Part shown: positions 1 to 64,000 of the stretch, piece by piece
Numbering within the stretch: position 1 is the stretch's first letter
Layout of the letters: each line of letters opens with the position of its first letter
Made by a program: the position numbers and the translations under genes
The notes under the pieces: generated by a model
Told to the model about the DNA's origin: nothing
The model's input: the letters and a program-made list of their open reading frames with translations, nothing else
The model's database searches: none
From: Parvibaculum sp.
Lineage (GTDB): Bacteria > Pseudomonadota > Alphaproteobacteria > Parvibaculales > Parvibaculaceae
Length of the DNA stretch: 64,000 bases
Direction: 5' to 3'
NCBI GenBank assembly: GCA_017642695.1
Contig: JAEPQD010000001.1
Location: forward strand, 1,869,701 to 1,933,700

Positions 1-100
1 CGTAGCTACAGTGTCGCCGCTTGAGTTGGACTGGCCATGTGGGCATTGTGAGGCCGCGACTCGGGTCGGGTCGCATGTCCGCATCGTCTCCGGGGTCTCA

Positions 101-997
101 ATGGTTGTTCTGCGCTATCGGCCGGGAAAGCATGAAAAAGGCACCTTGCAGCATTTTGGCGAGAAAGCCTGTAAGGCGGATGGTTATGGCGGCGATATTC
201 CGGCCGGGCGCTCCACGTTCCTGTGTTTTACCAATCGCAGCGGCTCCAACTTTGTGGCGAACTGCCTTGTGAGTACGGGCAATTTCGATGCCATATCGGA
301 GTGTTTCAACGCACCGATTGTCATCAACCAGAGCAGGAAACTGGGCTTCACGTCTTTCCCCGAATACTGCGCCGCCGTCAAACGGAAGATGGCAGGACAG
401 GGAGGAGCCTTTGCCGCCAAGGTGAGCTGGAATCAGCTTTTCTTTCTGCGCCGTCTTGGATTGCTGGACTCGATTTTCGAAGACCCTCGCTATGTTCTGA
501 TCAGGCGGCGCGATCTCGTCGCCCAGGCGGTATCCAAATCCATCGCCGTTCAAACGAGAAGGTTCAAGTCTTCGCATCCCGACAAGGGCATCGAACCGAA
601 GTACGATTTCAGGGATATCGCTGGGACGATCCGCTCGATCACGACATCGAACGGAATTTTCATGGAGTTCTTCGCCGTTACGGGTGCTCCTTACTTTGAA
701 ATTGTCTACGAGGATTTCGTGGCGGACCCTGCCGCCCATACCGAGCGTCTCTGCCGCTGGCTTTCGTTGCCCGCCACCGCGATGAATGACGAAAAGATCG
801 GCCTGCGTGTGCAGCGAAACGAACTCAACGAAGCCTTTCAGCGCCGGTTTGTAGAAGACATGAAGGCAGCCACGGTCGACATTGGCCGGGGGCGGATTGC
901 GAAGCTTTTGGCCGAACCCGATGGACGGGCACCAGGCAGAATGAGTGGGCTCGCATTCCGGTTATGGCGCGATTTGTGGCAGCGAAGAATTGAATAG
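101..997 (+). CDS. Stf0-family sulfotransferase
   Basis: Predicted PAPS-dependent sulfotransferase transferring sulfate to a glycan or lipid. An N-terminal FTNRSGSNFVA stretch matches the 5'-phosphosulfate-binding loop, and the later YVLIRRRDLVAQAVSKSIA stretch matches the 3'-phosphate-binding segment of the NodH/Stf0 group. The ATG at 101 gives about 298 residues; a GTG at 11 would add 30 residues unlike the family, and neither start has a clear Shine-Dalgarno. It is the first of four sulfotransferase genes in the first 16.5 kb, which suggests a role in sulfating a surface polysaccharide. The acceptor cannot be read from sequence. Confidence 0.8.
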   Translation: MVVLRYRPGKHEKGTLQHFGEKACKADGYGGDIPAGRSTFLCFTNRSGSNFVANCLVSTGNFDAISECFNAPIVINQSRKLGFTSFPEYCAAVKRKMAGQGGAFAAKVSWNQLFFLRRLGLLDSIFEDPRYVLIRRRDLVAQAVSKSIAVQTRRFKSSHPDKGIEPKYDFRDIAGTIRSITTSNGIFMEFFAVTGAPYFEIVYEDFVADPAAHTERLCRWLSLPATAMNDEKIGLRVQRNELNEAFQRRFVEDMKAATVDIGRGRIAKLLAEPDGRAPGRMSGLAFRLWRDLWQRRIE

Positions 998-1198
998 TTC
1001 TAGTGCCGTTTTCGGTCTGGTGTTTCCGCGTCAGCGTTCGCTGCAGTAAATATGTCCGGAAGGCGCGAAAGAGCAATGCCCGTGGCCTGTGCCCCATAAG
1101 ATGACTATGCGAGGTGTCTGAGCAATGAAGGCTTGCAGTCTTCAGGCAAGGTATTGCGGTGCACAGAGGCGACCTGTTGTGATCGGCCCATTTTAATT

Positions 1199-1217
1199 AT
1201 GTGCACTACATGTGCAC
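1199..1217. repeat. Short direct repeat upstream of dusA
   Basis: ATGTGCAC occurs twice, separated by TAC, so the copies are 11 bp apart, about one helical turn. Each contains the palindrome GTGCAC. It lies about 60 bp before the dusA start in an otherwise featureless 277-bp gap. A tandem operator is possible; chance is also possible. Confidence 0.3.
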
Positions 1218-1274
1218 CGGGGTACAACAGCGTAAACTGGATTTCCTGAAACCTCATCCGAGCGCGGCGAACTG

Positions 1275-2276
1275 TTGACTACACCGGCAAATAAAATCTC
1301 CATTGCGCCCATGATGGACTGGACGGACCGGCACGATCGGTACTTCCTGCGTCTCATCACGCGCCGCGCGCTCCTCTACACCGAAATGGTGACGACGGGT
1401 GCCGTGCTGCATGGGGATCGCGCGAGGCTGCTTGCTTTCTCGCCTGAGGAGCATCCGGTTGCCGTTCAACTCGGTGGTTCGGAACCGGCCGATCTGGCCG
1501 AGGCCTCCCGCATCGCGGAGGACTTCGGCTACGACGAGATCAATCTCAACGTCGGCTGCCCGTCCGACCGGGTACAATCCGGCCGCTTCGGCGCCTGCCT
1601 GATGCGGGAGCCCGACCTCGTTGCGCGCTGTATCGCGGCGATGCGCGAGGCGGTTTCCGTTCCCGTCACCGTGAAATGCCGCATCGGTGTCGATGAGCAG
1701 GACCCCGAAGAAGCACTCCCGCGCATGGCGCGCGCCGTCCGGGAAGAAGGCTGCGAGACCCTGATCGTTCACGCACGCAAGGCTTGGCTCGAGGGGCTGT
1801 CGCCGAAGGAAAATCGCGACGTGCCGCCACTCGACTATTCGCTTGTCTACCGGTTGAAGCAGGCCATGCCGGACATGGGGATCATCATCAATGGCGGCAT
1901 AGATTCAGTTGCTGCCATCGACGCTCATCTCGCCCGTCTGGATGGTGTGATGCTCGGTCGCGCTGCCTATCAGGCGCCCTGGTTGCTCTCCGGAATGGAT
2001 CGTCGGTATTTCGGCGACGCAACGCCCGTGCCGTCGCGGCATGAGGTTCTGGAGCGTTTCCTGCCCTATATTGAACGTGAATTGGCGGAAGGTACCCATC
2101 TCCACGCCATGACCCGTCATATCCTCGGAATATTCCAGGGCTGTCCGGGCGCGCGGGCATTTCGCCGGCATATTTCGGAAAACGCCCCTCGTCCGGGCGC
2201 CGGTGCGGATGTCGTGCGGCGAGCGATGAAACTTGTACCCGAACTGCAGGAAGAAACCCTCGTGGAAGTTTGCTGA
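1275..2276 (+). CDS. dusA: tRNA-dihydrouridine(20/20a) synthase DusA
   Basis: FMN-dependent enzyme that reduces uridine 20/20a in the tRNA D-loop. The SIAPMMDWTDRH start, the LNVGCPSDRVQSGRFGACLM motif with catalytic Cys95, HARKA near residues 166-170 and INGGI near 205-209 are all DusA hallmarks. The 333-residue length is normal. The start is a TTG at 1275, because the next in-frame Met (residue 13) lies inside the conserved N-terminal strand. It sits between a sulfotransferase and a glycosyltransferase. dusA 5' ends are known integration hotspots for mobile elements, but I see no integrase here. Confidence 0.93.
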   Translation: MTTPANKISIAPMMDWTDRHDRYFLRLITRRALLYTEMVTTGAVLHGDRARLLAFSPEEHPVAVQLGGSEPADLAEASRIAEDFGYDEINLNVGCPSDRVQSGRFGACLMREPDLVARCIAAMREAVSVPVTVKCRIGVDEQDPEEALPRMARAVREEGCETLIVHARKAWLEGLSPKENRDVPPLDYSLVYRLKQAMPDMGIIINGGIDSVAAIDAHLARLDGVMLGRAAYQAPWLLSGMDRRYFGDATPVPSRHEVLERFLPYIERELAEGTHLHAMTRHILGIFQGCPGARAFRRHISENAPRPGAGADVVRRAMKLVPELQEETLVEVC

Positions 2277-2326
2277 TGGCAGTGCGGCTTCCGCTTTGCG
2301 GGGCCGCCGTTGCAGGGGCTGATTGA

Positions 2327-5014
2327 ATGGGGTTTGTGAGGGACGGCATACAGGCATGGCGGCAGGCGGCTGTCGTGCCTTCGCGCCTGCGCCGGGAAAT
2401 GCGGCTCGTGCGCGGTAGCACCATATTCGACGGTCCTTGGTATCTGGCAACGAATCCGGATGTCGCGGCATCCGGTATGGATCCTGCGGAACATTTCTGC
2501 CGCTTTGGCGCCTTCGAGGGGCGCGATCCGGGGCCTCTCTTTAATCTTCCTCGCTATCTTCGGTTGCGGCCTGATGTTGAAGCGGACCGCATTAACGCGC
2601 TTGTCCACTACCTCGATCACGGCGCGGCCGAGGGAATGGTTGTCAGCAACCTGTTCGACAGCGGCTGGTATTTGAGCCAATACCCGGAAGTGGCCGAGGC
2701 CGGCGCCAATCCGCTGGAACATTACATCGAGCACGGTGCCAGTCTGGGATATGATCCGGGGCCGGACTTTTCCAATGCCTTGTATCTGGAGCGCGAACCG
2801 TCTTTGCTCGAGAGCGGCGAAAATGCTCTCGCGCATTATCTGACGAGAGGCGTCTCCGGGGACATATCCTGCGTTTCCGCGACCGCGGAACGCGATGCCG
2901 TCGCTCGCGAACGAGCGCAACTTGCTGCGCACACGTTTTTTCGCCGGTTCGGCCTTTACTTCTCCACGACTGAAGCAGGCGACCGACCAAAGCTTCAGCA
3001 GGCCGTCGACTATCTTGCGTCTCTCAAGCCCGCTCTTGTGGTGTCCGGTGGGAAACCGGAGGTCTCGATTGTCGTGCCTGCCTACGGGCAGCTTCACTAT
3101 CTGCTGTCTCTTCTCGAGTCGCTTGCCTTTCACAGAACGGAACGACGCTGCGAGATCGTGGTTGTCGACGACGCATCCCCCGCCTCGGCCTGCATGTTGC
3201 TTCTCGAGAAAATCCCTTGGATCCGGTTCGAGCGGAACACGGAGAACCTAGGCTTCCTCAGAAATTGCAACGGTATAGCTCCTGAATGCCAGGGGGAGTA
3301 TCTCGTCTTCCTAAACACGGACACCCGGGTGATCACCGGATGGCTCGACGAGTTGATCGGAACCTTCGAGAATTTTCCACGAGCGGGTGTCGCAGGCTCG
3401 AAACTTCTCTTCGACGATCTGCGTCTTCAGGACGCCGGTGGCGTCTTCTTCGACGACGGTTCGATCATTCTCTATGGTCGAGGAGATGATCCCGATGATC
3501 CGCTCTACTCTTTCGCCCGTCAGGCCGATTATGTCTCCGGGGCCTCTCTCGCGGTCCGCAAGGAGGTGTGGAACCGGCTCGGTGGTTTTGACGAGAGCTA
3601 CGCGCCTGCCTATTGCGAGGACGCCGATTTGGCGTTTCGCGCCCGGGAGGCTGGCTTTGAGGTTTGGTATCAGCCCGCATCACAGATTATCCACTATGAG
3701 GGCGTGACGCACGGGAGAAGCATTCTCTCCGGCGTGAAGGCGTATCAGGCGATCAATCTGGAGAAGTTCCGTCAAAGATGGCGCCATGTTCTCGCAGGAT
3801 ATGGTGCGCGCACCCCCGGCGGATGCGCTGGAGCGATGAGGTACAGCCCGGCACCGATTCTCGTTCTTGATGTTTTCACCCCCACCCCTGACCGGGATGC
3901 AGGCTCGTTTCTCGCGATGGCGATGATCCGGGCCTATGTGGAGCTCGGCTGGCACGTGGTTTTCGCACCCGTCGGCTATGCCTATGTTCCCGGCTATACG
4001 CGTGACCTGCAACGTCTCGGTGTCGAATGTCTTTACGGACCGCGCTTCCAGAGCCTTGCAGATGTACAGACCCACATTCCGGATCTGGACTACGTCCTCG
4101 CCTTCCGCGTCAGTGGCCTTTCGCCGGTTTATGACGACATTCGCCGCTGCTGGCCCAATGCCCGCCTTGTCTACAATACCGTCGATCTGCACCACCGGCG
4201 GGAAGCGCGGCAGGCGAGCCTCATGAACGATGCCGATATGCTCGCCCGTTCGGAACTTACGCGCAAAAGAGAGCTCGCGCTCGCGGTGGCCTGCGACTGC
4301 ACGATCTATCTCAGCGAGAACGAGCGAGAGGTGGTGGCGGAAGCGTGCGGCCGGGATGTGCATCGCAATTCGATTGTCTTTCCCTATTTCATGGATATTC
4401 CGGCGACCAGCGATGGGACGGAGAAGCGCAAGCATGTTGTGTTCCTGGGCGGGTTTGGACACCCGCCCAACATCGACGCCGCCATCCAGCTCACACAGGA
4501 AATCTGGCCGCTGTTGCGCAATGCCCTTCCGGAAACGTCGAAGCTTCTCATCGTCGGAGCCGATCCGCCGGAAGAGGTGACGACCCTCGCGGAGGATCGC
4601 GTCGAGGTGACCGGTTTCGTGCCGGACTTGCTGCCTGTCTTCGAAAGCGCCCGCGTCTGTGTCGCGCCTATACGCTATGGGGCCGGTATCAAGGGAAAGG
4701 TCATTCACGCTCTGGCGCATGGCGTGCCCGGCGTTGTCACGCCGGTAGCCGCCGAGGGCATGGGGCTCGCCGATGGACGGCAGGTCTTTATCGCAGATGA
4801 TCCCGGGAGTTTTTCGCAACGGGTGTTGCAGCTCTTCGCCGACGATGCGCTATGGACGAACATGCGAAGGGAGGGCATAGCCTTCGTGGAGGAGAATTAT
4901 TCCTGGTCCAGCTGCCTTGCGCGGTGCACGGAAGCGCTCGAGGTCGCGGACCGGACATGGAAGCACCGCCAGGCTGCGTCGGATGGCAATCTGGTGCCGC
5001 TTGATCTAGGTTGA
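2327..5014 (+). CDS. Bifunctional GT2-GT4 glycosyltransferase with N-terminal NPDVA-type repeats
   Basis: An 895-residue, three-part protein. Residues about 34-177 hold four degenerate 35-40-residue repeats of the pattern FDxxWYLxxNPDVAxxGxxPxEHYxxxG. Residues about 245-490 are a family 2 glycosyltransferase with VVVDDAS at 278-284, LNTDT at 329-333 and YCEDADLAFR near 429-438. Residues about 507-880 are a GT4-like GT-B domain with YGAGIKGKV near 784-792 and a PVAAEGM segment. It probably adds two sugars in series to a surface polysaccharide. The repeats recur in the gene at 7256. The start ATG lies 50 bp after dusA. The sugars are unknown. Confidence 0.85.
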   Translation: MGFVRDGIQAWRQAAVVPSRLRREMRLVRGSTIFDGPWYLATNPDVAASGMDPAEHFCRFGAFEGRDPGPLFNLPRYLRLRPDVEADRINALVHYLDHGAAEGMVVSNLFDSGWYLSQYPEVAEAGANPLEHYIEHGASLGYDPGPDFSNALYLEREPSLLESGENALAHYLTRGVSGDISCVSATAERDAVARERAQLAAHTFFRRFGLYFSTTEAGDRPKLQQAVDYLASLKPALVVSGGKPEVSIVVPAYGQLHYLLSLLESLAFHRTERRCEIVVVDDASPASACMLLLEKIPWIRFERNTENLGFLRNCNGIAPECQGEYLVFLNTDTRVITGWLDELIGTFENFPRAGVAGSKLLFDDLRLQDAGGVFFDDGSIILYGRGDDPDDPLYSFARQADYVSGASLAVRKEVWNRLGGFDESYAPAYCEDADLAFRAREAGFEVWYQPASQIIHYEGVTHGRSILSGVKAYQAINLEKFRQRWRHVLAGYGARTPGGCAGAMRYSPAPILVLDVFTPTPDRDAGSFLAMAMIRAYVELGWHVVFAPVGYAYVPGYTRDLQRLGVECLYGPRFQSLADVQTHIPDLDYVLAFRVSGLSPVYDDIRRCWPNARLVYNTVDLHHRREARQASLMNDADMLARSELTRKRELALAVACDCTIYLSENEREVVAEACGRDVHRNSIVFPYFMDIPATSDGTEKRKHVVFLGGFGHPPNIDAAIQLTQEIWPLLRNALPETSKLLIVGADPPEEVTTLAEDRVEVTGFVPDLLPVFESARVCVAPIRYGAGIKGKVIHALAHGVPGVVTPVAAEGMGLADGRQVFIADDPGSFSQRVLQLFADDALWTNMRREGIAFVEENYSWSSCLARCTEALEVADRTWKHRQAASDGNLVPLDLG

Positions 5015-5050
5015 GCCTCACCGGAGCCGCCTGCCGAAAGTCCCTTCCTC

Positions 5051-5887
5051 ATGAACATAGAAGCGATGTCGCTCATCGAGCTCGCGCCCTTTGCGGCGGG
5101 CCTTGTTGTCACCGGCCTCGTGGCGGGCATCCTCGCCGGACTGCTCGGCGTCGGCGGCGGCATCGTCATCGTCCCTGTGCTCTATCATGTCTTCACGCTG
5201 CTCGGCATCGACGAGGCGGTGCGCATGCATCTCGCCGTTGGCACCTCGCTCGGCACCATCGTCCTGACCTCCATTCGCTCCGTCCGGGCGCATGCCAAAA
5301 AGGGTGTGGTGGACTGGCCGATGCTCCGCAGTTGGGCCGCGCCCATCCTCGTCGGCGTCGCTTCGGGCTCACTGATTGCGGCCTGGGTCAGCGGCGACGC
5401 CCTGACCGGCATCTTCGCCACCATCGCGCTCCTCGTCGCCGCCAATCTCGCCTTCGGCAAGGAAAGCTGGCGTCTCGGCACCCAACTGCCGGGAAAGCCG
5501 GCGCAATATTCCGTGGCGGGCGTCATCGGCGCACTCTCCGCGCTCATGGGGATAGGCGGCGGCACCTTCGCCGTCAGCTTCATGACGCTTTACGGCAAGA
5601 ACCCGCGCGAAGCGGTCGCCACGTCTTCCGGCCTTGGCGTGCTCATCGCCGTGCCGGCTGTTATCGGCTTCGTCTGGGCCGGCTGGAACGATTCACTGCT
5701 GCCGCCCTTCAGCCTGGGCTATGTGAACCTGATCGGTATCGCGCTCATCGCGCCGCTCTCCGTTCTCGCCGCGCCCTGGGGCGCCGCCATCGCGCATGCG
5801 ATCAGCCACAAGGCGCTGATCCGCGCCTTTGCCTTCTTCCTTGCGGTGACGTCCGTGCAGATGTTCTACCGTCTTTTCACGGGTTGA
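5051..5887 (+). CDS. Sulfite exporter TauE/SafE family membrane protein
   Basis: A 278-residue polytopic membrane protein with the paired glycine-rich motifs of TauE/SafE: AGLLGVGGGIVIVPVL near residues 28-43 and LMGIGGGTFAVSF near 163-175. The family carries sulfonates, sulfite or other small anions across the inner membrane; the substrate here is unknown. It begins 36 bp after the large glycosyltransferase and ends 3 bp before the convergent hydrolase stop. Its place in a sulfotransferase-rich block makes a sulfur-anion role attractive but unproven. A second paralogue is at 48986. Confidence 0.85.
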   Translation: MNIEAMSLIELAPFAAGLVVTGLVAGILAGLLGVGGGIVIVPVLYHVFTLLGIDEAVRMHLAVGTSLGTIVLTSIRSVRAHAKKGVVDWPMLRSWAAPILVGVASGSLIAAWVSGDALTGIFATIALLVAANLAFGKESWRLGTQLPGKPAQYSVAGVIGALSALMGIGGGTFAVSFMTLYGKNPREAVATSSGLGVLIAVPAVIGFVWAGWNDSLLPPFSLGYVNLIGIALIAPLSVLAAPWGAAIAHAISHKALIRAFAFFLAVTSVQMFYRLFTG

Positions 5888-5890
5888 GGG

Positions 5891-6988
5891 CTAGGCCAGA
5901 AACCAGTCCATGATCCGCGCATTCTCTTCCGCCGGATAGGTGTGCGAGAGGTCTGCGATCTCGCGATAGGTGACGTCGGCGCCCGCCGCCGAAAGCTCGG
6001 ACGAGGCAAGCCGCGCCATGTCGGCGTTGAACATCCAGTCGAGCGCACCATGCGTGATGTAGACGGGCAGGCCCTGCAGCCGCCCGGGGTCCGCGCCGCC
6101 GATCAGCATCGGGTGCCAGGCCGACGACACGGGTGCCAGATGCGTATAGGGCCCGCCCGCCAACCCCGCGAGATAGGTGAAGGTGCCGCCGTCGCTCATG
6201 CCGGTGAGCAATATGTGGCCCGCGTCGATGCTCCAGCGCTCGTTCACATGCGCGATCATGCGCGCCAGTGAGGTGCGGTCCTGTTCCGGTTCCATGAGGG
6301 ACCAGGTCGCGTCGAGCGATGTCGGGCTCATCAGGATTGCTCCGCGCGAGCGCGCCGCAGTGAGCCACGTCCAGAGAAACCCGCGTCCATGCCCGCTGCC
6401 GCCGTGACAGGCGACGATGAGCGGGTGAGGCCGGCCGGCGTCATAGGTCTCGGGCACATAAAGCGAGAAGCCGCCGCGCTGGTCTTTCTCGTTACCGAAA
6501 TGATGAACGCCGGTACCTTCCTTCGTCGCGCCTTCGGCAAGCCGTTCGAGCAGGACCGCATCGTCGCGCTGACCTTCTTCCAGAAAGAAGCGGCTCACCG
6601 GCGGCAGCATCGCGGTCACGGGATAGAGCGCCTCCATCGCGCGCGGCCCGTGCCGCATGCCGCGATAGGCGGCGAAGACGGGTCCGCCCGGCGACGACTG
6701 GTCGCCCACCGCGCCGCGCAGGCCCTCGAACACGGCCTCCGTCTCGTCCGCGGCCTTGTTGACTTGGTCGCGAAAGGGAACGAGATGCTCGGGCCATTCC
6801 GCGGCGTTGAAGGGATCGCGCGCGTCTTTCAGCTTCGCCGCCACCGGCTCCATCTGTTCGACCAGACTTTCCAGCAGAGGCGGGTGGAGGTGCCTCCCGA
6901 TGAACGACACCGCGTCCATTCCCTGCAGCAAGGCGGGCAGAAGCATGTCGACGGCGTCGATCAAGCCATTCTCTGACTCGGTAGTCAT
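5891..6988 (-). CDS. Alpha/beta hydrolase, phospholipase/carboxylesterase type
   Basis: A 365-residue protein with an alpha-helical N-terminal half of about 160 residues and a C-terminal alpha/beta-hydrolase fold. The oxyanion motif CHGGSGHG is near residues 194-201, the nucleophile elbow GMSDGG has Ser265, a candidate Asp lies in HGALDW near 317, and His349 is in LSHTYP. The pattern resembles dienelactone hydrolase/phospholipase-carboxylesterase proteins. The N-terminal domain is not recognised. A good AAGGAG lies 8 nt before the ATG. It is convergent with the TauE/SafE gene. Confidence 0.75.
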   Translation of the reverse strand: MTTESENGLIDAVDMLLPALLQGMDAVSFIGRHLHPPLLESLVEQMEPVAAKLKDARDPFNAAEWPEHLVPFRDQVNKAADETEAVFEGLRGAVGDQSSPGGPVFAAYRGMRHGPRAMEALYPVTAMLPPVSRFFLEEGQRDDAVLLERLAEGATKEGTGVHHFGNEKDQRGGFSLYVPETYDAGRPHPLIVACHGGSGHGRGFLWTWLTAARSRGAILMSPTSLDATWSLMEPEQDRTSLARMIAHVNERWSIDAGHILLTGMSDGGTFTYLAGLAGGPYTHLAPVSSAWHPMLIGGADPGRLQGLPVYITHGALDWMFNADMARLASSELSAAGADVTYREIADLSHTYPAEENARIMDWFLA

Positions 6989-7062
6989 GGAGTGAACTCC
7001 TTGTCAAAATCCTCAAATATTCATGTAATCGGGAAGAAAGCCGATGTGCAGCGGATTTCTCC

Positions 7063-7080
7063 TTGACAAAAAAGGGTCAA
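7063..7080. promoter_or_regulatory. TTGAC-N8-GTCAA dyad in a 267-bp divergent gap
   Basis: A perfect 5-bp inverted repeat lies between the divergent hydrolase (6988, minus) and glycosyltransferase (7256, plus). It could be an operator, and TTGACA at 7063 is also a good -35 sequence, but no convincing -10 follows at 17 bp. The rest of the gap (6989-7255) holds nothing else I recognise. Confidence 0.25.
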
Positions 7081-7255
7081 ATTCCGTCGCTTAGGGACTG
7101 GGAGAACGCGCTGGCTCTCGGGAACGTGCGAAGGCAGGAAGATATTCTGCGATTGGTCCCGAAGAGATGGTTTACCCCGGTACGGGCGCGCCATCGATCC
7201 TGAATGGGGTTCCTGCGTCTATGGGGGCGGAGTACTGGGAGGTAGCCGCAAGCGT

Positions 7256-9205
7256 ATGTTCGAATTTGGTTCACGGCGGCGAATGGCGAAATTGTGGATT
7301 CTGCTGCGCCATATCCGCGTTTCTTTCCATTTTGACAGCAAGTTCTATTTGTCGAGATACCGGGACGTCGCCGCTTCGGGCATGCACCCGCTGTTGCACT
7401 ACCTTCGGTATGGCGCAAAGGAGCTTCGCGACCCCAACGCCGGTTTTTCGGCGAAATTCTATCTCGAAAACAACCATGACGTACAATCCTCCGGCATGGA
7501 CCCCTTCGTTCACTTCGTTTTGTGGGGGCGCTCGGAGGGACGTCCGGGAGTCCCGCCCAGGATGACGCAATGTGAGGTCTCGCACAAGCTCGACACCCCC
7601 ACGATAGATGAGTTCGAAGAACAGATCGAAGCAATACGAAGCGATTTCGATTCGGATTTCTATCTTTCCCGCTATTCCGACGTTGCGATGCTGAATGTCG
7701 ACCCCGTGCAGCATTATCTTGAACAGGGTGCTGCGGAATTGAGAGATCCTTCACGGGAATTTTCAACGGCCTACTATCTCGAGAGTAATCCCGATGTTGC
7801 GAACTCGGGTATAAATCCGTTTCTGCATTTTATCGTGGCAGGCAGACGGGAGGGACGGTTGCCACAACCGCCCGGTGGATTTCGTGCGCAACATTTGAGG
7901 AAGATCGTTCCCTTGGCGGAAACTGTCCGGAGGTGGCGCTCCGCGCAGAAGTCGATGGAAATATGCGAAGCAGCGGAGCTGCGGGAAAAGTTGTTCGGTA
8001 TACTTGGCGGGGAAAGCAGGCAGGCTGTTATCAGCATCGGGCACGATGACTACCGGGCGCACACAGGTGGCATTCAGCTTTGCATAGAAATTGAGGAGAA
8101 AGCCTTCAGGGATCAAGGCGTCGTTTACCTGAATCTGCACCCCGCACAGCCATTGCCGGTACTCGCTGGCGCGGCAGAACGGCGCCGGCAGCCCGTGGTG
8201 CTGACGGTTGACGGTGAACATCTCTGCGCGGCGCGGGCCGAAGCCATCGTCGAGGTTATTGGGGAGCTGGCGGCGCAAGACGTATCGTTCTCTACCACCG
8301 TTCACGCGCTGCACGGTCATACGACAGAGTTCGTTCGGGATCTCGTCTCCGCTTCGCGGTCGGTCGACGCTCTATACTGGTTGCACGACTATTTCTCCAT
8401 TTGTCCCGGCTACACCTTGTTGCGGAACGATGTGAGTTTTTGTGGCGCCCCCGGGGTTGATTCCCAGGCTTGCGAAGTATGTGTGTATGGAGAAGCCCGC
8501 GCTGAGCACGTGACGCGCATGCAGGAGCTTTTCGAGGAAGTGCCGTTCAGGGTTGTCGCCCCGTCGGCGCTCGCTCTTGATGTGTGGCGTTCTGGTTCCG
8601 AATTGCGCCACGTGTCCGAGATTGTTTCGCCGCATTGCCGTCTGGAAATGCGGAAAACCGCCGACGACAAGGCGAATCCGGTCAGCAACGGTCCGGTGCG
8701 AGTTGCGTTTCTAGGTATACCGGCAATGCGAAAAGGCTGGAATTTCTTCGAGAAACTGGTTCGGGAAATACAGGCCGATGGCAAAGTTGGGAATGATTTC
8801 GAGTTTTTCTATTTCGGAAACGAGCGGTTCGGCACTGGCGAGATAACGCAGATTCCGGTGGAGGTGTCCGGGCAGGACATCCACGCGATGGTGGATGCGG
8901 TAATCGCTGCGCAGATCGATTTTGTTGTTTTGTGGTCGTTGTGGCCGGAAACATTCAGCTTCACCGCGCATGAAGGTCTGGCGGCGGGCGCGTACATTTT
9001 GACGGGGCCGGATTCGGGAAACATTGCACGTCTCGCGGAGGGAGCCGGACGAGTTTTCGAGTCCGAGGAATGTCTGCTCTCCTTTCTTCGAAGCAGCGAC
9101 GCCCTGCGGCTGGCCGCGGAAAGAAGAGAGAAAGCCAGGACTGGCGACCTGGTGTTCGGGCGGATGAGTGCCGACATCCTGCATCGCCAATACGAGGTAA
9201 GCTGA
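7256..9205 (+). CDS. Glycosyltransferase (GT-B) with four N-terminal NPDVA-type repeats
   Basis: A 649-residue protein. Residues about 26-100 and 131-205 hold two pairs of the same repeat found in the gene at 2327 (FDSKFYLSRYRDVAASG and FDSDFYLSRYSDVAMLN begin the pairs). The C-terminal half is a GT-B-like domain: the HTGGIQLCIEIEE entry near 269-281 and a C-terminal SLWPETFSFTAHEGLAAGA segment like the donor-sugar site of GT4 enzymes. It starts a four-gene plus-strand operon; the next start follows its stop after 1 bp. Role inferred: surface polysaccharide assembly. Confidence 0.8.
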   Translation: MFEFGSRRRMAKLWILLRHIRVSFHFDSKFYLSRYRDVAASGMHPLLHYLRYGAKELRDPNAGFSAKFYLENNHDVQSSGMDPFVHFVLWGRSEGRPGVPPRMTQCEVSHKLDTPTIDEFEEQIEAIRSDFDSDFYLSRYSDVAMLNVDPVQHYLEQGAAELRDPSREFSTAYYLESNPDVANSGINPFLHFIVAGRREGRLPQPPGGFRAQHLRKIVPLAETVRRWRSAQKSMEICEAAELREKLFGILGGESRQAVISIGHDDYRAHTGGIQLCIEIEEKAFRDQGVVYLNLHPAQPLPVLAGAAERRRQPVVLTVDGEHLCAARAEAIVEVIGELAAQDVSFSTTVHALHGHTTEFVRDLVSASRSVDALYWLHDYFSICPGYTLLRNDVSFCGAPGVDSQACEVCVYGEARAEHVTRMQELFEEVPFRVVAPSALALDVWRSGSELRHVSEIVSPHCRLEMRKTADDKANPVSNGPVRVAFLGIPAMRKGWNFFEKLVREIQADGKVGNDFEFFYFGNERFGTGEITQIPVEVSGQDIHAMVDAVIAAQIDFVVLWSLWPETFSFTAHEGLAAGAYILTGPDSGNIARLAEGAGRVFESEECLLSFLRSSDALRLAAERREKARTGDLVFGRMSADILHRQYEVS

Positions 9206-9206
9206 G

Positions 9207-10253
9207 GTGACGATCTACTGCTACACGAGCTTCTCGTTCAGCTACCTGGCAAAGGCACGCGTCCTCGCTGCGACCTTGAAGAAGCACCATCCTGACTGGT
9301 TCCTTTGCGCCGTGATCAGCGATCGTGAGCCGGATGGATTTGGCTTTGATATCGAACGGGAGAATTTCGATGAAGTCATCTGGGGGGACGAGATATTCGG
9401 ACCGAAGACTCGCTCCTGGGTGTTCAAGCACGATGTGATAGAGCTGTGTACGGCTGTTAAGGGACCGGTTTTGAAGCGGCTCCTGGAAAGAGCGGACGCG
9501 GAGAAGGTCTTCTACTTTGACCCCGATGTCGCGGTCATGAACGATCTTCACTGTCTGGCGGATATGCTCGATGGTGCATCGATTCTGTTGACCCCCCATC
9601 AGCTTGAGCCGGACGAAAGCCCCCAGGCGATCTTCGACAACGAAGTCTGCTCTCTCAGGCTGGGTACATATAATCTCGGATTCGTCGGTGTCAGGGCAGA
9701 CGAGGAGGGATTGCGCTTCGCCTCATGGTGGGCAGATCGGTTGTCCGAATTTTGCTACGATGACCCTGCTTCCGGCTTGTTCGTCGATCAGAAGTGGTGC
9801 GACCTGGCGCCCGCTTTCTTTGAGAACTTGAAAATTGTGCGAGACCCCGGCTGCAATGTGGCCAGTTGGAATCTCAGCCGCAGGCACGTTTCGATCGGGC
9901 GAGACGGGTGTATCACCGCAAACGGATCGACGATCAAGTTTTTCCACTTCACCAAGCTGGGTCCGCTGGGTGATGTGATGACTCAGCGCTATGCCCGGGA
10001 GAATTTCGAGGTCTACGAAATATGGTCGTGGTATCGGCGTCAGATCGAGAAATATTCCGAGGCGGGAATTCCCGCGGATTGGTGGCGGTACGGGCGATTT
10101 TCAAATGGAGAGCTCGTACCAAAGGCGGCAAGAGTGCTCTATCGTGAGAGACAGGACTTGCAGCAGGCCTTTGTGGATCCCTTCAACGCCGAAGGAGCGA
10201 GCCTTTACCAGTGGCTGTCCGAAAACGGAGTGCTGGTCGGCACGCAGAACTAG
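9207..10253 (+). CDS. DxD glycosyltransferase (GT-A, GT8-like)
   Basis: A 348-residue soluble protein with a GT-A layout. An N-terminal YLAKARVLAATLKKHHPDW segment precedes the metal- and nucleotide-sugar-binding FYFDPDVAVMNDL motif near residues 110-122. A TYNLGFVGV stretch follows near 155, then WADRLSEFCYDDP and FVDQKWCDL segments typical of small sugar transferases. The start is a GTG one base after the preceding TGA, so it is probably translated with that gene. Acceptor and sugar are unknown. It is part of the sulfated-glycan cluster. Confidence 0.75.
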   Translation: MTIYCYTSFSFSYLAKARVLAATLKKHHPDWFLCAVISDREPDGFGFDIERENFDEVIWGDEIFGPKTRSWVFKHDVIELCTAVKGPVLKRLLERADAEKVFYFDPDVAVMNDLHCLADMLDGASILLTPHQLEPDESPQAIFDNEVCSLRLGTYNLGFVGVRADEEGLRFASWWADRLSEFCYDDPASGLFVDQKWCDLAPAFFENLKIVRDPGCNVASWNLSRRHVSIGRDGCITANGSTIKFFHFTKLGPLGDVMTQRYARENFEVYEIWSWYRRQIEKYSEAGIPADWWRYGRFSNGELVPKAARVLYRERQDLQQAFVDPFNAEGASLYQWLSENGVLVGTQN

Positions 10254-10263
10254 GTAGCGAAAA

Positions 10264-11178
10264 ATGAGCGAAACCGGTCATGGGGCGCACGCGGCCGCCG
10301 AAAAATGGAACAAGGCTCACGTAGTGCCGAACTTCCGGCGGAGATTCGTGAATCACATTCCCTGGGTTCGCAACTACATTCACTTCCTCTACCTCAACAA
10401 CGAAACACCTTTCTCAATTTTGAAACGGGAGCTTGGGAGCACACCGGTGGACAATGCTCTCGAGCTTGCAGGGGGCAGGGGGGATTTCTCGCTGGCCCTG
10501 CTGACAGCGGGTTTGGCGAGAAATGTTCGAATGGTGGATCTTTCCGAATCTGCGGCGAAGATCGCGCGAGAGAAGGCAGACAGCCAGGGAATAAAGGGTT
10601 TTGTCGTGGAGACCGGAGACGTGAATGATCTGCGGATCGACGACAAGTACGATCTTGTCACCTTCAGCCAGTCGCTCCATCACATTTTCGCGCTGGAACA
10701 TATTCTGGGCGAGGTTCGCCGGGCGTTGAAGCCGGGTGGTCTGTTTTATGTGTCCGACTACATTGGTCCAACAAGAATGCAATGGACGGATGTTCAATTG
10801 AAATACATGAACGATATTCTGGCGCTCATGCCGGAACATCTCCGGGCACAGATCAATCCGGATGGATCGGACGCGCCTTCGCCCAAAACGAGCGTGAAGC
10901 GTATTCCCCTGGAGACGTTTGAACGCGTTGACCCGAGCGAAGCTGTCAGAAGCGCCGATATAGACGGGATAATACGGAAGACGTTCGATGTGGTAGATTT
11001 CCATCCTATGGGCGGCACCATCAGTTACGAATTGTTTCGAACGATTGCTCACAACTTTGATGTTGCTGACCAGTCGGTTCAGGCATTGTTGAAGACGGTT
11101 CTGTACTTCGAACACGACCTCATTTCCCGGGGTGTTCTGAATTCCGATTTTGGGTTGTATCTGTGTCGCGCTCGATAA
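10264..11178 (+). CDS. Class I SAM-dependent methyltransferase
   Basis: A 304-residue protein with a Rossmann-like methyltransferase core. Motif I is ALELAGGRGDFSLAL near residues 63-77, the acidic SAM-ribose strand is VRMVDLSES, and QSLHHIFALEHILGEVRRALKPGGLFYVSD carries motifs IV-VI. The C-terminal 130 residues are not recognised. It starts 10 bp after the DxD glycosyltransferase. In this context an O- or N-methyltransferase acting on a glycan or its sugar nucleotide is likely, but the substrate is not readable. Confidence 0.8.
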   Translation: MSETGHGAHAAAEKWNKAHVVPNFRRRFVNHIPWVRNYIHFLYLNNETPFSILKRELGSTPVDNALELAGGRGDFSLALLTAGLARNVRMVDLSESAAKIAREKADSQGIKGFVVETGDVNDLRIDDKYDLVTFSQSLHHIFALEHILGEVRRALKPGGLFYVSDYIGPTRMQWTDVQLKYMNDILALMPEHLRAQINPDGSDAPSPKTSVKRIPLETFERVDPSEAVRSADIDGIIRKTFDVVDFHPMGGTISYELFRTIAHNFDVADQSVQALLKTVLYFEHDLISRGVLNSDFGLYLCRAR

Positions 11179-11225
11179 GGCCCGAAAAAATAGTTCATAT
11201 GGAATAGAAACTGACACAGAAAGAT

Positions 11226-12053
11226 ATGGCCTTGCGATCGCCGCGTTTCCTGATCTTGTCGGAACCCCGAACGGGCAGCAACAACGTCTCTTATGTGCTG
11301 GGCGCACACCCGCAGATTGAGGTTGGGAACGAACTTCTGCACCAGAGGAATGGTGTGAAGATCGACGAGTTTCCGCATCTCAAGGAAAGCGTGACGTCGT
11401 CTTCCGATCCTTACCACTGGATAGCCTCTCTTCAACCTCAGCAGCAAACTGAGGTGTGCCGGACCCTGTTCGAGCGGTTCAATGGATTCAAGATTCACAG
11501 TCAGCATGTTCCGGCAGAGTTCATAGCGCGGGTAGTCGGCGAATTTGAATGCACGGTTATTCTGACGGTAAGGCGGAATCTGTTTGAGCAGGCGATGTCG
11601 AACTTCATCGCCGCTCGAAACATGAAATGGCACGCCGATGAGAAACGTGAATCCGATGACGATAACTCGGATCCTTTTGAAATATCTCCGGCTCATTTTT
11701 TCAACTGGATTGAGCTGTTGCTCGAGGCCAGACGATCTGTGTGGTCTGCACTCAAGCCCTATGCGGATCGCGTGATACTGTGCGAATACGAGTCCATGTT
11801 CTCGGGGGACGCCGCCCGGCGTCTGATGCGTTTCCAGATCATTTTTGACGTGCTGGGGATGCCCCGTTTCGGCAAGCTCTCCGACAGCGAGAGGCCAGAG
11901 GCGTTTCAGAAAGCCATGCATTTCATCGATCCGCAAAAGCAGAAGATGACGGATCCGGATTACGCGGCTCGCTTCGTCAGCAACTACGCGGAGATTGCGC
12001 AGAGATATGACAGATGGCTCATGCGTTCCTACGGGAAAACATCGCTCGCCTGA
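11226..12053 (+). CDS. Stf0-like sulfotransferase
   Basis: A 275-residue protein starting almost directly with the PAPS 5'-phosphosulfate loop LILSEPRTGSNNVSYVL (residues 9-25). A 3'-phosphate-binding segment, CTVILTVRRNLFEQAMSNF, lies near 112-130. It resembles LPS/Nod-factor sulfotransferases. It follows the class I methyltransferase by 47 bp. Its 3' end overlaps the ATG at 12014 of the following frameshifted methyltransferase by 40 bp, consistent with translational coupling in the ancestral operon. Substrate inferred to be a surface glycan. Confidence 0.78.
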   Translation: MALRSPRFLILSEPRTGSNNVSYVLGAHPQIEVGNELLHQRNGVKIDEFPHLKESVTSSSDPYHWIASLQPQQQTEVCRTLFERFNGFKIHSQHVPAEFIARVVGEFECTVILTVRRNLFEQAMSNFIAARNMKWHADEKRESDDDNSDPFEISPAHFFNWIELLLEARRSVWSALKPYADRVILCEYESMFSGDAARRLMRFQIIFDVLGMPRFGKLSDSERPEAFQKAMHFIDPQKQKMTDPDYAARFVSNYAEIAQRYDRWLMRSYGKTSLA

Positions 12054-12241
12054 GCGGAATCGAGGGGGCTTTGCTGAACGCTGATATCGGAGAGAAGGCT
12101 GCGGGGGATCTGTTCGACGTCGACCGGTTCGCCGCCAAGCTCGCCTGTCCATGCTTTGCCCGTAATGTCGTGGCGCCGGCCGGCGACGGTGATCGGGCAT
12201 GCGATCGTTGCGGACGGACCGTAACCATCCGCGATGGTATT
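12014..12241 (+). pseudogene. Detached zinc-ribbon N-terminus of the next methyltransferase (frameshift)
   Basis: This frame encodes about 75 residues ending LACPCFARNVVAP...ACDRCGRTVTIRDGI, a Trm112-like zinc-ribbon plus RDGI linker that commonly precedes methyltransferase domains. The reading frame then leaves for CCLYSAG. Removing one T from the TTT at 12240-12242 restores RDGI-VVFIPPEE and joins it to the downstream methyltransferase, giving about 373 residues. The defect may be a real mutation, a sequencing error, or recoding. The first zinc pair reads CPC rather than CPxC, so it may already be degenerate. The ATG at 12014 is the likely original start. Confidence 0.6.
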
Positions 12242-13136
12242 TGTTGTCTTTATTCCGCCGGAAGAAGCCGTCAATGTCCTCGAGAAGGCCGACTATGATG
12301 CGGCGCATGGCGTGGACATCGCCACCAGCCGGAGTCTTTCAAAGCTCTATGTGAGCCATATCCCTGAAGAACTTGGGCATGATCTGGATGTCGTCGAAAT
12401 CGGAAGCGGCACGGGCTTGCTCACGGCCAGCTTGGGCGACCAGCCACGTGTCGGTCAGAGCGTGGCGCTGGACATTTCGCTGGCATTTCTCCGAACCGCG
12501 CGGCGACGCGTGATGGAACACTCTGCCAGTCCGCGAAAGTCCGTTCTGGCGTGCGCCGATCTCAATGACCTTCCGTTCGGCGAAAACGTGTTCGACGTGG
12601 TCGTCGGCAATTCGATTCTCCATCACATACTGGACTATCGCGCTCTTCTCTCCCGTCTGCGTTTCATATTGAAGGACGGTGGTGTGGCCTTGTTCAGCGA
12701 GCCTTGTCAGCAAGGCAAGTCGCTGGTGGCTTTTTTTCTCGGCTTGATGGTGCAGCACGACAGGAGAAGCGCGAAGCCTGTGCTTGATGAGGGAGAACGG
12801 AAACGAATTGAAGGCGCCGTTTCGGTTCTGATGAGGGAGCGGAACGTCGCAAACCGTCCGGAACTGAAGCAGAAGATGGAAGACAAGCACATTTTCATGA
12901 CCGCACAGCTCGCGGATATGGCGGCGGATCTCGGTTATGCCGGTTTCCAGTCTCGTAACACATCGGCGGTGACCGACGGATACCGGAAGTTCGCCGAAAA
13001 TACGTTGCGGGTCGTGGGGTTGCACGATCGTGTGGCTGAATTCTCGTTCCTGTTTGAGGAGTTTCAGGACAAGTATCTGTATTTCTTCGCGGACCAGACT
13101 GAAACGCCTCACCAGATTCTGATCTTCAGGAAGTAG
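12234..13136 (+). CDS. Class I methyltransferase, apparently 5'-truncated by frameshift
   Basis: The 300-residue open frame contains a complete SAM-binding core: DVVEIGSGTGLLTASLG (motif I), VALDISLAFL, VVVGNSILHHILDYRALLSRL and a KDGGVALFSEP strand. The ATG at 12234 lies inside the codons of the zinc-ribbon linker of the other frame and has no Shine-Dalgarno, so it may not be a natural start. The natural protein probably began at 12014 (see that entry). If translated from 12234 the catalytic domain would be intact but the zinc ribbon lost. It is the fourth downstream gene of the 7256 operon; probable glycan methylation. Confidence 0.7.
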   Translation: MVFVVFIPPEEAVNVLEKADYDAAHGVDIATSRSLSKLYVSHIPEELGHDLDVVEIGSGTGLLTASLGDQPRVGQSVALDISLAFLRTARRRVMEHSASPRKSVLACADLNDLPFGENVFDVVVGNSILHHILDYRALLSRLRFILKDGGVALFSEPCQQGKSLVAFFLGLMVQHDRRSAKPVLDEGERKRIEGAVSVLMRERNVANRPELKQKMEDKHIFMTAQLADMAADLGYAGFQSRNTSAVTDGYRKFAENTLRVVGLHDRVAEFSFLFEEFQDKYLYFFADQTETPHQILIFRK

Positions 13137-13158
13137 GATATGACCCGCGGGGGATCTT

Positions 13159-14121
13159 ATGGTCGGCGATAACGATCCAACGCCGGTTGTTGACACGCTG
13201 TATGGGCCTCTGTGTCTGCCCCCCAATCCGCGCGATCTGATCCGGCGCGTTCTGGAGAGCGAAGGAGAATGGGCTTATCTTGAGGCATTGCTTCTGAAGC
13301 CTCTGCTTGGTCCGGAATCGGCCGCATTCGACGTCGGTGCGTTTGTGGGCACCTTCAGCCTCGCTCTGGCCGGTTTCGGCGTGGGGCGTGTTGTCTCCGT
13401 CGAGCCGAACCCCGTCTCTGCCTCTCTTCTGAAACGGAACATGGCGCGCAATTGCACCGTACCTTACGAGGTCGTCCAGGCGGCGGTCGGGTTGCATGCT
13501 GGCAGAGCGGTTGTCACCCGATCCATCGAGGAAAACTTGGGTGGAACGGCATATTCGGCCAACGACGAAGTGGATTCGAGAGAGCCTGTGGAACAGGTCA
13601 CAATAGCGGACCTGCGTCGAGCGCATGGCAGCTACGATCTGCTGAAGCTCGACGTGGAAGGCGGCGAGTTCGACGCTCTCAGGAGTGATGCGGTATGGAT
13701 CAGGGACAACAAGCCTCTCGTGTGGGCTGAATGCAACGAGAAGGCGGGGGTCGCGAAGATTCTGGAATTCATGATTTGGGCAGGACTGTCGCCCGTTTAT
13801 GTCGCCTTCCCGGTCTTTCGAAAGAACAGTTTTCGAAGCTCTCCCGAAAAGCCGTTTCCTCAGGCCTACGAAGCAGCGCTCGCCGGTGGTCCAACGGGCC
13901 TCTACGACAGGCTGACGGCGAACGGTTTGGGCGAAGACATCATGGTGAAGCGAATTCGCAATTTCGCCGATCTTCGCCAGGCCATGTGGCATACCCCTCG
14001 ATGGAGCAGGGCCGCTTGGCAGGACCTGTCGCCGGCCGAGTTGACCGCGCTTCTGGGCCGTTCGCTTCGCGGCGAGAGTTTCGAAACCTTCCTTCTCGAA
14101 GACAAGGCGTCGGACACCTAG
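13159..14121 (+). CDS. FkbM family methyltransferase
   Basis: A 320-residue SAM-dependent methyltransferase. The FkbM signature is clear: FDVGAFVGTFSLAL near residues 55-68, RVVSVEPNPVSASLLKRNM and later YDLLKLDVEGGEFDAL near 155-170. FkbM enzymes usually O-methylate sugars or polyketides, so glycan O-methylation is the likely job. It begins 22 bp after the previous gene. Its TAG overlaps the TAG of the convergent sulfotransferase gene in one CTAG (14118-14121). The C-terminal 100 residues are variable in the family. Confidence 0.85.
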   Translation: MVGDNDPTPVVDTLYGPLCLPPNPRDLIRRVLESEGEWAYLEALLLKPLLGPESAAFDVGAFVGTFSLALAGFGVGRVVSVEPNPVSASLLKRNMARNCTVPYEVVQAAVGLHAGRAVVTRSIEENLGGTAYSANDEVDSREPVEQVTIADLRRAHGSYDLLKLDVEGGEFDALRSDAVWIRDNKPLVWAECNEKAGVAKILEFMIWAGLSPVYVAFPVFRKNSFRSSPEKPFPQAYEAALAGGPTGLYDRLTANGLGEDIMVKRIRNFADLRQAMWHTPRWSRAAWQDLSPAELTALLGRSLRGESFETFLLEDKASDT

Positions 14122-14900
14122 CCCTGGCGAAAAAAGTATTCGTTGTAGCTCTCGGCGCGGCGCCGAAGCTCGCGTGACCTTTCGACGTCTTCAGCGCTCA
14201 CCCCTCGGTCTTGCGGCGTTATTTTGGCGGCTGTTCTGATTGCGTTTCTCTCTATTTCCCAATCTCGCTTTGCTTCCATGAGCCGCAAGCTGGGGTTGCC
14301 CGTTGCGGGCGCGCCAACCATGCTGGCGAGGCTTCGGACGGTTTCCGGATCAAGCAGTTGATCGTACTTGACCACAATGCGGCCCTCGACCCGTTCGGCG
14401 ACGTCAACAAGCGCAGCTGCAGACGTTCGCACATATTCCTCGATCCATCCCCAGTCGTATGTCTTGTTCCACTGCTGCCTATTGATTTTCTCGACCAGAC
14501 TTAGCGTCACCTCTTCGATATCGCGAACCAGAACGACCACGAGACGGGGACGCAACAGGTCGATCATTTCCATATGCGCCGCTGCTTCGACCTCCTTGAC
14601 GCCCCAGAACGTCAGGTCGCGTAGAAAGCGGTTGTGAACTTGCTCGATGTACTCAGCGGTTGTAGCGCATCCTTCGACGGCGTTTGCCACCTCGGTCTTC
14701 GAGATGCCGGGAAACAGGTGCGCCAGTTCCTGCCAGGTGTGATCGATGCTGCGCGCGTGGAAGCGGGGTTCTGCCATCACGATCTGGTTCGGTGGCACGG
14801 TGAACGCATTGCAGAGAAAGGTGCTGCCCGAACGGCCCATGGCGGCGATATAGAGATCCGCTTCACGCACGTTGACAACCTGCGTGGACGGAAATGGCAC
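14118..14900 (-). CDS. Sulfotransferase family protein
   Basis: About 260 residues. The PAPS loop LYIAAMGRSGSTFLCNAF lies near residues 16-33, and LVVVLVRDIEEVTLSLVEKI gives the 3'-phosphate-binding strand-helix. The start chosen is the GTG at 14900, two bases after the stop of the upstream TylF-like gene, because the longer frame runs antisense-like through that gene. An ATG at 14978 is possible but would overlap it by 74 bp. It forms a tight minus-strand pair with the TylF-like methyltransferase, so both probably act on one molecule. Confidence 0.75.
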   Translation of the reverse strand: MPFPSTQVVNVREADLYIAAMGRSGSTFLCNAFTVPPNQIVMAEPRFHARSIDHTWQELAHLFPGISKTEVANAVEGCATTAEYIEQVHNRFLRDLTFWGVKEVEAAAHMEMIDLLRPRLVVVLVRDIEEVTLSLVEKINRQQWNKTYDWGWIEEYVRTSAAALVDVAERVEGRIVVKYDQLLDPETVRSLASMVGAPATGNPSLRLMEAKRDWEIERNAIRTAAKITPQDRGVSAEDVERSRELRRRAESYNEYFFRQG

Positions 14901-14902
14901 GG

Positions 14903-15580
14903 CTAGGCATGGCTGATCCTTCGGGATGTATGCGGTATCAGCGAGGCGGATTCCACGATGAAGGACATACCGTGCCATCCGAATGGCCGGTAGGGAAGAA
15001 AATGGAAACCGGAGACGTTTGCGGCGAATTCGAGAAACGCTGCGCGTTCGCCGGAAAGCTGATCTGTGGAATAACAGTAGTAGTCGTCCAGCGCGATAAT
15101 CATGCCGTGTTTGAGGCGCGGACGCAGGAAATCGAGGACGACGGCTGTCGACGAATAGAGATCGCAATCGACATAGGCGAAGCAGATATCGTCCGGCCGG
15201 GGGCCATCGAAGGGTTCGTGCAGCGTGGTGTCGTAAAAACCTTTGACGACCGAGAACGATTCCTCCGCCATGCCGTGTTCTTTCAGCAGGGCAAGAAATC
15301 CGGGCAATGGTTGGCGCATTTTCCCGGGTTCCCATTTGGGATGCCCGTCCCGCGCACCGGCTCGGGGAGGAAGGCCTTCAAAGGAATCGAAGGCCCAGAA
15401 ATGGGCCTTGTGTCCGAAGCTCATGGCGGCGGAGTAGGCGCACCTGAAAGTCTGTCCGGAAGCACAGCCGAATTCCGCATAGTCTCCCGCGATTTCGTTG
15501 AAAGACAGGGCCTTGAAGGCCATGTCGATGAATTCCTTCCGGTGGGAGATCTCCGCGATCATGCTGCTGATGCTGTCCAA
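14903..15580 (-). CDS. TylF/MycF-like O-methyltransferase
   Basis: A 225-residue SAM- and metal-dependent methyltransferase of the macrocin O-methyltransferase group. YAEFGCASGQTFRCAY near residues 34-49 is motif I, HFWAFDSFEGLPP follows, and DICFAYVDCDLYSSTAVVLDFL and IALDDYY carry the metal- and acceptor-binding acidic residues. Family members methylate sugar hydroxyls. The start is TTG at 15580, supported by GGAGAG six bases upstream; the next Met at 15562 has no such site. It is paired with the downstream sulfotransferase. Confidence 0.82.
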   Translation of the reverse strand: MDSISSMIAEISHRKEFIDMAFKALSFNEIAGDYAEFGCASGQTFRCAYSAAMSFGHKAHFWAFDSFEGLPPRAGARDGHPKWEPGKMRQPLPGFLALLKEHGMAEESFSVVKGFYDTTLHEPFDGPRPDDICFAYVDCDLYSSTAVVLDFLRPRLKHGMIIALDDYYCYSTDQLSGERAAFLEFAANVSGFHFLPYRPFGWHGMSFIVESASLIPHTSRRISHA

Positions 15581-15628
15581 GGCCTTCTCTCCGCTTGATA
15601 GGGGTCGTTCATCCTAGCATGTGCTCGT

Positions 15629-16447
15629 TCAGCCGGAGGGGTATCCCAACTCCGTCAGTATGTCCCCGAAATGCTGTCTGTGGAGTTCGATGATGGATTC
15701 GGGCATCTCCTCGCGCCAGCGGCCGACCGAGCCGGCCTGGGACGATGAGGTGACATGTTGTCCGTCCTCCAGCCCGCGCGCTCTCGCTGAAGCGAACTGC
15801 ACTGCTTCCGCCGATGCATCGATGCCCAACCAGTCGAAAATATTCTGCAGCGTGTTATTGCTATCGGTGATCAGCGCTTCGTATTTGATCGTTGTGCGGT
15901 TCCGGCAGTCTTCGCCCGCCGCAAGCAAGGCTGTGTAGCGCTCCTTGTTGTAGAGCACGATCTCTTCGTCTGTTTCGGCGAAACGTTCGGCAAATTCCTT
16001 CACGCCTCGTTTCTCGTTGAAGGCACGTGCCGATACGAAGATGTCCCGTGGGTCGCGTAGCAATGTGATGACGCGCAAGTCCGGAAAGCGTTTCATCGCG
16101 CCGGAAATATCCGCATTGGGCAGACATTTTTCCGCAAAATAGCAGGGCGACTTTCCCTGCTCTTCGGCAATTTTCGTGTAAATGCGCTCGATGTCGGTTT
16201 CGGTCGGGTAGCGCTGGTCTTCCAGTGGGCGATAGAGCAGTTCCTCGTCGTCGCCGAAACGCCAGCGCTTCGCCTTCAGGGTGCGCAATGCTTCGCTATC
16301 GGAGGGAAAGGCCAGCGAACGAAAGAGAGGAAACTCGAGCGGGTAGCGTTCATGCGCGACGATGCGGGGGTGGCTGGCGAGAAGCCGCATGAGAAAGGTG
16401 GTTCCGGAGCGGCCCAGCGCTTGAACCAGAACAGGCTTGAGTTCCAT
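15629..16447 (-). CDS. Sulfotransferase family protein (Sulfotransfer_3-like)
   Basis: A 272-residue protein beginning with the PAPS loop VLVQALGRSGTTFLMRLL (residues 6-23). LRVITLLRDPRDIFVSARAF supplies the conserved 3'-phosphate Arg/Ser region. It is fourth in the set of sulfotransferases and differs in type from the Stf0-like ones. The ATG at 16447 is preceded by GAGAAGAG; the longer frame to 16822 runs opposite the mutase coding region and is not supported. It lies between the TylF-like gene and the mutase gene on the same strand. Confidence 0.82.
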   Translation of the reverse strand: MELKPVLVQALGRSGTTFLMRLLASHPRIVAHERYPLEFPLFRSLAFPSDSEALRTLKAKRWRFGDDEELLYRPLEDQRYPTETDIERIYTKIAEEQGKSPCYFAEKCLPNADISGAMKRFPDLRVITLLRDPRDIFVSARAFNEKRGVKEFAERFAETDEEIVLYNKERYTALLAAGEDCRNRTTIKYEALITDSNNTLQNIFDWLGIDASAEAVQFASARARGLEDGQHVTSSSQAGSVGRWREEMPESIIELHRQHFGDILTELGYPSG

Positions 16448-16494
16448 CTCTTCTCGGCCTTGCACAAGCGGTGCCTCCGGGAATCGTCGATACC

Positions 16495-17994
16495 CTAGAT
16501 CTTCTGGTCGTACTCGCCAACTTCCGGCTCGGCCGAGAGGTGCTTGTCGACCTCCGCGAACATGGCGCGCATGTTTGCCTCCGACGCCGGGCTTTCGACC
16601 ACGACCACGAGCCCCGGCTTGTTGGACGAGGCGCGGACAAGGCCCCATGTCCCGTCTTCCACCGTCACGCGCACGCCGTTCACGGTCACGACATCGCGGA
16701 TCTTCTGGCCGAGAAGCGTTTCGCCCTTGTCGGCCATATCCGAGAAGAGTGTCACCATCCGCTCCACGACCTCGTATTTCTTCTCGTCCGGGCAGTAGGG
16801 CGACATGGTCGGCGATCCCCACGTCTTCGGCAGATCCTCGCGCAGTTCCGACATCTTCTTCGTCGGGTTCCGGTCCAGCATGTCGCAGATCGCGATCGCC
16901 GAGACGAGCCCGTCGTCGTATCCGCGCCCGATCGGCGGATTGAAGAAGTAGTGGCCCGATTTCTCGAAGCCGACCAGCGCCTTCAGCTCATGCGCGCGCC
17001 GCTTGATATAGGAGTGCCCGGTCTTCCAGTAGTCGGTCTTTGCGCCGTTCGCGATCAGCACCGGATCGGTGAGGAAAAGCCCGGTCGACTTCACGTCCAC
17101 CACGAACTGCGCGTTAGCGTGCCGTGCGGACAAATCCCGCGCGAGCATCACGCCTACCTTGTCGGCGAAGATTTCCTCGCCCGTGTCGTCCACCACGCCG
17201 CAGCGGTCGCCGTCGCCGTCGAAACCGAGGCCGACATCGGCGCCCGTTTCCAGCACCTTGTCGCGCAGCGCATGGAGCATCTCCATGTCTTCCGGGTTCG
17301 GATTGTAGCGCGGAAAGGTCCAGTCGAGTTCGCAGTCGAGCGGGATCACCTCGACGCCGATTCCTTCCAGCACCTTCGGCGCAAAGGCGCCCGCCGTGCC
17401 GTTGCCGCAGGCTGCCACCACGCGGAGCTTGCGTTTGATTTTCGGCCGGCCGGTCAGGTCGGCGATGTAGCGCTCTGCCATGTCCGCGATACGGATATAG
17501 CGCCCGCCGTCGCGCGCCTTGCCGCCGCCCGAAAGCACGATCTCCTTCAGCCGGCTCATTTCGTCCGGTCCGAAGGTGAGCGGCCGCTGTGCCCCCATCT
17601 TCACGCCCGTCCAGCCGTTCTCGTTGTGGCTCGCGGTCACCATCGCAACGCAGGGCAGGTCGAGGTCGAATTGCGAGAAATAGGCGACGGGCGACAGCGC
17701 GAGGCCGATATCGTGCACCTCGCAGCCCGCTTCCATGAGCCCGATGATGAGCGCCTGCTTGATCGATGCCGAATAGGATCGGAAGTCGTGGCCGACGGCG
17801 ATCTTGGGGGCCACGCCCATCTCGTGGATCAGCGTCCCGAGCCCCAGTCCCAGCGCCTGAATGCCGACGAGATTGATTTCCTTCTCGAACAGCCACCGCG
17901 CATCGTATTCGCGAAACCCGTTCGGCGAGACGAGCGGCAGATTCTCGAATTCGGGCGTGTTGGGTTTCAGGTCGGCGCGCGGCTTCGGCGTCAT
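16495..17994 (-). CDS. Phosphomannomutase/phosphoglucomutase
   Basis: A 499-residue alpha-D-phosphohexomutase interconverting hexose 1- and 6-phosphates for nucleotide-sugar supply. The catalytic phosphoserine loop TASHNENGW has Ser122, the Mg site GFDGDGDRCG spans about 258-266, and the sugar-binding loop EKSGHYFF spans 344-351. Length and motifs fit the AlgC/ManB-type enzymes. GGAG lies 5 nt before the ATG at 17994, which rules against the longer frame to 18108. Its place beside the glycan genes suggests it feeds GDP-mannose or UDP-glucose routes for them. Confidence 0.92.
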   Translation of the reverse strand: MTPKPRADLKPNTPEFENLPLVSPNGFREYDARWLFEKEINLVGIQALGLGLGTLIHEMGVAPKIAVGHDFRSYSASIKQALIIGLMEAGCEVHDIGLALSPVAYFSQFDLDLPCVAMVTASHNENGWTGVKMGAQRPLTFGPDEMSRLKEIVLSGGGKARDGGRYIRIADMAERYIADLTGRPKIKRKLRVVAACGNGTAGAFAPKVLEGIGVEVIPLDCELDWTFPRYNPNPEDMEMLHALRDKVLETGADVGLGFDGDGDRCGVVDDTGEEIFADKVGVMLARDLSARHANAQFVVDVKSTGLFLTDPVLIANGAKTDYWKTGHSYIKRRAHELKALVGFEKSGHYFFNPPIGRGYDDGLVSAIAICDMLDRNPTKKMSELREDLPKTWGSPTMSPYCPDEKKYEVVERMVTLFSDMADKGETLLGQKIRDVVTVNGVRVTVEDGTWGLVRASSNKPGLVVVVESPASEANMRAMFAEVDKHLSAEPEVGEYDQKI

Positions 17995-18132
17995 GGTATC
18001 TCCGGGGGAGGGTGGTGTGTCGTTGGCGGTCTTATAGCGGAAAATCCGCCGCAGCGGGGAGGGTTCCCTGCGCTTATTGAAGCCGGGAATGAGGCGGGAG
18101 AATGGCAATCCGCCCCGGGCGTTTCGGGCCGT

Positions 18133-18831
18133 TTACTGCCGCAGCACCAGCCGCTCGCCCCTGACTTCGACGGAGTCGAGACGCCCGAGAAAGCTCATGC
18201 CGAGAAGCGACGTGCCGAGCCCGCTGCCCCGCGAAACCGATGCGTCGACATCCCTGAGCGTGATCCCGCCCACCGTCACCTTGTCGAGCTTGACCCGCGC
18301 CGCATGGATGATGCCGTTCGCCGTCTGGTAGGCGGTCGTGTAGCTGAGCGCCGCAAGGTCGATGCCCGCGCGCCGCGCGTCTTCTTCGGTGAGCGCCACG
18401 TCGCTCGCGCCCGTATCCACGAGGAAGCGCACATGCGTGCCGTTCACCGTTGCATCGGCATGGAAATGCCCCGTCATGTCGCGCGAGAGATAGGCCGTGC
18501 CCGGCTCGCTGACGACGGGCGCCGACGGTGCGATTTCCGAGCGCACCCGGGTCCCCATGTCGGAGAACACATCGCGGTAGGAATAGCCGATCACCAGCAC
18601 CAGCCCGATCGCGATCCAGGCGACCGCCTGCTTCAGCGCCAGCCCTGCGCGTTGCCGCCAGCCGAGCGCCACGCTCCCGCCCACCAGCGTCAGCAGCAGC
18701 ACGCTGTAGACGAGCCGCATCTGCGCGTTTTCGCCATCCAGCGCCCCCGGAAAGCGGTTCACGAGGAACAGCACCAGCGCCGCAATGCCGAGCAGGAAGA
18801 GCGCCGCCCATGTCCAGTTGTTCTGTCTCAT
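18133..18831 (-). CDS. Membrane-anchored retropepsin-like aspartic protease (TIGR02281 type)
   Basis: A 232-residue protein with three predicted membrane segments (about residues 8-25, 39-57, 68-84) and a C-terminal single-lobe aspartic protease domain. The catalytic FLVDTGASDVALT motif is at 136-148, and a hydrophobic SLLGMSFL segment fits the retropepsin fold, which works as a dimer. It probably faces the periplasm. The physiological substrate of this alphaproteobacterial family is not known to me. It is the first minus-strand gene upstream of the mutase, 138 bp away. Confidence 0.85.
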   Translation of the reverse strand: MRQNNWTWAALFLLGIAALVLFLVNRFPGALDGENAQMRLVYSVLLLTLVGGSVALGWRQRAGLALKQAVAWIAIGLVLVIGYSYRDVFSDMGTRVRSEIAPSAPVVSEPGTAYLSRDMTGHFHADATVNGTHVRFLVDTGASDVALTEEDARRAGIDLAALSYTTAYQTANGIIHAARVKLDKVTVGGITLRDVDASVSRGSGLGTSLLGMSFLGRLDSVEVRGERLVLRQ

Positions 18832-18931
18832 GGGTAGGAGTCTAACGCGGGAGGATGATAAAAGCGTAATTCCGTCCTTGGAGAGAGCGGGACAGGTCCT
18901 TATTTACATGCTATGATTGAGTTTGATGAAA

Positions 18932-18953
18932 ATTCACTTGTCATGAAAGTGAA
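18932..18953. promoter_or_regulatory. Inverted repeat overlapping the cobA ribosome-binding region
   Basis: TTCACTT (18933-18939) and AAGTGAA (18947-18953) form a perfect 7-bp dyad with a 7-nt loop, ending exactly at the base before the cobA ATG. It could be a protein operator or an mRNA hairpin that covers the translation start. No known riboswitch motif is recognised. Confidence 0.4.
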
Positions 18954-19862
18954 ATGAGCGAAAAGAAGGTCATATCGCTGACAAGCGGCCGCAAGGCGTC
19001 TCCCGTGCCGGAAAGCGCGGGGGAGGCTGCGTCCGTCCTCGGCCTGCCGGAGTTCGAACCCGGCTGGGTCTGGCTTGTCGGTGCGGGGCCGGGCGATCCG
19101 GGCCTGCTGACGCTTCATGCGCTCAATGCGCTCCGCCAGGCCGATGTCGTGGTCTACGACGCGCTGGTGGACGAGACGGTCCTTCAGTTCGCGAAGCCGG
19201 GCGCGAAGCTCGAATATTCCGGCAAGCGCGGCGGCAAGCCGAGCCCGAAGCAGCGCGACATTTCCGCGAAGCTCGTCGAGCTTGCCCGCAAGGGCCTCCG
19301 CGTACTCCGTCTCAAGGGCGGTGACCCCTTCGTCTTCGGCCGCGGCGGCGAGGAAGCGCTGGCGCTGGTCGATGCGGGCATTCCCTTCCGCCTCGTCCCC
19401 GGCGTCACGGCGGGCGTCGGCGGTCTCGGCTATGCCGGCATCCCGGTCACCCATCGCGACGTGAACCACGCCGTCACCTTCGTCACCGGCCACATGGCGG
19501 GCGGTGACATACCGGAAAATCTCGACTGGCCCTCCATCGCCAGGGGCTCGCCCGTCATCGTGCTCTATATGGCGCTTTCGCATCTTGGCGAGATATCGAA
19601 ACTGCTGATCGAGAACGGGCGCAGCGCGAATGAGCCCGTCGCCCTCGTGCGCAACGCGACGCTGAAGGATCAGACGGTGCTGGAAACGACGCTCGGCCGC
19701 GCGGTGGAAGATGTCGCGCGCGCGGCGTTCAAGGCCCCCGCCATCATCGTCATCGGCGATGTCGTGAAGCTCCGCGAGGGGCTTGACTGGCTCGGCGCCC
19801 TCGAAGGCCGCATCCTCAAGCGCGACCCCCTCGGCCTCCGCGGCATCGAGGATGTGGGCTAG
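18954..19862 (+). CDS. cobA: Uroporphyrinogen-III C-methyltransferase
   Basis: A 302-residue SAM-dependent enzyme that methylates uroporphyrinogen III at C2 and C7 to precorrin-2, the branch point to siroheme and cobalamin. VWLVGAGPGDPGLLTLHALNAL near residues 41-62, VVYDALVDETVL, LRLKGGDPFVFGRGGEE and VPGVTAGVGGLGYAGIPVTHR are hallmark SUMT motifs. An additional 35-residue N-terminal tail precedes the core. There are no cysG dehydrogenase/ferrochelatase domains. cobT lies 800 bp downstream; siroheme for sulfite reduction is the alternative destination. Confidence 0.93.
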   Translation: MSEKKVISLTSGRKASPVPESAGEAASVLGLPEFEPGWVWLVGAGPGDPGLLTLHALNALRQADVVVYDALVDETVLQFAKPGAKLEYSGKRGGKPSPKQRDISAKLVELARKGLRVLRLKGGDPFVFGRGGEEALALVDAGIPFRLVPGVTAGVGGLGYAGIPVTHRDVNHAVTFVTGHMAGGDIPENLDWPSIARGSPVIVLYMALSHLGEISKLLIENGRSANEPVALVRNATLKDQTVLETTLGRAVEDVARAAFKAPAIIVIGDVVKLREGLDWLGALEGRILKRDPLGLRGIEDVG

Positions 19863-19883
19863 GCGCTTTCCATAAAATTCAGG

Positions 19884-19965
19884 TGTCATTCCGGCGAAAG
19901 CCGGAATCCACGGGCCGTTCTCGATATTCCTGAGTCAGATGGACCCCGGCTTTCGCCGGGGCGAC
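19884..19965. repeat. Palindromic REP-like intergenic element
   Basis: Two hairpins, ATTCCGGC-GAAA-GCCGGAAT (19888-19907) and CCCCGGC-TTTC-GCCGGGG (19944-19961), are inverted, diverged copies of one 27-bp unit that starts TGTC and ends TCCA. The whole 82 bp is therefore a long imperfect palindrome. Such units are common dispersed intergenic repeats in alphaproteobacteria. It lies just after cobA and may also act as a transcription stop, though there is no T tract. Confidence 0.8.
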
Positions 19966-20355
19966 AATTCGGGTGTTGGCGCTCCTGAAATAAACTTATC
20001 CCCCTCCGTTCCTCCGTACCCATATTAGTTTCATCTCGCTCCACCGAAGGGCGCGTCCGGACTGGCCGAATGCGTGGAGAGGGAGCCGATCCTGCGGCGC
20101 GGGGAACAGTCCCGCGTCCCGGGCGATTTCAGGAGGTTGGCGGGTACTACGGCCCGCGGGTCTCCCGGCCGATAAAAGCCGGGCCGGACTTATGAGGTTG
20201 GAGAAATCGTAACGTCGGTGCGCGGAGCGTCGGAGGAGGACGCACCCCGCCAATACAAACAAAGGCGGCGTCGCCGCCGCTCCGCGCATCCTTCACCCGA
20301 AGGCCGCGACTTGCGAAACCCCGGAGGCTCAGGCCTTGCGGGACCGTTGCCGCAA
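19966..20355. other. Non-coding structured gap between cobA and DUF1289
   Basis: No convincing coding sequence is seen; short frames here have no recognisable domain. Two perfect hairpins occur: CGCGGG-N7-CCCGCG (20098-20116) and CCCGGC-N8-GCCGGG (about 20165-20184). Because cobA and cobT flank it, I looked for a cobalamin riboswitch but found no B12 box or typical 3' core on either strand. It could encode a structured RNA or be decayed repeat sequence. Confidence 0.4.
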
Positions 20356-20595
20356 CTATTCGCCGAGAGCTTCCCGGATCTTCGCCAGGGCCTCTTCCTT
20401 TGCGCTTGCCTTGTCGCCGAGGTTCTCGATCCGCGCCGGCAGTTCGCGCAGCACCTCGTCCCGCTCCGCGTCGCTCATCGCGCCCCAGCCCGCGATCTCC
20501 TTCAGGCTCCGTCCGCAGCCGCGGCAGACATTCGCGCGCCCGTCCACGGCGCAGACGCGAAGGCAGGGGCTCTTGATCGGCTTTGAATAGGTCAA
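20356..20595 (-). CDS. DUF1289 domain-containing protein
   Basis: A 79-residue protein carrying the DUF1289 four-cysteine pattern: SPCLRVCAVDGRANVCRGCGRSLKEIAGW (Cys11, 15, 24, 27), followed by MSDAERDEVL. The cysteine spacing suggests a small metal- or cluster-binding protein; function is unknown. It is divergent from cobT with about 60 bp between the starts, a neighbourhood seen in other alphaproteobacteria as far as I recall. Confidence 0.85.
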   Translation of the reverse strand: MTYSKPIKSPCLRVCAVDGRANVCRGCGRSLKEIAGWGAMSDAERDEVLRELPARIENLGDKASAKEEALAKIREALGE

Positions 20596-20658
20596 ACTTG
20601 CTTTTCCGGGTTTCGGGTGAGGATGCGACGGAGTATAGAGCGGACGAACAGATTTCCC

Positions 20659-21651
20659 ATGGCGAGTTCACAAATGTCCCGCGCCGCGACCGGCATGCCC
20701 TTCGACGATATCCGCAATCTTCTCGGCGGGCTCCCCCCGGCGGACGAAGCGGCGCGCGCAACGGCCGCCGAACACACCGCCGCACTCGCCGTGCCGCAGG
20801 GTTCGCTCGGCCGCATGGCGGAAATCGCGGACTGGGTGGCCGCGTGGTCCGGCCTCGCGAAGCCCATCGTCACGCGGCCCCTCATCGCGATCTTCGCGGG
20901 CACGCATGGCCTCGCCGCGTCGATGCCGGGCGCGGAGCCGAACGCGACCCATCGCCTTGTCGAGCTCTACGCGGCGGGCGGTGCGGCGGTGAACCAGCTT
21001 GCGCTCCGGGAAGATGCGGGCCTCAAGGTCTTCGACCTCGCCCTCAACATGCCGGTCCCCGACATCCGCGCGCACGAGGCTCTGTCGGAAGCGGCCTGCG
21101 CCGCCACCATGGCCTTCGGCATGGAAGCGATTGCCGGCGGTACCGATCTCCTCTGCCTCGGCGCGGCGGGCGAGGGCGGGCGCATCGCCGCTGCCGCGCT
21201 CGCAACCGCGCTCTTCGGCGGCGAGCCGCGGGAGTGGACGGACGGGTCCGGGTTCGCGGCGGGCGCCGTCGGCGAGGCCATCGCCGCCCATGACGGCCGT
21301 CTCGGCGATCCCCTTGAGGCGCTCCGCCGCGTCGGCTCGCGCGAACTTGCCGCCATTGCAGGCGCGATCCTTGCCGCGCGCTACCAGCGCATCCCCGTTC
21401 TGCTCGACGGCTTCGTCTCCTGCGCCGCCGCCGCCGTCCTCTGGAAGCTCGAACCCTCGGCGCTCGACCATTGCCTTGCCGCCCATGCGTCCGATGCCGC
21501 CCATGCCCGCCTGCTCGGCGTGATCGGCAAGAAACCGCTCCTCGAAACCGCGCTCTCGCTTGAGGACGGAACCGGCGCTGCGCTCGCCCTCGGCATCGTG
21601 AAATCCGCGCTTGCCGTTCATGCCGGTACGGTCACGCGGGATCGCCTTTAG
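20659..21651 (+). CDS. cobT: Nicotinate-nucleotide-dimethylbenzimidazole phosphoribosyltransferase
   Basis: About 330 residues; makes alpha-ribazole phosphate from NaMN and a lower-ligand base for cobalamin. PQGSLGRMAEIADWV, FAGTHGLAASMPGAEPNATHRLVELYAAGGAAVNQLA, the GGTDLLCLGAAGEGG segment and VLLDGFVSCAAAAVLWKL with the late AHARLLGVIGKKPLLETALSLEDGTGAALAL stretch are CobT motifs, including the C-terminal glutamate region. The ATG at 20659 is chosen over a GTG at 20617, which lacks family support. Other cob genes are absent from the window, so it may serve salvage or remodelling. Confidence 0.85.
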   Translation: MASSQMSRAATGMPFDDIRNLLGGLPPADEAARATAAEHTAALAVPQGSLGRMAEIADWVAAWSGLAKPIVTRPLIAIFAGTHGLAASMPGAEPNATHRLVELYAAGGAAVNQLALREDAGLKVFDLALNMPVPDIRAHEALSEAACAATMAFGMEAIAGGTDLLCLGAAGEGGRIAAAALATALFGGEPREWTDGSGFAAGAVGEAIAAHDGRLGDPLEALRRVGSRELAAIAGAILAARYQRIPVLLDGFVSCAAAAVLWKLEPSALDHCLAAHASDAAHARLLGVIGKKPLLETALSLEDGTGAALALGIVKSALAVHAGTVTRDRL

Positions 21652-21882
21652 ACGGCGGCCTCTCCGTTCATGGATGCACAGCGCCCCGTTCGCTCCTTAC
21701 GAGTCGGCGTGCTTGCAACAGGGGGCGTTGCGACTATTATCACCGCCAAAACAAGGCTATGGACGCGGGATCGGCGGGGGTTTCCCCGCTCGGGAGCGAT
21801 ACCGGGCCAGTGCAAACGGTAATCCGGCATCGACGCGTGGACGTATAGGCTTCCGCGCGCTTGGCCGTATGGAGGTTGACCC

Positions 21883-23070
21883 ATGGATATGCGCTTTTCT
21901 CCCGAAGAGCTCGCGTTCCGCGACGAGGTTCGCGAGTTCATCGCCAATAATTATCCGCACGAGCTCAAGGGAGCGCGCCGCGGCGAGATGTCGAAGGAAG
22001 ACATCCTCAAGTGGCATCGCGTGCTCTACAAGAAGGGCTGGGTCGTCCCGCACTGGCCGGTGGAATACGGCGGCACGGGCTGGACCATCACGCAGCGCTA
22101 CATCTGGAACGAGGAGAATGCGCGCGCCGAGACGACGCCGCTGCTTCCCTTCGGCCTCTCGATGGTCGGCCCCGTGATCTACACCTTCGGCAACGAAGAG
22201 CAGAAGAAGCGCTTCCTGCCGGGCATCCTGTCCGGTGACGACTGGTGGTGTCAGGGCTATTCGGAGCCGGGTTCGGGATCGGACCTTGCGAGCCTTCGCA
22301 CGAAGGCCGTGCGCGAAGGCGACCACTACATCGTCAATGGCTCCAAGACCTGGACGACGCTCGCCCAGCACGCCGACTGGATGTTCTGCCTCGTCCGCAC
22401 CGATCCGGATGCGAAGCAGCAGGAAGGCATCTCCTTCCTCCTCATCGATATGAAGACGCCGGGCATCACCGTGCGTCCGATCATCACCATGGACGGCTCG
22501 CACGAGGTCAACGAAGTCTTCCTCGAAGACGTGAAGGTGCCCGCCGAGAACCTCATCGGCGAAGAGAACAAGGGCTGGACCTACGCGAAGTTCCTGCTCG
22601 GCAACGAACGCTCGGGCATCGCGGGCGTCGCGCGCTCCAAGAAGGCGATCGAACGCCTGAAGAAGCTGGCGAATGCCGAACTTCTGGACGGCGAGCCGCT
22701 CATGAAGACGGATGAGTTCTCGCGCAAGGTCGCGGAACTGGAGATCGATCTCTCCGCGCTTGAAGTGACCGAGTTGCGCACGCTCGCCGCCGAGAGCAAA
22801 GGCCGTGGACCCGGCCCGGAAGCATCGATCCTCAAGATCAAGGGTACCGAAATCCAGCAGCGCATCACCGAACTTGCCGTCGAGGCGGTCGGTAACTACG
22901 CGCTTGTCGAGGCACCGCGTCTCGAAGTGACGGGCAACGAATTCGTCCCCGGTCCGGAAGGCTCGCAGGGCGTTGCGCAGGACTACTTCAACATGCGCAA
23001 GACCTCGATCTATGGCGGATCGAACGAGATTCAGCACAACATCATCGCAAAAATGGTGCTCGGCCTGTAG
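21883..23070 (+). CDS. Acyl-CoA dehydrogenase (alpha-type)
   Basis: A 395-residue FAD enzyme introducing the C2-C3 double bond in acyl-CoA. Motifs: WPVEYGGTGWT near 56-66, YSEPGSGSDLASL near 126-138, KTWTTLAQHADW and GGSNEIQHNIIAKMVLGL at the C-terminus. The usual catalytic Glu of the short-chain EGTS motif is absent (GGSNE), but a LLGNERSGIAG helix could supply it as in isovaleryl- and long-chain-type enzymes. A GGAGGT precedes the ATG. The next gene, 40 bp on, is a diverged dehydrogenase; the two may form a heteromer. Confidence 0.9.
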   Translation: MDMRFSPEELAFRDEVREFIANNYPHELKGARRGEMSKEDILKWHRVLYKKGWVVPHWPVEYGGTGWTITQRYIWNEENARAETTPLLPFGLSMVGPVIYTFGNEEQKKRFLPGILSGDDWWCQGYSEPGSGSDLASLRTKAVREGDHYIVNGSKTWTTLAQHADWMFCLVRTDPDAKQQEGISFLLIDMKTPGITVRPIITMDGSHEVNEVFLEDVKVPAENLIGEENKGWTYAKFLLGNERSGIAGVARSKKAIERLKKLANAELLDGEPLMKTDEFSRKVAELEIDLSALEVTELRTLAAESKGRGPGPEASILKIKGTEIQQRITELAVEAVGNYALVEAPRLEVTGNEFVPGPEGSQGVAQDYFNMRKTSIYGGSNEIQHNIIAKMVLGL

Positions 23071-23110
23071 GGTCCGCGCAAAAAGAACAGCAAAGAGGGA
23101 AGGTCGGAAG

Positions 23111-24241
23111 ATGGATTTTTCGTTCACCGAAGAGCAGACCCTGCTCCGCAACACCGTGCAGAGCCTGCTCCAGGACAAGTATGACTTCGAGACGCGCCGC
23201 AAGGTCTCGAAGACCGCCGAGGGCTGGCGTCCCGAAATCTGGGCGCAGTTCGCCGAACTCGGCCTGCTCGCCGCTCCCTTCTCCGAAGAGATGGGCGGAC
23301 TCGGTGGCGGCGCCATCGAGAACATGATCATCATGGAAGAGTTCGGCCGCCATCTCGTGGTTGAGCCCTATCTCGAGACCGTCGTGATCGCGGGCGGTTT
23401 CCTCCGCGAGGGCGGCACGCCCGCGCAGCAGGAAGCGCACATCCCGGGCATCATCGGCGGCGAGACGATCTGGACCTTCGCCTATGCCGAGCCGCAGGGC
23501 CGCTACAATCTCGCCGATCTCAAGACGACCGCGAAGAAGGACGGCTCGGGCTACACGATCAACGGCTACAAGGCCGTGGTCATCGGCGCACCCTGGGCGC
23601 AGAAGCTGATCGTGACGGCGCGCACCTCCGGCGGTCAGCGCGACCGTGACGGTGTGTCTGTCTTCATCGTCGACAAATCGGCGCCGGGCATTTCGACCCG
23701 CGACTATCCGACGGTCGACGGCCGCCGTGCCTCGGAAATCACCTTCGAGAACGTGAAGGTCGAGGCCGATGCGCTGATCGGTCAGGAAGGCAAGGGCCTG
23801 CCCCTCGTCGAGAAGATCACCGACCAGGCGATTGCCGCTCTCTCGGCGGAAGCCACGGGCTGCATGAAGGAACTCAACACCGCGACCGTCGAATACTGCA
23901 AGACGCGCAAGCAGTTCGGCGTGCCGATCGGCAAGTTCCAGGTGCTCCAGCACCGCATGGTCGACATGTTCATGGCCTATGAGCAGTCCGTCTCCATGAC
24001 CTACATGGTGAACCTGAAGCTCGAAGAGGGCGATGCGGAGCGCACGAAGGCCGCTGCCGGCGCCAAGGTGCAGATCGGCAAGGCGGGCCGCTTCGTCGGC
24101 CAGCAGGCCGTGCAGCTTCACGGCGGCATGGGCATGACCGACGAACTCAATGTCGGCCACTACTTCAAGCGCCTGACCATGATCGACACGCAGTTCGGCA
24201 ACATCGACTACCAGCTGAAGCGCTATTCCGAAGCCGCGTAA
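23111..24241 (+). CDS. Acyl-CoA dehydrogenase, diverged partner subunit
   Basis: A 376-residue acyl-CoA dehydrogenase fold protein. Its FAD/substrate loop reads YAEPQGRYNLADL instead of TEPxAGSD, and the C-terminal segment ending MIDTQFGNIDYQL has neither EGTS nor GSNEIQ. QLHGGMGMTDE is retained. Loss of the catalytic loop suggests a non-catalytic or specialised beta subunit of an alpha2-beta2 enzyme with the product of the preceding gene, as known for steroid side-chain FadE pairs. The ATG at 23111 follows GGAAG. A good terminator follows the gene. Confidence 0.88.
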   Translation: MDFSFTEEQTLLRNTVQSLLQDKYDFETRRKVSKTAEGWRPEIWAQFAELGLLAAPFSEEMGGLGGGAIENMIIMEEFGRHLVVEPYLETVVIAGGFLREGGTPAQQEAHIPGIIGGETIWTFAYAEPQGRYNLADLKTTAKKDGSGYTINGYKAVVIGAPWAQKLIVTARTSGGQRDRDGVSVFIVDKSAPGISTRDYPTVDGRRASEITFENVKVEADALIGQEGKGLPLVEKITDQAIAALSAEATGCMKELNTATVEYCKTRKQFGVPIGKFQVLQHRMVDMFMAYEQSVSMTYMVNLKLEEGDAERTKAAAGAKVQIGKAGRFVGQQAVQLHGGMGMTDELNVGHYFKRLTMIDTQFGNIDYQLKRYSEAA

Positions 24242-24266
24242 GCCGCCTCGGATATGAAATGCGAAA

Positions 24267-24291
24267 GGCCGCTCTCCGGAGCGGCCTTTTT
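24267..24291 (+). terminator. Rho-independent terminator of the acyl-CoA dehydrogenase pair
   Basis: GGCCGCTC-TCCG-GAGCGGCC forms a perfect 8-bp stem followed by TTTTT, 25 bp after the stop codon at 24241. Confidence 0.92.
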
Positions 24292-24363
24292 CGTTGCGGT
24301 TTTGACCTCTCTTGTCCCCGCTTCTACGCTTCGTGCCAACAATAGAAACGGGGAGGAGAAGAG

Positions 24364-25449
24364 ATGAGCGAGCACATCCTCATTGCGGGCGCGACGGGTC
24401 TCGTCGGTTTCGCTGCGATGAAGCACTTCGCCGAAAAGGGATACAAAGTCACCGCGCTTTCCCGCCGCAAGCCCTTCGAGACTTTCGGCGCAACGCATAT
24501 CCCGCTCGATCTCACGGACCGGGACGCCTGCGCGGAGGCGATGAGCGGCATGGGCGACGTCACGCGCCTCGTCTATGCCGCGCTTCACGAGAAGCCGGGC
24601 CTCGTCGCGGGTTGGCTCGAGGCCGACCAGATCGAGACCAACCGGCGGATGCTCGAAAACCTCTTCGATCCGCTCGAGAAATCCGCACCCGGCCTCCGCC
24701 ATGTTTCGCTGCTGCAGGGCACGAAGGCCTATGGCGCCCATGTCCGTCCCATCGCCGTTCCCGCCCGCGAGAACCGCGACGAGATGAAGGAGCAGCCGAA
24801 CTTCTACTGGGAGCAGGAAGACTACATCCGCGCGAAACAGCAGGGCAGGGACTGGCGCTGGACCATCTTCCGGCCGCAGATCATCTTCGGCTTCTCGCTC
24901 GGCGCGGCGATGAACCTCATTCCGGCCATCGGCGTCTATGGCGCGCTCCTGAAGGAAGAGGGCAAGCCGCTCGCCTTTCCGGGCGGCCGCGGCTCCGTCC
25001 TCGAAGCGGTCGATGCGGACCTGCTGGCGGAGGCCATGGCCTGGGCGGGCGCACGTCGCGATGCCGGGAACGAGATCTTCAACGTGACGAATGGCGATGT
25101 CTTCGTCTGGCGGAATGTCTGGCCTGCCATCGCCGATGCGCTCGGTATGGAGGCGGGACCGGACGCGCCGCTCTCCCTCGGCAAGGAAATGCCGAACCGG
25201 GCCGAGGCGTGGGATGCGATCCGCACGAGATACAATCTCGCCGCCCCGGATATCGATTCCTTCGTCGGCGAGTCCTTCCACTATGCGGACTTCACCATGG
25301 CCTATGGTGCGGAGCGCGAGACGCCCGCCGCCATCGTCTCGACGGTCGCGCTGAGACGCGCGGGCTTCGGCACGGTGATCGACACCGAGGAGATGTTCCG
25401 GAAATATTTCCGGCTCTTTCAGGAGAAGAGGTTGTTGCCGCCGGCCTGA
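24364..25449 (+). CDS. PRISE-type SDR (progesterone 5-beta-reductase/iridoid synthase-like)
   Basis: A 361-residue extended short-chain dehydrogenase. HILIAGATGLVGFAAM near residues 4-19 is the nucleotide-binding loop, LSRR at about 32-35 favours NADPH, and the LLQGTKAYGAH and FYWEQEDYI segments match the PRISE family, in which the usual YxxxK is replaced by motifs around these Lys/Tyr residues. Family enzymes reduce activated C=C bonds of enones. A GGAGGAG precedes the ATG. Its place in an acyl-CoA block suggests terpenoid or steroid-like substrates, but this is inference. Confidence 0.8.
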   Translation: MSEHILIAGATGLVGFAAMKHFAEKGYKVTALSRRKPFETFGATHIPLDLTDRDACAEAMSGMGDVTRLVYAALHEKPGLVAGWLEADQIETNRRMLENLFDPLEKSAPGLRHVSLLQGTKAYGAHVRPIAVPARENRDEMKEQPNFYWEQEDYIRAKQQGRDWRWTIFRPQIIFGFSLGAAMNLIPAIGVYGALLKEEGKPLAFPGGRGSVLEAVDADLLAEAMAWAGARRDAGNEIFNVTNGDVFVWRNVWPAIADALGMEAGPDAPLSLGKEMPNRAEAWDAIRTRYNLAAPDIDSFVGESFHYADFTMAYGAERETPAAIVSTVALRRAGFGTVIDTEEMFRKYFRLFQEKRLLPPA

Positions 25450-25456
25450 AGAACGA

Positions 25457-26980
25457 TCAGGCGCGCTTCGCCACGGCGGGCCGCGCGCGGAGCCGCTGCG
25501 GCGGCAGCACGCATTCGGCCTGTGTCCCTTGGCCGACCGTGCTCTTGAGCTCGAAGCGGCCGCCATGAACGGCAAGCAGGCCCTTCACGATCGAGAGGCC
25601 AAGCCCCGATCCCTTGCCGGGCTGCGCAAGGCCGGATGCGCCCTGCGTGAAGGCATGCAGCACTTTCTCGATCTCCGATTCCGCAATACCGGGCCCGTTA
25701 TCGTGAATACCGAAACGAAGCTCCCCGTCCGCTTCGATCCGCGCGAACATCAGCACCTCGGAACCGGGCGGCGAGAACTTCACCGCGTTGGTAAGCAGGT
25801 TGATCCATGTCTGCCGCAGCGCCCGCGCATCGCCAAAGACGATTGGCAATGCGTCGTCGAAGTCCGCAACGATGGTTACGCGCTGTGCCTGCGCCCGGAT
25901 TTCCACGATACGGCGGCAATCCTCGGCGAGCTGTACAAGGTCCACTTCCTCTTCGGTGATCTGGAAACGGCCTGCTTCGATCCGCGACAGATCCAGCACG
26001 TCATTGATCAGGCCGAGAAGGTGCTGCCCGGAACGGTTGATGTCGTGCGCATATTCCTTGTAGGTCGGAACCGAGTGCTTGCCGAAGATTTCCGACGCCA
26101 TCACTTCCGAGAAACCGATGATGGCATTCAGCGGCGTGCGGAGTTCGTGGCTCATGTTTGCGAGGAAGTGCGACTTGGCGCGGTTTGCTTCCTCGGCGCG
26201 CGCGCGCGCAGCATCCGATTCGCGCTTGGCCTTGAAGAGTTGCTCGATAAGGCCCGACTTGTCCTCCCTGAGCGTGATCGAATGCAGCATGATGCCATTG
26301 AGGCGAGCCGTGAGCTGCGCAAGCAGTAACGTGAACATGACGAGGACGACCGCAAGCGAAATATGGAGCAGATCGCCATAGCTTACGAGTCGAAGTACAA
26401 CCACCCCGGTGATAGGGATCGCCGAGGCATAGAAGGAGGGCATGTAACAGGAGGTGATGAGCGCGAGCGGCGCAAGCACCAGCAACAACGCCGTCATCAC
26501 GTAGGACTGCAGCAACGCGTCTCCCGGCACCCAGAGAAAGACGGCGGTCGAAGAAATGCTGAACGCAAAGAAGAAGGCGCTGGCGGCAAAGCGGAACTCC
26601 CACGCGCGAACATTTTCGGCGGTGGGGCGCGCCACGACGAACTCAAGCATCGTTTTGCGATTGACCCAGTTCGCAATCAGAAGCAGGACGACGGGAATCG
26701 CAAGCCAGTACCAGGCGACATATTGGGCAAAGCACGCGACATAGGGCACCATCAGAAGCGGAAAGGCGTAGGGGATCGGCAGCTTCTGGCTTTCCACCAG
26801 CATCCGCATCTGCTCGAGGCGCATGTCCGCCGTCAGCGGTTCGCCATTTGCCGTCCGGGGGATGAAGGTCGAGATCCAACTCTGGCGAGCGCCATCCGCC
26901 TCGGCGGGCTCGCCGGTTCTGGCGTGCAAAGCTGGCTGGCGCGGCGCATTGTTTCCCTGCCGCATGTCGCCGACTGTCAT
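25457..26980 (-). CDS. Membrane sensor histidine kinase (PleC/DivJ-like transmitter)
   Basis: About 507 residues: roughly six membrane segments between residues 70 and 225, a coiled linker (about 245-268), then HisKA with FLANMSHELRTPLNAIIGFSE (His278) and an HATPase domain with NLLTNAVKF, DNGPGI and GSGLGLSIV. There is no receiver domain. The transmitter resembles the PleC/DivJ/PdhS group that controls DivK and hence CtrA, though this is by motif only. No response regulator is adjacent. The ATG at 26980 is chosen; one at 27088 lacks a Shine-Dalgarno. Confidence 0.88.
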   Translation of the reverse strand: MTVGDMRQGNNAPRQPALHARTGEPAEADGARQSWISTFIPRTANGEPLTADMRLEQMRMLVESQKLPIPYAFPLLMVPYVACFAQYVAWYWLAIPVVLLLIANWVNRKTMLEFVVARPTAENVRAWEFRFAASAFFFAFSISSTAVFLWVPGDALLQSYVMTALLLVLAPLALITSCYMPSFYASAIPITGVVVLRLVSYGDLLHISLAVVLVMFTLLLAQLTARLNGIMLHSITLREDKSGLIEQLFKAKRESDAARARAEEANRAKSHFLANMSHELRTPLNAIIGFSEVMASEIFGKHSVPTYKEYAHDINRSGQHLLGLINDVLDLSRIEAGRFQITEEEVDLVQLAEDCRRIVEIRAQAQRVTIVADFDDALPIVFGDARALRQTWINLLTNAVKFSPPGSEVLMFARIEADGELRFGIHDNGPGIAESEIEKVLHAFTQGASGLAQPGKGSGLGLSIVKGLLAVHGGRFELKSTVGQGTQAECVLPPQRLRARPAVAKRA

Positions 26981-27191
26981 GGGTCGCCCTTCCGCCCGTC
27001 GAACGCCACCGGGGCGGCCTTTGCACCGCGGCGGGTTTCGACGGGGACCAGACTCGGCGAAAAGTCTTAATAAGGTTTTCCGAGACATGGTTAAGGCATC
27101 ATAATCTGACGGCCACCCGCTGGTTTCCGGCCAATGAAGCGGCCCGTTTTGGGGCACAAGAAAAAATGCACAACAGAGAGGCACATGAGGC

Positions 27192-27992
27192 ATGAGTGAT
27201 CCGCTGATATTCGAGAAAGACGGTCCGGTCGTGACCCTCACGATCAACCGGCCGGAGAGCCGCAACCCGCTTGGCGCCCCGGAGGATGCGGAAAATTTCT
27301 CCGCCGCCGCCGCCCGTATCAATGCTGACCGCGAGGTCCGGTGCGTTGTCCTGACGGGTGCCGGCAAGGCTTTCTCGGCGGGCGGCAATGTGAAGGCCAT
27401 GCGGGAGGGCGGCGATGGTTTCGGCGGTCCCGGCGTCCATATTCGCGAGCGCTACCGCAATGGCATTCACCGGATCGTGAAATCGGTCTGGGGGATCGAA
27501 GTGCCCGTGGTGGCCGCCGTGAACGGTCCGGCCATTGGTCTCGGCAATGATGTCGCCTGTCTCGCCGATACGCGGATCGCCGCCGACAGCGCGATCTTCG
27601 GTGCCACCTTCCTGAAGATCGGCCTCGTTCCCGGCGACGGGGGGGCCTGGCTTCTGCCCCGCATCATCGGCATGGCGCGCGCCTCCGAGCTTCTCTATAC
27701 GGGCGACACGATTGATGCTGCCACGGCAAAGGATTGGGGCCTCGTCTCGGAAGTGGTTCCGGCGGATGAACTGATGGACAGGGCCAGGGCAATTGCCGCG
27801 AAGATCTGCAATCAGGCGCCGGATGTGCTGCGCATGACGAAGCAGCTCCTCCGCCGGGGCATGCTCACGGACTTCGATAACATCATGGAATTGTCGGCCT
27901 CCATGCAGGCGCTCGCCCACCATACGAGCGACCACAAGGAAGCTCTCGACGCCTTCTTCGAAAAGCGGGCACCGAACTACAAGGGGGCCTGA
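27192..27992 (+). CDS. Enoyl-CoA hydratase/crotonase family protein
   Basis: A 266-residue crotonase fold enzyme. LTINRPESRNPLG near residues 17-29, FSAGGNVKAM near 63-72 (oxyanion hole) and a GLVPGDGGAWLLPRIIGMARASELL stretch are typical. The residue after GDGG is Ala/Trp, so the catalytic Glu pair is incomplete and the exact reaction (hydration or isomerisation) is uncertain. It starts the plus-strand group with the ABM protein and acyl-CoA dehydrogenase and is divergent from the histidine kinase. Confidence 0.88.
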   Translation: MSDPLIFEKDGPVVTLTINRPESRNPLGAPEDAENFSAAAARINADREVRCVVLTGAGKAFSAGGNVKAMREGGDGFGGPGVHIRERYRNGIHRIVKSVWGIEVPVVAAVNGPAIGLGNDVACLADTRIAADSAIFGATFLKIGLVPGDGGAWLLPRIIGMARASELLYTGDTIDAATAKDWGLVSEVVPADELMDRARAIAAKICNQAPDVLRMTKQLLRRGMLTDFDNIMELSASMQALAHHTSDHKEALDAFFEKRAPNYKGA

Positions 27993-28133
27993 GAACCGTT
28001 CGAAAATGAACGGCAGGCCAATTGCCGGCGAACAGCCTGTGGCGCTGCGCGCATTGAAGCAGGGGGGCTTTGCCCCTAAAGTCCCCCGCAAATGAAGAAC
28101 GGGCCGTGGGCCCAGGCAAAATGGGAGCGAAAC

Positions 28134-28430
28134 ATGAGTGTCATCGGCGTTGTGGCGACCCTTCCGGTCCAGCCGGGCAAGGAAGCGGAATTCGAAAAGG
28201 TCTTTGGCGACCTGCGCTCGAAGGTGAAAGCGAACGAGAAGGGCTGCTTGCAGTACGATTTCTTCAAGTCCAAGTCCGAGCCCTCCACGTATGTCGTGAT
28301 GGAGCAGTACGCGTCGCAGGCCGACCTGGATGCACATGGCAAGACGGAGTATTTCCGTGCTGCGGGCCCTGCGCTGGGTGCCGTGCTCGGCGGTGCGCCT
28401 TCACTCCAGTTCCTCGACAAGGTCGAGTAA
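28134..28430 (+). CDS. ABM-domain (putative quinol monooxygenase) protein
   Basis: A 98-residue ferredoxin-like dimeric alpha-beta barrel protein. MSVIGVVATLPVQPGKEAEFEKVF begins the first strand-helix, followed by ANEKGCLQYDFF and TYVVMEQYASQADLDAH, the ABM pattern. Family members are cofactor-less monooxygenases or small-molecule isomerases. The ATG at 28134 has GGGAG upstream, so 14 upstream residues are excluded. It is 20 bp before an acyl-CoA dehydrogenase, probably cotranscribed. Confidence 0.82.
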   Translation: MSVIGVVATLPVQPGKEAEFEKVFGDLRSKVKANEKGCLQYDFFKSKSEPSTYVVMEQYASQADLDAHGKTEYFRAAGPALGAVLGGAPSLQFLDKVE

Positions 28431-28450
28431 TTCAGAACGGAAAGACGACA

Positions 28451-29659
28451 ATGGATCTCGCATTCAGCAAGGAAGACGAAGCTTTCCGCAAGGAAGTCCG
28501 TCAGTTCATCGACGAGTGCTACACGCCCGAGATGCGCCGCCTTCATGCGCGCTCGAAGCATGGCTACATCACCAGGGAAGCCCATGTTCAGTGGCAGAAG
28601 TCGCTCGCGAAGAAAGGCTGGCTCGCACCCAACTGGCCTGTCGAATACGGCGGACCGGGCTTCACGCAGTCCCAGAAGTACATCTTCAACGTCGAGATGA
28701 GCCGCGCCGGCGTCCCGCATACCATTCCCTTCGGCCCGACCATGGTAGCGCCGGTCATCATGAAATTCGGCACCGCGGAACAGAAGAAGCGTTTCCTGCC
28801 GGATATTCTCGAAACCAACGTTCTGTGGTGTCAGGGCTATTCCGAGCCGGGGTCGGGCTCGGACCTTGCCTCGCTGAAGACAAAGGCTGAAGACAAGGGC
28901 GACCATTTCCTCGTCAACGGCTCGAAGATCTGGACATCCGTCGCCCAGTGGGCGGACTGGATCTTCTGTCTCGTACGCACGTCGAATGAAGGCAAGCCGC
29001 AGGAAGGCATCTCGTTCCTGCTGATCGACATGAAGACGCCAGGCATCACGGTAGATCCGATCGTTTGCCTCGACAGCACGCCCGCGCCGAACCAGGAGGT
29101 CAATCAGGTTTTCTTCGAAGACGTGAAGGTACCGAAGGAAAATCTCATCGGTGAAGTGAACAAGGGCTGGACCTACGCCAAGTACCTGCTCGAATTCGAA
29201 CGCGGCAATCCCTATTCGCCGGGCCTCTATAGCTCGCTGCACGAAGTGCGGGAGATGGCGAAGGAAATCCAGGTCGAAGGCAAGCCGCTTGCCGACGATC
29301 CGGGTTTCAAGGCGCGGTGCGCTGATATCGAAAGCCAGATCACGGCGATGGAGTTCACCGAACTGCGCATCTTCTCCGCCCTCTCCATTGGTGGCAATGT
29401 CGGCCCTGAAAGCTCGATGCTGAAATGCCGCGGCACGGAGCTGCAGCAGGAAGTGTCGCAGTTGATGGTTGAGGTTCTCGGCGACTACGCGGCCCCCACC
29501 ATCGAGAACGGCCTTGCGGACACCAACGAGCCGGAAGTCGGCCCCGAAGGCGCCTTCACCGCCGCGCCCTATTACTTCTCGGCGCGCAAGACGTCGATCT
29601 TTGCCGGATCGAACGAGATCCAGCGCAACATCATGGCAAAGGCCGTGCTCGGTCTTTGA
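28451..29659 (+). CDS. Acyl-CoA dehydrogenase
   Basis: A 402-residue homologue of the protein at 21883: WPVEYGGPGFT, YSEPGSGSDLASL, KIWTSVAQWADW, LLEFERGNPYS and a C-terminal AGSNEIQRNIMAKAVLGL. Again the C-terminal position of the EGTS Glu is occupied by Gly/Ala, so the base is probably in the ER helix. It starts 20 bp after the ABM gene. A GNAT gene begins within its last bases. Substrate is unknown; unlike the 21883 gene it has no adjacent partner subunit. Confidence 0.92.
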   Translation: MDLAFSKEDEAFRKEVRQFIDECYTPEMRRLHARSKHGYITREAHVQWQKSLAKKGWLAPNWPVEYGGPGFTQSQKYIFNVEMSRAGVPHTIPFGPTMVAPVIMKFGTAEQKKRFLPDILETNVLWCQGYSEPGSGSDLASLKTKAEDKGDHFLVNGSKIWTSVAQWADWIFCLVRTSNEGKPQEGISFLLIDMKTPGITVDPIVCLDSTPAPNQEVNQVFFEDVKVPKENLIGEVNKGWTYAKYLLEFERGNPYSPGLYSSLHEVREMAKEIQVEGKPLADDPGFKARCADIESQITAMEFTELRIFSALSIGGNVGPESSMLKCRGTELQQEVSQLMVEVLGDYAAPTIENGLADTNEPEVGPEGAFTAAPYYFSARKTSIFAGSNEIQRNIMAKAVLGL

Positions 29660-30147
29660 GTGCCGGCGCGAAAATCGAGATCGAACGGGCGAGCGCCGGA
29701 GACATTCCGGCGCTCGCTCGCGTTTGGCATGACGCCTGGCACGCAGGTCACGCGCATCTCGATCCGGAGATCGCCACGGGACGTCCCTTTGCCTTCTTCG
29801 AGGCGCGGATGGGCTCGGCCATCGACCGCATGGCTGTCGCGCGTGTCGATGGAGAAATTGTCGGGTTTTCCGGGTGGGAGGGCGATGGCATCGGGCAGGT
29901 CTTTGTCCTGCCGGCATGGCACGGGCGCGGTGTTGCCGCGCCGCTCCTTCGGGCCGCCGAAGATGCCTTGAAAGAACAGGGACATGCGCTCATCTGGCTG
30001 CAATGCCGCATCGGCAACGGCCGGGCGCGGGCGTTTTACGAAAAGCACGGCTGGTATGTAGCCCGCGAGGTGGAGGCGGACATCGGCACCGTCGCGGGCC
30101 GCGAGCCGATCAAGGTCTGGCAGATGGAAAAGCGGTTCGCAGGCTAG
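29656..30147 (+). CDS. GNAT family N-acetyltransferase
   Basis: A 163-residue acetyl-CoA-dependent acyltransferase. VFVLPAWHGRGVAAPLLRAAEDAL near residues 80-103 contains the acetyl-CoA-binding R/QxxGxA-type loop (HGRGVA), and NGRARAFYEKHGW is the conserved C-terminal strand-helix. The start is a TTG at 29656 overlapping the preceding TGA by four bases (TTGA), so it is likely translationally coupled. Its TAG shares CTAG with the convergent transporter stop. Substrate unknown. Confidence 0.8.
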   Translation: MSAGAKIEIERASAGDIPALARVWHDAWHAGHAHLDPEIATGRPFAFFEARMGSAIDRMAVARVDGEIVGFSGWEGDGIGQVFVLPAWHGRGVAAPLLRAAEDALKEQGHALIWLQCRIGNGRARAFYEKHGWYVAREVEADIGTVAGREPIKVWQMEKRFAG

Positions 30148-32039
30148 TTCGCTGTATGCCCGGGACGTCGCGGGCGCCCATAGGCTTGCGTGATCCGGTC
30201 GAACACGATGGCGAGCGCGACGATGGCGATGCCCGCAACGAGCCCGCGCCCGACGTCGAGCCGCTGAATGCCGAGCAGCACTTCCTCTCCGAGCCCGCGC
30301 GCACCGATCATCGACGCAATCACGACCATCGAAAGCGCCATCATCGTCGTCTGGTTGATGCCCGCCATGATGCTGGGCAGCGCGAGCGGCAGCTTGATGT
30401 CCATAAGCTGCCGTTTCGGATCGGCGCCGAGATCGGCCGCCACTTCCACGAATGCCCGGTCCACCGTCCTAAGGCCGAGATCGACAAGGCGGATCAGGGG
30501 TGGGGTTGCATAGATGACGGTCGCGAAAAGCGCAGGCACCTTGCCAAGCCCGAACAGCATGAGCGCCGGAATGAGGTAGACGAAGCTCGGCAGCGTCTGC
30601 ATCGCATCGAGCACCGGCAGCATGATCCGGCGTACCGTATCGTTCGCCGCCATGCCGATACCGGAAGGCAAACCGATCAGGACGGCGAAAAGCACCGACA
30701 CAACCATCAACGCCAGCGTCTGGATCGCAAGGTGCCATAGGCCGAGCAGCCCGATCAGGAAAAGTGTGGCTGCAAGCGCCGCCGGCAGGATTGGAGAACG
30801 CGAGGCGTGATAGGCGATGCCTGCGACGACAAGGATCAGAAGCCACCAGGGCAGGGCGGCGAGCAGTGCCTCCAGTGCCACGATGAGCTTGAGCAGAACA
30901 TTGCTCACCGCCTGGAACTTGTCGCCGTGATCGGCGACGAAACGCTTCATCGCATCGTTGACCCAGGCCTCGAGCGGGAGTTCGAGCGTCACTGGAAAGC
31001 TTTTTGCCGCTGCTTCCCGTTCGCCTGTCACGCGCGCCGCAATTTCGGGGTTTACCCATTCCCGCCAGACGTCGTCCCGCGTCTCGATGAAGTTGAGCGC
31101 CGCGTCCCGCGCCGTCGCGCCTTCGTTCTTCTGCATGTAAGCGAGTGCCTCGCTCACCATCTGTCCCGTCGTTTGATAGGCACGCAGAAACGAAGCGATC
31201 TCCGGCGCTTCCTCAACGAAGTTCGCGTTCGCGCCGATGATGACCTCGACGGTCGGGAAAGCGACGGGCGGGTTGTTTGCGGGGTCTGCGTTGAAAGCGT
31301 CCCACGCCTCCTCGGAATAGAGCGGTTCCTCCAGCTTCACGAGATCGAAGGCGCCGAGCACCCATGTCGGGCCCCAGTAATAGGCGAGCACTGGTCGGCC
31401 TCGCTCATAGGCCGATGCAATGGCGGCGGCGAGTGCCGCACCCGTCCCCGGCCGAAAATTTGTGTAGAAGCGGTCGAGCCCGTATCCCTCAAGCTTCCGC
31501 GTGCTTTGCTCCTCGCAACTCCATCCGAGAATGCAGTTGTAGAACCGGCCCTTGTCGGGCTCTTCGGGGTCGCGGAAGAGCTGCCAGTGATCTTTGAGAT
31601 CGGAAACGGAAATGAGCTCCGGTGCCATTGGCTCGATGCCGCGCGCCTTGTCGCCTTCGATCACATATCGCGGCACATACCAGCCCTGAACGGCATCGGG
31701 AAAATTCGTGCCCAGGGAAACGACGGTTCCCGCTTCGAGCGCCGCATTCCACGGTTCGGTGACATTGTCGCGCCAGATTTCCATCAGCACGTCGATGTCA
31801 CCCTGGCCGAGCCCCGTCACGAGCGGCAGCGTTGAACCCGGGAGTACGTCCGTCTCGCAGCCATAGCCACGCTCGATGATGAGGCGTGCAACTTCCGTAT
31901 GGAAAGCATTCGAGTCCCAGTCGAGCCCGCCGAACATGATCGGACGGTCGATCTCGCAAACAGGCGCAGCCATAGCCGCGCTCGGAATGCAGGCCGTGAG
32001 AAGAAGCGCCGCGAGCGCGAGGAGAAACCGGTTCGGCAT
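30144..32039 (-). CDS. Glycine betaine/proline-type ABC transporter: substrate-binding protein fused to permease
   Basis: About 631 residues. A signal sequence (residues 1-25, with a possible LTAC lipobox) precedes an OpuAC-like binding domain (about 30-310), including a GLDWDSNAFH start and an AYYWGPTWVLGAFDLVKL segment. A linker is followed by a ProW-like permease with several membrane spans and the EAA loop VEVAADLGADPKRQLMDIKLPLALPSI. Order is binding protein then permease. No ProV-type ATPase is adjacent, so it must use one from elsewhere. In-frame starts at 32051 and 32048 are alternatives. Confidence 0.88.
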   Translation of the reverse strand: MPNRFLLALAALLLTACIPSAAMAAPVCEIDRPIMFGGLDWDSNAFHTEVARLIIERGYGCETDVLPGSTLPLVTGLGQGDIDVLMEIWRDNVTEPWNAALEAGTVVSLGTNFPDAVQGWYVPRYVIEGDKARGIEPMAPELISVSDLKDHWQLFRDPEEPDKGRFYNCILGWSCEEQSTRKLEGYGLDRFYTNFRPGTGAALAAAIASAYERGRPVLAYYWGPTWVLGAFDLVKLEEPLYSEEAWDAFNADPANNPPVAFPTVEVIIGANANFVEEAPEIASFLRAYQTTGQMVSEALAYMQKNEGATARDAALNFIETRDDVWREWVNPEIAARVTGEREAAAKSFPVTLELPLEAWVNDAMKRFVADHGDKFQAVSNVLLKLIVALEALLAALPWWLLILVVAGIAYHASRSPILPAALAATLFLIGLLGLWHLAIQTLALMVVSVLFAVLIGLPSGIGMAANDTVRRIMLPVLDAMQTLPSFVYLIPALMLFGLGKVPALFATVIYATPPLIRLVDLGLRTVDRAFVEVAADLGADPKRQLMDIKLPLALPSIMAGINQTTMMALSMVVIASMIGARGLGEEVLLGIQRLDVGRGLVAGIAIVALAIVFDRITQAYGRPRRPGHTAN

Positions 32040-32095
32040 GCCCCGCATCATAGGGACCGGGCGCAGCCTTGGCCATTCGCCGGTACGAGGCAAAG

Positions 32096-32120
32096 AAAAA
32101 GGGGAGCCGCCTGGCTCCCC
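32096..32120 (-). terminator. Rho-independent terminator after the MFE-2-like SDR
   Basis: On the minus strand GGGGAGCC-AGGC-GGCTCCCC is followed by TTTTTCTTT. It lies 26 bp beyond the stop of the gene at 32147 and before the start of the ABC fusion. Confidence 0.9.
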
Positions 32121-32146
32121 TCAGATTCTTGCGTTAAGGGACAGGC

Positions 32147-33052
32147 TTACTTGCCGCCCGTCGCCAGTTTGAAGAACTTGCCGGTCTGCTCACCGCCCAT
32201 GAAGAAGGGAGTGGCGTTCGAGAAATCGGAGATCTTCTCCCAGTTCTCGGCGACCTTCTCGGCCGTCAAGCCATCGCGGCCAAGGAACACGCCTTCAGCC
32301 TCTTCCATGCGCGCTGCGGCGAAGACACCGGCACCCGCGCAGAGGATCATGCCGGTCGGGGCCTGTTCCGAGACGAGGAACATCACGCCCGGCGAAACGG
32401 CATCCGGCGTCAGCATTTCTTCTGCTTCCGGCGGCATCAGATCCGACGTCATGCGCGTATAGGCGACCGGCGCCAGCGCGTTGCAATGGATGTTGTTTTT
32501 CTGGCCTTCGAGCTTCAGCGTGTTGATGAAACCGACGACGGCGAGCTTCGCCGCGCCGTAGTTCGTCTGGCCGAAATTGCCGTACAGGCCCGTCGAGGAG
32601 GCTGTCACGACGATGCGGCCGTAGTTCTGCTCCTTCATGATTTCCCAGACCGCCTTGGTTGGCTTCACCGTGCCCATCAGGTGAACGTCGACCACGAGCT
32701 GGAAGTCATTGATCTCCATCTTGGAGAACGACTTGTCGCGCAGGATGCCGGCATTGTTGATCAGGATATCGATCCGGCCCCACTGGTCCATGGTCTGCTT
32801 GACCATGTTGGCGACGCCTTCGTCATCCGTCACGCTCGAGCCGTTGGCGATCGCCTCGCCGCCCAGCGCCTTGATTTCCTCGACGACCTTGTTGGCTGCT
32901 TCCGACGAGCCGCCGGCGCCCGTGCGGTCGCCGCCCAGGTCGTTCACCACCACTTTCGCGCCGCGCCGGGCGAGTTCCAACGCGTGGGACCGGCCAAGAC
33001 CGCCACCCGCGCCGGTCACGATGGCGACCTTGCCGTCAAAACGAATGCTCAT
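32147..33052 (-). CDS. SDR, (3R)-hydroxyacyl-CoA dehydrogenase/MFE-2-like
   Basis: A 301-residue NAD(P)-dependent short-chain dehydrogenase. VAIVTGAGGGLGRSHAL near residues 9-25, VVVNDLGGDRTGAGGSS near 34-50, LINNAGILRD near 90-99, the catalytic Ser region VTASSTG and YGAAK are all present. The NDLGGDRTGAG insert is characteristic of the dehydrogenase unit of peroxisomal multifunctional enzyme 2, so a beta-oxidation step on bulky acyl-CoAs is plausible. Start ATG 33052, with GGAGA 9 nt upstream. It is transcribed alone and has its own terminator. Confidence 0.88.
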   Translation of the reverse strand: MSIRFDGKVAIVTGAGGGLGRSHALELARRGAKVVVNDLGGDRTGAGGSSEAANKVVEEIKALGGEAIANGSSVTDDEGVANMVKQTMDQWGRIDILINNAGILRDKSFSKMEINDFQLVVDVHLMGTVKPTKAVWEIMKEQNYGRIVVTASSTGLYGNFGQTNYGAAKLAVVGFINTLKLEGQKNNIHCNALAPVAYTRMTSDLMPPEAEEMLTPDAVSPGVMFLVSEQAPTGMILCAGAGVFAAARMEEAEGVFLGRDGLTAEKVAENWEKISDFSNATPFFMGGEQTGKFFKLATGGK

Positions 33053-33291
33053 GGGTATTTTCTCCAGTTGGACTGTCGGGCCGTGAAGACCGGAAAGGGG
33101 CGCCGGGAGGCCCTCTTTTGGGGCATTTCCGGCCGGGCCCGGGAAAACATGCGGGTCTTTGTGCATGAGAGGCAGGCAGGGGTCAAGGGAGGGGAGGGAA
33201 CCCGCTCCATTGCGCTGCGAGAGTCGCGCTTTATGATGGGTTGTTCCGCCGAAACCGGGGGAATCCTGCCCCGGGGGGAGCTTTCCTGATC

Positions 33292-34551
33292 ATGATCCTG
33301 ACGTCCCTGCAGAGCGCCTTCGGGCTCGCCCTTTTCGTCGCGCTCGCCTGGATCTTGAGCGAGAACCGCCGCGTCTTTCCGCTCCGGGCGGTCGTCGTCG
33401 GTCTTGCGGTCCAGATCGGCTTGGCCCTTCTCCTGCTGAAGCTGCCCGGCTCGCAGGGCGCGCTTCTCGCGCTCAACGGTGTCGTGGACGGGCTCACCGC
33501 CGCGACAAGGGCGGGCACGGGCTTTGTCTTCGGTTATATCGGCGGGGGAGAGGCCCCCTTTGCGGTGGAAGCGCCGCAGAACAGTTTCATTCTCGCCTTC
33601 CAGGCACTCCCCCTCGTCCTTGTCATGTCGGCCCTCTCCGCTCTTCTCTGGCACTGGAAGGTGCTCGGCTGGGTAACGCGGGGTTTCGGTTATGTCCTGC
33701 AGAAGACGATGGGGATCGGTGGCGCGGTCGGGCTCGCCTCAGCGGCCAACGCCTTCGTCGGCATGGTCGAGGCGCCCCTTCTCATCCGGCCATATCTCGA
33801 GCGGCTGACGCGTTCCGAACTTTTCATGACCATGACGGTTGGCCTCGCCACCGTCTCCGGCACCGTCCTTGTTCTGTATGCGAGCATCATTTCGCCCGTC
33901 GTTCCCGGCGCCCTCGGGCAAATTCTCGTCGCCTCGCTTGTTTCGTTGCCAGCAGGCATTCTCGTCGCACGGCTCATGGTACCGGAGGAGCCCTATGCGA
34001 CGCCCACCGGCATCGGCGACGACGTTCCTTTTCTCGAATATCACAGCAGCATGGACGCGGTGACGCGCGGCACGTTCGAGGGCCTGCAGCTTCTCCTCAA
34101 CATCATCGCCATGCTTGTCGTCATGGTCGCCCTCGTCGCGCTGGTGAATATCCTTCTCGCCCTGCTGCCCGATCTCTGGGGTGCGCCGCTCACGTTGCAG
34201 CGCATGCTCGGCTGGCTCTTCTCGCCGCTCGTCTGGGCGATGGGCGTGCCGCCGTCGGAAATGCACCTCGCAGGCCAGCTCATGGGCACGAAGACGATCC
34301 TCAACGAGTTCATCGCCTATCTCGATCTTGCCGCACTGCCCGAAGGCGCGCTGTCGGAGCGCTCCACCCTCATCATGGTCTACGCGCTATGCGGTTTTGC
34401 CAATTTCGGCTCGGTCGGCATCCTGATCGGCGGGCTGACCGCGCTGGTGCCATCCCGCCGCGCGGACATTGTCACGCTCGGCACCCGCGCCATCGTCTCC
34501 GGCACCCTCGCGACCTCGATGACGGGCGCGGTGATCGGCCTCATTACCTGA
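33292..34551 (+). CDS. CNT-family nucleoside transporter (NupC-like)
   Basis: A 419-residue inner-membrane protein with about ten hydrophobic spans. AANAFVGMVEAPLLIRPYLERLTRSELF and VGLATVSGTVLVLYASII, then LMGTKTILNEFIAYLDL and YALCGFANFGSVGILIGGLTALVPSRR, are the conserved motifs of concentrative nucleoside transporters. It should import nucleosides with H+ or Na+. The ATG at 33292 is chosen; upstream codons to 33241 look non-coding. A GST gene follows after 27 bp. Confidence 0.88.
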   Translation: MILTSLQSAFGLALFVALAWILSENRRVFPLRAVVVGLAVQIGLALLLLKLPGSQGALLALNGVVDGLTAATRAGTGFVFGYIGGGEAPFAVEAPQNSFILAFQALPLVLVMSALSALLWHWKVLGWVTRGFGYVLQKTMGIGGAVGLASAANAFVGMVEAPLLIRPYLERLTRSELFMTMTVGLATVSGTVLVLYASIISPVVPGALGQILVASLVSLPAGILVARLMVPEEPYATPTGIGDDVPFLEYHSSMDAVTRGTFEGLQLLLNIIAMLVVMVALVALVNILLALLPDLWGAPLTLQRMLGWLFSPLVWAMGVPPSEMHLAGQLMGTKTILNEFIAYLDLAALPEGALSERSTLIMVYALCGFANFGSVGILIGGLTALVPSRRADIVTLGTRAIVSGTLATSMTGAVIGLIT

Positions 34552-34578
34552 AAACGAAAACATCTCGGGGAGAGCATC

Positions 34579-35190
34579 GTGAAACTCTACAACTCGGCCA
34601 TGCCGGCGCCGAACCCGCGCCGTGTGCGCATCTTTGCGGCGGAGAAGGGAATCGACCTGCAGCTTGAGGAGGTCGCGCTCATGAAGCGCGAGCACAAGTC
34701 GGAGGAATTCCGCAAAAAGAACTCGCTCGGGCAGACGCCGGTCCTTGAGCTGGATGACGGCACGACCATTTCCGAAAGCGTGTCGATCTGTCGGTACCTT
34801 GAGGAGCTTCATCCCGACAAGCCGCTCTTCGGCCGCAGCGCGGTGGAGCGCGCGCAGGTCGACATGTGGCTTCGTCGCGTCGAGTTCGCGCTGATGGGTC
34901 CTGTCGGTAATTTCTGGCGCCACGCCCATCCCTACACGGCAAAGGTCGTGAAGCAGTTCAACGATTTCGGCGAATCGAACAGGGAGGGGGCCGAGGCGGC
35001 CTTCCGCTGGCTCGACAGGGAGCTCGAGGACCGGACCTACGTGATCGGGGATTATTTCTCGGTGGCAGACATCACCGCGCTCTGCACAGTCGATTTTGCC
35101 GCCTTTGCCGGGCTGGAAATGCCGGAAGGAACGCCGCACCTCCACGCCTGGCATGCGCGCGTATCGTCGCGGCCAAGTGCCGCCGCATGA
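34579..35190 (+). CDS. Glutathione S-transferase family protein
   Basis: A 203-residue GST. The thioredoxin-like N-domain runs KLYNSAMPAPNPRRVRIFAAEKGI, then NSLGQTPVLELDDGTTISESVSICRYLEE (cis-Pro and Glu-Ser glutathione-gamma-Glu motif). The alpha-helical C-domain has DYFSVADITALC, the conserved N-capping box. It probably conjugates or detoxifies electrophiles in the cytoplasm. It is 27 bp downstream of the nucleoside transporter and may be cotranscribed. Confidence 0.9.
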   Translation: MKLYNSAMPAPNPRRVRIFAAEKGIDLQLEEVALMKREHKSEEFRKKNSLGQTPVLELDDGTTISESVSICRYLEELHPDKPLFGRSAVERAQVDMWLRRVEFALMGPVGNFWRHAHPYTAKVVKQFNDFGESNREGAEAAFRWLDRELEDRTYVIGDYFSVADITALCTVDFAAFAGLEMPEGTPHLHAWHARVSSRPSAAA

Positions 35191-35197
35191 CGTAAGA

Positions 35198-35231
35198 GGC
35201 GGCGTCCGCGGGGTACGGAACGGACGCCGCC
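35198..35231. other. Strong hairpin downstream of GST gene
   Basis: GGCGGCGTCCG and CGGACGCCGCC form an 11-bp perfect inverted repeat with a 12-nt loop, 7 bp after the gst stop. There is no T tract, so it may stabilise the mRNA 3' end or act as a weak terminator. The remainder of the gap to 35441 holds nothing recognisable. Confidence 0.55.
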
Positions 35232-35441
35232 AATACGCCCCGCCCGTGCCTGAAGGACCCGGACGGACACATTTCCGATGAACTCTCGACCCATCGGCAA
35301 GGCTGATAATGGCGTCGGCAACCTGAACGCAGCCTGAACCGGAAACTGGACGATGAATTTGCCCTGAAGCGATTGCGTCCTCCGCCGATATTAGTAATCT
35401 GGGTTTACTAGTTGAGTTGGCCGTTAGCTGGGGAGGAGCGA

Positions 35442-36860
35442 ATGGCGGAAGAGGAGAAGGGCGCACCGCGTCTGACGGGATGGCAGCTTGTGGCCTATGG
35501 CCAGCTTGTCGTGCCACTTGCCGTTATCGGCCTGCCCGTTGCGCTCTATATCCCGCCTTTCTATGCCGGAACCCTCGGCCTTAATCTTGGTGCCGTCGGC
35601 CTCATTCTAATGCTCGCGCGTATCTCGGACGTCGTGACCGATCCGCTGATCGGTTACTTGTCAGATCGCACGCGGACGCGCTTCGGCCGCCGCCGTCCCT
35701 GGGTTCTGGCGGGCGTACCGCTAATGATGGCCTCCGCCCTCATGCTCTTCGTGCCGCCGGAGGAGGTCTCGAACCTCTATCTGCTGACATGGATAGCCGC
35801 GATCTATCTCGGCTACACGCTCATCACCATTCCCTATGGCGCATGGGGTGCGGAACTCTCTGGCGACTATCGGGAAAGGAACCGCATTACGGGCAGCCGC
35901 GAGATATTCCTGCTTGTCGGCATCCTGATCGCGATTTCCGCACCCATCGCCGGCGCTTACTGGAGTGGCGCACCCGCGGACCAAGGTGTGGCGAACCGCT
36001 CCACTGTCGGTGTGCTCGGATGGCTCACCGCGATCATGCTGCCCGTCTGCGCGCTCATCGCCTTTTCTTCCGTGCCGGAACCGAAGTTCCATGACACGCA
36101 GTCGATCCCCTTCATCCGCGGCCTTCGCGTTGCGATGAAGAACGGACCATTCCGCATCGTGCTGCTTAGTTCGATTTGCGGTGCGCTTGCAGGCTCCATC
36201 AACATCGGCGTTGTCATCTTCTTCTTCGAGCATGTCGCCGAGATCGGACCCGCCGGCACCATCCTCATTTTCGTGCTCATTCTCTCAGGCGTGCTTGGCT
36301 CGCCTTTCTGGGTCTGGCTCGGCGGGCACATCGGCAAGCATACGGCAATTGCCGTTGCGGGCATTGTCTCCATGTTCGTCTTTGCGCTCGTTCCCGTCGT
36401 CATTTACATGGTGAAACCTGCCGCACCGGAACTTGTGCTCCCCTGTCTCGTCTTCATCAACATCGTGCAGGGCCTCGCGCTCGGAGCCGCGCCCATCCTC
36501 GGCCCTTCGATCATGGCCGACGTCGTCGATCTCGATACGATCAAGAGTGGGGAGTCACGCGCTGCCTTCCTCTTCGCTTTCCTGGGTATGGTTCGGAAGA
36601 CTTCCGAAGCGATGGGCGTTGGTATCGCACTACCCATTCTCGCCTGGGTGGGCTTCAATGCGCAGTCGCAAGAGAATTCGCCGGAGGCGCTCTTCGCGCT
36701 CCTCGCGATGTATTGCCTCGTGCCGCTTGTTCTCTGGCTGATCTCGATCGCGATCATCATGCGCTATCCGATTACACGAGAACGACAGGTGCGTCTCCGC
36801 GCCGCGCTTGAACGCCGCATTGCCCGGCGCACCGAGCTTCGCCGCATGATGGCCGACTGA
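35442..36860 (+). CDS. MFS transporter, GPH/MelB-like
   Basis: A 472-residue, 12-span membrane protein. ISDVVTDPLIGYLSDRTRTRFGRRRPWVLAG near residues 65-95 is the classic glycoside-pentoside-hexuronide (MelB) loop between spans 2 and 3, and IPYGAWGAELSGDYRERNRITGSRE is the matching span 4-5 motif. Bacterial relatives move sugars with cations, but many alphaproteobacterial members have unknown substrates. GGGAGGAG precedes the ATG at 35442. It ends 56 bp before the ArsR gene. Confidence 0.88.
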   Translation: MAEEEKGAPRLTGWQLVAYGQLVVPLAVIGLPVALYIPPFYAGTLGLNLGAVGLILMLARISDVVTDPLIGYLSDRTRTRFGRRRPWVLAGVPLMMASALMLFVPPEEVSNLYLLTWIAAIYLGYTLITIPYGAWGAELSGDYRERNRITGSREIFLLVGILIAISAPIAGAYWSGAPADQGVANRSTVGVLGWLTAIMLPVCALIAFSSVPEPKFHDTQSIPFIRGLRVAMKNGPFRIVLLSSICGALAGSINIGVVIFFFEHVAEIGPAGTILIFVLILSGVLGSPFWVWLGGHIGKHTAIAVAGIVSMFVFALVPVVIYMVKPAAPELVLPCLVFINIVQGLALGAAPILGPSIMADVVDLDTIKSGESRAAFLFAFLGMVRKTSEAMGVGIALPILAWVGFNAQSQENSPEALFALLAMYCLVPLVLWLISIAIIMRYPITRERQVRLRAALERRIARRTELRRMMAD

Positions 36861-36880
36861 CCGCGCCGTAACAGGGCGTC

Positions 36881-36921
36881 TTGACAAGGGGCCCGCGCGC
36901 CCCCATACTTTACCATATGGT
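36881..36921 (+). promoter_or_regulatory. Promoter and operator of the arsR-type operon, giving an apparently leaderless mRNA
   Basis: TTGACA (36881-36886), a 17-bp spacer, then CATACT (36904-36909) make a strong sigma-70-type promoter. The start ATG at 36917 is only 7 bp beyond the -10, where transcription should begin. The palindrome ACCATATGGT (36912-36921) spans the expected start site and the ATG, a natural place for autorepression. Confidence 0.7.
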
Positions 36922-37312
36922 TAAGTTTCAAGAACAGGTTCTGGATCGAACCTTCGCAGCGCTGGCCGACCCGACGAGACGTGCGCTTCTCGCGCGCCTC
37001 GAAGGCGAGGAGAGCGTGTCCGTCAGCGAACTGGCTCGACCGTTCTCCATGTCGCTGCCCGCAGTGATGAAGCATCTCGATGTGCTGAGCGATGCGGGCC
37101 TCATCGAGAAGCGCAAGGAAGGCCGCACGGTTTCCTGTTCGCTCAACGCGGAACCGATGAAGGACGCGATGGAGTGGCTCGACCGCTACAAGCGTTTCTG
37201 GGCGGGCAACCTCGACCGCCTCGCGGCGATGCTCGAAGCGGAGGACGCGACGGAGCGGGCTGGGAAGGCGAAGCCGCGTGGTGGTGCGCCGAGGAAGAAG
37301 CCGCGTAAGTAG
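36917..37312 (+). CDS. ArsR-family winged-helix transcriptional regulator
   Basis: A 131-residue regulator. FAALADPTRRALLARLEGEESVSVSELARPFSMSLPAVMKHLDVLSDAGLIEKRKEGRTVSCSL is a complete ArsR winged helix, without the metal-binding cysteines of the arsenic group. The C-terminal region with WLDRYKRFWAGNLDRL matches the subgroup linked to SRPBCC/AHSA1 or DUF899-type operons. The basic tail KPRGGAPRKKPRK is unusual. The ATG at 36917 follows the -10 so closely that the message is probably leaderless. It likely represses its own operon with DUF1428 and DUF899. Confidence 0.88.
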   Translation: MVKFQEQVLDRTFAALADPTRRALLARLEGEESVSVSELARPFSMSLPAVMKHLDVLSDAGLIEKRKEGRTVSCSLNAEPMKDAMEWLDRYKRFWAGNLDRLAAMLEAEDATERAGKAKPRGGAPRKKPRK

Positions 37313-37336
37313 CGTAGTGCAATCAGGGAGAGACAG

Positions 37337-37705
37337 ATGACTTATGTGGACGGTTTCGTTCTTCCAATACCGAAGAAGAATGTCGACGCCTATCGCCGCA
37401 TGTCACGCAAGGCTGGCAAGGTCTGGATCGAACACGGCGCGCTCGACTACAAGGAATGTGTCGGCGAAGATCTCAACATCAAGGGTATGCTCTCCTTCAC
37501 CAAGGGCACGAAGGTGAAGCCGGGCGAGACCATCATCTTTGCCTTCATCACCTATAAGTCGCGTGCGCACCGCGACCGCGTCAACAAGAAGGTCATGGCG
37601 GATCCGCGCATGGACTCTCCCCCTGAAAACATGCCCTTCGACCCCAAGAGAATGATGTATGGCGGCTTCAAGGCGATCGTCGACCTTGTCGCCGAACCGA
37701 AGTAG
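37337..37705 (+). CDS. DUF1428 family protein
   Basis: A 122-residue protein beginning MTYVDGFVLPIPKKNVDAYRRM, the typical DUF1428 (YbaA-like) start, with KECVGEDL and NMPFDPKRMMYGGFKAIVDL at the end. It is predicted to have a ferredoxin-like dimeric alpha-beta fold. Function unknown. It starts 24 bp after the ArsR gene with GGGAGAGAC upstream and lies 13 bp before the DUF899 gene, so an operon is likely. Confidence 0.88.
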   Translation: MTYVDGFVLPIPKKNVDAYRRMSRKAGKVWIEHGALDYKECVGEDLNIKGMLSFTKGTKVKPGETIIFAFITYKSRAHRDRVNKKVMADPRMDSPPENMPFDPKRMMYGGFKAIVDLVAEPK

Positions 37706-37718
37706 AGGAGAGGCCGAC

Positions 37719-38444
37719 ATGAATGCTCCAAAGATCGTTTCCCGTGAGGAATGGACCGAAGCGCGCAAGGCGCTTCTCGTTCAGGAAAAGGAACTGACTC
37801 GCGCCCGTGACCGCCTGGCTGAAGCCCGCCGTGCGCTTCCCTGGGTGAGGCTCGACAAGGACTATGTCTTTGACGGTCAGAACGGAAAGGTGAGCCTTGC
37901 CGACCTCTTCGACGGCCGCAGCCAGCTTCTCGTACAGCATGTGATGCTGTCGCCCGGTTCAGAGGACATCTGTACCGGCTGCGCCTTCGGCGCCGATCAT
38001 GTCGATGCTGCCCGGCAGCACTTCGAGAATGCCGACCTTTCCTATGCCGCCGTCTCCCGGGCCGAGCCGAACCACATCGCCGCTGTTGCGCGCCGCATGG
38101 GCTGGAAGTTCAACTGGGTTTCTTCCGGCGGCAGCAGCTTCAACTACGATTTCGGTGTCTCCTTCACACCGGAAGAACTCGAGAACGGCACTGCCCGGTA
38201 CAATTACGCGCCGCTGACCTTCAAGATGGAAGATCTGCACGGCTATAGCGTCTTTACGAAGAACGAGGCGGGAGAGATCTTCCACACCTACTCGACCTAT
38301 GCGCGCGGGACGGAGAACGCCAACTCGACCTTCGCCTTCCTCGACATGGTGCCGAAGGGCCGCAACGAGGACGGCATCATGAGCTGGGTGCGTCTCCATG
38401 ACGAATACGAAGGCGGCGGCTCCGCGTGCTGCCACGCGGCCTGA
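37719..38444 (+). CDS. DUF899 (thioredoxin-like) family protein
   Basis: A 241-residue protein. SREEWTEARKALLVQEKELTRARDRLAEARRALPWVRL and VFDGQNGKVSLADLFDGRSQLLVQHVMLSPGSEDICTGCAFGADHVD are DUF899 signatures; the CTGC pair sits in a thioredoxin-like position near residue 88. Molecular function is unknown. The ATG at 37719 has GGAGAGG upstream. It ends in CCHAA. It is last recognisable member of the ArsR operon. Confidence 0.88.
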   Translation: MNAPKIVSREEWTEARKALLVQEKELTRARDRLAEARRALPWVRLDKDYVFDGQNGKVSLADLFDGRSQLLVQHVMLSPGSEDICTGCAFGADHVDAARQHFENADLSYAAVSRAEPNHIAAVARRMGWKFNWVSSGGSSFNYDFGVSFTPEELENGTARYNYAPLTFKMEDLHGYSVFTKNEAGEIFHTYSTYARGTENANSTFAFLDMVPKGRNEDGIMSWVRLHDEYEGGGSACCHAA

Positions 38445-38459
38445 CGCGACGCACGGAAG

Positions 38460-38756
38460 ATGCTCTGTTGCGTCGCAGGCATAACGACGGCTCTGGCCGT
38501 CCCGGTCTGGTGGAGGAGGCTTCTGACCTTCTTCGGCCGAACGGGTCTTGCCGCCGTTATGGTGGTTCCGCTTGTTCTCGCTGCTTTCGTTGCGGAGCAT
38601 CTCACGCATTACGCCTCGCGTGCCGAGGCGAATGAGCGTTCCATTCTCGCTGAAATCGCGGCGACGCCTCTTTGTACCGGCAGCGGCGGACGAACTCTGC
38701 CGGTGGCGGCCGCTCAGGAGGCGGTGACGCCCATCGCTTCCGCCAGCAGTTCGTAG
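38460..38756 (+). CDS. Small hypothetical membrane protein
   Basis: A 98-residue frame 15 bp after the DUF899 gene. It has two hydrophobic stretches (about residues 3-18 and 29-47) and a low-complexity tail. I do not recognise it. It overlaps the 3' end of the convergent oxidoreductase gene by 43 bp, and there is only a poor ribosome site, so it may not be expressed. Confidence 0.35.
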   Translation: MLCCVAGITTALAVPVWWRRLLTFFGRTGLAAVMVVPLVLAAFVAEHLTHYASRAEANERSILAEIAATPLCTGSGGRTLPVAAAQEAVTPIASASSS

Positions 38757-39751
38757 GAGCGGACACGGTCTTTCTGGTCGTATGTGATCGTCAGGATTAC
38801 GAAGTCGTCCACGCCATATGCTTCGCCGAGGGCAAGCAGGCGCCCGCGCACCTGTTCCGGCGTGCCGGTGAAACCGCGCTGCTCGACGGCGCGCAACAAG
38901 ACGCGGTCTTCTTCTGTATAGGGGTAGTTGAGCGCTTCCTCGATGGAAGGGAAGGGGCCTGCCCGGTTCTGCAGGAGGTGCATCACCCAGAGATTGCGCG
39001 AGGCGGCGATGCGTTTCGCTTCCTCTTCCGTCTCCGCCACAGTCGCGGAAACCGCAATGGCTCCTTTCGGCGAAGTCAGGTTCCGCGAGGCGCGGAAGTT
39101 CCGCCGATAGAGCTCCAGAGGTTCCGTACCCGCATCCTGGTTGATGAAATGTGCAAAACAGTAGGCCATGCCGAACTGCGCTGCGATGAGGGCGCCGTCA
39201 CCGCCCGAGCCGAGCATCCAGAGGTCCGGGAGCCCTGGGCCACGTGGGGAAGCGTGCAGCCCTGCATAGGGGTGGTCTGAGGGAAACCCGCCCTCTTCTC
39301 CGGCAAGCCCGGTCGAGTCCTCGAGAAATTGCCTCAGCAGTTCCACCTGTTGTGGAAAGACGCCGACATCATAGGCTTGCGGACCTGGTTGAAGCGCCCG
39401 CGTCGTCCGCAAATCTCCGCCCGGCGCACGTCCAAGCCCGAGATCGATGCGCCCGGGGTACAGCGTTTCGAGCACACGGAAACACTCAGCCACCTTGAGC
39501 GGGCTGTAGTGCGGCAGCATTACGCCACCGGAGCCGACGCGAATATGGGTCGTCGCTCCCGCGACAGCCCCGATAAGGACTTCCGGTGCGGAGCCGGCGA
39601 AAGACGATGTGTTATGATGCTCCGCCAGCCAGTACCGGCTGTAACCGGCTCGCTCGGCGGCTTGCGCCAATCCGATCGTATTCGCTATCGCTTCTGCTGC
39701 CGTGCCGCCCTTGCGGATTGGCGACTGGTCGAGGACGCTCAGAGTGACCAT
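38714..39751 (-). CDS. LLM-class flavin-dependent oxidoreductase (luciferase-like)
   Basis: A 345-residue flavin monooxygenase of the bacterial luciferase-like fold. SVLDQSPIRKGGTAAEAIANTIGLAQAAERAGYSRYWLAEHHN is the classic N-terminal motif of the subgroup without a known natural substrate (YhbW type), with RVGSGGVMLPHYSPLKVAE, RIDLGLGRAPGGD and VRGRLLALGEAYGVDDFVILT. It likely uses reduced FMN delivered by a partner. It is convergent with the small membrane gene and divergent from the PAS_5 gene at 39905. Confidence 0.9.
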   Translation of the reverse strand: MVTLSVLDQSPIRKGGTAAEAIANTIGLAQAAERAGYSRYWLAEHHNTSSFAGSAPEVLIGAVAGATTHIRVGSGGVMLPHYSPLKVAECFRVLETLYPGRIDLGLGRAPGGDLRTTRALQPGPQAYDVGVFPQQVELLRQFLEDSTGLAGEEGGFPSDHPYAGLHASPRGPGLPDLWMLGSGGDGALIAAQFGMAYCFAHFINQDAGTEPLELYRRNFRASRNLTSPKGAIAVSATVAETEEEAKRIAASRNLWVMHLLQNRAGPFPSIEEALNYPYTEEDRVLLRAVEQRGFTGTPEQVRGRLLALGEAYGVDDFVILTITYDQKDRVRSYELLAEAMGVTAS

Positions 39752-39850
39752 GGAAATCGTTCGTCCTTGGCGATTGTGTGGGTGCTTGCGACAAAGTGAG
39801 TGGCGGATTTCTGCCTATTTCAGTGAAGCGATTGTTTCCGAATCGCGAGT

Positions 39851-39866
39851 TTAAAAACTCATTAAC
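39851..39866 (+). promoter_or_regulatory. CtrA-binding-site match upstream of PAS_5 gene
   Basis: TTAA-AAACTCA-TTAAC matches the alphaproteobacterial CtrA consensus TTAA-N7-TTAA(C) exactly. It lies 39 bp before the start at 39905. Two hairpins precede or overlap it: GCGATT-N7-AATCGC (39828-39846) and GAGTTT-AA-AAACTC (39847-39860). Confidence 0.6.
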
Positions 39867-39904
39867 AGGAGACTCGCAGTATCTGTCGCGCGAGGAAAGT
39901 AGCC

Positions 39905-40468
39905 ATGGAACCCACCGATGAACTGATTGTGGAAGCGAAAGCGACGAAGGCGCAACTTGTCGATCTGTCGGAGTTGTCCGACCCGGTGACCCAGTACATG
40001 TTGCGCTACTGGATGGACAAGAAGGGCGACCGTCGGATGCCGTCGCCCGACGACATGAATTTCGCCGATTTCGCGCGCCATTCATCGCGGATCACGCTGA
40101 TCGGGGTGGAGCACGATCCCCAACGCTTCACTGTGCGTCTCGCGGGTGAAGAAGTGATCGCAAGTCTCGGATTCAACCCCAGGGGACGAGACGTTCTCTC
40201 GTTCAACGAGAAACTGCCCGGGCTCGGCACTCTGCTGCAGGGTTTCTACGCGTGGTTGCTGTCGGAGCGGCGCCCCGCCGCAGTCAAGGGCACGCAGGAC
40301 ATGCTGGACAAGAGCTACAAGAGCTACGAAGCCGTATATCTTCCCTTGTCGAACGATGGAGAACGCGTAGATCGCTTTATGGATGTCACGGTCACTTATC
40401 TGAAGACCCTGAACCATCGCCGTCAGTCGGCGGCGTTGCGTCCGATTGGCCCCTCCGTCGAAAACTGA
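39905..40468 (+). CDS. PAS_5 (PF07310-type) PAS domain protein 1
   Basis: A 187-residue, single-domain protein of the alphaproteobacterial PAS_5 group. DPVTQYMLRYWMDKKGDRRMPSPDDMNFADFARHSSRITLIGVEHDPQRFTVRLAGEEV is the family core. No effector domain is present. Ligand and partners are unknown; single-domain members may bind small molecules or regulate by protein contact. It has three paralogues within the next 3 kb and a CtrA-type box upstream, suggesting cell-cycle-linked expression of this copy. Confidence 0.85.
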   Translation: MEPTDELIVEAKATKAQLVDLSELSDPVTQYMLRYWMDKKGDRRMPSPDDMNFADFARHSSRITLIGVEHDPQRFTVRLAGEEVIASLGFNPRGRDVLSFNEKLPGLGTLLQGFYAWLLSERRPAAVKGTQDMLDKSYKSYEAVYLPLSNDGERVDRFMDVTVTYLKTLNHRRQSAALRPIGPSVEN

Positions 40469-40474
40469 AACATA

Positions 40475-40918
40475 TCAGTCTGCGAGCGGCCGTTTCTTCA
40501 CGCGCTTCACGATGCCTGAAAAATTGAGCAGGATGCGCTCGTCCTCTCCCGTGCCTGTGTAGACTTGACCACGAAGGAACACCATGCTGCCGGTGTTCTG
40601 CACGATCTCGCCCCGCGCCTCGACGAAGGCGCCGGCGCCCGCCGCCGCGGTGAACTCGGATGAAAAGGATACGGTCACGGCCGGGCCCTCCAGTACATCG
40701 CTGCCAATGGCGAAAAGCGAATAGTCTGCGAAGGTCATCAGCATCCCGCCGTGCAGGAAGCCGCCGCCATTGCAATGCGTCGGCGTCGCTTCGAAGGCGC
40801 AGGTGACGCGACCGTCTTCGTGCTTCTTGAAAAAGAACGGACCCGCGTGATCTTCGAAGGGATCGTGCCCCTGCCAGCTCTCGTATCCGGCCAAGCGGCC
40901 GCTCAAACTTGTGTTCAT
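40475..40918 (-). CDS. PaaI-family hotdog thioesterase
   Basis: A 147-residue single hotdog-fold protein. HCNGGGFLHGGMLMTFADYSLFAIG near residues 47-71 is the PaaI/4HBT motif with the catalytic Asn/Gly-Gly and Asp region; LEGPAVTVSFSSEFTAAAGAGAFVEARGEIV and the following strands complete the fold. It should hydrolyse acyl-CoA or aryl-CoA thioesters. It is convergent with the first PAS_5 gene (6 bp between stops). Confidence 0.88.
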   Translation of the reverse strand: MNTSLSGRLAGYESWQGHDPFEDHAGPFFFKKHEDGRVTCAFEATPTHCNGGGFLHGGMLMTFADYSLFAIGSDVLEGPAVTVSFSSEFTAAAGAGAFVEARGEIVQNTGSMVFLRGQVYTGTGEDERILLNFSGIVKRVKKRPLAD

Positions 40919-41082
40919 GGGTAGTGCCTGTCTTCGGGTTCCGGTTGCCGCGCTTTTAGCAGGAAGCTGGCAGGTTCAAAAGTTCGGGGATCTGGTTTCT
41001 TCTTTCGCGCAGAGGTCCTTAATCCCTTCGTTACCTTGAGGGGGCAGACTGATCGTCTCTTTTCACAGGAAGTTGAAGCGAA

Positions 41083-41595
41083 ATGAGCATGGCAGCCGGG
41101 AAAAGCAGGCGCGTCGAAAATAGCGCTTGTCTCGTCGAGCCGGGCGAACTTTCCGATCCGGCATTTGGTGAGCTTCTCAGCTACTGGGAGGCGCGGCGTT
41201 GCGGGCGCGACATGCCGGCGCGCGCCGATATCGATCCCGTTCATTTTCCACGTCTGCTTCCACGCGTCTTCATGGTCCGCGTGGACCACGACCCGCTTGC
41301 TTTCGTCTACAGCCTTGCCGGCGGAGAGAACGTCGAGGCGCACGGCCGGAATTTTACTGGCATGGATGTTCGCGACCTCGACGGCTGGTGGCCCGGCTAT
41401 GGTTCTTCGTTGCATGAATTCTATTCGCTTGTCGTTCACGGCGGAGTGCCGCTCGCCGCTTCCGGAACCATGAACTTCGTGGATCGTGAGTTTCGGGCCT
41501 TCGAGGCAATCTATCTGCCGCTTGCGGCGCAGGATGGTGAAGTCGGGCATATAATGGGTGCGGCGCTGTACGGGCCGGTAGAAGCGGCCGCTTGA
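41083..41595 (+). CDS. PAS_5 domain protein 2
   Basis: A 170-residue PAS_5 protein. PAFGELLSYWEARRCGRDMPARADIDPVHFPRLLPRVFMVRVDHDPLAFVYSLAGGENVEAHGRNFTGMDVRDLDGW shows the same core as the copies at 39905, 41661 and 42316, but with more divergence. No transmembrane or output domain. It is divergent from the thioesterase. TTAA-N8-TTAC about 65 bp upstream is close to but not a match to a CtrA box. Confidence 0.85.
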   Translation: MSMAAGKSRRVENSACLVEPGELSDPAFGELLSYWEARRCGRDMPARADIDPVHFPRLLPRVFMVRVDHDPLAFVYSLAGGENVEAHGRNFTGMDVRDLDGWWPGYGSSLHEFYSLVVHGGVPLAASGTMNFVDREFRAFEAIYLPLAAQDGEVGHIMGAALYGPVEAAA

Positions 41596-41660
41596 GTGTC
41601 CGTGGTCGTCACGGATGACCGGCATGTTGTAGACTTTGGGAAAACTTGAAGGCATCTCGC

Positions 41661-42209
41661 ATGGCGGATGAGTGCGATCCCAGAATGAACGAAGCGGCCG
41701 GCCAAGGCGCGGCCACATTGATTCGACTCAAGGATTTGAGCGATCCGATCGTTCTATTCATGCTCGATTACTGGAAGAAGAAGCGCGGCGAACGCCGTAT
41801 GCCGTCGCCGGATGACATGAATCCCGCCGATTTCGCACGTTTCATGCCTCACCTCCAGATGATCCAGGTCGACTGGGAACCCTTCGACTTGACCTATCGG
41901 TTGCTCGGCGGAGAAATTTCAGACGTGCATGGAGGCAATTACGCTGGCCGAAAGGTTCGGGACCTTGACGAGGTGAGCGACGGCTTCGGCTCCATGATGT
42001 ACGAACTTTTCCGCATGGTGGCTCTCGACTGCCGACCCTATGCGGCGGGCGGAACGCTCGCTTCTCTCGGCCGTGGCTACACCCGCTTCCAGGGCGTCTA
42101 TATGCCGCTTTCCTTCAACGGCGAAAGGTCCGACCGGATCGTCTGTTGCTCTTCTTATGAGGTGCGTGCGGAGCTTGGACTGTCCGGCGTCTCCGCAACC
42201 ACAATCTGA
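41661..42209 (+). CDS. PAS_5 domain protein 3
   Basis: A 182-residue PAS_5 protein starting at the ATG at 41661 (a TTG five codons earlier is less likely). DPIVLFMLDYWKKKRGERRMPSPDDMNPADFARFMPHLQMIQVDWEPFDLTYRLLGGEISDVHGGNYAGRKVRDLDE is nearly collinear with copies 1 and 4. Copies 3 and 4 are closest (both read VxWEPFDLTYRLLGG), consistent with a recent tandem duplication. Function unknown. Confidence 0.85.
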   Translation: MADECDPRMNEAAGQGAATLIRLKDLSDPIVLFMLDYWKKKRGERRMPSPDDMNPADFARFMPHLQMIQVDWEPFDLTYRLLGGEISDVHGGNYAGRKVRDLDEVSDGFGSMMYELFRMVALDCRPYAAGGTLASLGRGYTRFQGVYMPLSFNGERSDRIVCCSSYEVRAELGLSGVSATTI

Positions 42210-42315
42210 AACTGTTTTTAATTTTAGCTCTCGGATTCAATCTCCTTTAGTGAAATCCCGTCAGTGTGAAGCAGTTGGAACGCGGTCCTGGACCGTGGAC
42301 GGAACGGGTACGGGT

Positions 42316-42861
42316 ATGACCCTCTTGGCAGAAGACAGCAGGTTGGCCGGCTATGACGATGTCCTGGCCGAAGCCGAAACGCATGGAATTGCGTTCCGGC
42401 GTTTGAAGGAACTGCGCGAACCGCTATGCCGCGAGATGCTCGCCTACTGGAAAGAAGTACGGGGAGATCGCGCCATGCCGCGCCCGGACGAGATCAATCC
42501 CGTACGCTTCGCTCGCCATATGCCCAACTTGCTGATGGTTCAGGTCAACTGGGAACCGTTCGACCTCACATACCGTCTTCTGGGCGGCGATGTCGTCAAC
42601 GCGCATGGCTCGAATTTCCGTGGCCGGCGGGTTCTCGACAGTCAGTCGCATACCGGCCGCTTTAGCGAGGTGCTCTACAGCTTCTATAAGTTCGTCGCCG
42701 AGGAGGAGCGGCCGTATGCGGTCGCCGGCACCATGGAATATGTGGCCCGTGGTTTTGTAAGCGTCGAGGCGGTTTATCTGCCCCTTTCTCTTGATGGAAA
42801 GCGGACGGACCGCATTCTAGGCGCGACTGTCTCGAAAGAGCTTCCCGGTCGGGGAAACTGA
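42316..42861 (+). CDS. PAS_5 domain protein 4
   Basis: A 181-residue PAS_5 protein. EPLCREMLAYWKEVRGDRAMPRPDEINPVRFARHMPNLLMVQVNWEPFDLTYRLLGGDVVNAHGSNFRGRRVLD is the core. The start at ATG 42316 is supported by loss of family similarity upstream. The 106-bp gap before it contains an A/T-rich stretch, so it may have its own promoter. Followed 79 bp later by an acyl-CoA dehydrogenase gene. Confidence 0.85.
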   Translation: MTLLAEDSRLAGYDDVLAEAETHGIAFRRLKELREPLCREMLAYWKEVRGDRAMPRPDEINPVRFARHMPNLLMVQVNWEPFDLTYRLLGGDVVNAHGSNFRGRRVLDSQSHTGRFSEVLYSFYKFVAEEERPYAVAGTMEYVARGFVSVEAVYLPLSLDGKRTDRILGATVSKELPGRGN

Positions 42862-42940
42862 CGCTTTCCCGCCTTTTTGACCGGCGGCAAGCCTTGGCCT
42901 AAATTCCCGCAGCTTCTGAAAAAACAGCCTGGGAAGATTC

Positions 42941-44092
42941 ATGGCCCTCGACGCCGAAACACGCGATCAGCTCATTTCTTCTGTCCGCCGCTTTGTCGAC
43001 GAACGCCTCCGCCCGATTGAGGACAAGGTCTCCGAAACCGATAGGGTGCCGGAAGAAATCGTCGAGGAAATGAAGGAACTCGGCCTGTTCGGCATTTCCG
43101 TTCCCGTCGAATATGGCGGCCTGGGCCTGACGATGGAGGAGGAGTGCCTCCTCATGTTCGAACTGGGCCGCACCTCGCCGGCCTTCCGCTCCGTGATCGG
43201 CACCAATGTCGGCATCGGCAGTCAGGGCATCGTCATGCATGGCCGCCAGGACCAGAAGGAATACTGGCTGCCGAAGATCGCGAGCGGCGAGGTCATTGTG
43301 AGCTTCGCGCTGACCGAGCCGGAAGCGGGCTCCGACGCTGCTTCTCTCAAGGCAACGGCGATCAAGGACGGTGACCACTACATCGTCAACGGCACCAAGC
43401 GATACATCACCAATGCCAACAAGGCCCACGCCTTCACGCTGATGGCGCGCACCGATCCGAAGACGCCGGGTGCAAAGGGTGTCTCCGCTTTCGTCGTGCC
43501 GCGCGACATTCCGGGCATCCATATCGGCAAACCTGAGAAGAAGATGGGGCAGCAGGGCGCGCACATCTGCGACGTCGTCTTCGAGGATGCCCGCATCCCG
43601 GCCGAGTGTCTCCTCGGAGAGGAGGAGGGCAAGGGTTTCGTCACCGCCATGCAGGTGCTGGAGCGCGGCCGTCTCCACATCTCCGCCGTCTGCATCGGCG
43701 TTGCCGACCGTCTCGTCGAGGACTCGGTGCAATATGCTGCGGAGCGAAAGCAGTTCGGCGCACCCATTGGCGATCTCCAGCTCGTGCAGGCCATGCTGGC
43801 GGATTCGAAGATGGAAGCCTATGCCGGTCGCTGCATGGTACTCGACGCCGCCCGCCGCCGCGACGCGGGCGAGAACGTCGCGACCGAAAGTTCCTGCTGC
43901 AAACTCTTCTGCTCGGAAGCCGTCGGCCGCATCGCCGACCGCGCGGTGCAGGTTCATGGCGGCGCCGGCTATGTTGCCGACTACGGTATCGAACGCTTCT
44001 ACCGCGACGTACGCATCTTCCGCATTTACGAAGGCACGAGCCAGGTGCAGCAGGTCATCATCGCTCGCAATCTGTTGAAGGCGGCAACCTGA
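42941..44092 (+). CDS. Acyl-CoA dehydrogenase (short/medium-chain type)
   Basis: A 383-residue canonical acyl-CoA dehydrogenase: ALTEPEAGSDAASL near residues 124-137, KRYITNANKAHAF near 153-165, QVHGGAGYVADYGIERFYRDVRIFRIYEGTSQVQQ at the end, with the catalytic Glu in YEGTS. This differs from the three other dehydrogenases in the window, which lack that Glu. It should be a catalytically self-sufficient homotetramer acting on linear or branched acyl-CoA. Followed by a UDG-like gene on the same strand. Confidence 0.93.
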   Translation: MALDAETRDQLISSVRRFVDERLRPIEDKVSETDRVPEEIVEEMKELGLFGISVPVEYGGLGLTMEEECLLMFELGRTSPAFRSVIGTNVGIGSQGIVMHGRQDQKEYWLPKIASGEVIVSFALTEPEAGSDAASLKATAIKDGDHYIVNGTKRYITNANKAHAFTLMARTDPKTPGAKGVSAFVVPRDIPGIHIGKPEKKMGQQGAHICDVVFEDARIPAECLLGEEEGKGFVTAMQVLERGRLHISAVCIGVADRLVEDSVQYAAERKQFGAPIGDLQLVQAMLADSKMEAYAGRCMVLDAARRRDAGENVATESSCCKLFCSEAVGRIADRAVQVHGGAGYVADYGIERFYRDVRIFRIYEGTSQVQQVIIARNLLKAAT

Positions 44093-44135
44093 TCCGTGAT
44101 TTGTCCCGGCCTCCGCTCTCGCGGCAGAATGGGGC

Positions 44136-44741
44136 ATGACCAAACTTGATCGTCTCGCTGCCGATATCCGCGCCTGCCGTCTCTGCCTCGAAAGCCCGCG
44201 CGGGAAGCCCTTGCCGCATGAGCCGCGGCCTGTCCTGCGCGTCTCGCGCACCGCGCGCCTCTGCATCGCGGGGCAGGCGCCCGGTACGCGTGTTCATGCG
44301 TCCGGCACGCCGTTCACGGATCCGAGCGGAGACCGCCTGCGTGACTGGATGGGTGTCACGCCGGATGAGTTCTACGACGTATCGCGCATCGCCATCGTGC
44401 CCATGGGCTTCTGCTTTCCGGGTCTCGATGCAAAGGGCGGCGATCTGCCGCCGCGCCGGGAATGCGCCGAGACATGGCGTTCGGCTCTCTTCGATCTCAT
44501 GCCGAAGCTCGAAACGATCCTCCTTGTCGGCCAGTACGCGCAAGGCTGGCATCTCGGCACCGCGAAGAAGGAAAGCCTCACGGAGACGGTCCGGGCGTGG
44601 AAAGAATATTATCCCCGCCTCCTGCCGCTGCCGCATCCTTCGTGGCGCAACAATGCATGGATCAGGAAGAACCCGTGGTTCGAGGAGGATTTGCTGCCGG
44701 TTCTGAAGCGGGATGTCCGCCGCCTTCTCGGAAAGAAGTGA
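44136..44741 (+). CDS. Uracil-DNA glycosylase family protein
   Basis: A 201-residue UDG-fold protein. IAGQAPGTRVHASGTPFTDPSGDRLRDWMG near residues 44-72 matches motif A, IVPMGFCFPG follows, and LPLPHPSWRNN near 163-173 matches the C-terminal HPS motif. The N-terminal DIRACRLC lacks the full four-cysteine iron-sulfur set of families 4 and 5, so it may be a family variant without a cluster or with another role. Its TGA overlaps the next gene's ATG (TGATG). Confidence 0.82.
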   Translation: MTKLDRLAADIRACRLCLESPRGKPLPHEPRPVLRVSRTARLCIAGQAPGTRVHASGTPFTDPSGDRLRDWMGVTPDEFYDVSRIAIVPMGFCFPGLDAKGGDLPPRRECAETWRSALFDLMPKLETILLVGQYAQGWHLGTAKKESLTETVRAWKEYYPRLLPLPHPSWRNNAWIRKNPWFEEDLLPVLKRDVRRLLGKK

Positions 44742-45742
44742 TGAGAGTTGCTCTTTCCCTCTGTCTTGCGGTTCTGCTCTCCGCCTGCGCGCCGCGCCTC
44801 ATGACGGTCGGCGACCCGGTCTACAAGCCGCATATCGAGCAGGTGGTGCCCTCTCATGCCGTCATGGCTGACGGAACGCGCCTGCCATTACTCGTCTTCG
44901 CGGCAGAGAAGCCACATGCCGTCATTGTCGCGCTTCACGGCTTCAACGACTACTCGAATGCCTTCGCGGCGCCCGGTCCAGGGCCTTGGCTGGCAGAGCA
45001 GGGCGTCACGCTCTATGCCGTCGATCAGCGCGGCTTCGGCCGTGCGCCTGGCCGGGGCCTGTGGGCGGGCGACAGGCGCATGGCTGAAGATGCGGTCACA
45101 CTGGTAGAGCTCGTACGCGAGCGGCATCCGGGCCTGCCCGTATATCTCCTGGGCACCAGTATGGGCGGTGCGGTGGCCATGCGCACGATGATGCTCCCCG
45201 AACCGCCCGAGGTAGAGGGGCTCATCCTCGCAGCGCCTGCGGTCTGGGGTTGGCAGAAGCTCAATCATTTCTACGCTGCGGCACTGTGGACTGCCGCCCA
45301 TCTCGCCCCAGCTGCAACGCTGACCGGCCGCGGGCTCGACATCTGGCCTTCGGACAATATCGAGATGTTGCGCGCGCTTGGCAGGGACCCGCTTGTCATC
45401 AAGGAGACCCGGATTGATACGCTATACGGGCTGGTGCAGCTGATGGACTCCGCCTACGCTGCCGCACCGAAGCTCGACGTGCCGGTTCTCCTCCTCTACG
45501 GCGCCAAGGACGAGATCGTGCCCGCGGGTTCAATCGCCGATGCCTACGAAGCGATGGAGGAAGCTGACGTGAATGTCACGGCGGCGTGCTATCCGGATGG
45601 TTACCACATGCTCCTGCGCGATCTGGAACGCGAAACCGTGTGGCGCGACGTTGCGGCATGGATCGAAAGCGGAGGGGATTCGCTTTTCTCGGGCAAGGAA
45701 GGTGATCTGCGTCACTGTCGCCCTCTTGAGGACGGCGAATGA
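44741..45742 (+). CDS. Alpha/beta hydrolase lipoprotein (monoglyceride lipase/lysophospholipase-like)
   Basis: A 333-residue protein. A lipoprotein signal LSLCLAVLLSAC ends in a lipobox (Cys16). The hydrolase domain has VIVALHGFNDYSNAF near 61-75, the YAVDQRGFG segment, the nucleophile elbow GTSMGGAVA near 137-145, GAKDEIV (Asp) and YPDGYHMLL (His). It probably acts on lysophospholipids or monoacylglycerols at the envelope. The ATG overlaps the UDG stop. The last 20 bp contain the candidate RpoH -35 of the next gene. Confidence 0.87.
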   Translation: MRVALSLCLAVLLSACAPRLMTVGDPVYKPHIEQVVPSHAVMADGTRLPLLVFAAEKPHAVIVALHGFNDYSNAFAAPGPGPWLAEQGVTLYAVDQRGFGRAPGRGLWAGDRRMAEDAVTLVELVRERHPGLPVYLLGTSMGGAVAMRTMMLPEPPEVEGLILAAPAVWGWQKLNHFYAAALWTAAHLAPAATLTGRGLDIWPSDNIEMLRALGRDPLVIKETRIDTLYGLVQLMDSAYAAAPKLDVPVLLLYGAKDEIVPAGSIADAYEAMEEADVNVTAACYPDGYHMLLRDLERETVWRDVAAWIESGGDSLFSGKEGDLRHCRPLEDGE

Positions 45743-45752
45743 AGGCATAGAT
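45725..45752 (+). promoter_or_regulatory. Candidate RpoH (sigma-32) promoter of hsp20
   Basis: CTTG (45725-45728), 17 bp, then CATAGAT (45746-45752) fits the alphaproteobacterial heat-shock pattern CTTG-N17/18-CYTATNT at 5 of 7 positions in the -10. It would start transcription near 45758, leaving a 62-nt leader for hsp20. Confidence 0.5.
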
Positions 45753-45791
45753 TTTTGACTGGGCAGTGAAGCCCGCATGTTTGTGAAGGGT

Positions 45792-45820
45792 GCTTTTTTG
45801 GTCCGAAAAGGAGCAGAAGA
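45792..45820 (+). ncRNA. FourU-type RNA thermometer candidate over the hsp20 Shine-Dalgarno
   Basis: GCUUUUUU (45792-45799) pairs over 8 positions with AAAGGAGC (45807-45814) around a GGUCCGA loop. Two pairs are U-G and the rest are A-U/G-C, so the stem is weak and should melt on heating. The covered AAAGGAG is the ribosome-binding site, 6 nt before the ATG at 45820. A second, GC-rich hairpin GGGC-AGTGAA-GCCC (45761-45774) lies upstream. Two-hairpin order matches known heat-shock thermometers. Confidence 0.65.
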
Positions 45821-46311
45821 TGGCCAATCAAGTCTCGAAAAATGAAGACCACAAGGGAACGTCTCTTTTTTCGCACGATCCCTTTTCTTCCTTCCGTGAA
45901 GAAATGAACAGCCTGATTGACCGCGCCTTCGGGCGGAGTACGGGCTTTCTCGATGTCCCGGCGTTCGGCCGGTTTGGAACCGGCGCTGTCACGCCGCGCA
46001 TCGATCTCCATGAAACCGAAAAATCCTATTCTCTCGAGGCCGAGCTTCCCGGCCTCGAGGAGAAGGACATAGACCTCAGCGTCCACGATGGCGTGCTGAC
46101 GCTGAAGGGCGAGAAACGCTACGAGAAGAAGGACGCGGCCCGCGTCGTGGAGCGTCACTATGGCAGCTTCCAGCGCGTCTTCACTCTGCCGTCCGACGTC
46201 GATGACGCGAAGATCGATGCGACATTCGACAAGGGTGTGCTGACGGTGACGATGCCGAAGAAGCCGGGCTCGAAACCGGCTAGCCGTCAGATATCGATCG
46301 GCAAGGGGTGA
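45820..46311 (+). CDS. Hsp20/alpha-crystallin family small heat-shock protein
   Basis: A 163-residue ATP-independent chaperone holding unfolding proteins. The N-terminal DPFSSFREEMNSLIDRAFG segment precedes the alpha-crystallin domain (PRIDLHETEKSYSLEAELPGLEEKDIDLSVHDGVLTLKGEKR) and the VERHYGSFQRVFTLP and GVLTVTMPK strands. The ATG at 45820 is preceded by AAAGGAG. Expression should be heat-regulated at two levels: an RpoH-like promoter and a thermometer hairpin. Convergent with the patatin gene, stops 4 bp apart. Confidence 0.93.
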   Translation: MANQVSKNEDHKGTSLFSHDPFSSFREEMNSLIDRAFGRSTGFLDVPAFGRFGTGAVTPRIDLHETEKSYSLEAELPGLEEKDIDLSVHDGVLTLKGEKRYEKKDAARVVERHYGSFQRVFTLPSDVDDAKIDATFDKGVLTVTMPKKPGSKPASRQISIGKG

Positions 46312-46315
46312 CGCT

Positions 46316-48790
46316 TCAGACGCTCTGGGGAGACAGCGTCTCGCCGTCGGCCTCTTCGGCGGCGGACGCCGTTTCCTCGCCGAAGCGGATCCGGATTTCG
46401 CGTTCCAGATCGGCGAAGAGTTCCGGCACGTTTTCGAGGTGCGGCCGTTCCGCCTTCAGGATCGAGCGGAAGAGCCTTGCCTTCAGTTTCGCGAGATCGA
46501 GCCCCGACTTCTTGATCGCGGCGGGCGCACTGGACGCCACGATGTCGACCAGCCGGTCGGCGGCATGGAGCCGTCCCCATAGATAATCGTTCTCTCGCGC
46601 CCGGCGGCTGAAGAAGGCGGCGAAATAGCCGAGGTCGCGCCCCATCAACGTTGCTGGCGCACCGCCTTCGCGGATCGCGCGGGCATCTTCAGGGCTGATG
46701 CGGTCGACCTGTACCGTGTCCACGTCGTCGAGGTCCTGCCACTTGTTGAGCGGCAGCGTCAGCACGTCGAAGAAGGGAAAACCGATATAGGCCTGCACGA
46801 GTTCGGTGCGGATTTCGAGGGGCAGCGGCATCGCCGCCATTTCGACGAAGCTTGCATCGATCTCCTTGTCGAGGCCGACGAGATTGAGTTCTGGTACGAC
46901 ATGCGCCGTAAAGGCGTCGATCTCGTGCGGTTCCGCAATGCCGTCATCGTAGATCGCCTTGCAGAGGTCGCGTGTCTCGTCGTTCCTGAGCCGCCGCGCC
47001 GTTTCGGACTGCACGCGTTCGAGGTTCCGGTAGAGGCTGGTTTTGAAATCGTCCAGAACATCGGGGTTGTAATCCGGGTTCTCCGCAGCGTCCATGTTCT
47101 GGTAGAGCTCGTTCAGCCGCCGGACCACGAAGCGAAGCCGCCGGACGCGGAAATTCACGTCGAACTCGCGCAGGAATCGCACCCAGGCATCTTCCTTGCT
47201 GGGTTCCGCGCCGTCCGTCGCGTGTGCGGACCATTGCACGGGAAAGATACCTTGCTCCTTCGCCCAGGTTTCGACCGCGCGCGACAACGCCAGCCGGTCG
47301 CTCGGGTGATGTACGGCGTCGCTGAGTGCCGCGACGATATTCGTGATCTGATCGAGGACGGATGAAACCTTGAGCTGGATATAGGCATCATAGGCATAGC
47401 CGGCCTCGACGGCGGCCTGCGCATTCGCCTTGTTACGCAGTGTCGCGAGCTCTGCGGCACTCGGCAAAGCGCCGCCATTGCCGTTGAAGAGTTGCGTGAT
47501 GCGCGCGCGGACATGCGGCCGCGTCGCCGCCACGATCTGCCGGTAGCGGCGTACGCGCTCGGAGAAGTCGTGCAGCGCTTCCAGTTCGTCGCGCACCGGC
47601 TGGTTGCGCGGAATGTCGGACAGCGCACCCCGGATCGTCTGGAAGAAGCCAGGGGCCGCACCGCCGGCCTCCACGCGTCCGCCCTTCGGGTCCGGATCGA
47701 TGTAGACGACACGACGGTCGACTTCGCGATAGGCCGGCCGCCCGCGAATTGCGGTGATGGCTTCCGCAAAGGGCTTGTTGTTGAGCACGCTGCCGTCGAT
47801 GAAGGACGCCTTTACCGGATCGGCGCCCGCCGCGATCAGGGGCTTGAAGTTGTTGCGCAGGAAAGCTTCCCGTGTCGGCCACGGGACGTCGTGCTCCTTG
47901 AGCACGGCTTCGAGCTCGCCGATCCGTGCGGGCGGGAAGGCTCCGGGGAAGGAAGAGGTGGCGCGTGCCGCGAAGACGAGCCCCGGCACGTGCTCGAGGT
48001 CGAAGTCGCTTTCGATGGCGCCACTCGGATGCTGGAAATAGGTGAACTTCAGGCTATGCCGGTGTTCTCGCTCACGGATCGAAGCCGGGTCGTGCAAGGG
48101 AATGTTCTGGCTGTAGCCATGGAAGTCGGTCAGCGAGACGATGAGGTCGAGCCGGTGTCCCGTCGGCAGCAGCGATGCTTTTTTCGGGTCCGGTTCGCCC
48201 ATCGCCGTGCAGGCGTCGAGCAGCATCCCGCTCATGATCGAGCCGGAGAAGGGCGGCTGGAACCAGCGTGAGCGCGTGAAGAGCTGCAGCTTCTGCCGCA
48301 TCTCGATGTCGGGTGCGTAGCGCGCGAGCCACTTGTCGGTGAGCCCCCAGAAGATCGGCTTCATGAAGAGCTTGTCCCAGCGCCCGGCGAGATGCTTCTC
48401 GTCCATCAGCGCCACGATGTCGGCCTGTTCCAGCCACATCTTGCGGTGCGAGTCCATCGGCAGGTCATGCGCCAGCGCACGGGCGAGGAGGACGCCATTG
48501 ATGCCGCCGGCCGATGCTCCTGCGATCGTATCCACGAAGACGCGCAGTTCGAGCGATTGACCGATCGCCTGGATGAGCTCGAAGTAGAGGGACTCGGTGT
48601 CCGTCTCCCGGTCTTCGTGGTCGATGTCGTGATACTTGGCGGAGCGGCGTTGGGACCGCGCCACGTCGTAGTGGTAGATCCGCGAGGCGCGCACGAGCTT
48701 CAGGATTTCCTTGGTCACACCATGCATGTAGACGGCAAGCGACACCCCGCCGTAGCAGACAAGCGCGATCCTGAGTTCCTTTTCCTTCAT
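46316..48790 (-). CDS. Patatin-like phospholipase with C-terminal DUF3376-type region
   Basis: An 824-residue protein. GGVSLAVYMHG near residues 14-24 forms the oxyanion hole, GASAGG near 91-96 has the nucleophile Ser93, and FIDGSVLNNKPFAEAI near 330-345 has the catalytic Asp332. The remaining 480 residues match the long C-terminal region of the patatin-related TIGR03607/DUF3376 group. It likely hydrolyses acyl esters of phospholipids; the C-domain's role is unknown. Length is normal for this subgroup. Confidence 0.88.
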   Translation of the reverse strand: MKEKELRIALVCYGGVSLAVYMHGVTKEILKLVRASRIYHYDVARSQRRSAKYHDIDHEDRETDTESLYFELIQAIGQSLELRVFVDTIAGASAGGINGVLLARALAHDLPMDSHRKMWLEQADIVALMDEKHLAGRWDKLFMKPIFWGLTDKWLARYAPDIEMRQKLQLFTRSRWFQPPFSGSIMSGMLLDACTAMGEPDPKKASLLPTGHRLDLIVSLTDFHGYSQNIPLHDPASIREREHRHSLKFTYFQHPSGAIESDFDLEHVPGLVFAARATSSFPGAFPPARIGELEAVLKEHDVPWPTREAFLRNNFKPLIAAGADPVKASFIDGSVLNNKPFAEAITAIRGRPAYREVDRRVVYIDPDPKGGRVEAGGAAPGFFQTIRGALSDIPRNQPVRDELEALHDFSERVRRYRQIVAATRPHVRARITQLFNGNGGALPSAAELATLRNKANAQAAVEAGYAYDAYIQLKVSSVLDQITNIVAALSDAVHHPSDRLALSRAVETWAKEQGIFPVQWSAHATDGAEPSKEDAWVRFLREFDVNFRVRRLRFVVRRLNELYQNMDAAENPDYNPDVLDDFKTSLYRNLERVQSETARRLRNDETRDLCKAIYDDGIAEPHEIDAFTAHVVPELNLVGLDKEIDASFVEMAAMPLPLEIRTELVQAYIGFPFFDVLTLPLNKWQDLDDVDTVQVDRISPEDARAIREGGAPATLMGRDLGYFAAFFSRRARENDYLWGRLHAADRLVDIVASSAPAAIKKSGLDLAKLKARLFRSILKAERPHLENVPELFADLEREIRIRFGEETASAAEEADGETLSPQSV

Positions 48791-48985
48791 GCCCCCCGCC
48801 TCGGGACTGGATACCTTGGAGGCCCGCCCCGGGTCCCCAACTCGGCGGCCAGTCTAGGAGACGTCCCCCTCATGACCAATTAACGATAGTGCGACAGCTT
48901 GGCTCATTATTAATTACGAATGCGATATGTAAATAGAGGGGATCGGTGCGCGGGGCCGTCCTGCGCCGCTATGGAACGAAAAACC

Positions 48986-49795
48986 ATGCTCGACCCGACA
49001 ACAGTCCATATCCTTCTGGCACTCGCCTCCGGCGTGCTGATCGGCCTGTCGCTCGGCCTCATAGGCGGGGGAGGGTCGATTCTCGCCGTGCCGCTTCTTC
49101 TTTACGTGGTGGGTGTGGCATCTCCTCACGTCGCTATCGGAACTGGGGCGCTCGCCGTCGCGGCCAATGCTGCGGTGAGCCTCGCGATGCATGCCCGCGC
49201 GCGCACCGTGAAATGGCCCTGTGCGCTGGTTTTCGCGGGCTCGGGCGTCGCTGGCGCCGCGCTCGGGGCGCAGTTCGGAAAGGCCGTGAACGGCGATGTG
49301 CTGCTGGCGCTTTTCGGGCTCGTGATGATCCTTGTCGGCGCCGCCATGTTCCTGCGGCGCGGGGAAGGCGGAGACCCGGACGTCCATCTCGATCGCAGCT
49401 CGGCCGCGCGTCTTCTTCCGCCGCTTGCGAGCACAGGCTTCATGGTGGGCGGTCTTTCCGGCTTCTTCGGCATCGGCGGCGGCTTCCTCATCGTGCCCGG
49501 CCTCATTACCGCGACGGCAATGCCGCTTTTGAACGCCATAGGGTCGTCTCTCGTCTCCGTCACCGTCTTCGGTCTCACCACCGCCACGAGCTATGCCTTT
49601 TCGAGCCTGGTCGACTGGCCTGTGGCGGGACTTATGGTGATTGGCGGTTTCGGCGGGTCTTTCGCGGGGCTTCGCCTCGCGCGCCGTCTTTCCGGCTCTC
49701 GTCAGGCGCTCTCGGTCGTCTTCGCGGTGATCGTCATCACGACCGGCCTCTATATCGTCTGGACGGGAATGGGCGCTCTCACGGCGCTCCTCTGA
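48986..49795 (+). CDS. Sulfite exporter TauE/SafE family membrane protein
   Basis: A 269-residue polytopic membrane protein. LGLIGGGGSILAVPLLLYVVGV near residues 22-43 and LSGFFGIGGGFLIVPGL near 160-176 are the duplicated TauE/SafE motifs. Members move small anions including sulfite, sulfoacetate or thiosulfate-like species. The ATG at 48986 follows GGAACGAA; one at 48971 is possible. It is the second family member in the window (see 5051) but only distantly alike. No neighbouring sulfur genes. Confidence 0.85.
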   Translation: MLDPTTVHILLALASGVLIGLSLGLIGGGGSILAVPLLLYVVGVASPHVAIGTGALAVAANAAVSLAMHARARTVKWPCALVFAGSGVAGAALGAQFGKAVNGDVLLALFGLVMILVGAAMFLRRGEGGDPDVHLDRSSAARLLPPLASTGFMVGGLSGFFGIGGGFLIVPGLITATAMPLLNAIGSSLVSVTVFGLTTATSYAFSSLVDWPVAGLMVIGGFGGSFAGLRLARRLSGSRQALSVVFAVIVITTGLYIVWTGMGALTALL

Positions 49796-49861
49796 GCGGT
49801 CCGGGCGGTCTTGATGTCAGGGATGGCTCGCGAAGTAGCCGCTCGCGAAACGGATCGGTAA

Positions 49862-49937
49862 TGGTGGACGGTACTGGACTCGAACCAGTGACCCCTGCGA
49901 TGTGAACACAGTGCTCTACCAACTGAGCTAACCGTCC
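49862..49937 (-). tRNA. tRNA-Val (anticodon CAC)
   Basis: On the minus strand the acceptor GGACGGT pairs fully with ACCGTCC, followed by discriminator A and an encoded CCA. D-arm GCTC-AGTTGGTA-GAGC, anticodon stem CTGTG/CGCAG with loop TTCACAT (anticodon CAC) and T-arm ACTGG-TTCGAGT-CCAGT are all present. The 76-nt length is normal. Confidence 0.95.
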
Positions 49938-50112
49938 CCTGGGGCGCCGGAGCGCCGCGAACGGGCACGAAACCGCGCCGGCTCGGCCTCTATCTCGAGG
50001 GAGCCCGTCTATAGGCTTTGCGCCCTCGCGAAGTCAAGCGGTCGCAAGAACCGCCCCATGCGGTATGCTCCGGCGAGGCAGGAAGACCGCGAAAAAGAGG
50101 GAGAAGGCAGCA

Positions 50113-51285
50113 ATGGCGGGAGATGCGGGTCTCAGGAATTTTACGACGCTGGCGCGCCTCGCGCTGCGCGGGGCAGGGCGCATCTTCAGCCCGCGCTCCC
50201 TGGGGCCTGAACCGGGCATGCCATTCGAGCAGGCCATGTCCACACTCCTCGCAGACCCCGGTGTCTCCGCTCATGTCCGTACGGCGCGTCTCGTCGCCCT
50301 CGGCGCCGAGAGCGGCTGGGAGGCCGTCGGTTTCGATGTCGCGCCCGGCGACGAGGTGACGGTGATCGCGGCCGGCGGCTTCTGGGCCTCGAAGCCGCTC
50401 GATCTCGGCTTCGGCGCCCGCATCGGCCTGTGGCTGCGCGCCGGTGGAACGGGGCCCATCCGCAAGACGCCGACGAACGCCTCCTCGCTGGTGATGGAAA
50501 GTGCCGGTGCGCTTGAGATTGTGGCCAAGCCGCCCGGCGAATGGGCGGACGAGCAGGGCGGTTTCGACACGGCCTATCCGCGCGGCGGCGTCGCTGGCGA
50601 GATCGGCGCCTGCGTCATTGTCTGGCAGCGAAGCGCGGAAGCGGGCCTCGAGGCGATGTCGCGCGCCGGGGATTACGAAGGGCTCGTCGCCCGCGCGCTC
50701 GACGAGGCGCGTCATCCTGTACCGGCGCCGCAAGGCTGGCATTATCTCTGGCGTCTCGGCGAAGGCCGCATTTTCCGCGAGGCACATGGGGCCGACGGTC
50801 GCACCATCTGCTGCCACACATCGGGCGACGTCGGCATACTTCAGTTCCCTGCTGATTTTCCGCTCACGGAGAATACGCGGCTCCGCTGGCGCTGGAAGGT
50901 CGACCGTCTGCCTTGCGACCTGCCGGAAGACATCCAGCCGACGCATGATTATCTTTCTATTGCCGTCGAGTTCGACAATGGCCAGGACCTCACCTACATG
51001 TGGTCATCGTCCATGGCTGAAGGCACGATCTTCCGTTGCCCGCTTCCCTTCTGGGACAAGGTGGAGACGCACTGGGTGCTGCGCTCCGACCCCGCGGGAC
51101 TCGGCAAGTGGCTCTCCGAGGAGCAGCCGCTCAAGGCCGACTACGCAAAGGCCGTCGGCGCGCCGCCAGCACGCATCGTCAAGGTCTGGTTGATCGCGGT
51201 GAGCGTCTTCCAGCGCCATGAAGGTATCTGCGAATATGCAGATATCGAACTGGTCGACGGCGACCGGGTGTTGAAAATTACCTAG
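50113..51285 (+). CDS. DUF3047 domain-containing protein
   Basis: A 390-residue protein with a C-terminal DUF3047 domain (about residues 210-390): WHYLWRLGEGRIFREAHGADGRTICCHTSG, LRWRWKVDRLPCDLPEDIQPTHDYLSIAVEFDNGQDLTYMWS and a VSVFQRHEGICEYADIELV end. The N-terminal 200 residues form a beta-rich region with GDEVTVIAAGGFW and GARIGLWLR segments, not recognised. No signal peptide seen. GGGAGAAGG precedes the ATG. Its TAG shares CTAG with the convergent phosphatase stop. Confidence 0.8.
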   Translation: MAGDAGLRNFTTLARLALRGAGRIFSPRSLGPEPGMPFEQAMSTLLADPGVSAHVRTARLVALGAESGWEAVGFDVAPGDEVTVIAAGGFWASKPLDLGFGARIGLWLRAGGTGPIRKTPTNASSLVMESAGALEIVAKPPGEWADEQGGFDTAYPRGGVAGEIGACVIVWQRSAEAGLEAMSRAGDYEGLVARALDEARHPVPAPQGWHYLWRLGEGRIFREAHGADGRTICCHTSGDVGILQFPADFPLTENTRLRWRWKVDRLPCDLPEDIQPTHDYLSIAVEFDNGQDLTYMWSSSMAEGTIFRCPLPFWDKVETHWVLRSDPAGLGKWLSEEQPLKADYAKAVGAPPARIVKVWLIAVSVFQRHEGICEYADIELVDGDRVLKIT

Positions 51286-51962
51286 CCGAAATGCTGCGGC
51301 AGCAGCTTTGCAAGGGCCACCGGGAACTCGTCGAAATGGTCGATGGTTACCGTCGCGCCGAGTTCCGGTACGGGAATGCGCGTATAGCCGAAGGTGACGC
51401 AGATCGAGGGAAGCTTTGCATTCCTTGCGGCGTCGACATCCGTCTCGCTGTCGCCAACCATCACCGAATGCGCGTTCTCGCCGCCGAGCTGGCGGATCGC
51501 CTCGAAGAGATGTTCCGGATCGGGTTTCTTCACAGGCAGGGTGTCGCCGCCGATCACGACCGGAAAATAATGATCGATGCCAAGCATCTCCAGCAGCTTC
51601 CGTGAGAGCCCCTCGACCTTGTTGGTGCAGACCGCCATCAGCGCGCCGCGCTCGGCGAGCATGTCGAGCTGGTCGCGCACCCCCGGCCAGAGCTTCGTAT
51701 GGTCGGCGATGTGTCGCCCGTAATAGTCCAGGAACTCATGGAAGCTCTGGTCGAGCAACGCCTCGTCTGCCGCCTCGCCCGTTTCCTTGTAGCCGCGCTC
51801 GAGCAGCAGCCGCGCGCCGCCGCCGACCAGATGCCGCACCCGCGCTTCCGGTACACGAGCCCGTCCGTGCATTTCGAGGATCACATTCGTGGTTTCGCAG
51901 AGGTCCGCCGCCGTGTCGGCGAGCGTGCCGTCGAGATCGAAAAGGAGAACAGGGCGGGGCAT
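51282..51962 (-). CDS. gph: Phosphoglycolate phosphatase (HAD family)
   Basis: A 226-residue HAD hydrolase that removes phosphate from 2-phosphoglycolate. LLFDLDGTLADTAADL near residues 6-21 contains the catalytic Asp pair, VCTNK is motif II, KKPDPEHLFEA is motif III with Lys, and MVGDSETDVDAARNA is motif IV. The ATG at 51962 is the normal start, immediately before PRPVLLFDLDG; a TTG at 52019 would add 19 unsupported residues. A GNAT gene lies upstream on the same strand. Confidence 0.9.
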   Translation of the reverse strand: MPRPVLLFDLDGTLADTAADLCETTNVILEMHGRARVPEARVRHLVGGGARLLLERGYKETGEAADEALLDQSFHEFLDYYGRHIADHTKLWPGVRDQLDMLAERGALMAVCTNKVEGLSRKLLEMLGIDHYFPVVIGGDTLPVKKPDPEHLFEAIRQLGGENAHSVMVGDSETDVDAARNAKLPSICVTFGYTRIPVPELGATVTIDHFDEFPVALAKLLPQHFG

Positions 51963-52005
51963 GAATGACCGGTCGGGTTGGAACCCGGCCTGTCTCGCAC
52001 GGGTG

Positions 52006-52599
52006 TCACGCGCTGGCAAGTCTCTCGTCGAGCCGCGCCCTCACCTCCGGCCATTCCTCGCGGATGATCGAGAAGTAGACCGTGTCGCGTACATGCCCGT
52101 CCGGCAGCACCATGTGCCGCCGGAAAACGCCCTCGCGCACAGCGCCCAGCTTCGCGATCGCCGCTTGCGAGCGCAGGTTACGGAGGTCTGTCTTGAGTTC
52201 GATCCGGTTGAGCTTCAGTGTCTCGAAGCCATGCGCGAGCAACATCCGCTTGCAGGCCGGGTTCACATGGCTGCCCCAGACGGCAGGCGCATACCACGTA
52301 CTGCCGATCTCGACGCGGCGGTCATGCGCCGCGATGTTGAGATAGCGCGTCGTGCCCACGATCTCGCCATCCGCCGCCTTGCGCACGGCCCACACAGTCT
52401 CCTTGTCCTCGCGGTTCAGCGAGACAGACCAGTCGAACCAGGCGTCGAAGCCAGGCCCCGTCCCGTCATAGGGGAGGAAACGCCAGATCTCGGTGGCGGC
52501 GCCCGCCGCGGCAAGCCCCGCGCGATGGGCTTCTTCGAGCGGCTCGAGGCGTACGCCCGCTCGTTCGAGCGGCACGGCGGCGATGTGGGGTGGGGTCAT
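52006..52599 (-). CDS. RimJ/RimL-like GNAT N-acetyltransferase
   Basis: A 197-residue GNAT with the RimJ/RimL layout: VRLEPLEEAHRAGL near the start, IVGTTRYLNIAAHDRRVEIGSTWYAPAVWGSHVNPACKRMLLAHGFETLKLNRIELKTDLRNLRSQAAIAKLGAVREGVFRRHMVLPDG covers motifs A-B and the C-terminal strand. This subgroup acetylates protein N-termini or small molecules; substrate unknown. The ATG at 52599 has GGAG 9 nt upstream. It is divergent from another GNAT gene. Confidence 0.85.
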   Translation of the reverse strand: MTPPHIAAVPLERAGVRLEPLEEAHRAGLAAAGAATEIWRFLPYDGTGPGFDAWFDWSVSLNREDKETVWAVRKAADGEIVGTTRYLNIAAHDRRVEIGSTWYAPAVWGSHVNPACKRMLLAHGFETLKLNRIELKTDLRNLRSQAAIAKLGAVREGVFRRHMVLPDGHVRDTVYFSIIREEWPEVRARLDERLASA

Positions 52600-52688
52600 C
52601 GGATTGGCTCCTTTTCCGGTGGCTCTCGGTAGGGCCCTTTGTCTCGGCCGGGAAGGCCCATTTTCCACTTCGATCCGGGGCCGCTTTT

Positions 52689-52709
52689 CGTCATACTTTT
52701 CGTATGACG
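52689..52709. promoter_or_regulatory. Perfect 8-bp dyad containing a GNAT start codon
   Basis: CGTCATAC (52689-52696), loop TTTTC, GTATGACG (52702-52709). The ATG at 52704 is in the right arm. CATACT (52692-52697) also resembles a -10, only 6 bp before the ATG, the same arrangement as at the arsR-type gene. It may be an operator for the divergent GNAT pair or a leaderless start. Confidence 0.5.
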
Positions 52710-53195
52710 GTTCTTGCTCGCTACCGGATGCGCATGGCAATGCCCGGCGAGGACGAGGAAAGGCTCGGTCGCCTCATCGTTGCCTGCTGGCGGGAGGCCT
52801 ATCCGGGCATCCTCCCGGAGTCGCTGCTGGACGGGATGGACCGGGTGCGCGAGGCGGCCAAATGGAAACGCAGCCTCGAAACCGGCATTGCCTGGATCGC
52901 CGAACAGTCGGGTGAGCCCGTCGGCATCGGCCATATGCAGGGCGCGGAAGTCACGACGCTTTATGTCAGGAAGGCCGATCAGGGCGAGGGCCTCGGTGCT
53001 GAGCTTCTCGCCCGCATGTTCGAAGAAATAGCCTGTCTCGGCCGCCGCGAGGCCTTTCTCTGGGCGCTTGAGGAGAACAGGAAGGCCCGCGCTTTCTATG
53101 AGCGCCTGGGCGGTCGCCTCGTCGCGCGCCGTCCGGTCGGTTTCCGGCGTCACCCGAACATCATGGAAGTGAGATACGACTTCGTGCTCGATTGA
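52704..53195 (+). CDS. GNAT family N-acetyltransferase
   Basis: A 163-residue acetyltransferase: GRLIVACWREAYPGILPESLLDGM near residues 21-44, TTLYVRKADQGEGLGAELLARMFEEI near 85-110 with the QGEGLG acetyl-CoA loop, and NRKARAFYERLGGRLVARR near 125-143. The substrate is unknown. The ATG at 52704 has no Shine-Dalgarno and lies inside a perfect dyad, so the message may be leaderless and autoregulated. Convergent with the DUF2817 gene (stops 7 bp apart). Confidence 0.85.
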   Translation: MTVLARYRMRMAMPGEDEERLGRLIVACWREAYPGILPESLLDGMDRVREAAKWKRSLETGIAWIAEQSGEPVGIGHMQGAEVTTLYVRKADQGEGLGAELLARMFEEIACLGRREAFLWALEENRKARAFYERLGGRLVARRPVGFRRHPNIMEVRYDFVLD

Positions 53196-53202
53196 CTGCG
53201 CG

Positions 53203-54348
53203 TCAGTCCGCCGCCTTCAACCCGCCTTCGCGGTTCCAGCCGCCGAGGCCTTTCAGCGTCTGCTCGTAGCAGGCAAGTCCGTTCGCGATCACGTTCGCGC
53301 GCCAGCTTTCACGCCGCGGTGCGTAGTCATCGCGGATTTCTTCGAAATAACGCGGTGCTTCCGGCGCATCGAAGCCGCCGATGAAGCGCAGCCACCGTTC
53401 CAGCATTGGCACGCGCATCGCCTTCGCCGCATTGTTCTTTGTCTGCGCCGACCGGAACTCGATCACCGCGCCCGCGAACTGCTTTCCGCTCCCGAGCATC
53501 TCCTCGATACCCCAGAACATCGTGCCGCGTCGCGTCGGCCGCTTCGACCCCCACATTGCGTCCACCGTCTTGGGATCGAGGGCATCCTTGCCCCACCATT
53601 CGGCAGCCCGCATGAAACCAGGCGTGCCCGGCTGCGAGTAGCACAGATAGATCAGATCCCCATCGCCCACGGGTCCGGAATGCCAGTCGACGAGCCCCAC
53701 GCGGTGTACGTGGGAAAGTTCGCGCGCAATGATCTCGCGCAGCGTGATGTTCGACCATTCGGGAGCGGTACCCCCGAAGTGATAGCCATCCGGATGCGTG
53801 TACTGCCCGCGGCTGATCGCGTCCTCAAGCGCCCATTGACCATGGCGTTCGACGAACCGCGCGCCCTCGGTCAGCATTTTCTGTACTGCGTCTTCGGCTA
53901 GCGAATTGGGGCAGAGTATTCTGTGAAGTTCGTCGTAGAGCGGGTTTTCGGGATGCGGTTTCGAATGATCGAGAAAATTGCGGTTGAGATCGACGTTGTT
54001 TTCCGTGCCGCGCAGGCCCCAGGCGAAGCCGAAGGGGTTCACCGCATGTACCATCAGCACCGCAACGCCATCCGGCAGCGATACGGGTCCGGCCTGATCG
54101 ATCCATGCTGTCATTGCGGCCGAGCCGCCATATCCCTCCGCGCCATGGGTGCCACATATGTTCAGAAGCACAGTTTCCGCACTCGCCGGTCCGAACCACG
54201 CTGTATCCGTGAAAAGCCGCGTGTCGCCCGGTCCCCGTGCATGGGGATTCTCATAGGTCTCGAGACGTGCACCCGCAGCTTGCGCCGCCGTGAGAAAGCG
54301 GCGCCGGGCCTCGGCATAGGTTTCGGAAAAATACGAACTGGCCTTCAT
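53203..54348 (-). CDS. DUF2817 zinc carboxypeptidase-like protein
   Basis: A 381-residue M14-like peptidase of the DUF2817 family. NICGTHGAEGYGGSAAM near residues 64-80 gives the zinc ligands His68 and Glu71, NNVDLNRNF gives the substrate-binding Asn-Arg, and GLVDWHSGPV supplies the third zinc-ligand His. The catalytic Glu probably lies in VIEFRSAQT. Substrate (peptide or N-acyl amino acid) unknown. The ATG at 54348 is used; the earlier start to 54426 is not conserved. Confidence 0.85.
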   Translation of the reverse strand: MKASSYFSETYAEARRRFLTAAQAAGARLETYENPHARGPGDTRLFTDTAWFGPASAETVLLNICGTHGAEGYGGSAAMTAWIDQAGPVSLPDGVAVLMVHAVNPFGFAWGLRGTENNVDLNRNFLDHSKPHPENPLYDELHRILCPNSLAEDAVQKMLTEGARFVERHGQWALEDAISRGQYTHPDGYHFGGTAPEWSNITLREIIARELSHVHRVGLVDWHSGPVGDGDLIYLCYSQPGTPGFMRAAEWWGKDALDPKTVDAMWGSKRPTRRGTMFWGIEEMLGSGKQFAGAVIEFRSAQTKNNAAKAMRVPMLERWLRFIGGFDAPEAPRYFEEIRDDYAPRRESWRANVIANGLACYEQTLKGLGGWNREGGLKAAD

Positions 54349-54495
54349 GCGTTTCCGTCTGTTTTGGGGGCCTTTCCGGCACCCGTCGGGTAGTGCTAAC
54401 AAGGATATAGCCGGATCCGGTTTCAAGCCTATATCACGCGGTGGAGCGGAGAAACGCTAGAAAACCGCGCTCTTTCTCGATTTCAGGGTATTTTC

Positions 54496-55956
54496 ATGAC
54501 ACTCGCCTCACGTCTCAAGGACAAGACACTCCTGAAATCGCTTTGCTTTGTGGATGGCAAATGGGTGGGAGGCGAAGCGGCGCAGATCGACGTGGTGGAC
54601 CCGGCAAGTGGCGAAACAATTGCCACGGTCCCCTCCTTCGGCGCGGAAGAAACGCGCGAGGCGCTCGTCGCGGCGGAGCGCGCGCAGAAGGAATGGGCGG
54701 CCCGTCCTGCGAAGGAGCGCGGCAGCATCATGCGCCGGTGGTTCGACCTGATGATGGAGAACCAGGACGATCTCGGCGCGATCCTGACGGCCGAGCAGGG
54801 TAAGCCGCTTGCCGAAGCGAAGGGCGAGATCGCCTATGCCGCCGCCTTCATCGAATTCTATGCCGAGGAGGCGAAGCGCGTTTACGGCAGCGTGGTGCCC
54901 GCGCCGACGAACGATCGCCGCATCGTCGTGCTGAAGCAGCCGATCGGTGTCTGCGCCGCGATCACCCCATGGAACTTCCCGGCCGCCATGATCACGCGCA
55001 AGGCCGCGCCCGCGCTCGCTGCCGGTTGTTCCATGGTGGTGAAGCCCGCCACCATGACGCCGCTTTCCGCCTTCGCGCTGGCGGAGCTTGCGCAGCGTGC
55101 CGGTATTCCCGATGGCGTATTGAGCGTCGTCACCGGCAAGGCAGGCGCCATCGGCGGCGAGATGACGTCGAGCCCCATCGTCCGCAAGGTCACCTTCACC
55201 GGCTCCACCGAGATCGGCAAGGAGCTGATGCGGCAGTCCGCATCCACCGTGAAGAAGGTCGCTCTGGAGCTTGGCGGCAACGCGCCCTTCCTCGTCTTCG
55301 ACGACGCGGATATCGACGCGGCTGTCGAGGGCGCCGTCGCGTCCAAGTATCGCAACACGGGCCAGACCTGCATCTGCACCAACCGCTTCATCGTGCAGGC
55401 AGGCGTCTATGACGAGTTTGTCGAGAAGCTCACGAAGAAGGTCGCGGCCCTCAAGGTCGGCTCCGGCTTCGAGGACGGCGTTGCGCAGGGCCCGCTGATC
55501 GACATGGCGGCAGTCGAAAAGATCGAGGAGCATGTTGCCGACGCCGTTTCGGGCGGCGCGAAAATCCTGACCGGCGGCAAGCGTCATGCGAAGGGCGGCA
55601 CCTTCTTCGAACCCACCGTCATCGCGGACATGAAGCCCGGTATGAAGGCCGCGACGGAGGAAACCTTCGGGCCCCTCGCGCCCGTCTTCCGTTTCGAGAC
55701 GGATGACGAAGCGATCGCCATGGCGAACGACACGCCCTTCGGTCTCGCTTCCTACTTCTACAGCCGCGATATCGGTCGTGTCTGGCGCGTTGCGGAGGCG
55801 CTGGAAGCCGGTCTCGTCGGCGTCAATGCTGGTCTCATCTCGACCGAGCTTGCGCCCTTCGGCGGCTACAAGGAATCCGGGCTTGGCCGTGAAGGCGGGC
55901 CCTGGGGCATCGAGGAATTTCTCGAAGTGAAATATGTGGCGATGGCGGGGCTCTGA
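54496..55956 (+). CDS. gabD: NAD(P)-dependent succinate-semialdehyde dehydrogenase
   Basis: A 486-residue aldehyde dehydrogenase. TPWNFPAAM near residues 158-166, VKPATMTPLSA near 182-192, FTGSTEIGKELM, ALELGGNAPFLVF (Glu258) and GQTCICTNR (catalytic Cys292) are all present. Overall pattern and the KQPIGVCAAITPWN segment match the GabD succinate-semialdehyde group, feeding GABA carbon to the TCA cycle. No gabT is adjacent. rpiA begins 3 bp after its stop. Confidence 0.9.
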   Translation: MTLASRLKDKTLLKSLCFVDGKWVGGEAAQIDVVDPASGETIATVPSFGAEETREALVAAERAQKEWAARPAKERGSIMRRWFDLMMENQDDLGAILTAEQGKPLAEAKGEIAYAAAFIEFYAEEAKRVYGSVVPAPTNDRRIVVLKQPIGVCAAITPWNFPAAMITRKAAPALAAGCSMVVKPATMTPLSAFALAELAQRAGIPDGVLSVVTGKAGAIGGEMTSSPIVRKVTFTGSTEIGKELMRQSASTVKKVALELGGNAPFLVFDDADIDAAVEGAVASKYRNTGQTCICTNRFIVQAGVYDEFVEKLTKKVAALKVGSGFEDGVAQGPLIDMAAVEKIEEHVADAVSGGAKILTGGKRHAKGGTFFEPTVIADMKPGMKAATEETFGPLAPVFRFETDDEAIAMANDTPFGLASYFYSRDIGRVWRVAEALEAGLVGVNAGLISTELAPFGGYKESGLGREGGPWGIEEFLEVKYVAMAGL

Positions 55957-55959
55957 CAC

Positions 55960-56658
55960 ATGAATGCCGACGACCAGAAGAAGGCGGCGGCTGTCCGCGC
56001 GCTCGACTATGTGAAACCCGGGATGAAGCTCGGCCTCGGTACCGGCTCGACAGCGGAACATTTCGTCCGCGCGCTTGGCGAGAAGGTCAAGCAGGGCCTC
56101 GATGTCCTGTGCGTGCCGACGTCTGAACGCACCGGCAAGCTTGCCGAAAGCCTCGGTATTCCGCTAACCAATCTCGATGACACACCCCATCTCGACATAA
56201 CGGTCGATGGTGCGGACGAACTCGACCGCGAACTCCGTCTCATCAAGGGCGGTGGCGGTGCGTTGCTCCGTGAGAAGATCGTCGCGACAGCATCGGAGAG
56301 AATGATCGTGATCGCGGATGCGTCGAAACTGGTGGAGACGCTCGGCGCCTTCCCGCTCCCGGTCGAGGTCATTCCCTTTGGGGCTGCGGCCACGGCGCGC
56401 AGGATTGCCGAGGTCGCGAGCGATTTCGGCTGCACCGGCCGGATGTCGCGCCGCGCCGATGAGTATGGCGAGCCCTTCTTTACCGACAGCGAAAACTTCA
56501 TATATGACTGCGCTTTCGGCACAATCCCGGACCCGGACGGCCTCTCCGCGGCCCTGAATCGCATCGCAGGCGTGGTCGATAACGGATTGTTTATCGGCAT
56601 CGCGTCGCTGGCCATTGTAGGCACGGCCACGGGTACCGATATCCTCGGCAGTATTTAA
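55960..56658 (+). CDS. rpiA: Ribose-5-phosphate isomerase A
   Basis: A 232-residue Rpi[18 protein letters not shown] near residues 23-39, [22 protein letters not shown] near 51-72, [31 protein letters not shown] near 77-107 (with the catalytic Asp/Glu-Lys set) are diagnostic. It converts ribose-5-phosphate to ribulose-5-phosphate. Position 3 bp after gabD indicates cotranscription; gor follows 26 bp later, so redox and pentose phosphate metabolism sit together. Confidence 0.95.
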
Positions 56659-56684
56659 GCAAGAAAACACCGGGAGCCCTCGCG

Positions 56685-58067
56685 ATGGCCGACTACGACT
56701 ACGATCTTTTCGTCATTGGCGCGGGCTCGGGCGGCGTGCGCGCTGCCCGCATCGCTGCGAACTACGGCGCGAAGGTCGCAGTCGCGGAGGAATATCGTGT
56801 CGGCGGCACCTGCGTCATTCGCGGCTGCGTGCCGAAGAAGCTCTTTGTATACGCGAGTCATTTCTCGGACGATTTCGAGGATGCCGCAGGCTTTGGCTGG
56901 ACGGTTGGCGATACGAAGTTCGACTGGAAGACGCTGGTTTCCAACAAGGACAAGGAAATCGACCGGCTGAACGGCATCTACATCCGCAATCTCGACAAGG
57001 CCGGCGTCGAAATCCTCGACAGCCGCGCCACGCTGAAGGACGCCCACACGGTCCATCTCGAGCGGCTTGGCAAGGACGTGACGGCGGAGCGCATCCTGGT
57101 CGCAGTCGGCGCGACGCCCTTTCTCCCGGACATTCCCGGCATCGAACATGCGATCACCTCCAATGAGGCCTTTCATCTCGAAGAGTTGCCGAAGCGCATC
57201 GTCGTCGTGGGCGGCGGCTACATCGCTGTCGAATTCGCCGGCATCTTCAACGGTCTCGGCGTCGAAACCATGCAGCTGTACCGCGGAGCGCTGTTCATGC
57301 GTGGCTTCGACGACGATCTGCGTGAACTGCTCGCCGAGGAGATGGAGAAGAAGGGTATCGATCTCCGCATGAATAGCGATATCGCCTCCATCGAGAAGAA
57401 GGATGGCGAACTTCATCTCACGCTCTGTGACGGCGACGTTATCAAGACCGATGCCGTCATGTATGCGACGGGCCGCAACCCGAACACGAAAGGCCTCGGT
57501 CTTGAGCAAGCAGGCGTCAAGCTCGGCATGGCGGGAGAGGTCGTGGTCGACGAATATTCGAAATCTTCCGTCGGCAATATCTACGCGGTGGGCGACGTCA
57601 CCGACCGCGCGAACCTCACACCGGTTGCGATCCGTGAGGGGCATGCCTTCGCCGACACGGTCTATGGCGGCAAGGATGTGAAGGTCGACCATTCGATCAT
57701 CCCGACCGCGATCTTCTCTCAGCCGGAAATGGGCACAGTAGGCCTCACCGAGGCTCAGGCCCGCGAGCGCTTTGACGAGGTCGATGTCTACAAGACCGCC
57801 TTCCGCGCCCTGAAGAACACGCTGTCTGGGTCGGAGGAACGTACCTTCATGAAGCTTGTCGTGGATGCCAAGTCGGACAAGGTCCTCGGCGTCCACATCA
57901 TGGGCCCGGCCTCCGGCGAGGTCATCCAGGCGGTCGGCATCGCCGTCACGCTTGGCGCCACCAAAGCCCAGTTCGATATGACGATCGCCGTCCATCCCAC
58001 GGCGGCGGAAGAACTGGTGACGTTGAAGGAAAAATGGCAGGCCCCGGTCATCAAGGCCGCGGATTAA
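56685..58067 (+). CDS. gor: Glutathione-disulfide reductase
   Basis: A 460-residue FAD/NADPH disulfide reductase. [21 protein letters not shown] near residues 9-29 binds [17 protein letters not shown] near 40-53 has redox Cys43 and Cys48, [20 protein letters not shown] binds [22 protein letters not shown] is the second FAD motif, and the HPTAAEE motif near the end carries the catalytic His. It regenerates GSH in the cytoplasm. It starts 26 bp after rpiA. Confidence 0.95.
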
Positions 58068-58218
58068 CCGCTTTTCCGGGTCCCCCAGCACGATCAAGGG
58101 CTTAGGCTTCCCTTTAGAGGGCTTGTGGACTATAACTCCGGCCTCCAAATTGGGAGTATGCGGCGAGCCGGGCAGGAGGCCCGGGAAGCGGTGCCGCATG
58201 TATTTCGGAGAGAAGACG

Positions 58219-59613
58219 ATGGCGGAAAACTGGAAACCGGAGAGCTGGCGCGCCAAGCCCGCGAAGCACCTCCCGGCCTACCCGGACGAGGCGGCCCTTG
58301 CCGCCGTGGAAGCGCGCTTGCGCTCCTATCCGCCGCTCGTGTTTGCAGGTGAGGCCCGCAAGCTGAAGGCAGATCTCGCTGAGGTCTGCGAGGGCCGTGC
58401 TTTCCTGCTTCAGGGCGGTGACTGCGCCGAGAGCTTTGCCGAATTTTCCGCCGACAACATTCGTGACACCTTCCGCGTGCTGCTGCAGATGGCGGTTGTG
58501 CTGACCTTTGCCGCGGCCTCGCCGGTCGTGAAGGTGGGCCGTATCGCCGGTCAGTTCGCGAAGCCGCGTTCCTCGCCGACCGAAACCATCGGCGACGTGA
58601 CACTGCCGTCCTATCTCGGCGACAACATCAATGGTATCGACTTCGACGAGGCTTCGCGCGTGCCGGATCCGGAGCGGTTGCTCCGCGCTTATTCGCAGTC
58701 GGCCTCGACGCTGAACCTGCTGCGTGCCTTCGCGAATGGCGGCTATGCCGACCTCGATTTCGTGCATCGCTGGAACCTCGGCTTCGTCTCCGACAGCCCG
58801 GAAGGCGCGCGCTACGAGGAACTCGCGAACCGTATCACCGAGGCGCTCGACTTCATGCGCGCCTGCGGCATCGACGGCGAGACGCAGCCCCAGCTTCATA
58901 CGACGGATTTCTACACGAGCCACGAGGCGCTGCTGCTCGGTTACGAGCAGGCGATGACGCGCGTCGACAGCACCACGGGCGACTGGTACGACACCTCCGC
59001 CCACATGCTCTGGATCGGCGACCGCACACGCCAGCCGGATCACGGCCATGTCGAATATATGCGCGGCATCAGGAACCCGATCGGCATGAAGTGCGGTCCC
59101 TCGCTCGATCCGGAAGAGCTTGTGCGCCTCACCGACATCCTGAACCCGAAGAACGAGCCGGGGCGCCTCACGCTCATCTGCCGCTTCGGCGCGGAGAATG
59201 TCGAGAAGCACCTGCCGCAGCTCATTCGCGCCGTCGAGCGCGAGGGCAAGAAGGTCGTCTGGTCCTGCGACCCGATGCACGGCAACACGATCAAGGCGTC
59301 GTCCGGCTACAAGACGCGCCCCGTCGACCGCATTCTCGCCGAGGTGCAGGCCTTCATGGCTGTCCACCGCGCCGAGGGCACGCATGCGGGCGGCGTCCAT
59401 TTCGAGATGACCGGCCAGAACGTCACCGAATGCATCGGCGGCGCGCAGGCGATTACCGAAACGGAACTGGGCGACCGCTATCACACGCATTGCGACCCGC
59501 GCCTCAACGCGAGCCAGTCGCTCGAACTCGCCTTCCTCATCGCCGAAGGGCTGAAGAAGGAGCGGGCGGAGGCCCGCCGCGCGGAACCCGTCGCGGCACT
59601 CGGCGCCTGGTAA
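58219..59613 (+). CDS. aroG: Class II 3-deoxy-7-phosphoheptulonate synthase (DAHP synthase)
   Basis: A 464-residue plant/type II DAHP synthase, first step of the shikimate pathway. [12 protein letters not shown] near residues 59-70, [20 protein letters not shown] near 94-113, [39 protein letters not shown] and [19 protein letters not shown] are conserved. The ATG at 58219 follows GGAGAGAAG; the earlier frame start is not conserved. A bidirectional terminator follows. Confidence 0.93.
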
Positions 59614-59635
59614 GATCAGGTCACGGATGAACTGA

Positions 59636-59663
59636 AAAGGCCCGGTGGAAACACCGGGCCTTT
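59636..59663 (+). terminator. Bidirectional Rho-independent terminator
   Basis: AAAGGCCCGGTG-GAAA-CACCGGGCCTTT, a 12-bp stem. T-rich runs follow on plus (TTTCTTC) and minus (TTTTCAGTT) strands, so it can end both the DAHP synthase gene and the convergent reductase gene at 59667. Confidence 0.93.
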
Positions 59664-59666
59664 CTT

Positions 59667-60680
59667 CTAGCTCACCTTGATAAGCCTTCGTCCGAGATTC
59701 TCGCCCTCGAACAGCCCGATAAACGCCGCCGCCGATCCCTCGATCCCGTCGGACACATCTTCCGTGTAGACGAGCTTCCCTTCGTGGATCCATCCGGCCA
59801 TCTCGGCCTGCGCCTCGCGGAAGCGCTTGAAATAGTCGAAGACGACAAGCCCTTCCATGCGCAGGCGATGCGTGATGAAGCGCGTCACGTTGCGGATGCC
59901 GACAAGCTCGTCATCCGCGCGGTTGTATTCGCTCACCTGCCCGGAGATCACGATGCGCCCGTGCTCCTTCATGTTGAGGATCGCGGCGTCGAGCATCTCC
60001 CCGCCCACATTGTCGAAATAGATGTCGACGCCGTCCGGGCAGTGTTCCCTGATCGCCGCTTTCAGGTCCGCGCCGCGATAGGAGAAGCAGGCGTCGAAGC
60101 CGAGCCCTTTGACGTAGTCGCATTTCTCCCTGGAGCCCGCGATGCCGACAACGCGGCATCCCTTCATCTTCGCGATCTGCCCCGCCGTCGCGCCGACGGG
60201 CCCGGCCGCCGACGAGATCAGCACCGTGTCGCCTTCTTTCGGCTGCCCCAGTTCCAGCAAACCGAAATACGACGTAAGTCCCGGAATGCCGAGCACGCCG
60301 ATGGCCGCCGTCGGTCTGAGCTTTCCATGGAACATCTCCGGCGCGAGCTTCTGCACGCCGCGCCCGTTCGAGATAGCATGCGTTACCCAGCCGAAACCGC
60401 CGGTAACCCGGTCGCCCGCCTGAAACTTGTCGTTCTTCGAGGCTTCGACGACGCCCACCATCGCGCTGTCGATGGTCTCGCCGACCGGCAGCGCCGCCGT
60501 GTAGCTGTCGCCGGACAGCCGCCCGCGCATGCCCGGATCGACCGAATGATGTTCCGTGCGGATCAGGATTTCGTGCTCGCCGATATCCGGCAGCGTCACA
60601 TCCTCCAGCCGGAAATTCTCACGCGTCGGTTTTCCCTCCGGGCGCGATGCCAGCACCCAGCGCTTCGCCTTTGTCGGCAT
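59667..60680 (-). CDS. Zinc-free MDR NADP-dependent oxidoreductase (paralogue 1)
   Basis: A 337-residue medium-chain reductase of the YncB/CurA/PTGR type. Substrate loop HHSVDPGMRGRLS, ISSAAGPVGATAGQIAKMKGCRVVGIAGSREKC near residues 150-182 (NADPH-binding AxxGxxG), DIYFDNVGGEMLDAAILNM, and the C-terminal AFIGLFEGENLGRRLIKV are family hallmarks. It probably reduces the C=C bond of enones or enals. AGGGAGGAAG precedes the ATG at 60680. It is 79 bp downstream of its paralogue on the same strand. Confidence 0.9.
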   Translation of the reverse strand: MPTKAKRWVLASRPEGKPTRENFRLEDVTLPDIGEHEILIRTEHHSVDPGMRGRLSGDSYTAALPVGETIDSAMVGVVEASKNDKFQAGDRVTGGFGWVTHAISNGRGVQKLAPEMFHGKLRPTAAIGVLGIPGLTSYFGLLELGQPKEGDTVLISSAAGPVGATAGQIAKMKGCRVVGIAGSREKCDYVKGLGFDACFSYRGADLKAAIREHCPDGVDIYFDNVGGEMLDAAILNMKEHGRIVISGQVSEYNRADDELVGIRNVTRFITHRLRMEGLVVFDYFKRFREAQAEMAGWIHEGKLVYTEDVSDGIEGSAAAFIGLFEGENLGRRLIKVS

Positions 60681-60759
60681 GATTCTTCCTCCCTCTTTGA
60701 AAACAGTATGGCCCGGGCTTTGAACCCGGGCCACCATGCCGTCGCCGGAAAGAAGAGGG

Positions 60760-61785
60760 TCAGACCGCCTTGTCCGGCCCGATCTTCACCAGCATCTTGC
60801 CGAAATTCGCGCCCTTGAAGAGATTGAGGAAGGCCTTCGGCGCGTTCTCGATGCCGTCTTCCACCGTCTCTTCCCACTTCATCTTGCCGCCCTTGATGAG
60901 CGGTCCCATCTCGGCGAAGAACTCACCGAGATACTGGAAGTAGTTCGAAACGATGAAGCCCTGCAGCCGGAGGCTCTTGCCGACGATCTGGATCAGGTTC
61001 GTCGGGCCCGGCCGCGGCTCGGTGTCGTTGTACTGCTCGATCATGCCGCAAAGCGCCGCGCGCCCGTTCGGCCGCATGGATTCGATCGCGGCCTCGAGAT
61101 GCTTGCCGCCGACATTCTCGAAATAGACGTCGATCCCCTTCGGGAAGGCATCCTTCACGGCCTTGGTGAGGTCGCCGCAGGTCTTGTAGTTGATCGCCTT
61201 GTCGATGCCCGCGACCTCTTCGAGCCACTTGCACTTCTCGTCGGAACCGGCCGAGCCCACCACATAGCAGCCATGCGCCTTCGCGAGCTGGCAGACGACG
61301 GAGCCGACGGCGCCCGACGCCGCCGAGACGAACACCGTCTCGCCGTCCTTCAGGTTCGCCACCTTGAAGAGCCCCGCCCAGGCCGTCATGCCCGGCATGC
61401 CGAGCACGCCGAGAAAGGCCTCGATGGGCCCGAGCGACGGATCGACCGGCGTGAAGGCGCCCGCGGGTCCCGTCGCGAACTCGCGCCAGCCCAGCATGTG
61501 GTTCACATAAGTCCCGACCTTGAGCTTGTCGCTCTTCGATTCAACCACCTGGCCGATCGCGCCGCCTTCGAGCGGGCTGCCGATCTGGAACGGCGGCACA
61601 TAGCTCTCGCGGTCCATCATGCGTCCGCGCATGTAAGGGTCGACCGACATCCAGATATTGCGCACCAGCACTTCGCCGTCGCCGGGCTGCTGCGCTTCCG
61701 TCGTCGCCACTTCGAAGTCGCTGTCCTTCGGCATGCCGACGGGCCGCGCCTTCAGGCGGATTTCCTTCGAGTTCAGGTTCATCAT
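60760..61785 (-). CDS. Zinc-free MDR NADP-dependent oxidoreductase (paralogue 2)
   Basis: A 341-residue enzyme with the same architecture as the gene at 59667: WMSVDPYMRGRMMD near residues 45-58, GMPGMTAWAGLFKV near 130-143, VSAASGAVGSVVCQLAKAHGCYVVGSAGSDEKC near 153-185, DVYFENVGGKHLEAAI. The pair has only moderate similarity, so duplication is not recent. It should also act on alpha,beta-unsaturated carbonyls. Alternative start one codon later (Met-Met). Confidence 0.9.
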   Translation of the reverse strand: MMNLNSKEIRLKARPVGMPKDSDFEVATTEAQQPGDGEVLVRNIWMSVDPYMRGRMMDRESYVPPFQIGSPLEGGAIGQVVESKSDKLKVGTYVNHMLGWREFATGPAGAFTPVDPSLGPIEAFLGVLGMPGMTAWAGLFKVANLKDGETVFVSAASGAVGSVVCQLAKAHGCYVVGSAGSDEKCKWLEEVAGIDKAINYKTCGDLTKAVKDAFPKGIDVYFENVGGKHLEAAIESMRPNGRAALCGMIEQYNDTEPRPGPTNLIQIVGKSLRLQGFIVSNYFQYLGEFFAEMGPLIKGGKMKWEETVEDGIENAPKAFLNLFKGANFGKMLVKIGPDKAV

Positions 61786-61901
61786 GGGGTGGTTCCTCTG
61801 GGGTCTCGGGTTTTCGTTGGGGAGGAGACTAGCGGCCTTTGCCGCGCGGCGGAAGGAATCTTGCCCCGCGTCTGAACAACTGCTTGTGAGCTTCTGAACG
61901 A

Positions 61902-63272
61902 TCAGGTGCTCTTCCAGCCGCCGCCAAGCGCAATGAAGAGATCGACCGCCGAGCTGTAGCGGTTGAGCCGCGCCTGCGCCGCGCTGTCCCGCGCGGAAAG
62001 CCAGCTTCGCTGCGCATCGAGCACGGAGAGCAGGTCGCTCGCGCCCGCCCGGTAGCGTGCCTGCGAAAGCTCATAGGCCTTGCGCGCCTCGTCCGCCGCG
62101 ACCGCGAGCGAGGTCTCGCGCGCTGCCGTCGCTTCGACGTTGACGAGCGAGTTCTCCACTTCCGCGAAGGAATTCAGCACTGTCAGCTTGTAGTTCGCGG
62201 CGAGTTCCGCCTGCCGCCCCGTCGCCGATTGCAGGTTTCCTTCGAGCGACCCGCCGGAAAAGATCGGCGCGAGCAGCGAGGCGCCGATGGAACTCACCGT
62301 CTCCGCCGCGCTCGCTGTCGCGAAGCTCCGCGTAAGAGAGGCCGAAAGATCGACGGACGGGAAGAAGGCCGCGCGCGCTGCGCCGATATCGGCATTCGCC
62401 GCCTCAAGCCGCGCTTCTGCGCCCTTGATGTCGGGCCGCCGTTCGAGGAGGTCGGAAGGTTGTCCGGCGGCGATGGCGGGCAGGGCGACAGCGTCGAGCG
62501 TTGTCGTCTCGACCGTGAAGCGTCCGGGCACGCGCGCGAGCAGGATCGCGAGCGCGTTCTCGTTCGCCGCGAGCTCCGCTCGGAGCGACGGAATGCCCGC
62601 CTCGATGGTCGCCACCGTATTGCGCTGCTGCGCGAGGTCGAGGCCTGAAATGCTGCCCGCCTCGTAGCGCGCCTCCACGATGTCGAGCGTTTCTCTCGCC
62701 GCTTTGAGCGAGTCTTCCGCAATCGCGATCCGGTCCTTCAGCGTCAGGATCGTGAAATAGGTTGTGGCGACCTCGGATTGCACGATGAGCGCCGCGCTGT
62801 CCTTGTCGTACTCCGTTGCTTCGAGCGAGAGATCGGCCGAGCGCGCCTCGTCGCGATACCGGCCCCAGAGGTCGAGCGCATAGCTCGCGGAGAGGCCGAT
62901 GTCGGCGCTCTCCCGCGTGGCGCCGCCCCGCGTCTCGCTGCGGTTCGCGCCGCCGCTCCCGTTCACCTGCGGAAGGAGGTCGGAGCTCGCCGCCCGCGCA
63001 GCGCCGCGCGCCTGTTCGACACGCGCCAATGCCTGTTCGATGTCCAGATTGTTCGTCAGCGCCACCTGCATCAGCAGCGTCAGTTCCGGGTCGCCGAAGG
63101 CGGTCCACCACTGCGTGTCTGCCGCCACGTCGATCCCGTCCGCCTGCGGTCCGCTCCAGGTGGCGGGCGTGCCCGCCTCGGGACGCTCGTAGCCGGGCGC
63201 CATCGAGCAGGCGGCAAGCATCGCGGAGAGCGAGGCGGCGAGGAGTTGTTTCCGGATTGTCATGGCCCGCAC
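61902..63272 (-). CDS. OprM/NodT-type outer-membrane efflux lipoprotein
   Basis: A 456-residue outer-membrane factor. A lipoprotein signal ends LSAMLAAC-SMAPGYERP. The two outer-membrane-efflux domains follow, including LLPQVNGSGG, the ALDLWGR motif, and SGLDLAQQRNTVATIEAGIPSL with the mirrored GASDLLSVLDAQRSWLSARDSAAQARLNRYSSAVDLFIALGGGW. It should form the channel of a tripartite pump. The start GTG at 63272 is best placed after GGAG; an ATG at 63263 is possible. It starts one base after macB stops. Confidence 0.92.
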   Translation of the reverse strand: MRAMTIRKQLLAASLSAMLAACSMAPGYERPEAGTPATWSGPQADGIDVAADTQWWTAFGDPELTLLMQVALTNNLDIEQALARVEQARGAARAASSDLLPQVNGSGGANRSETRGGATRESADIGLSASYALDLWGRYRDEARSADLSLEATEYDKDSAALIVQSEVATTYFTILTLKDRIAIAEDSLKAARETLDIVEARYEAGSISGLDLAQQRNTVATIEAGIPSLRAELAANENALAILLARVPGRFTVETTTLDAVALPAIAAGQPSDLLERRPDIKGAEARLEAANADIGAARAAFFPSVDLSASLTRSFATASAAETVSSIGASLLAPIFSGGSLEGNLQSATGRQAELAANYKLTVLNSFAEVENSLVNVEATAARETSLAVAADEARKAYELSQARYRAGASDLLSVLDAQRSWLSARDSAAQARLNRYSSAVDLFIALGGGWKST

Positions 63273-63273
63273 C

Positions 63274-64000
63274 TCACTCCGACGCCAGCGCGACGACAGG
63301 ATCGAGCTGCGCCGCCTTCCGCGCCGGCAGGTAGCCGAACACGAGTCCGGTCAGGAACGCGCAACTGAAGGCGAGAATAGAAGGCATCGCGTTGATCGCG
63401 ATGTTGAGCCCGAGGCTGGCGAGCCCCCAGGCGAAGGAAAGGCCGAGCAGCACGCCGATCAGCCCGCCCACGCCGCACACCACCAGCGCCTCCGTGTTGA
63501 ACTGCACGAGAATGTTGCTCATCCGCGCGCCTGTCGCCATGCGGATGCCGATTTCCCGCGTCCGCTCCGTCACGCTCACAAGCATGATGTTCATCACGCC
63601 GATGCCGCCGACAAGCAGCGAGATCGCTGCGACCGAGCCAAGCAGGATCGTCATCGTGTTCGACATGGTCTCCATCGTCTCGAGCATCGACGCGGTGTTG
63701 CGGATCTGGAAGTCTTCGGTTCGATGCCGCGACATCAGCAGCGCGTGGATCGCTTCTTCCGTCTCGTTCACGCGGTTCGCATCCGCCACCTTCACCGTGA
63801 CGGAATTTGCGTATTGCTGCCCGAAAAGCCGCATGAAGCCCGTTGTAAGCGGCACGAAGGCGACGTCGTCCTGGTCGCGCCCGAAAGCGGCCGCGCCCTT
63901 CGCCTCCATCACGCCGACGACTTCGAAGGGAATGTTGCCGACAAGCACATATTTGCCGATTGCGCTGCCGCCGTTCGGAAACAACGCGTCCACGACCGTC
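63274..64000 (-). CDS. macB: MacB-type ABC transporter permease, 3' part
   Basis: The last 242 codons of a MacB-like protein; the 5' part lies beyond the window. The periplasmic part has [21 protein letters not shown], then membrane spans with [33 protein letters not shown] (the FtsX-type motif) and a C-terminal [20 protein letters not shown]. MacB couples with a MacA adaptor and an outer-membrane factor to export macrolides or peptides. The adjacent OprM-type gene would complete the pump. The N-terminal ATPase is not seen. Confidence 0.93.

Follow-up and report, generated by a model that had tools for sequence, protein, structure and literature searches.

A predicted U-rich hairpin over the ribosome site of a Parvibaculum hsp20 gene is a candidate start-masking RNA thermometer under a predicted RpoH-type promoter

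The leader of hsp20, a small heat-shock gene in an alphaproteobacterial genome of 3.6 Mb, is a plausible candidate for a start-masking RNA thermometer that lies under an RpoH-type promoter. All positions given here refer to the window, which is the whole stretch of 64,000 nucleotides of Parvibaculum DNA that was analysed. The gene itself, the layout of its leader and the masking of the Shine-Dalgarno (SD) sequence in the organism's own genome make this leader a reasonable thermometer candidate, and the promoter, a hairpin (hairpin I), the tract, the SD sequence and their potential to pair can be read from the letters. From these elements we infer where transcription starts, how the leader folds in the cell, that heat melts the fold and that translation is affected. 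A sigma-32-type promoter would transcribe hsp20 with a leader of about 60 nt, in which a stable 5' hairpin would be followed by a U-rich hairpin over the ribosome site, a spacer and the start codon. In unheated cells the U-rich hairpin would lower hsp20 translation, and heat would loosen its A-U/G-U-rich middle and give the ribosome access. The most likely partner of the SD core in this species is UCC, the U tract would close up the spacer, and a FourU pairing would be at most a minor or transient (co-transcriptional) alternative. We put forward this combination of a sigma-32 promoter and a U-rich start-masking hairpin opened by heat tentatively, with a probability that comes close to even but stays below it. 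It is favoured by the SD masking, the comparison with shuffled sequences, the fact that the gene is of the small heat-shock kind, the spacing of the promoter, the conservation of the tract and the SD, and a Pseudomonas-like layout. It is weakened by the open start regions of the orthologues, the different pairings that they prefer, an SD pairing that stays flat over temperature and an ordinary heat slope.

The hsp20 gene (45820..46311, plus strand) encodes a protein of 163 aa (PF00011) and is one of three Hsp20 genes in the host genome. The closest named loci belong to Parvibaculum sp. or Rhodobiaceae (76-90% protein identity). The gene sits 3' of an ORF with weak alpha/beta-hydrolase matches, and a patatin-like gene (TIGR03607) faces it. 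By reading, the ribosome binding site AAAAGGAG is located at 45806..45813 on the plus strand, with AAAGGAG at 45807-45813 followed by 6 nt and then the ATG at 45820, and its AAGGA is invariant in all eight aligned orthologues. Upstream lies an RpoH (sigma-32)-like promoter, CTTGAG-N15-CATAGAT (45725..45752, plus strand), which is predicted from a pattern search of the window, the spacing in orthologues and the published consensus. The CTTG (45725-45728) is separated by 17 nt from CATAGAT (45746-45752), and the -35 box is embedded in the final codons of the upstream ORF. The initial annotation had proposed an RpoH-like promoter at the right distance, and the comparison with relatives bears this out: CTTG stands exactly 17 nt ahead of the -10 heptamer in 11 of the 12 orthologous leaders, with heptamers and tract borders chosen by eye. 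The sole leader of the 12 that lacks the CTTG-N17 arrangement belongs to a broken hsp20 orthologue (L025 and L038, genome G021). The combination of a CTTG -35 box and a C(C/A)TA-type -10 box at the right spacing, the latter picked by eye, agrees with the CTTGAA-N15-16-CCTATAT reported for S. meliloti RpoH1 in the accessible portion of PMC4843759. The 64-kb window holds one match to the promoter pattern versus 0.05 expected, a test that is partly circular because the pattern was built from the orthologues and the site itself. We consider the prediction of an RpoH-type promoter for hsp20 a good one.

Hairpin I (U-GGGC/GCCC-G, 45760..45775, plus strand) is located close to the point where the transcript is predicted to begin, as seen by reading, with RNAalifold and in the folding of the 12 leaders. 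A GC hairpin upstream had been noted before, and it is indeed present. A hairpin after the -10 box is predicted in all 12 leaders, with stems that mostly differ in sequence (Stouffer z -4.5 against shuffles); the hairpin of the species itself, taken alone, is no better than its shuffles (z -0.14). A terminator made of hairpin I and the U's was dropped on inspection, the hairpin and the U run being 18 nt apart. By reading, the six U's (T6 in the DNA) occupy 45794-45799. The 64-kb window contains two matches to the pattern T6-N3..9-AAGGAG where 0.01 would be expected, and the 3.6-Mb genome as a whole likewise contains two, compared with one for a reversed control pattern. The sole other copy in the genome lies at 7059-7073 of the window on the minus strand, and a 365-aa ORF, whose own ribosome site reads UUUUGACAAGGAG, starts about 70 nt downstream of it with the ATG at 6988.

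With four energy sets, RNAfold predicts an extended start-site hairpin, B (45784..45830, plus strand), as the minimum-energy fold. Its lower part consists of UGA/UCA, GGU/GCC (codon 2) and UUUUUUG/CAGAAGA (the spacer and the A of AUG), and its upper part of a G-G mismatch, UCC (45802-45804) paired with the GGA of the SD, and a GAAAA loop. In all four sets the favoured hairpin places UCC (only CC in one set) on the SD and the U's on the spacer between the SD and the AUG. It had been claimed earlier that the six U's pair with AAAGGAG through an 8-bp stem. The letters are there and the stem can be drawn as a FourU-type stem, A (GCUUUUUU at 45792-45799 with AAAGGAGC at 45807-45814, plus strand), with 8 bp, two G-U pairs, two closing G-C pairs and a 7-nt loop, but pairing of the U's with the SD is not the predicted fold in any of the four energy sets. 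The energies of B and A are -18.8 and -9.6 kcal/mol with Turner 2004 (A costs 9.2), -17.5 and -11.7 with Turner 1999 (5.8), -15.6 and -9.6 with Langdon 2018 (6.0), and -11.0 and -9.5 with Andronescu 2007 (1.5). FourU as the favoured fold is therefore ruled out by energy in all four parameter sets.

That the ribosome site is unusually masked in its own genome is a prediction supported by the comparison with other genes. At 37 C it takes 8.1 kcal/mol to open the SD, an energy reached by 9 of 219 gene starts (hsp20 included) from crude ORFs of at least about 150 codons with an ATG and an SD-like motif, at least one of which looks internal. Opening -15..+4 costs 13.0 kcal/mol, a value that 34 of the 218 other genes reach. 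The folding of the -36..+18 region of hsp20 is matched by 3 of 300 shuffles, and that of the 73-nt region of the leader by 1 of 200. The initial annotation asked for folding at different temperatures, and here the result is divided: the start is predicted to be masked at 37 C, but the computed unpaired fraction of the SD is nearly the same at 20 C (0.400) and at 55 C (0.407). Opening the start region takes 15.2 kcal/mol at 25 C and 11.5 kcal/mol at 45 C, and this fall of 3.7 kcal/mol is ordinary, being reached by 66 of 218 genes. The flat SD pairing and the ordinary fall in opening energy thus leave melting without support from the energy model, and the ordinary heat slope makes a masking thermometer slightly less likely and an ordinary leader slightly more likely. 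The same computation was applied to other heat-shock leaders. The masking of E. coli ibpA is reached by 139 of 219 genes and that of ibpB by 16 of 219. Among eight below-cut-off Rfam ROSE hits from other alphaproteobacteria, with starts picked by rule and six of the eight preceding IbpA-like N-termini by reading, two are at 20 of 219 each and six at 77 to 168 of 219. As E. coli ibpA and six of the eight ROSE hits are unremarkable, we abandoned computed energies as a decisive detector of thermometers. Since they detect thermometers poorly, they are neither proof nor exclusion, and this also holds for the weak structure in the relatives.

The serious rival is an ordinary sigma-32-controlled leader, an explanation that we regard as quite possible. 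In that case hsp20 would be heat-induced solely via its sigma-32 promoter and the SD pairing would be incidental; the 5' hairpin would stabilise the mRNA, and the U/C tract would be an S1 landing site or part of a strong ribosome site. A U/C tract ahead of an SD can serve as a landing site for ribosomal protein S1. The conservation of the predicted promoter is the strongest signal of all, and it counts for this rival. Much of what the relatives show also counts for it. Among 27 genomes of the genus, 18 have a match at E<=0.001, and full or nearly full orthologues with at least 58% identity are present in 11, the own genome included; a further copy, in G021, is broken. A start region more open than that of the median gene in the studied genome is found in 10 of 11 orthologous leaders, and the fall in opening energy upon heating is below that of the median gene in 9 of the 11 other leaders. 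As a set, these 11 leaders fold no better than shuffles over -36..+18 (Stouffer z -0.26) and moderately better over -62..+12 (Stouffer z -2.3). Two alignments (A1 and A2) cover 8 of the 12 genus leaders, with L022, L023, L024 and the broken-gene L025 omitted as hard to align. In these eight the FourU helix has 93.6% of its cells paired, versus 91.5% when slid by one column, in keeping with a pyrimidine tract whose base composition suits it to pair with a purine-rich SD. The pairing of the U tract with the SD in the own species is no better than in dinucleotide shuffles (p 0.42; Fisher p 0.78 over nine leaders, including an L017 row in which the SD and tract were picked one motif too far upstream), and as a duplex it is average in the genome, 116 of 218 genes being as strong. 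Against the ordinary leader, the SD of hsp20 is clearly more masked than that of most genes. The leader of L023 also speaks against it: a 6-bp hairpin has been inserted there and is stacked on a retained 8-bp stem between tract and SD, and this leader has the lowest z of all 12 for -36..+3 (-3.6). For UCC/GGA, the pairing that masks the SD in B, 87.5% of the cells of the eight aligned leaders are paired, versus at most 70.8% when slid. No two-sided change was found in these leaders for UCC/GGA or for the FourU helix; covariation is uninformative for helices with the SD because the SD is invariant.

The initial annotation also proposed conservation of the U tract and the stem as a check, and only one side of it held. 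A block near the SD that reads roughly YUUUCUUGRUCNGRAAGGAG is conserved, with L019 and L021 as exceptions, and the stretch directly upstream of this tract-SD block is not; but a run of at least four U's is present in the tract of only 5 of the 12 leaders (six in the own species and L015, four in L021 and L023, five in L025). The other seven (L016, L017, L018, L019, L020, L022 and L024) have no such run in the tract, and L019 has four U's further upstream only. The own leader and L015 form a supported pair in the tree (97/94), in which most other forks are unresolved, and therefore the six-U tract belongs to that pair; UUUCUU may be the older state of the tract. An Rfam search at E<=10 over 15 loci gave six matches, none of them from a thermometer family. 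In another genus of the same family, two loci (L040 and L041) carry CCUCCU 26 and 21 nt, respectively, before an AGGAGG site, of which it is the perfect complement.

The preferred pairing differs among the orthologues. It could be that one U/C tract provides three mutually exclusive locks on the start site (one on the SD, one on the spacer and one on the start codon with codons 2-5), that the favoured lock shifts within the genus as the tract drifts, and that the six-U tract arose recently in the own and sister lineages from a UUUCUU-like tract. We think that this is unlikely. The third of these pairings, helix C, is predicted for L015 to L018, which favour it. Here the U tract with GGUC (45794..45803, plus strand) pairs with the start codon and codons 2-5, UUGGUC lying on GGCCAA(UGAAG), and the SD is looped out. 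Such a start-codon hairpin may be older in the clade than the other folds; it bears chiefly on the relatives and is compatible with start masking by B in the own species, so that the two probabilities overlap, and by itself we hold it to be distinctly unlikely. In the eight aligned leaders 84.8% of the cells of C are paired in register versus 20.3-53.2% when slid, and there is one two-sided change, from G-C to A-U in L018, which comes with an Ala-to-Val change in codon 2. RNAalifold with the codons included returns this helix (-7.8 kcal/mol at 37 C), and the comparison with shuffled tracts gives a Fisher p of 0.03 over nine leaders, which is weak because the rows are related and which includes the mis-picked L017 row. 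However, shuffles of the partner also yield a two-sided change in 179 of 500 cases, and in 456 of 500 they attain the paired percentage; furthermore, the strength of the tract-codon duplex in the own species is reached by 31 of 218 genes. The helix fails in L019 and largely also in L021, and in the own species it is 7.9 kcal/mol worse than B. Moreover, the protein by itself would keep these codons conserved, and the choice of synonymous codons in the region is nothing special (ranks 0.09 to 0.75).

A true FourU thermometer, in which the six U's lie on AAAGGA and the stem melts like a zipper, is an explanation that we hold to be improbable. FourU elements are defined, in the sections available of PMC11182007 and PMC4166951, by a run of four or more U's opposite the SD, with two or more G-U pairs. 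Stem A as drawn has six U's on AAAGGA and two such pairs, the arrangement is found twice in the genome, and RNAalifold on the eight leaders without coding sequence does yield a FourU-type helix, with only -0.33 kcal/mol. The pairing could also form first during transcription. Yet the terminal hairpin predicted with the four energy sets does not pair the U's with the SD, A being 1.5-9 kcal/mol less stable than its competitor, and Rfam FourU (RF01795) has no match at E<=10 in positions 45500-46000 or in the whole genome. The FourU label of the initial annotation is thus a weak one: the six U's and two G-U pairs support it, but the predicted fold, Rfam and the U runs of the relatives do not, and membership in this class is doubtful.

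For the studied leader, ROSE is rejected, as the motif U(U/C)GCU is absent by reading; Rfam ROSE has no match at E<=10 in positions 45500-46000, and its two weak hits in the genome lie elsewhere. The motif, as defined in the parts consulted of PMC11182007 and PMC3669281, is present in another Hsp20 gene of the same genome. This IbpA-type paralogue (G000 C2, around 165.7 kb, locus L002/L035) carries CAUCGCUUGAAGAGGAUG, with a U(U/C)GCU core facing AGGA (UCGCU...AGGA), and it scores 18.3 bits with Rfam ROSE, far below the cut-off of 45. The ROSE-core pattern matched 9 of the 12 loci tried, all of them IbpA type, from the own genome and eight relatives; the three loci without it (L003, L029 and L031) are a different Hsp20 type by their N-termini. 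Among 28 more distant alphaproteobacterial Hsp20 leaders, taken from matches in 92 of 385 outside genomes with start codons that were picked by rule and in several cases look wrong, a crude pattern found two that are ROSE-like and one that is FourU-like. The earlier statement that small heat-shock genes of alphaproteobacteria are usually tied to ROSE elements therefore fits the IbpA-type paralogue but not the Hsp20 type studied here, nor the distant leaders, with 2 of 28.

If the leader is heat responsive, Parvibaculum would use different RNA locks on two of its small heat-shock genes, a ROSE element on the IbpA type and a non-ROSE hairpin here, and the closely related leaders, in which the bases facing the ribosome site change by degrees between U and C, would form a natural series. 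Such a series would allow tests of how thermometer classes interconvert. If the three locks described above are real, these classes would be interchangeable states of one evolving hairpin. A literature search returned no report of an RNA thermometer in Parvibaculum, and among the matches listed, which were titles and abstract openings with subscription literature barely covered, there was no FourU on an alphaproteobacterial small heat-shock gene.

Among known systems, the nearest design to the predicted start-masking hairpin is probably that of Synechocystis hsp17, which appears closer than Salmonella agsA. As described in the available text of PMC4477652, hsp17 is a small heat-shock gene in which one extended hairpin covers the SD and the start codon, the SD is held by UCC(U) rather than by U's, and there is an interruption between the SD stem and the start-codon stem. 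The fold predicted for our leader resembles this layout, with UCC on GGA and the A of AUG paired. Unlike in hsp17, there is UCC rather than UCCU, only the A of the AUG is paired, a G-G (1x1) mismatch takes the place of the 1x3 bulge, a 5' hairpin precedes, and the U tract pairs with the spacer. With the agsA FourU, as far as covered in the portions seen of PMC3669281 and PMC4166951, the leader shares a small heat-shock gene, a U run opposite the SD and a second hairpin upstream, whereas here the predicted fold does not pair the U's with the SD, most relatives do not have the U run and Rfam FourU does not match. The own genome's IbpA-type ROSE leader belongs to the same protein superfamily and follows the same SD-masking logic, but there UCGCU faces AGGA, which has no counterpart in the hsp20 leader. 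In overall layout the leader resembles the short ROSE-like thermometer of Pseudomonas ibpA. The Pseudomonas ibpA leaders tested in the work excerpted from PMC3669281 are 61-62 nt long and have a stable hairpin I and a hairpin II that melts. Although U(U/C)GCU is absent from it, the hsp20 leader likewise has about 60 nt, a stable GC hairpin I and a weak predicted hairpin II over the SD, ahead of a small heat-shock gene.
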